Shown piece after piece: positions 1 to 35,908 of a stretch of DNA of 35,908 nt (the first letter of the stretch is position 1; every line of letters starts with the position of its first letter). The notes below the pieces were generated by a model. That model was not told the DNA's origin. It saw only the letters and a program-made list of their open reading frames with translations, and made no database searches. The stretch covers positions 1 to 35,908 of the forward strand of contig SHZQ01000005.1 in NCBI GenBank assembly GCA_009695535.1, given 5' to 3'. The translations under genes were made by a program, and so were the position numbers. Source of the DNA: Methyloglobulus sp. (lineage in GTDB: Bacteria; Pseudomonadota; Gammaproteobacteria; Methylococcales; Methylomonadaceae).

Positions 1-1131
1 GATAAGGGCTTAGCAGAGAGGAAAATAGAACGTGCCTTAAAATTACAGCCAGATTGGGGTAAGGCTTTGATTTTGCAAGCGCAAATGGCGTTTTACGCAG
101 AAGATTTCAATCGCGCAGAAAGCTTGTTGCGAAATGCCGCACTTAAGTACCCTGATAACCAAAAGTTTAAAAAAATGCTGGCGCAGGTGTTTATCAAGTC
201 AGCTAAATATAAAGAAGCTGGTGAGGTATATGAAACCTTAATTTCCAATGATTCCAAAGATTATGAAAGCCTGTTTTCTTTAGGTGTGGTGCATTTGCAA
301 GTAGACCGCGACAGCAAAGCAGAAGATATTTTCAAGCAATTGTTAGGGCAAGCTGAGTGGCGCAATCAAGCGAATTTTTATCTAGGTAAAATCGAGGAAA
401 AGCGTGGTAACACAGTAAATGCGCTGGCTTGGTTTGATAAAGTCACCGATGAGTCCTTCCAGTTTGAAGCGGCTGTAACGGGTATTTCTTTACTTGCTAA
501 GGACAAGCAGTACGATAAAGCGGAACAACGCTTGAAAGCGTTGTCGGGTAGATTTCCCAAACAAAAGCTGCGCATTGTGTTGATTCAGGCGGAATTGTAC
601 AGCCAGCAAAAGCAGCAAGAAAAAGCGTACAGCTATTTGACTGGGGAATTGAAAAATTATCCAGATCAAGAGGAATTTCTTTATTCCAGAGCGTTGATAG
701 CTGATCGTATGGGTAAGCTCGATGTCATGGAAGCCGATTTACAGAAAATATTGGCGAAGTCGCCCGATAATGCCGAGGCATTAAATGCCTTGGGTTACAG
801 TTGGGCAGATAAAACCACCCGTTATGCAGAAGCCGAAACCTACCTAATTCATGCCTTAAAGGTGAAGCCGGATGAGGCGGTGATTCTGGATAGTTATGGT
901 TGGCTAAAGTACAAAATGGGCAATTACCAAGTCGCACTTGACTATCTGCAAAAAGCGTACGGTAAGCAGCCCGAAAATGAGATTGCTGCCCATCTTGCCG
1001 AAGTGCTTTGGGTTTCAGGGAAGAGAGAGGAGGCTCAAAAACTCATTGTGGATGCCTTAGGTAACGCACCTGATGATCCTTATCTGCTTGGATTTAAAAA
1101 TAAATTCTTGAAATCGGATGCCAGTAAATAA
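1..1131 (+). CDS. TPR-repeat protein, 5' end truncated by window edge
   Basis: Frame 1 is open from base 1; the listed start at 67 is an internal TTG. Repeated TPR-like motifs (ALNALGYSWAD, AVILDSYGWLKYKMGNYQVALDYLQKAY). Lies directly upstream of lolB. Confidence 0.85.
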   Translation, partial: DKGLAERKIERALKLQPDWGKALILQAQMAFYAEDFNRAESLLRNAALKYPDNQKFKKMLAQVFIKSAKYKEAGEVYETLISNDSKDYESLFSLGVVHLQVDRDSKAEDIFKQLLGQAEWRNQANFYLGKIEEKRGNTVNALAWFDKVTDESFQFEAAVTGISLLAKDKQYDKAEQRLKALSGRFPKQKLRIVLIQAELYSQQKQQEKAYSYLTGELKNYPDQEEFLYSRALIADRMGKLDVMEADLQKILAKSPDNAEALNALGYSWADKTTRYAEAETYLIHALKVKPDEAVILDSYGWLKYKMGNYQVALDYLQKAYGKQPENEIAAHLAEVLWVSGKREEAQKLIVDALGNAPDDPYLLGFKNKFLKSDASK

Positions 1132-1726
1132 CGTGCTGCGCCAACTATCAAAACAGCTAGGCACAGCTTGTTTTGTGCTGTTGCTAACCGCTTGCGTTAG
1201 CGTATCTACCGTACCAAACGGACATTATTCTCAGGCGGCAAGAGCGCACTTATATGATATGCAGAAATGGCACCTGGAAGGGCGGGTAGCAATATCCTCG
1301 CCAAAAGATTCATGGTCAGCCAGTATAGAATGGAGTCATCTGCCTGATTCCGAAAAAATAAAACTGTCTGGACCGCTAGGTCAAGGTGCTGTGATTATTG
1401 AGCTGGCTGGAAATGTTGTCAAAATAGACCGTGGCGGTGGCAATGTGCAAACATCAAACCAGCCGGAGCAGTTTATCAATCAGCAATTAGGGTTGTTTGT
1501 GCCGTTGCAGTCGTTGCGTTTTTGGGCGGTGGGATTGCCAGAAGCAGAGCAAAAATTTCAGGAAACTGATGACGGTTTCGTGCAGAACGGCTGGTTGATC
1601 GCTTACAAAGAAATGCAGAGAATGGGTGCTGAAACCCTGCCACACAAAATGGCGGTTACGAATGACCGCGCGAAACTGAAACTGATTGTCGATCAATGGG
1701 ATTTGAATGGCAAAAATGCTAAGTAA
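1118..1726 (+). CDS. lolB: Outer-membrane lipoprotein LolB
   Basis: 202 aa, signal peptide with LLTAC lipobox, LEGRVAISSPKDSWSASIEW motif, next to ispE. Overlaps the TPR gene by 14 nt. Confidence 0.88.
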   Translation: MPVNNVLRQLSKQLGTACFVLLLTACVSVSTVPNGHYSQAARAHLYDMQKWHLEGRVAISSPKDSWSASIEWSHLPDSEKIKLSGPLGQGAVIIELAGNVVKIDRGGGNVQTSNQPEQFINQQLGLFVPLQSLRFWAVGLPEAEQKFQETDDGFVQNGWLIAYKEMQRMGAETLPHKMAVTNDRAKLKLIVDQWDLNGKNAK

Positions 1727-2594
1727 TCAGGCTGCATGGACAGAACGCTGGCCGGCACCTGCAAAAGTGAATTTGATGTTGCGTATAGTAGGTCAGCGGG
1801 AAGATGGTTACCACCTCCTGCAAACCGTGTTCCAGTTTGTGGGCTTATGCGATTGGTTGACTTTTCACCCAGTTGACAATGGCGAAGTACGTTTGCAAAA
1901 GACTATTCCTGGCGTAGCAGAAGCGGATGATTTGACGGTTCGCGCCGCCAAGTTGCTCAAGGCCGAGACCGGTTGCGAATTAGGTGTATGCATCGAGGTG
2001 GAAAAAAATTTACCTATGGGTGGCGGATTGGGTGGCGGTAGCTCTGATGCCGCAACCACGTTGGTGGTGTTGAATGCGCTTTGGGGCTTAAATCTGCCCA
2101 AAGAAAAATTGCTTGCTATGGGCTTAACGCTGGGCGCAGATGTTCCCGTGTTCATTTACGGACATTCATCCTGGGGCGAAGGGGTTGGGGAAAATCTGTA
2201 TAAAATTACCATTCCCGAACAATGGCTTGTAATCATAAAGCCAGATTGTCACGTGGAAACACGGGAAATTTTTTCCGCTAAAGATTTGACACGTAATAGT
2301 AAATCCATCACAATGATGGGCTTTATTGAGGGCGATCACCAAAACGACTGTCTTCAAGTGGTTTGTGAGCGTTACCCGCTGGTTAAAGAAGCATTGCAAG
2401 ACTTGTCGGCATTTTCAGAGGCAAGACTGACCGGAACGGGTGCCTGTGTATTTGCACAGTTTGATTCGTACGATGCCGCCGTCGATGCTTACCACAAGCT
2501 GAGCAGTAAGTGGGTTGCTTATTTGGCAAAAGGGGGCAATGAATCGCCTTTGTTTGCAAAGCTTAATGTTTATCATACTAATATCGTGAATTAA
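1707..2594 (+). CDS. ispE: 4-diphosphocytidyl-2-C-methyl-D-erythritol kinase
   Basis: PAPAKVNLMLRIVGQREDGYHLLQTVFQ and PMGGGLGGGSSDAATTL GHMP-kinase motifs. Overlaps lolB by 20 nt. Confidence 0.95.
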   Translation: MAKMLSNQAAWTERWPAPAKVNLMLRIVGQREDGYHLLQTVFQFVGLCDWLTFHPVDNGEVRLQKTIPGVAEADDLTVRAAKLLKAETGCELGVCIEVEKNLPMGGGLGGGSSDAATTLVVLNALWGLNLPKEKLLAMGLTLGADVPVFIYGHSSWGEGVGENLYKITIPEQWLVIIKPDCHVETREIFSAKDLTRNSKSITMMGFIEGDHQNDCLQVVCERYPLVKEALQDLSAFSEARLTGTGACVFAQFDSYDAAVDAYHKLSSKWVAYLAKGGNESPLFAKLNVYHTNIVN

Positions 2595-2669
2595 TGGGTC
2601 GTCGCCAAGCGGTAAGGCACGGGGTTTTGATCTCCGCATACCTAGGTTCGAATCCTAGCGACCCAGCCA
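2595..2669 (+). tRNA. tRNA-Gln (anticodon TTG)
   Basis: Acceptor TGGGTCG/CGACCCA, GGTTCGAATCC T-arm, anticodon loop TTTTGAT, encoded CCA. Confidence 0.95.
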
Positions 2670-2709
2670 CTATTTCCGCATGGACTAAGAAAGACTTAGG
2701 AGAGCTCGG

Positions 2710-3663
2710 ATGAACGACACCGCCATGATGGTGTTTTCGGGAAATGCTAACTTGGCTTTGTCCGAGGGTATAGTTAAAAAGCTTAACATGCGCCTAGGAA
2801 TGGCGACTGTTGGGCGTTTTAGTGATGGTGAAGTGGCTGTGGAAATTGAAGAAAACGTCCGTGGTAAGGATGTTTTTGTTATCCAGCCAACGTGTTCACC
2901 CACTAACGAAAATTTGATGGAGTTGCTGGTGATGATGGACGCACTTAAGCGTGCTTCTGCATCACGAATAACAGCAGTATTGCCTTATTACGGCTATGCT
3001 CGGCAAGATAGAAGGTCAAGATCGGCGCGAGTGCCGATTAGCGCCAAGTTAGTCGCCCAAATGATAGAGCAATCAGGTGCTAATCGGGTATTAACCGTTG
3101 ATTTACATGCTGACCAAATCCAGGGATTTTTTGATATTCCTGTTGATAACGTCTACGCATCACCGCTGTTATTGGGTGATGTATGGCGGCAGCAGTACAA
3201 GGATTTAATTGTAGTTTCGCCAGATGTCGGCGGAGTGGTAAGGGCCAGGGCGCTTGCTAAGCGACTGGATGATGCCGATCTTGCCATCATCGACAAGCGC
3301 AGACCCAAAGCCAATGTGTCTGAAATTATGCACATTATCGGCGATGTAGAAGGTCGCACCTGTGTGCTAGTTGATGACTTGGTTGATACAGCAGGCACTT
3401 TGTGTCATGCAGCTACCGCACTGAAAGCAAACGGTGCTATTAAAGTGGTTGCCTATTGCACTCATCCCGTGTTGTCGGGAAATGCAATGAAAAACATTAA
3501 CGGCTCGGTGCTGGATGAATTAGTGGTTACCGATACCATACCTTTAAGCGTAGAAGCTGCACAGTCTGAGAAAATCAGGCAGTTAAGCGTCGCTGAAATG
3601 TTGGCTGAGACGATTAGACGTATTGCCGTAGGTGAGTCAGTGAGTTCGCTTTACGTTGATTGA
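2710..3663 (+). CDS. prs: Ribose-phosphate pyrophosphokinase
   Basis: [56 protein letters not shown] and [14 protein letters not shown]-loop motifs. Confidence 0.97.
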
Positions 3664-3731
3664 CTTTACGTCGATTTAAAGTTGTTGAGTTTAGAGTTTA
3701 TAGAGCGCTTGAGGCGCGAGGTTGAGTTGAA

Positions 3732-4355
3732 ATGTCAAATATATTTGAATTTGTCGCTGAAAGTCGTGGACAGTCAGGAACCACCGCAGCGCGAGGCGTA
3801 CGGCGTCAAGGTAAAGTGCCAGCAGTAATATACGGCGGTCATGCCGAGCCAAAAATGCTGGTGTTAAGCCATAACGAAGTGGTAAAGCACCTTGAGCATG
3901 AAGCGGTTTATTCGCATGTGTTGGACGTTACCGTTGATGGCAAAACCGAAAAAGCCATTTTAAAAGGCGTACAACGCAATCCTGCTAAATTCCAGATTTT
4001 GCATTTGGATTTTCAACGGGTCAGCATGAAAGAAGCCATTAAAGTGCATGTTCCGTTGCACTTCACCAATGAGAGTACCTCAGTAGGTGGTAAAAAAGGC
4101 GGCATAGCCACGCATTCGATGGTCGATGTCGAAGTAACTTGTTTGCCTTCTGCTTTACCAGAATACCTCGAGGTGGATTTGGCAAAACTGGACATTGGTG
4201 AAACCCTCCATCTGTCCGATATAGTTTTACCAAAAGGTGTCGAAATTGTGATATTGCATCAAGGTGCGGATCACGATTTGCCAGTCGCTTCGATGATGGC
4301 ATCAAAAGCCAGTAAAGAAGACGCTGTTGATGAAGCCGGTAAAGCTGCCGAGTAA
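3732..4355 (+). CDS. rplY: 50S ribosomal protein L25/CTC, two-domain form
   Basis: RGVRRQGKVPAVIYGG N-terminal domain plus CTC-like C-terminal domain; prs-rplY-pth order. Confidence 0.93.
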   Translation: MSNIFEFVAESRGQSGTTAARGVRRQGKVPAVIYGGHAEPKMLVLSHNEVVKHLEHEAVYSHVLDVTVDGKTEKAILKGVQRNPAKFQILHLDFQRVSMKEAIKVHVPLHFTNESTSVGGKKGGIATHSMVDVEVTCLPSALPEYLEVDLAKLDIGETLHLSDIVLPKGVEIVILHQGADHDLPVASMMASKASKEDAVDEAGKAAE

Positions 4356-4370
4356 TAAGATAGCTTACGC

Positions 4371-4937
4371 ATGATAAAGCTTATCGTTGGCTTGGGGAAT
4401 CCAGGTCAACAATACGAAAAAACCCGGCACAATGCCGGGTTTTTGTTTTTAGACAGTTTGGCGGTCGAGTACACTAATGTCTGGTCGAATAAACCTGCAT
4501 TTCAGGGTTTAATGGCTGAATGCACTATTGCTCGTGAAAAGGTTTTGTTACTTAAACCCCAAGCCTTCATGAACCGCAGTGGTCAGTCGGTTGGCAAAGT
4601 GGCGCTATATTACAAAATTACGCCGGAAGAAATCCTCGTTGTTCACGATGAACTGGATTTTGATGCAGGTGTTGTAAGGTTAAAGAAAGATGGCGGTCAC
4701 GCCGGACACAATGGCTTAAGAGACATTATCGCTCATCTAGGCGCAAAAGACTTCTACCGTTTACGTATTGGCATAGGTCGTCCGCCTGCAAGCGTGGTCG
4801 TTGCGGATTACGTATTATCAACACCGTCCAAGAATGATAATCAGCTTGTGTACTCAGCGATAGACTACGGTAAAAGTTTTATAGACCAGATAATTACGGG
4901 CGATATAGCCGCCGTGATGAGCGCGATGAATAGCTGA
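4371..4937 (+). CDS. pth: Peptidyl-tRNA hydrolase
   Basis: IVGLGNPGQQYEKTRHNAGFLFLD, HDELDFDAGVVRLKKDGGHAGHNGLRDI. Confidence 0.97.
   Translation: MIKLIVGLGNPGQQYEKTRHNAGFLFLDSLAVEYTNVWSNKPAFQGLMAECTIAREKVLLLKPQAFMNRSGQSVGKVALYYKITPEEILVVHDELDFDAGVVRLKKDGGHAGHNGLRDIIAHLGAKDFYRLRIGIGRPPASVVVADYVLSTPSKNDNQLVYSAIDYGKSFIDQIITGDIAAVMSAMNS
4418..4450 (+). terminator. Intrinsic-terminator-like hairpin inside the pth CDS
   Basis: AAAAACCCGGCA-CAA-TGCCGGGTTTTT: 12-bp perfect stem, 3-nt loop, then TTTTTGTTTTT. Confidence 0.6.
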
Positions 4938-5037
4938 AAAAGCTATTCTCTTGCCCTTTGAAGTTCTTATAGTCGAGATAAGCAATGCGGCTATTTTTGA
5001 AATAGCTACAAAACACCCAGCGGTGGAAAATCATCGG

Positions 5038-5072
5038 TTGACAGTTAGATGCTGATAAACCATAATGCCGCG
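5038..5072 (+). promoter_or_regulatory. Sigma70-type promoter for the tRNA-Tyr-Gly-Thr unit with a GC-rich discriminator
   Basis: TTGACA (5038-5043), 17-nt spacer, CATAAT (5061-5066), then GCCGCG. Confidence 0.75.
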
Positions 5073-5085
5073 TTTACAGAACATC

Positions 5086-5170
5086 GGAGAGGTTCCCGAG
5101 CGGCCAAAGGGATCAGACTGTAAATCTGCCGGCTCTGCCTTCGGAGGTTCGAATCCTCCCCTCTCCACCA
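5086..5170 (+). tRNA. tRNA-Tyr (anticodon GTA)
   Basis: GGAGAGG/CCTCTCC acceptor, long variable arm, CTGTAAATC anticodon loop, CCA. Confidence 0.96.
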
Positions 5171-5190
5171 TCTTTATCGCCAAAACATCT

Positions 5191-5264
5191 GCGGGTGTAG
5201 TTCAATGGTAGAACTCCAGCCTTCCAAGCTGATCACGTGGGTTCGATTCCCATCACCCGCTCCA
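5191..5264 (+). tRNA. tRNA-Gly (anticodon TCC)
   Basis: GCGGGTG/CACCCGC acceptor, CTTCCAA anticodon loop, CCA. Confidence 0.96.
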
Positions 5265-5272
5265 TACATAAG

Positions 5273-5348
<76 letters not shown>

Positions 5349-5371
5349 TTTGATGATGCAACGAAAACCAT

Positions 5372-5407
5372 AAAACCCGCATGTTGCAAAGCATAGCGGG
5401 TTTTTTA
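5372..5407 (+). terminator. Intrinsic terminator after tRNA-Thr
   Basis: AAAACCCGCATG...CATAGCGGGTTTTTT hairpin followed by a T-run. Confidence 0.8.
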
Positions 5408-5541
5408 TTGTCTTACCGCATTCGCTATTTATAAGGACTCAAAAGACCACAAAGAAACCTATCATTTACGAAAGCATGATTTATTCACAGTAGTAAAATT
5501 GGCTATGGAATACAATTTCGATTTGTCCGCTATATAAATTA

Positions 5542-5569
5542 TTGATTAATACTTTTTTTGGTATATAAT
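5542..5569 (+). promoter_or_regulatory. Sigma70-type promoter for tRNA-Trp-secE-nusG
   Basis: TTGATT (5542-5547), 16-nt spacer, TATAAT (5564-5569), 27 nt before tRNA-Trp. Confidence 0.65.
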
Positions 5570-5596
5570 CATGGGTTCTTTGGGTTTGTCTGAAAC

Positions 5597-5672
5597 AGGT
5601 CAGTAGTTCAATTGGTAGAATGGCGGTCTCCAAAACCGTTGGTTGGGGGTTCGAGACCCTCCTGGCCTGCCA
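5597..5672 (+). tRNA. tRNA-Trp (anticodon CCA)
   Basis: AGGTCAG/CTGGCCT acceptor, CTCCAAA anticodon loop, CCA; upstream of secE. Confidence 0.96.
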
Positions 5673-5724
5673 CTCAGACGATAACAAACACTTAATATTA
5701 TTACCTTTTCGTAAATAACATTAC

Positions 5725-6105
5725 ATGAATACTCAAGCGGAAGCACAGCAAACGCCGGTTTTTGATATAGTCAAGCAAGTTTTTTCGGTTCTTCTTGTGG
5801 TTGCAGGGATTGCTGCATTTTATTATTTCGCTGAAGTTTCCGTTTTATACCGTGTTATTGGTTTATTGGTTGTAGCATTAGTCGTTTTGGGCTTGATGTT
5901 TACCACGAATCTTGGTCGTAACACCTGGGGCTTTTTTCTGGAATCCAAGCAAGAAGTCAGAAAGGTCGTTTGGCCTACCCGCGAAGAAACCAGTCGCACC
6001 ACGCTGCTCGTGTTTGCTATGGTTTTCACTGTCGGTCTGATTTTGTGGGTGCTGGATATGGCCTTATTTAAGGCTGTGCAGCTCTTGACTGGGCAAGGTG
6101 GATAA
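5725..6105 (+). CDS. secE: Preprotein translocase subunit SecE
   Basis: 126 aa membrane protein with [18 protein letters not shown] motif, next to nusG. Confidence 0.95.
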
Positions 6106-6109
6106 CGGT

Positions 6110-6643
6110 ATGGCACTACGTTGGTATGTTGTTCACGCGTATTCAAACTTTGAGGGCAAAGTTAAGCAAGCCTTGGAAGAAAGAATTACGCGTGAAGGAT
6201 TGGAGCAATTTTTTGGAAAAATCCTGATACCAACTGAAGAAGTTGTTGAAATGCGGCTGGGTCAGCAGCGCAAAAGTGACAGAAAGTTTTTTCCAGGCTA
6301 CGTGTTGGTGCAAATGGAATTGACTGATGAGACTTGGCATTTAGTAAAAGATGTCCCCAAAGTATTGGGGTTTATCGGTGGTACTTCAGATAGACCAGCG
6401 CCTATTTCTGAAAAAGAGGCAATGACTATTCTCAACAGAGTGGAAGAGGGTATCAATAAGCCTAGACCAAAGACTTTGTTTGAGTCGGGAGAAGTTGTTC
6501 GAGTTATTGATGGGCCATTCAAGGACTTTAATGGTGCTGTTGAAGAAGTGAATTACGAAAAAAATAAGCTAAAAATATCGGTACTCATTTTTGGCCGCTC
6601 AACCTCAGTTGAGTTGGCTTTCGGTCAGGTAGAAAAAATCTAA
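6110..6643 (+). CDS. nusG: Transcription termination/antitermination factor NusG
   Basis: [44 protein letters not shown]. The ATG at 6110 fits homologs better than the listed start at 6098. Confidence 0.96.
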
Positions 6644-6694
6644 GTTAAGCTGAAAATCACCGTTATCTGTGTTATTCGCACATAAATTTTGTTG

Positions 6695-6725
6695 AATCCC
6701 TGCCTTTTGTAAGGTCGGGATTTTT
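6695..6725 (+). terminator. Intrinsic terminator between nusG and rplK
   Basis: AATCCCTGCCTT-TTGT-AAGGTCGGGATTTTT hairpin with T-run. Confidence 0.75.
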
Positions 6726-6732
6726 GTGTCTA

Positions 6733-6760
6733 AGGGGAGCTGAAATGCGCTTGTACCCAC
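6733..6760 (+). promoter_or_regulatory. Candidate L1-binding element in the rplK leader
   Basis: AGGGGAGCTGAAATGCGCTTGTACCCAC folds as GGG/AGC...GC-CT/CCC with asymmetric CTTG/GTA, resembling the 23S rRNA L1 site. Placed just before rplK as expected for L1 autoregulation. Confidence 0.35.
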
Positions 6761-6773
6761 ATCGGAGAGAAAA

Positions 6774-7205
6774 ATGGCAAAAAAAATAACTGCATACATC
6801 AAGTTGCAGGTCAAAGCAGGTGAAGCAAATCCAAGTCCGCCAGTAGGTCCTGCACTTGGTCAGCGCGGCGTAAACATCATGGAATTCTGTAAAGCGTTTA
6901 ACGCAAAGACTTCAGATGTCGAAAAAGGGTTGCCTTTGCCGGTAGTTATCACTGTGTACAGTGATCGTAGCTTCACCTTTATTACCAAAACACCACCAGC
7001 AACAATTCTCCTCAAAAAGGCACTGGGTCTGAAAAGTGGTAGTAGCAATCCAAACACCAAAAAAGTAGGGACTGTAACGGTCGCGCAGTTAGAAGAAATT
7101 GCGAAAACCAAAATGGAAGACCTGAATGCCGCAACTTTGGAAGCGGCCGTTAAAACGATAGCTGGCAGTGCGCGTAGCATGGGCCTGAATGTGGAGGGCT
7201 TATAA
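6774..7205 (+). CDS. rplK: 50S ribosomal protein L11
   Basis: [38 protein letters not shown]. Confidence 0.98.
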
Positions 7206-7900
7206 TGGCTAAGTTGACCAAAAAAGCGAAGATAATTAAGGCAAAAGTCGATAAGACCAAGCAATACTCAATTACCGAGGCGGTTCAGTTATTGAAAGAA
7301 CTCAGTACAGCGAAATTTGGCGAAGCGATTGATGTCAGCGTCAATTTAGGTGTTGATCCTCGCAAATCCGACCAAAACGTTCGTGGCGCAACCATATTGC
7401 CTAACGGAACTGGCAAAACCGTCAGGGTGGCAGTTTTCACCCAAGGTGCAAATGCTGAAGCCGCTAAAGCTGCTGGTGCCGATATAGTCGGTATGGATGA
7501 TTTAGGCGACTTAGTCAAAAAAGGCGAAATGAATTTTGACGTAGTTATTGCTTCTCCAGATGCGATGCGGGTTGTTGGTCAATTAGGCCAGATATTGGGT
7601 CCAAGAGGACTAATGCCTAATCCAAAAGTAGGTACAGTGACGACTGATGTTGCCACTGCGGTAAAAAATGCCAAGTCCGGTCAGGTACGTTATCGCACCG
7701 ATAAAGGTGGTATTATTCACTGTACGCTCGGTAAAGTTAGTTTTGATGCGGCATCTATTCAAGGCAACCTGGAAGCGTTGCTTACAGACTTGAAAAAGGC
7801 TAAACCAACCGCTGCAAAAGGCATTTACATCAAAAAAATTACGCTTTCTTCAACAATGGGTCCAGGGCTTTGGTTGGATCCTAGCAGTATCACCAGTTAA
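7205..7900 (+). CDS. rplA: 50S ribosomal protein L1
   Basis: [18 protein letters not shown]-type motif ([21 protein letters not shown]). TAATG overlap with rplK. Confidence 0.98.
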
Positions 7901-7905
7901 GAAAA

Positions 7906-8070
7906 GAACTTTGGGTTGTCGGTAATCGACAACCGTCAAAGACCGCAGGAGTTGAAAAACTTAATATTTCCTGCGTAGACGGAAACCTGAACCTGATATA
8001 GGGAATGGAACCGTAGGGGTATCCATCTGGATATGTTTAAGACACTGAGGTGTCAGATAATAATGGGGGT
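7906..8070 (+). ncRNA. Ribosomal protein L10 leader (L10-L12 autoregulatory mRNA element)
   Basis: 175-nt gap between rplA and rplJ with GGTTGTCG-GTAAT-CGACAACC hairpin, CGCAGGA...TCCTGCG stem and GACAC-TGAG-GTGTC hairpin, at the known L10-leader position. Confidence 0.8.
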
Positions 8071-8075
8071 CACCT

Positions 8076-8570
8076 GTGGCATTAAATTTAGAGGGTAAAA
8101 AAGCGGTAGTGGAAGAAGTTTCCAAATACGCCGCCAAAGCCCACTCTGCCGTGGCAGCAGAATACCGTGGTTTGACAGTTTCGGAATTTACAGAACTCCG
8201 TAAAACCGCCAGGGAAACCGGTGTTTATGTGCGTGTAGTAAAAAACACGCTGGCAAAAAGAGCGGTAGCAGGAACCGAGTTTGAGTGTATGGGAGATGCG
8301 CTAGTAGGTCCGCTACTGATTGCATTTTCTATGGAAGATCCAGGTTCTGCGGCACGTTTGATTAGCAATTTTTCAAAAGGTCATGACAAGCTAGTCACTA
8401 AAATAGTGGCGATTGGCGGGCAGTCTTATGGTGCGTCTGAGTTGGCACGTTTAGCGCGTCTACCAACGCGTGATCAAGGCATTAGCATGTTGATGTCAGT
8501 TATGAAAGCACCCGTTGAGAAGTTGGCTCGTACTCTGGCTGCAGTCAGAGATGAAAAACAAGCCGCGTAA
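8076..8570 (+). CDS. rplJ: 50S ribosomal protein L10 (GTG start)
   Basis: AAEYRGLTVSEFTELRKTARETGVYVRVVKNTLAKRA. Confidence 0.97.
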   Translation: MALNLEGKKAVVEEVSKYAAKAHSAVAAEYRGLTVSEFTELRKTARETGVYVRVVKNTLAKRAVAGTEFECMGDALVGPLLIAFSMEDPGSAARLISNFSKGHDKLVTKIVAIGGQSYGASELARLARLPTRDQGISMLMSVMKAPVEKLARTLAAVRDEKQAA

Positions 8571-8615
8571 ACTTTACTAAACCAGTTAAATATTTAAGAA
8601 TTCAGAGGAAATACA

Positions 8616-8984
8616 ATGGCAATTGGACAAGAAGACATCCTGGAAGCAGTTTCAAAAATGACTGTGATGGAAATTGTTGATTTAATTTCAGCAATGGAAG
8701 AAAAATTTGGCGTTTCAGCAGCAACCGCTGTTGCTGCTGCACCTACTGCTGCCGCCGCCGTGGTCGAGGAGCAAACAGAGTTTGATGTCATCATGACCAG
8801 CTTTGGTGAAAACAAGGTCGCAGTCATTAAAACAGTTCGTACCATTACTGGTCTGGGCTTAAAAGAAGCGAAAGATGCGGTTGAAGGTGTACCGACAACC
8901 ATTAAAGAAGGTGTGCCTAAAGCAGAAGCTGAAGATGTTAAGAAACAGCTTGTCGAAGCAGGCGCGACTGTTGATATTAAGTAA
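8616..8984 (+). CDS. rplL: 50S ribosomal protein L7/L12
   Basis: Ala-rich hinge; [27 protein letters not shown]. Confidence 0.98.
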
Positions 8985-9024
8985 CCACTTAATGCAAGAC
9001 CAGGCTCCGGCCTGATAAAAACTC

Positions 9025-9055
9025 GGTCGGTGGCAATGTTGTCACCGACCTTTTT
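9025..9055 (+). terminator. Intrinsic terminator/attenuator between rplL and rpoB
   Basis: GGTCGGTG-GCAATGTTGT-CACCGACC + TTTTT; rpoB follows in the same direction. Confidence 0.75.
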
Positions 9056-9114
9056 CTGTTTGCGTCAAGCGTACAGCAAAAAATAATTCACAGCGAAAAA
9101 GGTCTGGAAGCAAT

Positions 9115-12100
9115 ATGTCCTACTCTTTTACAGAAAAAAAGCGTATTCGAAATAACTTTGGGAAAAGTACAGAAGTACTTGAGGTTCCCTATCTCCTGGC
9201 AACTCAAATCAATTCTTATGCTGATTTTTTACAGGCAGATTTACCGCCTTTAAAACGCATAGACAATGGTTTACATGCAGCATTTTCCAGTGTTTTTCCT
9301 ATAGAAAGTCATTCCGGCTATGCAGTTCTGGAGTACATCAGTTATCGATTAGGCGAGCCCACTTTTGATGTAAGAGAGTGCCAGCAACGTGGGGCGACTT
9401 ACGCCGCACCATTGCGTGTGTTGGTGCGCTTGGTAATCTACGATAAAGAATCTGCTGTCAGCGCGAAGGTCGTTAAAGACATCCGCGAGCAAGAAGTCTT
9501 TATGGGCGAATTGCCACTGATGACTGATAACGGCACGTTCGTTATTAACGGAACTGAGCGCGTAGTCGTTTCTCAGTTGCACCGTTCACCTGGCGTGTTC
9601 TTCGATCATGACAAAGGCAAAACTCACTCATCGGGTAAGTTGCTGTTTAATGCCCGTGTCATTCCTTATCGCGGTTCATGGCTGGATTTTGAATTCGATC
9701 ACAAAGACTGTGTATACGTCCGTATAGATCGCCGCAGGAAAATACCTGCAACTATTTTATTAAGGGCTTTGGGCTACAACAACGAAGAATTAATCAATAT
9801 TTTCTTCGATACCAACCATTTCACCTTAAGTTCTGAAAAATGTTCGTTCCACATCATTCCAGACCGGATGCGCGGAGAAATCGCAGCGTTCGACATCAAG
9901 CATGATGATAAAATTTTGGTAGAAGAGGGTCGCAGAATCACTGCCAAGCACATCCGTGAAATGGTTAAAGCTGGCCTTGCTGAAGTTGAAGTGCCGAGGG
10001 AATATCTTGTCGGCAAGATCATCGGTCATAACCTTATCGATCCAAATACCGGTGAGCTGGTGGCCAAAGTCAATGATGAGTTGACCATAGCAATGCTAGA
10101 TCGTTGTATTGCAAACGGCATTACGGAAATAAATACCCTGTTTGTCAATGACTTGGACAACGGTCCGTATATGTCTAACGCAATGCGCTTGGATGCAACC
10201 ACAAATACCCTTGAGGCATTGGTTGAAATTTATCGCATGATGCGTCCTGGTGAGCCACCGACCAAAGATTCTGCTGAAAACCTGTTCAAAAACCTGTTTT
10301 TTACTGACGAAAGATATGATTTATCGAATGTTGGTCGAATGAAGTTTAATCGACGGCTGGGTCGTCAGGAGATTACTGGCCCAGGGACATTAACTAATGA
10401 AGATATTATTGATGTACTTAAAGAGCTAATCAACATCCGTAATGGTGACGGCAGCGTAGACGACATCGACCATTTAGGTAACAGACGCGTACGTTCTGTT
10501 GGCGAAATGATTGAAAACCAGTTCCGCGTGGGTTTGGTCAGGGTCGAAAGAGCCGTTAAAGAAAGGCTGACGCTAGCCGATTCAGAAGGTTTGGTGCCGC
10601 AAGAAATTATCAATGCGAAACCAGTATCTGCGGCGGTAAAAGAGTTTTTTGGTTCCAGTCAGCTTTCGCAGTTCATGGATCAAAATAATCCATTATCGCA
10701 AGTGACTCATAAGCGCCGTGTTTCGGCATTAGGACCAGGCGGTTTGGCGCGGGAACGTGCAGGGTTTGAAGTGCGTGACGTACATGCCACCCATTACGGT
10801 CGAGTATGTCCTATTGAAACGCCAGAAGGTCCAAACATCGGCTTGATAAATTCCTTGTCGGTCTATGCTAGAACCAACAACTATGGCTTCTTGGAAACGC
10901 CTTATCGAAAAGTGATTGATGGCAAAGTAACCGATCAAGTCGATTATTTGTCGGCTATCGAAGAAGGCGAGTTTGTTATTGCTCAGGCCAGTGTTGCCGT
11001 TGACAAGAAAGGAACGCTGGTCGATGGGTTGGTTTCATGTCGTCATAAAGATGAATTTACTTTGGCTATGTCCGATACCGTTCAGTACATGGACGTGTCT
11101 TCAAAGCAAATTGTATCGGTAGCCGCATCCATCATTCCATTTTTGGAGCATGACGATGCTAACCGTGCGCTGATGGGTTCCAACATGCAGCGTCAGGCTG
11201 TGCCCACGCTTAGGGCTGAGAAGCCTTTGGTCGGTACCGGTATGGAGCGGACGGTCGCGAAAGATTCTGGTGTAACTGTTGTTGCGGCGCGAGGTGGAAG
11301 CATTGAAGCCGTTGACGCTGCCAGAATCGTAGTGCGTGTAAATGACACCGAAACGGAAACCGGTACTCCTGGTGTTGATATTTATAACCTGACTAAATAT
11401 ACAAGGTCAAATCAAAATACCTGTATTAATCAGAAGCCGCTCGTTAAAAAAGGCGACATCGTTAATGCCGGCGATATTATGGCGGATGGTCCGTCCACTG
11501 ATATGGGTGAGTTGGCATTAGGGCAAAATATGCTGGTCGCTTTCATGCCTTGGAATGGTTACAACTTCGAGGATTCGATTCTGGTTTCAGAGCGGGTGGT
11601 CAAAGAAGACCGTTTCACCACCATTCATATTGAAGAAAAAACCTGTGTCGCACGCGATACCAAGCACAGCCCAGAAGAAATAACTGCCGACATCCCTAAT
11701 GTCAGCGAAGAAGCTTTATCTAAACTCGATGAGTCTGGCATTGTTTACGTTGGTGCTGAAGTCAAAGGTGGCGATATTCTGGTCGGCAAAGTCACGCCCA
11801 AGGGCGAGACTCAGTTAACACCGGAAGAAAAATTGCTACGCGCTATTTTTGGTGAAAAAGCCGCTGACGTAAAAGACACTTCCTTGCGCGTACCTGGCAG
11901 TATTGAAGGAACCGTTATCGACGTGCAGGTATTTACCCGCGATGGAGTCAAGAAAGATAAGCGTGCGCTGGACATTGAAGATCAAGAAATCAAGCGTTAT
12001 AGAAAGGATTTGGACGATCAACTGAAAATTCTGGAAGGCGATATTTTTGCTCGTGTAGCCAAGTTATTGTTGGGTAAAGATGTAAAATCAGGCCCAGGAC

Positions 12101-13191
12101 AGTTGAGGGCCGGTGCTGAAATTACGCAAATCTATTTGGATAGCCTAAAGCATTCAGAATGGTTGAAGATCAAAATGAAAGACGAAGACTTGAATGTTCA
12201 GCTTGAGTTGGTCGTTTTACAGGTTGAGCAGCAACGTAAAGCGTTTGATGAAAAGTTTGAGATAAAACGCAAAAAAATCACTATGGGTGATGATTTGCCA
12301 CCAGGCGTACTCAAGATGGTCAAGGTTTATCTGGCAGTCAAAAGGCGTATTCAGCCAGGTGATAAAATGGCTGGACGACACGGAAACAAAGGCGTTATCT
12401 CCATGATTCGCCCAATTGAAGATATGCCATATACGGCTGACGGTAATCCTGTCGATATTGTATTGAATCCGCTGGGCGTGCCGTCTCGTATGAACGTCGG
12501 TCAGGTGCTGGAAACGCATCTTGGTTGGGCGGCTAAGGGATTGGGCATCAAAATTGGTAAAATGTTGGAAGCAAGAGCCAAAGTTGTCGAAATCAGAGAG
12601 TTCCTAGACAAGATTTACAACGGTAGTGGTCGTAAAGAGGATCTGGATTCATTCTCGGATCAAGAGATCATCGAAATGGCTACCAACTTGATTGATGGTG
12701 TGCCGATGGCGACACCTGTATTCGACGGCGCAAGTGAAGATGAAATTCGCGCAATGTTGAGATTGGCTGATCTTCCCGAATGCGGTCAAGTTACCTTATA
12801 CGATGGCTTGACGGGTGAGCCTTTTGAGCGTCAGGTTACGGTCGGTTATATGTATATGCTGAAGTTGAACCATTTGGTAGACGACAAGATGCACGCCCGT
12901 TCAACCGGCCCTTACAGCCTTGTTACGCAACAGCCATTGGGTGGTAAAGCACAGTTTGGTGGACAACGATTCGGTGAAATGGAAGTCTGGGCGTTGGAAG
13001 CTTATGGCGCGGCGCATACCTTACAGGAAATGCTTACCGTTAAATCTGACGATGTCACAGGTAGAACGCGTATGTATAAAAACATTGTCGATGGCGATCA
13101 CAAAATGGAAGCCGGAATGCCGGAATCGTTTAATGTTCTGATTAAAGAAATCCGTTCGTTGGCGGTCAATATAGAGTTGCAGCGGGAATAA
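9115..13191 (+). CDS. rpoB: RNA polymerase beta subunit
   Basis: 1358 aa; [54 protein letters not shown]. Confidence 0.99.
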
Positions 13192-13263
13192 TAACCCTAG
13201 TGTGCAAACTAACTGACAGCTTGTTCTGGAACCTACCAGAAAATACTTAAAGAGGATAAATTC

Positions 13264-16200
13264 TTGAAAGATTTAATGAATTTCTTAAAGCGCCAAGGGC
13301 GTTCGGATGATTTCGACGGTATTCGTATCGGCTTGGCTTCGCCTGACATGATTCGTTCGTGGTCGTATGGCGAAGTAAAAAAACCGGAAACAATCAATTA
13401 CCGTACCTTCAAGCCAGAGCGGGATGGTTTATTCTGTGCGAAAATTTTTGGCCCAGTCAGCGACTATGAATGCTTATGTGGTAAATATAAGCGTCTAAAG
13501 CATCGCGGCGTAATCTGTGAAAAGTGCGGCGTTGAAGTCACGCTTTCTAAAGTACGTCGTGAGCGGATGGGTCATATTGACCTAGCTAGTCCGGTTGCCC
13601 ACATCTGGTTTTTAAAATCGCTGCCTTCTCGTATCGCTTTGTTGCTAGATATGACGTTACGTGAGATTGAGCGCGTCCTGTATTTTGAATCCTTCGTTAT
13701 TCTAGATTCAGGCACAACCCCATTGAATAAAGGTCAATTGTTGACGGATGATGAATATCTGGATGCAGTCGAGCAGTATGGTGATGATTTCACTGCAAAA
13801 ATGGGTGCGGAAGCCATTTACGACTTGTTAAAATCTATTGATTTAAAAGAAGTTGTCGGCATTTTGAAGGAAGATATTGGTGCGACTAGCTCAGAAACCA
13901 AAATCAAAAAGCTGTCAAAACGTTTGCGAGTTATGGACGCGCTGATTGCTTCCAAAAATCGTCCTGAGTGGATGATTCTAAAAGTATTGCCAGTATTGCC
14001 GCCAGAATTACGTCCCTTAGTTCCTTTGGATGGTGGTCGTTTTGCAACTTCTGACCTGAATGATTTGTATCGTCGGGTCATTAACCGAAACAATCGGTTA
14101 AACCGCTTGCTGGATTTGAGTGCGCCAGACATTATCGTCCGTAACGAAAAACGTATGTTGCAGGAATCTGTTGATGCGTTACTAGATAATGGTCGTCGTG
14201 GACGAGCCATTACCGGTACCAACAGAAGACCGCTGAAATCTCTTGCCGATATGATTAAAGGCAAACAAGGACGATTCAGGCAGAATTTGCTCGGCAAACG
14301 TGTCGATTATTCAGGCCGTTCGGTTATTGTGGTGGGGCCAACATTAAGGCTTCATCAATGTGGCTTGCCTAAAAAAATGGCGCTGGAGCTATTCAAACCG
14401 TTTATTTTTAGCAAATTGCAATTTCGTGGTCTTGCTACGACCATTAAAGCCGCAAAGAAAATGGTTGAAAGAGAAGGTCACGAAGTTTGGGACATTCTCG
14501 AAGAAGTCATCCGCGAACACCCGATTCTATTAAACCGCGCACCAACTTTGCATAGGCTTGGAATTCAAGCGTTCGAGCCGATCTTGATCGAAGGTAAAGC
14601 CATTCAGCTTCATCCATTAGTCTGTAGTGCATTTAACGCTGACTTTGACGGCGATCAGATGGCGGTACATATTCCACTGTCAATCGAAGCGCAGTTAGAA
14701 GCGCGGACATTAATGATGGCGACAAACAATATTTTGTCTCCAGCCAATGGTGAGCCTGTTATTAACCCGTCGCAAGACGTGGTATTAGGGTTGTATTACA
14801 TCAGCCGCGAAAAAATCAATGCTAAAGGTGATGGCAGTATTTTTGGTAGTATTGGTGAAGTTCATAAGGCTTTGCTTGCCAAATCTGTTGAATTACAATC
14901 AAAAATTCAGCTACGCATTACTGAAAAAACCACTAATGAAAAAGGCGAAATTGAGAGCAAAACACATCGGGTATCCACTACCGTTGGTCGTGCTTTAATC
15001 TGGGAAGTTGTGCCTGATCGTATGCCGTTTGACATAGTTAACTGCGATATGACCAAGAAGAACATTTCGCGCATGATCAATTACAGTTACCGTCATTTGG
15101 GTAACAAAGACACGGTTGTCCTTGCTGACCAGATCATGTACCTGGGTTTCCGGTATGCGACGATTTCGGGTGTGTCTTTCGGTATTGAAGACATGCAAAT
15201 ACCTGCTAAAAAAGCCGACATTATCAAAGCGGCGGAATCAGAAGTGGGCGAGATTCAATCCCAATATGCCTCTGGATTGGTAACCGACGGCGAACGCTAT
15301 AACAAAGTTGTCGATATTTGGTCTCATGCGAACGACCAAGTCGCTAAAGTGATGATGGACGGTTTGGGTGAAGAATCTGTCGTCGATGCGGATGGCAAAA
15401 CCGTTAAGCAGAAATCATTTAACTCTATCTTTATGATGGCGGAGTCGGGTGCTAGGGGTTCGGCAGCGCAAATCCGGCAGTTGGCGGGTATGCGCGGACT
15501 GATGGCGAAACCGGATGGTTCAATTATTGAAACACCGATTACCGCAAACTTTAGGGAAGGGCTTGATGTACTTCAATACTTCATCTCAACGCACGGTGCG
15601 CGTAAAGGTTTGGCCGATACCGCATTAAAAACTGCAAACTCTGGTTATTTGACACGTAGGCTGGTGGATGTCGCGCAGGATCTGGTGATTACTGGACAAG
15701 ATTGCGGAACGTCCGATGGTTTAATCATGACCCCTATCATTGAAGGGGGTGATGTTGTAGAGCCGCTTGCAGAGCGTGTGTTAGGCCGGATTGTTGCCGT
15801 TGATGTCATGGATGCAACGGGTGAAAGCCTTGTTGTGCCTAGAGGCACTTTGCTTGATGAGCATTGGGTTGCTGTGTTGGATGAGCACAGTGTGGATCAG
15901 GTTTTGGTTCGCTCAATTATTACCTGTGAAAACAGACACGGGGTTTGTGTTGCTTGTTATGGTCGTGATCTGGGTCGTGGGCATTTGGTCAATATTGGTG
16001 AAGCAGTTGGCGTTATTGCTGCACAGTCAATTGGTGAACCAGGTACGCAGTTGACTATGCGGACATTCCATATTGGTGGTGCGGCATCTAGGTCTGCAAC
16101 AATCAATAATGTGCAAGTCAAATCAGCAGGAACTTTGCGGCTAAACAACTTGAAGTCGGTAATTAACCGCGAAGGCAATCTCATCGCGGTGTCAAGATCG

Positions 16201-17469
16201 GGTGAAGTAGGTCTGGTTGATGATTACGGACGGGAGCGGGAGCGTTATAAAATCCCTTACGGTGCTGTACTTTCAGTTAAGGAAGGCGATAAAGTTAATG
16301 CCGGCGATATTATAGTAAATTGGGATCCGCACACGCATCCAGTTATTACCGAAGTTGAAGGTTTTGTCGAAATGTTCCATTTTGTTGACGGTGTGACCGT
16401 ACAAAAGCAATCTGACGAAGTAACGGGATTGAGTGCAATGGTGGTTACTGATCCCAAGCAACGAGGTAGTGCGGGTAAGGAATTAAGGCCAATGGTGAAA
16501 CTGATAGATGCAAGTGGCAACACTATCTATCTGCCTGGCACTGAAATTCCAGCACAATACTTTTTGCCGACGGGAGCTATCGTAGGGATTAAAGACGGTG
16601 GTGAAGTGAAGGTCGGTGACGTTCTCGCCAGGATTCCTCAAGAATCCAGTAAAACCAGAGATATTACCGGTGGTTTGCCACGCGTAGCCGATTTGTTTGA
16701 AGCACGTAAGACCAAAGATCCGGCGATATTGGCGGAAACCAGCGGAACGATTTCATTTGGTAAAGAAACCAAAGGCAAGCAGCGCGTTATTATTACCGAT
16801 GCAACTGGCGAACAGGTAGAAACACTGATTTCAAAATGGCGGCATATTACCGTATTTGAAGGTGAGTACGTCGAAAAAGGCGAGACGATTGCTGAAGGTG
16901 AGTTAACGCCGCATGATATTCTCAGATTGCGAGGTGTTGAAGAATTGGCTAACTATTTAGTCAAAGAAATTCAGGACGTATACCGTTTGCAAGGGGTTAA
17001 GATTAACGATAAGCATATCGAAGGCATCATTCGTCAGATGCTAAGAAAAGTCGAGATTACCGCACCTGGAGACACCTTATTCATGAAGGGGGATCAAGTC
17101 GAGCGTGCTGCCCTACGGGAAGAAAACGACAAGATTGAACGGGAAGGAAAAATTCCGGCAAGCTATGAGTCGATACTGTTAGGTATTACCAAAGCGTCAC
17201 TGGCGACAGAATCGTTCATATCGGCCGCTTCATTCCAGGAAACCACCCGTGTTTTAACCGATGCGGCAGTGCGCGGCCTGAGTGATAGCTTGCAGGGACT
17301 GAAAGAGAATGTGATCGTGGGTCGATTGATACCCGCAGGAACAGGTTTGGCTTATCATGAAGCCAGAAAAAATAGACTGGCGCAGAGTCAAATCATCGAC
17401 ACTGAGTCGGCATCGACTGTTGATGCAGATGATGTGGAAGAAGCGCTCAAGCAAGCATTAAATATTTAG
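13264..17469 (+). CDS. rpoC: RNA polymerase beta' subunit (TTG start)
   Basis: 1401 aa; [43 protein letters not shown] start aligns with the usual MKDLLxFLK N-terminus. Confidence 0.99.
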
Positions 17470-17492
17470 TGATATAAACCAATAAATTCAGC

Positions 17493-17521
17493 TTGACCTC
17501 AATATTGTTAACAAGTATCAT
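17493..17521 (+). promoter_or_regulatory. Sigma70-type promoter for the str operon
   Basis: TTGACC (17493-17498), 17-nt spacer, TATCAT (17516-17521) in the rpoC-rpsL gap. Confidence 0.55.
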
Positions 17522-17644
17522 GCTCTGCTCACATGGGCTTAAGTACTTGAGCTAAGTCGGATACTATTTAGCCGTTAGCATTGTTGGGATTGGCGGTTTA
17601 TTTAATGTTAAGACACCTATACTGAATTCGGAGTAAAGAAAAAT

Positions 17645-18022
17645 ATGGCCACGATCAACCAATTGGTTCGTAAGCCGCGTGCTAAAAGAATAGAAAAAAG
17701 CAACGTCCCTGCATTGGAGGCTTGTCCGCAACGCAGAGGTGTATGTACGCGTGTTTATACAACGACACCAAAGAAGCCAAACTCGGCGCTTCGTAAAGTT
17801 GCTAGGGTAAGACTTACCAACGGCGCAGAGGTCAGTAGTTATATTGGTGGTGAAGGGCATAATCTGCAAGAGCATTCCGTGGTCTTAATCAGGGGTGGTC
17901 GGGTAAAGGATTTGCCTGGTGTTCGGTATCACGTAGTACGTGGTAGCTTGGATGCGTCAGGTGTAAACAATAGGAAGTGCGGTCGTTCCAAATACGGAAC
18001 AAAGCGTCCCAAAGGCAAATAA
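17645..18022 (+). CDS. rpsL: 30S ribosomal protein S12
   Basis: [38 protein letters not shown]. Confidence 0.98.
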
Positions 18023-18033
18023 AATGTTGGTGA

Positions 18034-18507
<474 letters not shown>

Positions 18508-18536
18508 AGAAACAAGATAAAACCCAGGCTTTAACG

Positions 18537-20633
18537 GTGGTTAGAAAGACCCCAATAGAGCATTATCGCAATATCGGGATAATGGCTCATATTGATGCAG
18601 GCAAGACCACTACGACGGAAAGAGTGCTGTACTATACCGGTGTCTCTCACAAGATTGGTGAGGTACATGATGGTGCGGCAACCATGGATTGGATGGAGCA
18701 GGAGCAGGAAAGAGGAATCACTATTACTTCCGCTGCCACGACTTGTTTTTGGAGTGGCATGGAAAAACAGTTCCCGCAACATCGGATCAATATCATTGAT
18801 ACGCCGGGGCACGTTGATTTCACTATAGAGGTGGAGCGTTCATTAAGGGTTCTTGATGGGGCTTGCGCGGTTTTTTGTGCCGTAGGTGGAGTTGAGCCAC
18901 AATCTGAAACCGTGTGGCGACAAGCGAACAAGTATCATGTTCCTCGCTTGGCTTTTGTTAATAAGATGGATCGTACTGGCGCTGACTTTCTGCGTGTCAT
19001 TAAGCAGATTGAGACGAGGCTGGGAAGTAAGGCGGTGCCTATGCAACTACCTATCGGTGCTGAAGAGCATTTTGAAGGGGTGGTTGATCTGCTTAAGATG
19101 AAGGCCATTTATTGGAATGAAGCCAATATGGGCATGACTTTTGAGGAAAAGGAAATTCCAGAGATTATGCTTGCTGACTGCTTGAAGTGGCGTGAGCATA
19201 TGATAGAAGCGGCAGCGGAAGCCAATGAAGAATTAATGGGTAAATACCTTGAAGAAGGGTTTTTAACCAATGAAGAAATAAAACAAGGTGTTCGACAGCT
19301 CACTATAGCTAATCAGCTCGTTCCTGCTTATTGCGGGTCGGCGTTTAGAAACAAGGGTGTTCAAGCCATGTTGGATGCGGTAGTTGAGTACTTGCCATCA
19401 CCGGTTGATATTAAGCCGATTGAAGGTGTGCTTGATGATGAGATTGCTGAGGCGGTTCGTTCGGCATCCGATAAAGAGTCGTTTTCTGCGTTGGCATTCA
19501 AGATAGCGACCGATCCTTATGTCGGAACATTAACCTTTTTTAGGGTGTATTCTGGGGTTTTGAACTTAGGGGATATGGTTTATAACCCTGTAAAAAAGAA
19601 GAAGGAACGAATTGGGCGTATTGTGCAGATGCATGCCAATAGCCGAGAAGAAGTAAAAGCTGTATGTGCTGGCGATATAGCGGCAGCAATAGGATTAAAA
19701 GATGTGACAACTGGGGATACGCTTTGCGACCCGAATCACATCATAGTGCTTGAGCGAATGGAGTTTCCAGAGCCAGTTATTTCGGTAGCGGTCGAGCCGA
19801 AAACTAAGGCGGATCAGGATAAAATGGGGGTCGCTTTAGGAAAGTTAGCCCAAGAAGACCCCTCATTTAGGGTTCATACCGATGAAGAATCGGGGCAAAT
19901 AATAATTTCTGGGATGGGCGAACTCCATCTTGAAATTATTGTTGACCGGATGAAAAGGGAATTCAGCGTGGCAGCAAGTGTAGGTGCGCCGCAGGTGGCC
20001 TACAGAGAGACTATCCGTGCTACGGTAGAGCAAGAAGGAAAATTTATCAGGCAATCGGGTGGAAAAGGCCAATATGGTCATGTCTGGTTGCGGTTAGAGC
20101 CCAAGGAAAGAGGCGCTGGCTACGAGTTTGTCAATGAAATTGTTGGTGGGGTTGTTCCGAAAGAATTTATTCCAGCAGTGGATAAGGGAATTCAAGAGCA
20201 GCTAAAAAGTGGTGTCCTGGCAGGGTATCCCGTTTTAGATGTGAAAGTGTCCTTATTTGATGGTTCGTATCATGATGTTGATTCGAGCGAGATAGCTTTT
20301 AAGATTGCAGGTTCCATGTGTTTCAGAGAGGGTGCAAGGAAAGCAAATCCTGTTCTACTCGAACCTATTATGAAAGTGGAAGTTGTTACCCCAGAAGACA
20401 ATATGGGGGATGTAGTTGGCGATATTAATAGGCGTCGAGGAATGATACAAAGCATGGAAGATACCCCCTCGGGGAAAATAATTGGTTGCGAAGTACCGCT
20501 AGCGGAAATGTTCGGTTATGCAACTGATTTGCGTTCGGCAACACAGGGGCGAGCTACTTACAGTATGCAGTTTGAAAAATACAATGAAGTGCCTGCAGCT
20601 ATTGCAGAAGCAATTATTAAAAAATCATCATAA
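18537..20633 (+). CDS. fusA: Elongation factor G (GTG start)
   Basis: [51 protein letters not shown]; 698 aa. Confidence 0.98.
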
Positions 20634-20661
20634 TTTGAATGTAACAGAAAGGTATTGAGTC

Positions 20662-21852
20662 ATGGCTAAAGAAAAATTTTCACGTAGTAAGCCCCACGTC
20701 AATGTTGGCACAATTGGTCACGTCGATCATGGCAAGACAACATTAACGGCTGCTTTAACAACGGTAATGGCTAAATTGCACGGTGGTGCGGTTAAGGCGT
20801 TCGATCAAATTGACAATGCGCCAGAAGAACGAGCGCGTGGTATTACTATTGCCACTTCTCATGTCGAATATGAATCTAAAAACCGTCATTATGCTCACGT
20901 TGACTGCCCAGGTCACGCTGACTACGTTAAAAACATGATTACTGGAGCTGCGCAGATGGATGGCGCTATCCTGGTCTGTTCGGCTGCTGACGGCCCAATG
21001 CCACAAACCAGAGAACACATTTTGTTGTCAAGACAGGTTGGCGTTCCTTACGTAGTAGTTTTCCTAAATAAAGCTGATATGGTTGACGATGAAGAGTTAA
21101 TCGAATTGGTGGAAATGGAACTCAGAGAATTGCTGGATATGTACGAATTTCCAGGCGATGACACGCCTATCATCAGAGGTTCAGCATTGCTTGCATTGCA
21201 AGGTGATGAAAGTGATATCGGCGTACCTTCTGTTATTAGATTGGTAGAAGCGTTAGATAGCTACATTCCATTGCCAGAAAGAGCAATAGATGGTGCGTTC
21301 TTAATGCCGATTGAAGATGTATTCTCAATTTCAGGTCGTGGTACCGTGGTAACAGGTCGTATCGAACGTGGCATTGTCAAAGTCGGTCAAGAAGTTGAAA
21401 TTGTTGGTATTAGACCTACTGTTGTGACCACCTGTACGGGCGTAGAAATGTTCCGTAAATTACTGGATCAAGGCCAAGCAGGCGATAACGTCGGTTTGTT
21501 GTTGAGAGGTACAAAGCGCGATGACGTTGAGCGTGGACAAGTATTGGCGCACAAAGGCACCATCAAGCCACATGCTCATTTTAATGCTGAAATTTACATC
21601 TTATCAAAAGATGAAGGTGGTCGTCATACACCGTTTTTTGATGGTTATCGTCCACAGTTCTATTTTAGAACTACCGACGTTACTGGCGCGGTTGCTTTAC
21701 CTGAAGGCGTTGAAATGGTAATGCCTGGTGATAATATTTCAGTTAAAGTAAAATTAATATCGCCGATTGCTATGGAAGACGGCTTACGCTTCGCTATACG
21801 TGAAGGTGGTCGTACCGTGGGTGCTGGTGTTGTTGCATCTATCATTGAGTAA
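20662..21852 (+). CDS. tuf: Elongation factor Tu
   Basis: [49 protein letters not shown]; 396 aa. Confidence 0.98.
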
Positions 21853-21857
21853 GAAAA

Positions 21858-22169
21858 ATGACAAACCAAACTATCAGAATCCGGTTGAAATCGTTTGACC
21901 ATAAATTGATCGACCAGTCGGCTGGTGAGATAGTAGAAACAGCAAGGCGAACAGGCGCCCAAGTTAAAGGCCCTATTCCCTTGCCTACTAAAAAAGAGCG
22001 TTATACGATTTTGATTTCTCCGCATGTCAATAAAGATGCGAGAGATCAATATGAATTAAGAACATACAAAAGATTGCTGGATATTATTGAGCCGACTGAG
22101 AAAACGGTCGATGCCTTGATGAAATTGGATCTCGCCGCTGGCGTTGATGTTCAGATAAAGTTAAGTTAA
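21858..22169 (+). CDS. rpsJ: 30S ribosomal protein S10
   Basis: [41 protein letters not shown]. Confidence 0.98.
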
Positions 22170-22187
22170 GAATTGAGGAATTGGCAG

Positions 22188-22838
22188 ATGTCAATAGGTC
22201 TTGTAGGTCGAAAATGTGGTATGACCAGGGTATTTACTGAAGATGGCACTTCTGTACCCGTTACTGTGTTACAGGTTGATTCCAATAGAATTGCCCAAAT
22301 CAAAAGCGTTGAAGTTGATGGGTATCGTTCGATTCAGGTTGCTGTAGGTGATAAAAAGTCATCCCACGTTAATAAGGCGATGGCGGGTCACTATGCCGCA
22401 GCCAATATGACGGCCGGAAGAGGTCTGTGGGAATTTAGGCTAACAGCAGATGAAGGTCAAGACTTTGTTGTAGGCACCCAATTGCCCGTGAGTATTTTCT
22501 CAGCCGGTCAGGTTGTGGATGTGCAGGGAAGAACGATTGGTAAGGGTTTTGCTGGCGGGATTAAGCGCCATCATTTCCACATGCAAGATGCAACTCATGG
22601 TAACTCGCTCTCACACAGAGTATTGGGTTCCATCGGTATGAACCAAACTCCCGGCAGAGTATTTAAAGGGAAGAAAATGGCGGGGCATCTTGGAGCTGTA
22701 AAAAGAACCATCCAAAATCTGACCATACACTCAGTTGATACTGAAAGAAATTTAATTTTAGTTAAAGGTGCAGTGCCTGGCGCTAAAGGCGGTGATGTGA
22801 TTGTTACACCCGCAATGAAAATGAAAAATAAAGGTTAG
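22188..22838 (+). CDS. rplC: 50S ribosomal protein L3
   Basis: [23 protein letters not shown] at 22188 preferred over listed TTG at 22173. Confidence 0.97.
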
Positions 22839-22841
22839 GTT

Positions 22842-23459
22842 ATGGGTTTGCAAATACCAGCTTTAAGTGGAAATAATTCCAACAACGTCGATGTGCTTGA
22901 GTCTGTTTTTGGGCAAACGTATAACGAAACGTTAATACATCAATTAGTAACAAGGTACTTAGCTGGGGCGCGAGCGGGTACGAAAGCGCAGAAGACGCGT
23001 TCTGATGTCAGCGGCGGTGGTTCAAAGCCGTGGAAGCAAAAAGGTACAGGTCGGGCGCGCGCTGGTACAACCCGAAGCCCTTTATGGCGGACTGGTGGTA
23101 TTACATTTGCTGCCAGACCCAGAAATTACGATCAGAAACTGAACAAAAAAATGTTCCGAGTCGGTATCCGGTCGATTTTATCTGAATTGCTCAGGCAAAA
23201 CAGATTGGTTGTCAGCGACACTATCGTACCTGCAACTGCAAAGACTAAAGAATTTAGCGCAAAGCTTAAAACTATAGATGCAAGACGAGTGTTAATTATC
23301 GTCGATAAGGTTGAAGTTAATTTGATTTTGGCATCCAGAAACATTCCAAATGTTGAGGTTGTTGAAGCGGCAAATTTAAGCCCAGTGTTGCTAGTTGGTG
23401 CTGACAAGATTATTGCAACATCTGCTGCGATTAAGAGTTTAGAGGAGCGTTTAGCATGA
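22842..23459 (+). CDS. rplD: 50S ribosomal protein L4
   Basis: GGGSKPWKQKGTGRARAGTTRSPLWRTGG. Confidence 0.97.
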   Translation: MGLQIPALSGNNSNNVDVLESVFGQTYNETLIHQLVTRYLAGARAGTKAQKTRSDVSGGGSKPWKQKGTGRARAGTTRSPLWRTGGITFAARPRNYDQKLNKKMFRVGIRSILSELLRQNRLVVSDTIVPATAKTKEFSAKLKTIDARRVLIIVDKVEVNLILASRNIPNVEVVEAANLSPVLLVGADKIIATSAAIKSLEERLA

Positions 23460-23746
23460 ATTACCAATTAGCTGATGTCCTGGAAGCTCCGATTATTTCA
23501 GAGAAAAGCACTATTGCTGCTGAAAAAGATCATCGGTTTGTCTTTAAGGTAAAAAAACAGGCAACAAAAAAACAAGTCAAAAATGCCGTTGAAGCAATGT
23601 TCAGTGTTGAAGTTGATTCAGTTCATGTTTTGAATGTTAAAGGCAAGGAAAAACGCTTCGGGAAAACGTTGGGTCAACGATCTGATTGGAAAAAGGCTTA
23701 CGTCAAGCTAAAACCCGGACATGACATAAACTTTGCAACGCCATAG
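23456..23746 (+). CDS. rplW: 50S ribosomal protein L23
   Basis: APIISEKSTIAAEKDHRFVFKVKKQATKKQVKNAVE. ATGA overlap with rplD. Confidence 0.97.
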   Translation: MNYQLADVLEAPIISEKSTIAAEKDHRFVFKVKKQATKKQVKNAVEAMFSVEVDSVHVLNVKGKEKRFGKTLGQRSDWKKAYVKLKPGHDINFATP

Positions 23747-23786
23747 TTTATTTAATTAAAGAGACAATAGGGAACGGTAACAAGAT

Positions 23787-24608
23787 ATGGCTATTGTAAA
23801 GTCAAAACCGACATCACCTGGTTCACGCTTTGTTGTGCGGATCAAGAGTGAAGGCCTCCATAAAGGTAAGCCTTATGCTCCATTGCTGAGTAAAAAAAGT
23901 AAAAGTGGTGGTCGGAATAACCTAGGTCGGATAACAACTCGACATGTTGGCGGTGGGCATAAACAGCGCTACCGCATTATCGACTTTAAACGTAATAAAT
24001 TGGATATACCGGCGGTCGTTGAGCGTCTTGAGTATGACCCAAATAGAACGGCCAATATTGCGCTGATTTTATTTAAAGATGGCGAGCGTCGATACATCAT
24101 TGCGCCTAAAGGTATAGCGGTTGGCCAGGAGATTATTTCTTCTGAAACCGTTCCTGTAAAACCAGGTAATTGTATGCCGTTGCGTAATGTACCTATGGGT
24201 GCCACTGTGCATTGCGTGGAATTAAAGCCAGGCAAAGGCGCACAACTAGCACGAAGCGCGGGTACTTCGGTACAGTTAGTTGCTAGAGATGGTGCTCATG
24301 CAACTATAAGACTGCGTTCCGGTGAAATGCGGAAAGTTTTAGCTGATTGCCGTGCGGTAATCGGTGAGGTTTCAAATTCAGAGCATAATTTAACTTCTTT
24401 AGGAAAAGCTGGGGCAACTCGGTGGCGAGGAGTTAGGCCGACTGTTCGTGGGGTTGTAATGAATCCTGTTGACCATCCACATGGTGGTGGTGAAGGAAGA
24501 ACATCAGGTGGTAGGCATCCAGTTTCCCCTTGGGGTATGCCCACTAAAGGCTATAAGACCAGAAAAAACAAACGGACTGATAGCATGATTATCAGACGTA
24601 GAAAATAA
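23787..24608 (+). CDS. rplB: 50S ribosomal protein L2
   Basis: [54 protein letters not shown]. Confidence 0.98.
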
Positions 24609-24626
24609 GCTAAGAGAGGTATAACC

Positions 24627-24899
24627 GTGCCACGGTCAATAAAAAAAGGTCCATTCATCGATCATCATCTTCAAAAGAAAGTGGAAGATGCTGTTACTGC
24701 TAATAGTCGTAAGCCTATTAAAACATGGTCGAGAAGATCAATGATTATTCCTGATATGCTGGGATTAACAATAGCTATCCACAATGGTCGCTTACATATT
24801 CCCGTACTCATATCTGAGAATATGGTCGGACATAAATTAGGTGAATTTGCACCTACTCGTACCTTTAAAGGCCACGTGGCTGATAAAAAATCAAGATAG
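24627..24899 (+). CDS. rpsS: 30S ribosomal protein S19 (GTG start)
   Basis: [36 protein letters not shown]. Confidence 0.98.
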
Positions 24900-24907
24900 G
24901 TTGTGTA

Positions 24908-25243
24908 ATGGAAATTTCAGCGAAATTAAGTAATGCGCCTTTATCAGCTCAAAAAGCACGCCTAGTTGGGGATTTGATACGTGGTATGCCTGTAGATCAA
25001 GCACTGAACACACTAAAGTTCAGTTCAAAAAAAGCAGCAGCAATCGTTAAAAAGATTCTTGAATCTGCAATAGCAAATGCAGAACACAACGAAAGCGCGG
25101 ACATCGACGAGTTGCGAGTCTCTACAGTATTTGTAGATGAAGCACCAACTACGAAAAGATTTAAGGCAAGAGCTAAGGGACGTGCCAATACGATCCTTAA
25201 AAGAACCTGCCATATAACAGTTAAAGTCTCGGAAAACGAGTAG
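24908..25243 (+). CDS. rplV: 50S ribosomal protein L22
   Basis: [32 protein letters not shown]. Confidence 0.97.
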
Positions 25244-25252
25244 GGGCAGAAA

Positions 25253-25924
25253 ATGGGACAAAAAGTACATCCAATTGGTATTCGTCTTGGAATAGTCAAG
25301 GATTGGAATTCAAGATGGTATGCAAATAGTCATGATTACCCTCTGTTTCTAAATCAGGATCTGGCGGTTAGGAAATTTCTAAAAGCAAAGTTGGCGCATG
25401 CATCGGTTAGCCATATTCAAATTAACCGTCCTGCAAACAATGCACACATCACAATTCATACCGCTAGACCTGGCATTGTTATTGGCAAAAAAGGTGAAGA
25501 TATTGATTTGTTAAGGCAGCATATATCAAAAATGATAGGTGTGCCTGTACAACTCAATGTTGAAGAAATCAGAAAGCCTGAGCTTGATGCGCTGTTAGTA
25601 GCAGAAGGCGTGGCGCAACAGCTAGAAAAGCGGATCATGTATCGTCGAGCTATGAAGCGCGCCGTTACGAATACCATGCGGCTCGGAGCTGAAGGCATAA
25701 AAATCAATGTTGGTGGTCGCTTAAATGGCGCTGAAATTGCAAGAAGCGAATGGTACAGAGAAGGTCGTGTGCCTTTGCATACTTTAAGGGCTGATATTGA
25801 CTATGCAACCGCTGAAGCAAATACAACTTATGGAATCATCGGTATAAAAGTATGGATATTCAAAGGCGAAGTATTTGATACGGGTTTGAATAGTACAGCC
25901 AATAAATCTGATTCTAAGAAATAA
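25253..25924 (+). CDS. rpsC: 30S ribosomal protein S3
   Basis: [26 protein letters not shown] domain [15 protein letters not shown]. Confidence 0.98.
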
Positions 25925-25940
25925 GTAAAGGGACAGAGTA

Positions 25941-26354
25941 ATGCTGCAACCAAAAAGAACAAAATTCCGTAAACAGCACAAAGGTAGGAATAACGGAACT
26001 GCCGTACGTGGATCGTCTGTCAGCTTTGGCGAATACGGATTAAAAGCGATTAGCCGTGGCAGACTGACTGCTAGGCAAATCGAATCCGCACGTAGAACAA
26101 TTACCCGTCACGTCAAACGTGGTGGCAAAATCTGGATTAGAATCTTCCCAGATAAGCCAATTACCAAAAAACCATTAGAAGTTCGTATGGGAAAAGGCAA
26201 AGGTAGTGTAGAATACTGGGTTGCGCAAATTAGGCCCGGAACGATGCTATACGAGATACAAGGAGTTTCCGAAGAGTTAGCTCGCGAAGCATTTACCTTG
26301 GCGGCGGCTAAGTTACCATTGAAAACGCTATTTACTGCTCGGACGATAATGTAA
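25941..26354 (+). CDS. rplP: 50S ribosomal protein L16
   Basis: [38 protein letters not shown]. Confidence 0.98.
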
Positions 26355-26545
26355 TGAATGCAACAGAATTACGCAAAAAGACTAAGGATGAGTTGGGTAC
26401 TGTACTCATTGATCTTTCGCGGGAAAAATTTAACCTGAAGATGCAAAAAGGTACGGGTCAGCTTGTTAAGCCAGATCAGGTCAAAAAAGTACGACGCGAC
26501 ATAGCTCGTGTCCATACCATCATCAACGAAATGGCGAGAACGTAA
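26354..26545 (+). CDS. rpmC: 50S ribosomal protein L29
   Basis: [42 protein letters not shown] overlap with rplP. Confidence 0.96.
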
Positions 26546-26546
26546 A

Positions 26547-26810
26547 ATGACTGAAAATGAAGTCAAGCTGCGGACGATAACCGGTAAGGTTGTTAGTAAC
26601 AAAATGGATAAAACCGTTACTGTGTTGGTGGAGCGTGTGGTTAAGCATCCGGTTTATGGCAAGTATATTAAGCGGTCAACGAAGATGATGGCGCATGACG
26701 AACAGAATGTTTGTCAGGAAGGCGATGTGGTCTCAATAACATCTTGCAGGCCGATGTCCAAAAACAAAACCTTTAAACTGGTTGCGGTTTTGGAAGTTGC
26801 TAAGCGATAA
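26547..26810 (+). CDS. rpsQ: 30S ribosomal protein S17
   Basis: [35 protein letters not shown] at 26547 follows the rpmC stop; the listed start 26508 lies inside rpmC. Confidence 0.95.
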
Positions 26811-26846
26811 ATGCTGCAATCAATTACAGTTAATTAGGAAAAAATC

Positions 26847-27215
26847 ATGATTCAGATGCAAACTAACCTTGATGTTGCCGATAATAGCGGCGCAAAAAGA
26901 GTCATGTGTATCAAAGTATTGGGTGGCTCACACAGACGTTATGCAGGGATTGGTGACATAATCAAGGTAAGCATAAAAGATGCCATTCCTCGTGGGCGGG
27001 TAAAGAAGGGTGAAGTTTATAATGCACTTGTCGTTAGAACGGCTAAAGGTGTCCGCAGAGCGGATGGCTCAATTATTCGTTTCGATGGTAATGCAGCGGT
27101 AATCCTTAACAATAATTTACAGCCTTTAGGTACTCGTATTTTTGGGCCAGTAACGCGTGAATTAAGGGGTGAGAGATTCATGAAAATTATCTCCTTGGCT
27201 CCCGAAGTATTATAG
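26847..27215 (+). CDS. rplN: 50S ribosomal protein L14
   Basis: [33 protein letters not shown]. Confidence 0.98.
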
Positions 27216-27226
27216 GAGATTACTAC

Positions 27227-27544
27227 ATGAATAAGATTAGAAAAGGTGATGATGTCGTTATTCGCACCGGTAAAGATAAAGGCAAAAGCGGTAGAGTCAC
27301 GCAGGTTTTGAAAGATAACAAAGTTTTGATTGAGGGACTTAATCAGGCTAAAAAAAACCAAAAGCCAAATCCTAACGCAGGGATAACGGGCGGTATTGTC
27401 GTAAAAGATATGCCAATTAATATTTCTAATGTTGGTCTGTACAATCCAACGACAAAAAAGGCTGATCGAATAGGTTTCAGATTCTTGGAAGATGGCAAGA
27501 AAGTTCGGTATTTTAAGTCAACAAATGAAAACGTTGATGTGTAA
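27227..27544 (+). CDS. rplX: 50S ribosomal protein L24
   Basis: [25 protein letters not shown] motif. Confidence 0.97.
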
Positions 27545-27557
27545 GGTATATTAAATC

Positions 27558-28097
27558 ATGGCTAGACTAGAGTCCGTTTACAAAGAAACCATTCTTCCAG
27601 AATTGGTAAAGCAGTTTTCCTACAAATCCGTAATGCAAGCGCCACGGATTACTAAAATAACCCTTAATATGGGTGTTGGGGAAGCTGTAGCAGATAAAAA
27701 AATATTGCAATCGGCTGTCAGCGATATGGAAAAAATATCGGGACAGAAGCCAGTGATTACATTGGCAAGAAAATCGATAGCCGGTTTTAAGATACGTGAT
27801 GATATGCCAATAGGCTGCAAAGTCACGTTGCGTAGTCAAAGAATGTATGAATTTCTTGATCGACTTATCAGTGTATCAATTCCCAGAATCCGTGATTTTA
27901 GGGGATTAAGCCCCAAAAGTTTTGATGGCTATGGTAATTACTCGATGGGCGTTAAGGAGCAAATCATTTTTCCAGAAATTGATTATGACAAAATCGACGC
28001 TATTCGTGGGATGGACATTACAATTACAACTTCCGCGCAAACTAATGAGGAAGGCTTGGCGTTGTTAAAGCTCTTTAATTTTCCGTTTAAGAATTGA
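27558..28097 (+). CDS. rplE: 50S ribosomal protein L5
   Basis: [46 protein letters not shown]. Confidence 0.98.
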
Positions 28098-28106
28098 GAT
28101 TTAGAT

Positions 28107-28412
28107 ATGGCCAAGAAGTCTATGATTGCCCGCGAAGATAAGCGTAAAAAGTTAGTTCTTAAATACGATACCAAGCGTAAAGCAATAAGAGAAATCATTA
28201 GAGATCCTAATGCGACATTTGAGCAAAAAGAAGTGGCTCATAAGCAGCTACAAAAATTGCCAAGAGATTCAAGTGCTGCCAGAATACGTAACCGCTGTGC
28301 GATCACAGGTCGTCCTCATGGATACTATCGCAAATTTGGTCTTAGCAGAAACAAATTAAGAGAAGCGACAATGCGCGGTGATGTGCCTGGTGTTGTTAAG
28401 GCCAGTTGGTAA
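28107..28412 (+). CDS. rpsN: 30S ribosomal protein S14, long C-minus form
   Basis: 101 aa; [26 protein letters not shown]; lacks the CxxC zinc ribbon. Confidence 0.97.
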
Positions 28413-28442
28413 CTTGAGCAGTAACGGTTTGGAGACAAAACA

Positions 28443-28838
28443 ATGAGTATGACGGACCCAGTAGCAGATATGTTGACACGGATCAGAAATGGTCAATCTG
28501 CTGGGAAAAAATTTATAAAACAACCTTCTTCAAAACTGAAGCTGTCTATTGCTCAAGTGTTAAAGGACGAAGGTTATATTGCCGATTTTAGTACGGAATC
28601 ATCCGGCAGTCACACTGAGATGACCGTTGACTTGAAGTACCACAAAGGTACTCCGGTTATAGAAACGATTAAAAGAATCAGTAGGCCTGGATTGCGTATC
28701 TATAAATCAAAAGATGAGCTACCTAAAGTATTGGGTGGTTTAGGTGTTGCAATTGTGTCAACATCCAATGGCGTTATGACAGATAGAGCTGCTAGAGCTA
28801 AAGGTCATGGCGGTGAAATTATTTGTACTGTTTGTTAA
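28443..28838 (+). CDS. rpsH: 30S ribosomal protein S8
   Basis: [42 protein letters not shown]. Confidence 0.98.
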
Positions 28839-28850
28839 TGATGGTGGTTT

Positions 28851-29384
28851 ATGTCAAGAATTGCTAAAGCGCCAGTTACCATCCCAAAAGGTGTTGATGT
28901 CAAATTGACTGGCAATAATATGACCGTTAAAGGCAGTAAAGGTCAGTTATCATTTGATTTTAATCCTGCAGTTGGAATGACTGTTGCTGATAATGTTATT
29001 CAGATGCAATGGGATAAGGATAGCAAGGGAGCTGTCGCCCAAGCAGGAACTGCAAGATCTATCGTCAATAGTATGGTGATCGGCGTTTCTGAAGGCTTTG
29101 AAAAGAAAATGACCCTCGTAGGTGTAGGTTATAGGGCTCAGACTAAAGGCAATGTCCTTAGTTTAGCACTTGGCTTTTCCCACCCAGTTGAATTTGAAGT
29201 TCCAGTAGGTATTACGGTTGAAACGCCCACTCAAACGGAAATCATCATTAGGGGCAGTGATAAGCAACAAGTTGGTCAGGTTGCTGCAAAAATAAGGGCT
29301 TATAGGCCACCAGAACCATATAAGGGCAAAGGTGTCAGGTACGCTGATGAGAATGTAGTTAAAAAAGAAGCTAAGAAGAAATAG
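28851..29384 (+). CDS. rplF: 50S ribosomal protein L6
   Basis: [33 protein letters not shown]. Confidence 0.98.
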
Positions 29385-29391
29385 GTCAGTC

Positions 29392-29745
29392 ATGGATAAG
29401 AAAAAGTCTCGATTAAAACGCGCAATAAAATTGCGCTGTAAGATTAGGCAGTTGAATGCCAATCGCTTATCTATTCATAAAACACCTCAGCATATCTATG
29501 CACAGGTCATTAGCGGCGATGGGACAAAGACCTTAGCAAGCGCTTCGACAAATCAGGCTGAAATTAAAGGTGGCTTAAAAAATACAGGCAATATCACTGC
29601 TGCCGCCGAAGTTGGAAAATTTATCGCCCAAAAAGCCATTGCTGCGGGTATTACAGAGGTTGCATTTGACCGCTCTGGTTTTAAATACCACGGTCGTGTT
29701 AAGGCTTTAGCGGATGCTGCTCGTGAAGCCGGATTAAAGTTCTAG
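29392..29745 (+). CDS. rplR: 50S ribosomal protein L18
   Basis: [43 protein letters not shown]. Confidence 0.98.
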
Positions 29746-29754
29746 GAGAATAAA

Positions 29755-30261
29755 ATGGCTACAGCGCCCGCACAAGGCAGTACAGATGGTTTGCAAGAAA
29801 AGTTAGTTAACGTTAGGCGCGTTGCTAAGGTTGTTAAAGGTGGTCGAGTATTCGGTTTCGCGGCACTTACCGTGGTCGGTGATGGTGAAGGTCGAGTCGG
29901 TTATGGAGTTAGCAAAGCACGAGAAGTGCCTATTGCCATACAAAAATCACTCGAACAAGCCCGTAAGAATATGCGTAAAGTTGCCTTGAAAGGCGATACT
30001 TTACAGTACGCGATTATGAACACGACCGGCGCAGCTAAAGTATATATGCAGCCTGCCTCGGAAGGTACTGGCATCATTGCCGGTGGAGCGATGAGAGCAG
30101 TATTTGAAGTCGTTGGTGTCCATAATGTTTTAGCTAAGTGTATAGGAACTAATAACCCGATCAACGTGGTTAGGGCAACTATCAATGGCTTGACCGGAAT
30201 GCATAGCGCAAACCAAATAGCTGCCAAACGCGGCCTGACAGTCGAACAAATTATTGGATAG
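29755..30261 (+). CDS. rpsE: 30S ribosomal protein S5
   Basis: [45 protein letters not shown]. Confidence 0.98.
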
Positions 30262-30265
30262 TACA

Positions 30266-30451
30266 ATGGCTAGTAGTAAGTTAAGTGTTACGATGACAAA
30301 AAGTAAGTTCGGACGGCTACCCGTTCATCGGGCTTGTTTAAAAGGTTTAGGTTTAGGGAAGATCAACCAGACAGTTGAGGTTCTTAACACACCGGAAAAT
30401 AGGGGTATGATTAATAAAGTATCCTATATGTTGAGAGTCGAGGAAATATAA
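30266..30451 (+). CDS. rpmD: 50S ribosomal protein L30
   Basis: [59 protein letters not shown] at 30266 preferred over 30254, which overlaps rpsE. Confidence 0.95.
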
Positions 30452-30885
30452 TGTTTTTGAATACCATTCAAGCAAGCGAAGGATCCAGAAAAAAATCCAG
30501 AAGAGTTGGTCGAGGCATAGGCTGTACCATGGGTAAGACCTGTGGTAAAGGTCATAAAGGTCAAAAGGCTCGCAGCGGTGGCTTTCATAAAGTTGGTTTC
30601 GAGGGTGGTCAGATGCCCTTGCAGCGTCGTTTACCTAAGATAGGTTTCCGTTCCAGGACAGCTAAGTATTCTGCTGAAGTCAGATTGGGTGAGTTAGAAG
30701 GCCTGAACTTAGATGCCGTTGATCTTGTTATTTTGATCGAAAATAATATTGTTCCTGCTTTTACAAAAAAAGCGAAAGTTATTTTGTCTGGCGAAATAAA
30801 AAGAGCGGTTACCCTCAAAGGCATTAACGTAACTGGCGGTGCGAAGCTTGCAATAGAAGCGGCTGGTGGCAAGGTTGAGGTTTAA
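30451..30885 (+). CDS. rplO: 50S ribosomal protein L15
   Basis: [32 protein letters not shown] overlap with rpmD. Confidence 0.97.
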
Positions 30886-32211
30886 GTGAGTACCCCAAAA
30901 TCTGCCTTACCCGCTTACAAACCGGGTGGTTTTTCTGAGTTAAATGCTAGGTTACTTTTTGTATTCGGTGCCTTTGTTGTTTATAGAATTGGTGCTCACA
31001 TACCTGTTCCTGGAATAGATCCAAAAGCACTCCAGGTTATGTTTGAGCAGCAAAGCGGCTCCATTCTGGATATGTTTAATATGTTCTCAGGTGGTGCGTT
31101 GATGCGATTAAGTCTCTTCGCACTCGGCATCATGCCTTATATTTCAGCTTCTATTATCATGCAGTTAATGACGGTTGTCATTCCTTACATGGAGCAGCTA
31201 AAAAAAGAAGGCGAGTCCGGTAGAAAAAAGATTTCTCAATATACACGATACGGGACGGTCGTATTAGCGACATTCCAGGCTATCGGTATATCTTTAGCGT
31301 TACAAAATCAGACTGCTGGCGGCTTGTCGGTAGTTTTGACACCAGGATTAAGTTTTATCGTTATTACGACCATAACCTTGGTGACTGGTACGGTGTTCCT
31401 GATGTGGCTAGGTGAGCAGGTAACCGAGCGTGGTATCGGTAATGGTATTTCTTTGATCATTTTTGCAGGTATAGTATCAGGTCTACCTAAAGCGATTGGC
31501 GGCACTTTAGAGCTTGCAAGAACAGGTGAAATGAATGGTGGATTTATAATCCTGCTGTTTTTGTTATCAATATTCGTTACGGCACTGGTAGTTTTTGTTG
31601 AAAGAGGTCAAAGACGCATTCTGATTAACTATCCTAAGCGCCAGCAAGGCAGGAAAGTTTATGCTGGACAGACCAGTTTCTTGCCGCTTAAGCTGAATAT
31701 GGCTGGTGTAATTCCCCCTATTTTTGCTTCGAGTATTATCTTATTTCCTGCCACGATTGCTGGTTGGTTCGGTAATACTGAAGGTTTCACTTGGCTTCAA
31801 GACATCGCAACCATGCTGTCTCCAGGCCAGCCTGTGTATGTTATGTTTTATGCAGCGGCTATCATTTTCTTCTGCTTTTTTTATACCGCTTTGGTGTTTA
31901 ACTCAAAAGAAACTGCCGAAAACTTGAAAAAATCGGGTGCATTTTTACCAGGAATAAGACCAGGTATTCAAACAAGTGCTTACATAGATAAAGTCATGAC
32001 ACGCCTGACTTTAATCGGTGCCTTTTATATAACTTTAGTCTGCTTGTTGCCTGAGTTTTTAATAGTTTACTGGAATGTCCCTTTCTACTTTGGTGGAACG
32101 TCCTTGCTGATTATCGTTGTAGTTGTAATGGATTTTATTTCGCAAATGCAAACGCATTTAATGTCTCAGCAATATGAAGGCTTGATGAAAAAAGCTAATT
32201 TGAAGAAATAA
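30886..32211 (+). CDS. secY: Preprotein translocase subunit SecY (GTG start)
   Basis: 441 aa polytopic protein; [19 protein letters not shown]; start codon abuts the rplO stop. Confidence 0.97.
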
Positions 32212-32241
32212 GCCATAACACATGAATTTTAGGAGTTAGTA

Positions 32242-32355
32242 ATGAAAGTAAGAGCCTCGGTTAAAAGAATTTGTAGAAATTGCAAGGTTGTAAAAAGAAG
32301 CGGTGTTGTCAGGGTTATCTGTGTAGATGGAAGACATAAACAACGTCAAGGATAG
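32242..32355 (+). CDS. rpmJ: 50S ribosomal protein L36, zinc-ribbon (C+) form; absent from the ORF track
   Basis: ATG at 32242, TAG at 32353-32355: [37 protein letters not shown], between secY and rpsM. Confidence 0.96.
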
Positions 32356-32431
32356 AATTAGTTGTTGCTGCAAAATTGCAGCAGTGCTAAAATTTCGAGT
32401 TAACTTTAGAATCCTATCAGGGGAGTACTAG
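32356..32431 (+). promoter_or_regulatory. Candidate alpha-operon leader (possible S4 target) between rpmJ and rpsM
   Basis: 76-nt gap with perfect TGCTGCA-AAAT-TGCAGCA hairpin (32366-32383) and a possible CTAAA/TTTAG pairing before the rpsM RBS. Confidence 0.35.
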
Positions 32432-32788
32432 ATGGCACGTATTGCCGGGATAAACATACCAGAACATAAACATGCTTGGATTGCATTAACTTCTATTTAT
32501 GGAGTTGGTCGCCAAACTGCAAGTGATATTTGTGAGAAAGTCGGTATTTTGACATCTGTAAAAATTAAAGACCTAACTGAAGATCAGTTAGAGTCCATTC
32601 GTACTGTTGTGTCAAAAATGACCGTTGAGGGCGATTTGCGTCGCGAAGTATCTATGAATATCAAAAGGTTGATGGATCTTGGATGTTATCGTGGTATTAG
32701 GCATCGTCGTGGTTTACCCTTAAGAGGGCAGCGAACCAAAACCAACGCACGAACTCGTAAAGGTCCACGCAAACCGATTAAAAAGTAA
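32432..32788 (+). CDS. rpsM: 30S ribosomal protein S13
   Basis: [48 protein letters not shown]. Confidence 0.98.
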
Positions 32789-32810
32789 GAAATAAACAGG
32801 GTCTAAATTA

Positions 32811-33197
32811 ATGGCAAGTCCAGCTCGTACCAGAAAACGCATTAAAAGAGAAGTAGCAGATGGCATCGTTCATGTCCATGCTTCATTCAACAATACCATC
32901 ATTACTATTACTGATAGAAAAGGTAATGCTTTATCGTGGGCGACATCAGGAGGTTCAGGTTTCCGTGGCTCAAGAAAAAGCACTCCGTTTGCGGCACAGG
33001 TGGCTGCTGAAAAAGCTGGTACTGTCGCTTTAGAGTTCGGTATGAAAAATCTTGATGTGCAGATTAAAGGTCCAGGCCCAGGACGTGAGTCGGCTGTGCG
33101 TTCCCTGAATAATTTGGGGTTTAAAATTAATACGATTGTTGATGTGACTCCCATTCCACACAATGGTTGTCGTCCACCTAAAAAACGCCGCGTGTAA
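32811..33197 (+). CDS. rpsK: 30S ribosomal protein S11
   Basis: [49 protein letters not shown]. Confidence 0.98.
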
Positions 33198-33213
33198 TTA
33201 AGGAGCTGTATAA

Positions 33214-33834
33214 ATGGCAAGATATCTTGGACCCACTTGTAAATTAAGTAGAAGAGAAGGAACTGACCTTTTTCTAAAGAGCAGAGGTAAGTCTTTAGAG
33301 GGTAAATGTAAGTTAGAGCAAAGACCTGGTCAGCACGGTACAAAACGTGCAAGAAGCTCAGATTATGCACTCCAGTTGAGAGCTAAGCAGCGTCTGCGTA
33401 GAATTTATGGTATTTTGGAAAAACAATTCAGAAATTACTATAAATCGGCTGATATGAAAAAAGGTGCAACAGGCGAAAATCTGTTGAATCTTCTTGAATC
33501 AAGATTGGATAATGTTGTTTATCGTATGGGCTTTGCGTCCACTCGTGCTGAAGCAAGGCAGTTGGTTAGTCATAAATCAGTGCAAGTTAATGGTGCTTTA
33601 ATAAATATACCGTCGTACCAGCTTTCAGTTGGCGATACATTGTCAGTTAGAGAAAAAGCAAAAAAGCAACAACGGATTGTTGATGCGCTAGTTGTCGCTG
33701 AACAATACGGCTTCCCTGCTTGGCTTGAAGTTAATCCGAAAGCCATGACGGGATCATTTAATTCTTTACCGGATCGTGTCGATCTAGGTAGCGACATCAA
33801 CGAGCAGTTGGTCGTAGAATTATACTCAAAATAA
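33214..33834 (+). CDS. rpsD: 30S ribosomal protein S4
   Basis: [24 protein letters not shown]4 domain [30 protein letters not shown]. Confidence 0.98.
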
Positions 33835-33855
33835 TTGCGGTTCTGAGGAAGATAC

Positions 33856-34869
33856 ATGCAAAATTCTTTTGCTGGATTGTTAAAGCCTCGGCTAGTTGAG
33901 GTTGTAAGTAAAACACCTAATCATTCTAGGATAGTCATAGAGCCTTTAGAAAGAGGTTTCGGACATTCGCTTGGCAACGCTCTGAGAAGAGTATTGCTAT
34001 CGACTATTCCTGGGTGTGCAGTCACTGATGTAGAGATTGAAGGTGTACAACACGAGTACACAACTATAGAAGGTGTTCAAGAAGATGTCATTGACATTTT
34101 ATTGAACCTAAAAAAATTGGCAGTCGTGCTTCACTCTAGGGATGAAGTTGAGCTAACGCTCGCTAAAAATGGCGAAGGTAGCGTAACAGCTGCTGATATT
34201 ACATTGCCCCATGATGTAGAAATTATTAACCCTGATTTGGTCATTGCTAATTTGACTCAAGCAGGTGTGTTAAACATGAAAATACGGATTCGTCGTGGCA
34301 GAGGCTATGAACCGCTTAGTGTTCGTAAGACTCAATCAGACTACGTCCCTGTTGTTGGTGCCTTGCATTTAGATGCATCGTATACACCAGTTGTTAAAGT
34401 GGCTTACCATGTTGAAAGCACGCGTGTTGAGCAACGTACCAATTTAGATAAATTGATTATTGAGCTGGAAACCAACGGTACTGTTGACCCAGAACAAACA
34501 ATTAAATTGGCGGCAACTATTCTTCACGATCAATTGTCGGTATTTGTTGATTTTGAACGGGTAGTTCATCCTCAAATTGAAGATGTTACCGTTGTCGAAG
34601 ATGATATTGATCCGATTTTATTGCGGCCGGTTGATGATCTTGAGTTGACGGTTCGTTCGGCGAATTGTTTAAAAGCCGAAAATATATTTTATATTGGCGA
34701 TTTGATTCAGCGTACTGAAGTCGAGTTGTTAAAAACACCCAACCTTGGTAAAAAGTCGTTGACTGAAATAAAAGACATCTTGGCTTTGAAAGGGTTGTCC
34801 TTGGGTATGCGTTTAGATAATTGGCCGCCTGACAGTCTTGCTGACCAGTCACACGCTATAACACACTAA
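33856..34869 (+). CDS. rpoA: RNA polymerase alpha subunit
   Basis: [49 protein letters not shown]; alpha-[33 protein letters not shown]. Confidence 0.99.
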
Positions 34870-34884
34870 CATAGGTCTGTAGTA

Positions 34885-35253
34885 ATGAGGCATCGTAAAA
34901 GCGGTAGACAACTTAATATGAATAGCAGCCATAGAAAGGCGCTATTCAGTAACATGGCTAATTCATTGTTCAAGCATGAGTTAATCAAAACAACATTGCC
35001 AAAAGCAAAAGAATTACGCGGCTTTGCTGAACCTTTGATTACCTTATCAAAAGATGATAGCGTAGCAAAAAGACGGCTTGCTTTCGCAAGACTGCGTGAT
35101 CGTGACATGGTAACCAAACTATTTAATGAGCTGGGGCCACGTTACAAAAATCGTCCAGGAGGCTATCTTCGCATTATGAAATGTGGCTTCAGACCAGGCG
35201 ACGATGCACCTATGGCGTATGTTGAATTGGTTGATAGACCAACTGAATCTTGA
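34885..35253 (+). CDS. rplQ: 50S ribosomal protein L17
   Basis: [45 protein letters not shown]. Confidence 0.98.
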
Positions 35254-35277
35254 TTATTGGATTGATGAATAATCATT

Positions 35278-35316
35278 AGACATAAAAAAACCGGCAATGC
35301 CGGTTTTTTTATGTCT
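35278..35316. terminator. Bidirectional intrinsic terminator between convergent rplQ and fdxA
   Basis: AGACATAAAAAAACCGGC-AAT-GCCGGTTTTTTTATGTCT: 18-nt perfect arms, 3-nt loop, T-runs on both strands. Confidence 0.9.
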
Positions 35317-35337
35317 TAAATTAACCTAAAGATAAAG

Positions 35338-35661
35338 CTATCTTTCTAATAATGCTAATTTTCCTTCTTTACCATTCCATTCGTCAGCTTCTGCTAAAGG
35401 TTTGGTTACCTCGGTAATAACCGGCCAAAGCTTCGCCAATTCGGCATTTAAAGCGATAAAGCTTTCTTGCCCTTCTGGAACTTCATCTTCAGCAAAGATA
35501 GCGTTGGCTGGGCATTCAGGCTCGCATAACGTGCAATCAATGCACTCGTCAGGGTCAATCACCAGAAAGTTGGGGCCTTGATGGAAGCAATCGACCGGAC
35601 ATACATCAATACAGTCAGTAAATTTACATTTAATACAGTTTTCGGTGACTACAAAGGCCAT
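35338..35661 (-). CDS. fdxA: 7Fe ferredoxin FdxA
   Basis: [56 protein letters not shown]; two Fe-S motifs, 107 aa. Confidence 0.96.
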
Positions 35662-35803
35662 ACATTCTCTACCAGGATAGTTTAAACAAAGGTTGTTTTT
35701 TGACTGGGCATTTTAACAGAATCTGACTGCCTATAGAACAGAAGACTGGCTAATAAGTGGTATTTAATGGGCAGTATTAAAATGCTGCCAGATAAATATT
35801 TAG

Positions 35804-35908
35804 CTATTTTAAGCTTGCTGAATTGAAAAGTGACAAAAACGTATTTTTTACGCCATTGATTTTACGGTTTTTTGTGTTGGCAAGTGCCAGCTTTACTTCG
35901 TCTTTGAG
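35804..35908 (-). CDS. Possible C-terminal end of an unidentified minus-strand CDS cut by the window edge
   Basis: Minus frame is open from the edge to TAG at 35804-35806 (LKDEVKLALANTKNRKINGVKNTFLSLFNSASLK). Short and without a recognised motif. Confidence 0.25.
   Translation of the reverse strand, partial: LKDEVKLALANTKNRKINGVKNTFLSLFNSASLK

Follow-up and report, generated by a model that had tools for sequence, protein, structure and literature searches.

A probable intrinsic terminator, maintained by selection, in the catalytic-site codons of pth

The codons for the catalytic site of peptidyl-tRNA hydrolase (Pth) probably contain an intrinsic (Rho-independent) terminator that is maintained by selection, that would uncouple low Pth from high RplY (ribosomal protein L25), and that a translating ribosome would open. 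The element was found in a 35,908-nucleotide stretch of contig SHZQ01000005.1 from Methyloglobulus sp. (hereafter, the window). Selection has preserved the signal in methane-oxidising bacteria and, less strongly formed, in about a quarter of the gammaproteobacterial families sampled, which makes it a probable throttle on pth, acting after rplY. Gating by the ribosome is somewhat favoured; like termination in vivo, its efficiency and its effect on the level of pth, it is predicted from comparative sequence analysis.

The hairpin and its operon

The element occupies positions 4418–4451 and consists of AAAAACCCGGCA-CAA-TGCCGGGTTTTT-GTTTTTA, in which a perfect 12-bp stem with a 3-nt loop is followed by a T-tract. 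The stem begins 47 nt past the pth ATG (4371), which bears out the palindrome claimed in the initial annotation of this DNA. The hairpin itself (4418–4444) lies inside pth codons 16–27, which encode E-K-T-R-H-N-A-G-F-L-F-L and include the catalytic-site residue His20. All of its parts are on the forward strand. The 5′ arm, AAAAACCCGGCA (4418–4429), runs from the end of codon 16 through Lys17, Thr18 and Arg19 to the start of His20; the CAA loop (4430–4432) spans the end of His20 and the start of Asn21; and the 3′ arm, TGCCGGGTTTTT (4433–4444), runs from the end of Asn21 through Ala22, Gly23 and Phe24 to the start of Leu25. The T-tract, TTTTTGTTTTTA (4440–4451), is written in codons Phe24, Leu25, Phe26 and Leu27 and overlaps the distal stem.

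Intrinsic terminators are recognised by a GC-rich stem, 5 bp or longer and closed by a short loop, and by a U-rich tract directly after the stem. The 12-bp, 3-nt-loop hairpin in pth has a minimum free energy of −18.3 kcal/mol (z = −4.4), which was equalled in none of 200 shuffles, and it is followed by TTTTTGTTTTT, a tract that is often weak outside the host family. Its d score of +52.8 ranks second among the intrinsic terminators in 228 kb of the genome (about 14% of the total), and within that sample it is the only strong terminator that lies in the sense orientation within a coding ORF. A search of Rfam 15 with the element returned no match at the gathering score. The codons CGG and GGG, previously described as minority choices in pth, account for one of eight Arg and two of 17 Gly codons, respectively, in the gene as found in the window.

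The pth ORF (4371–4937, forward strand) matches TIGR00447 with 210 bits (cutoff 100). It follows rplY (3732–4355, forward strand) in the gene order tRNA-Gln, prs, rplY, pth and then a tRNA cluster, and rplY and pth are neighbours in almost every gammaproteobacterial family that was sampled. The 15-nt gap between the two genes (4356–4370) is without a usable Shine–Dalgarno sequence (duplex −1.5 kcal/mol). Across the host family, the median for pth is likewise −1.5 kcal/mol and only one of 90 genes reaches −6 or better. Given this weak Shine–Dalgarno pairing and the short distance from rplY, translation of pth is likely to be coupled to that of rplY. The presence of the hairpin bears no relation to the length of the gap (p = 0.65), which counts against the mechanism proposed below.

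An attenuator requires a terminator that a translating ribosome can reach and mask, and the pth stem, which starts 47 nt into the reading frame, is so placed. The alternative antiterminator structure of trp-type attenuators was not found: no conserved antiterminator or competing structure was detected upstream in 45 host-family sequences. Attenuators of the pyrBI type need no antiterminator structure.

Codon choice and the folding strand

The host family was represented by genomes that include named members of Methyloglobulus, Methylobacter, Crenothrix and Methylomonas, with three named Methyloglobulus in the window's own genus. In a codon-shuffle test, in which synonymous codons were permuted within each gene so that the protein and the codon pool were unchanged, 84 of 90 host-family pth genes scored as terminators, against 2.2 expected. 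A perfect 7-bp Watson–Crick core was present in 68 of 92 genes (0.09 expected from gene-specific codon use). In the first sample of the family, the core was paired in 91 of 92 members, and the d'Aubenton-Carafa score was also positive in 91 of 92 (median +51.8). The alternative offered in the initial annotation, that a conserved peptide happens to permit a palindrome, is rejected by the excess of terminators over shuffled genes in the family.

When all conserved pth codons were ranked by the departure of codon choice from family usage (G), the leading positions were Gly23, Arg19, Thr18, Ala22, Leu25 and Leu27, with G values from 219 down to 115, where the median is 14. Since Leu25 and Leu27 are T-tract codons and both are locked, the T-tract is under selection as well as the stem. 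Only Ser70 ranks alongside these six hairpin and T-tract codons; it is kept in the AGY box across the class, as expected for a conserved residue whose switch to TCN would take two substitutions. Outside the hairpin, Leu4 (CTT) and Val6 (GTT), at 4380–4388 in the window, also show unusual codon bias among family members (G = 95 and 65, respectively).

Changes on one side of the stem are answered on the other. Where Thr18 is replaced by Asn (AAC), the Gly23 codon is GGT instead of GGG in six of six cases, which turns a C-G pair into A-U. Similarly, where Ala22 is replaced by Val (GTC or GTT), Arg19 is often CGA, which turns G-C into A-U, and CGA is mostly found paired with GTC or GTT. In a 46-sequence alignment, 16 cells had changed on both sides of the stem, a number reached in none of 500 shuffles. 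Exchanges left G·U rather than A·C on the pth strand by 34 to 2, indicating that the mRNA strand is the strand that folds; the same asymmetry counts against a symmetric DNA site. The comparison of synonymous sites in orthologues, which had been proposed beforehand, therefore showed retention of the palindrome and T-tract far above expectation, with compensatory changes and on the mRNA strand. Selection for termination at the pth element is very likely on these grounds.

Distribution and turnover across Gammaproteobacteria

In the rest of the order, the hairpin is present in 17 of 20 sequences, with 0.6 expected from codon shuffling. Related sequences are not independent, and samples of one sequence per family therefore weigh most. 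Among 83 gammaproteobacterial families sampled in this way, 25 carry the hairpin (1.2 expected from codon shuffling), and a held-out set of 49 further families, fetched after the first sample, gave 10, compared with 0.8 expected and a maximum of 4 in 40 shuffles. Over both one-per-family samples, the hairpin core is paired in 36 of 132 families. A phylum-wide pattern search returned few matches beyond Gammaproteobacteria, most of them resembling ordinary terminators.

The long T-tract encoded by Phe-Leu-Phe-Leu is mainly typical of the host family. Most carriers outside it have TTY TGG (Phe-Trp) after the stem, which leaves the T-tract interrupted or weak, and so the hairpin might serve another role there. 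One further family of the order (f7) and one of the class (f150) have the hairpin together with Phe-Leu and a long T-tract, and their pth sequences branch separately in the gene tree (branch support was not assessed).

Some host-family members sampled later lack the hairpin. Genus g8 has lost it and kept the adjacency of rplY and pth (loci L316-L318 and L334-L337), a loss in place that marks the hairpin as dispensable. This genus provides a natural contrast for expression studies. In genera g6 and g11, rplY runs into tRNA-Tyr, tRNA-Gly and tuf with no pth there (loci L306-L313, L124 and L326-L333); pth sits elsewhere in the genome, on a distant branch of the pth tree, without the terminator. 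This loss is uninformative on its own because a gene on so distant a branch looks like a replacement. Absence of the hairpin away from the rplY operon was accordingly set aside as uninformative by itself, both in these genera and in E. coli, where pth lacks the hairpin and does not follow rplY. No new terminator was found after rplY in g6 or g11, where pth has moved or been replaced, a point against the main reading.

A scan of 1.5 kb around the pth start in the 83 families showed that sense terminator-like elements cluster at the prs–rplY junction and between −100 and +200 of pth; the bodies of rplY and pth contain almost none. The 49 held-out families repeat this pattern. In several families that lack the TRHNAG hairpin, a terminator unrelated to it lies in the rplY–pth gap or in other early pth codons. 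Such replacements within coding sequence numbered 5 in the first sample and 1 in the second, against 0.5 and 0.1 expected, respectively. The pattern looks like the turnover of one function, which is to stop or reduce transcription as it passes from rplY into pth. The prs–rplY junction (3664–3731 in the window) is a second terminator boundary of the operon, and its elements lie ~700–900 nt upstream of pth in the class samples.

Proposed mechanism, alternatives and precedents

It is proposed that RNA polymerase from the prs–rplY unit proceeds past the pth start and through 16 codons, that the GC hairpin then forms, and that polymerase is released at the U-tract, at about 4445–4452. Most rplY transcripts would thus end in early pth, and this would enable an abundant RplY and a scarce, essential Pth to share an operon. 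A ribosome that has finished rplY and re-initiates at pth could occupy the 5′ arm in time to prevent folding of the hairpin, giving full-length pth mRNA; judging from footprint size, it would have to advance ~13 codons behind polymerase to do so. If the ribosome were late, the hairpin would form and polymerase would be released. The predicted outcome is plentiful mRNA for rplY and little for pth, the amount of readthrough depending on the translation of pth.

Such coupling to translation would fit the anatomy of the site, namely a 12-bp stem 47 nt into the ORF, a very weak Shine–Dalgarno sequence and a 15-nt gap. By analogy, it would also fit established ribosome-suppressed terminators: suppression by ribosomes of terminators inside translated regions is well documented, with pyrL as the model (PMC5021804). 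According to that paper, which cites Roland et al. (1988), the E. coli pyrBI (pyrL) attenuator is an intrinsic terminator in a translated region that is blocked by a ribosome close behind polymerase, as is proposed here for pth. However, the pyrBI terminator is part of an expendable leader peptide upstream of its operon, whereas that of pth lies mid-operon, within codons for the catalytic site of the very gene that it would regulate, an essential one; in addition, no UTP-sensing pause is known for the pth element, unlike pyrBI.

A simpler arrangement, possible if not the one we would expect, is a constitutively leaky terminator that fixes the rplY:pth ratio without sensing translation. Operons with internal terminators that set stoichiometry have been described, for example in PMC9045158, which reports internal, intercistronic terminators in the ABC transporter operons of cellulolytic clostridia. 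Like the pth element, these separate an upstream product made in abundance from a scarce one encoded downstream, but they are described as lying between genes, whereas the pth terminator lies in the codons of the downstream gene. A fixed ratio would also agree with the finding of no conserved antiterminator or sensor upstream in the 45 host-family sequences. However, a site inside a translated region should be open to interference from a nearby ribosome (PMC5021804), and a fixed ratio is in any case a sub-version of the throttle proposed above.

The mRNA hairpin may instead be kept for a role other than termination, such as slowing the ribosome at the catalytic loop, blocking an exonuclease at a processed rplY 3′ end, or binding an RNase or a protein (e.g. 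Pth). This would account for retention of the stem in the many families with TTY TGG and no good T-tract, and for the finding of no new terminator behind rplY where pth has left. It is nevertheless unlikely: the Leu codons of the host-family T-tract are locked as firmly as the stem, versions with a T-tract are seen in two further groups that branch separately in the pth tree, and the replacement elements are terminator-like, some of them in the untranslated gap, where ribosome pausing fails to explain them. More speculative still is a feedback switch, in which the early pth codons would act as both leader peptide and terminator, and, when translation is impaired, ribosomes slowed or piled up by a build-up of peptidyl-tRNA would stay on those codons, mask the hairpin and raise pth transcription. 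If this were true, the peptidyl-tRNA rescue enzyme would have a built-in sensor of translation drop-off.

Two further readings are highly improbable. The residues of TRHNAG do permit a 7-bp stem, but the peptide by itself, already refuted as an explanation in the host family, yields far too few hairpins in the shuffles of the family and of both one-per-family samples, and leaves the compensatory changes across the stem unexplained. A palindromic DNA site, for protein binding or uptake, would match the symmetry of the sequence, but the sequence usually occurs once per genome, in pth, and the excess of G·U over A·C is explicable by one RNA strand only. Lastly, a programmed −1 frameshift at GAAAAAACC with the hairpin was rejected, since the heptamer is in the wrong phase and has no spacer after it, and the A-run varies (AAG, AGA, GCG).

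Premature 3′ ends inside E. coli ORFs, some of them with intrinsic terminator scores, have been reported (PMC7815308) and resemble what is proposed for pth, but that paper does not name pth, and E. coli pth has neither the hairpin nor the position after rplY. There is precedent for intrinsic attenuators, for internal terminators that set stoichiometry and for 3′ ends within ORFs, and what would be new is a terminator in the codons of pth; no published example was found in the literature searched, which covered few subscription papers. The catalytic-site codons of an essential gene would then hold a second, regulatory message, one retained across a bacterial family and, in its hairpin form, in much of a class. 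This would explain how rplY and pth stay in one operon despite very different required levels, and would offer a simple natural system in which to measure transcription–translation coupling. Synonymous recoding of pth may also alter its expression.

Elsewhere in the window, a strong terminator with hairpin and T-tract lies between rplL and rpoB (9025–9050). Terminators of this kind thin transcription into rpoBC, which is needed in lower amount. The pth element resembles it in following a ribosomal protein gene and preceding a gene needed in lower amount, but the rplL–rpoB terminator is intergenic and that of pth is coding. The likeness of the pth hairpin to a terminator near the window end, remarked on in the initial annotation, is genuine (CCGGCAATGCCGG, 35291–35303). 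The shared CCGGC-AAT-GCCGG core is part of a very long palindrome that spans 35278–35316.
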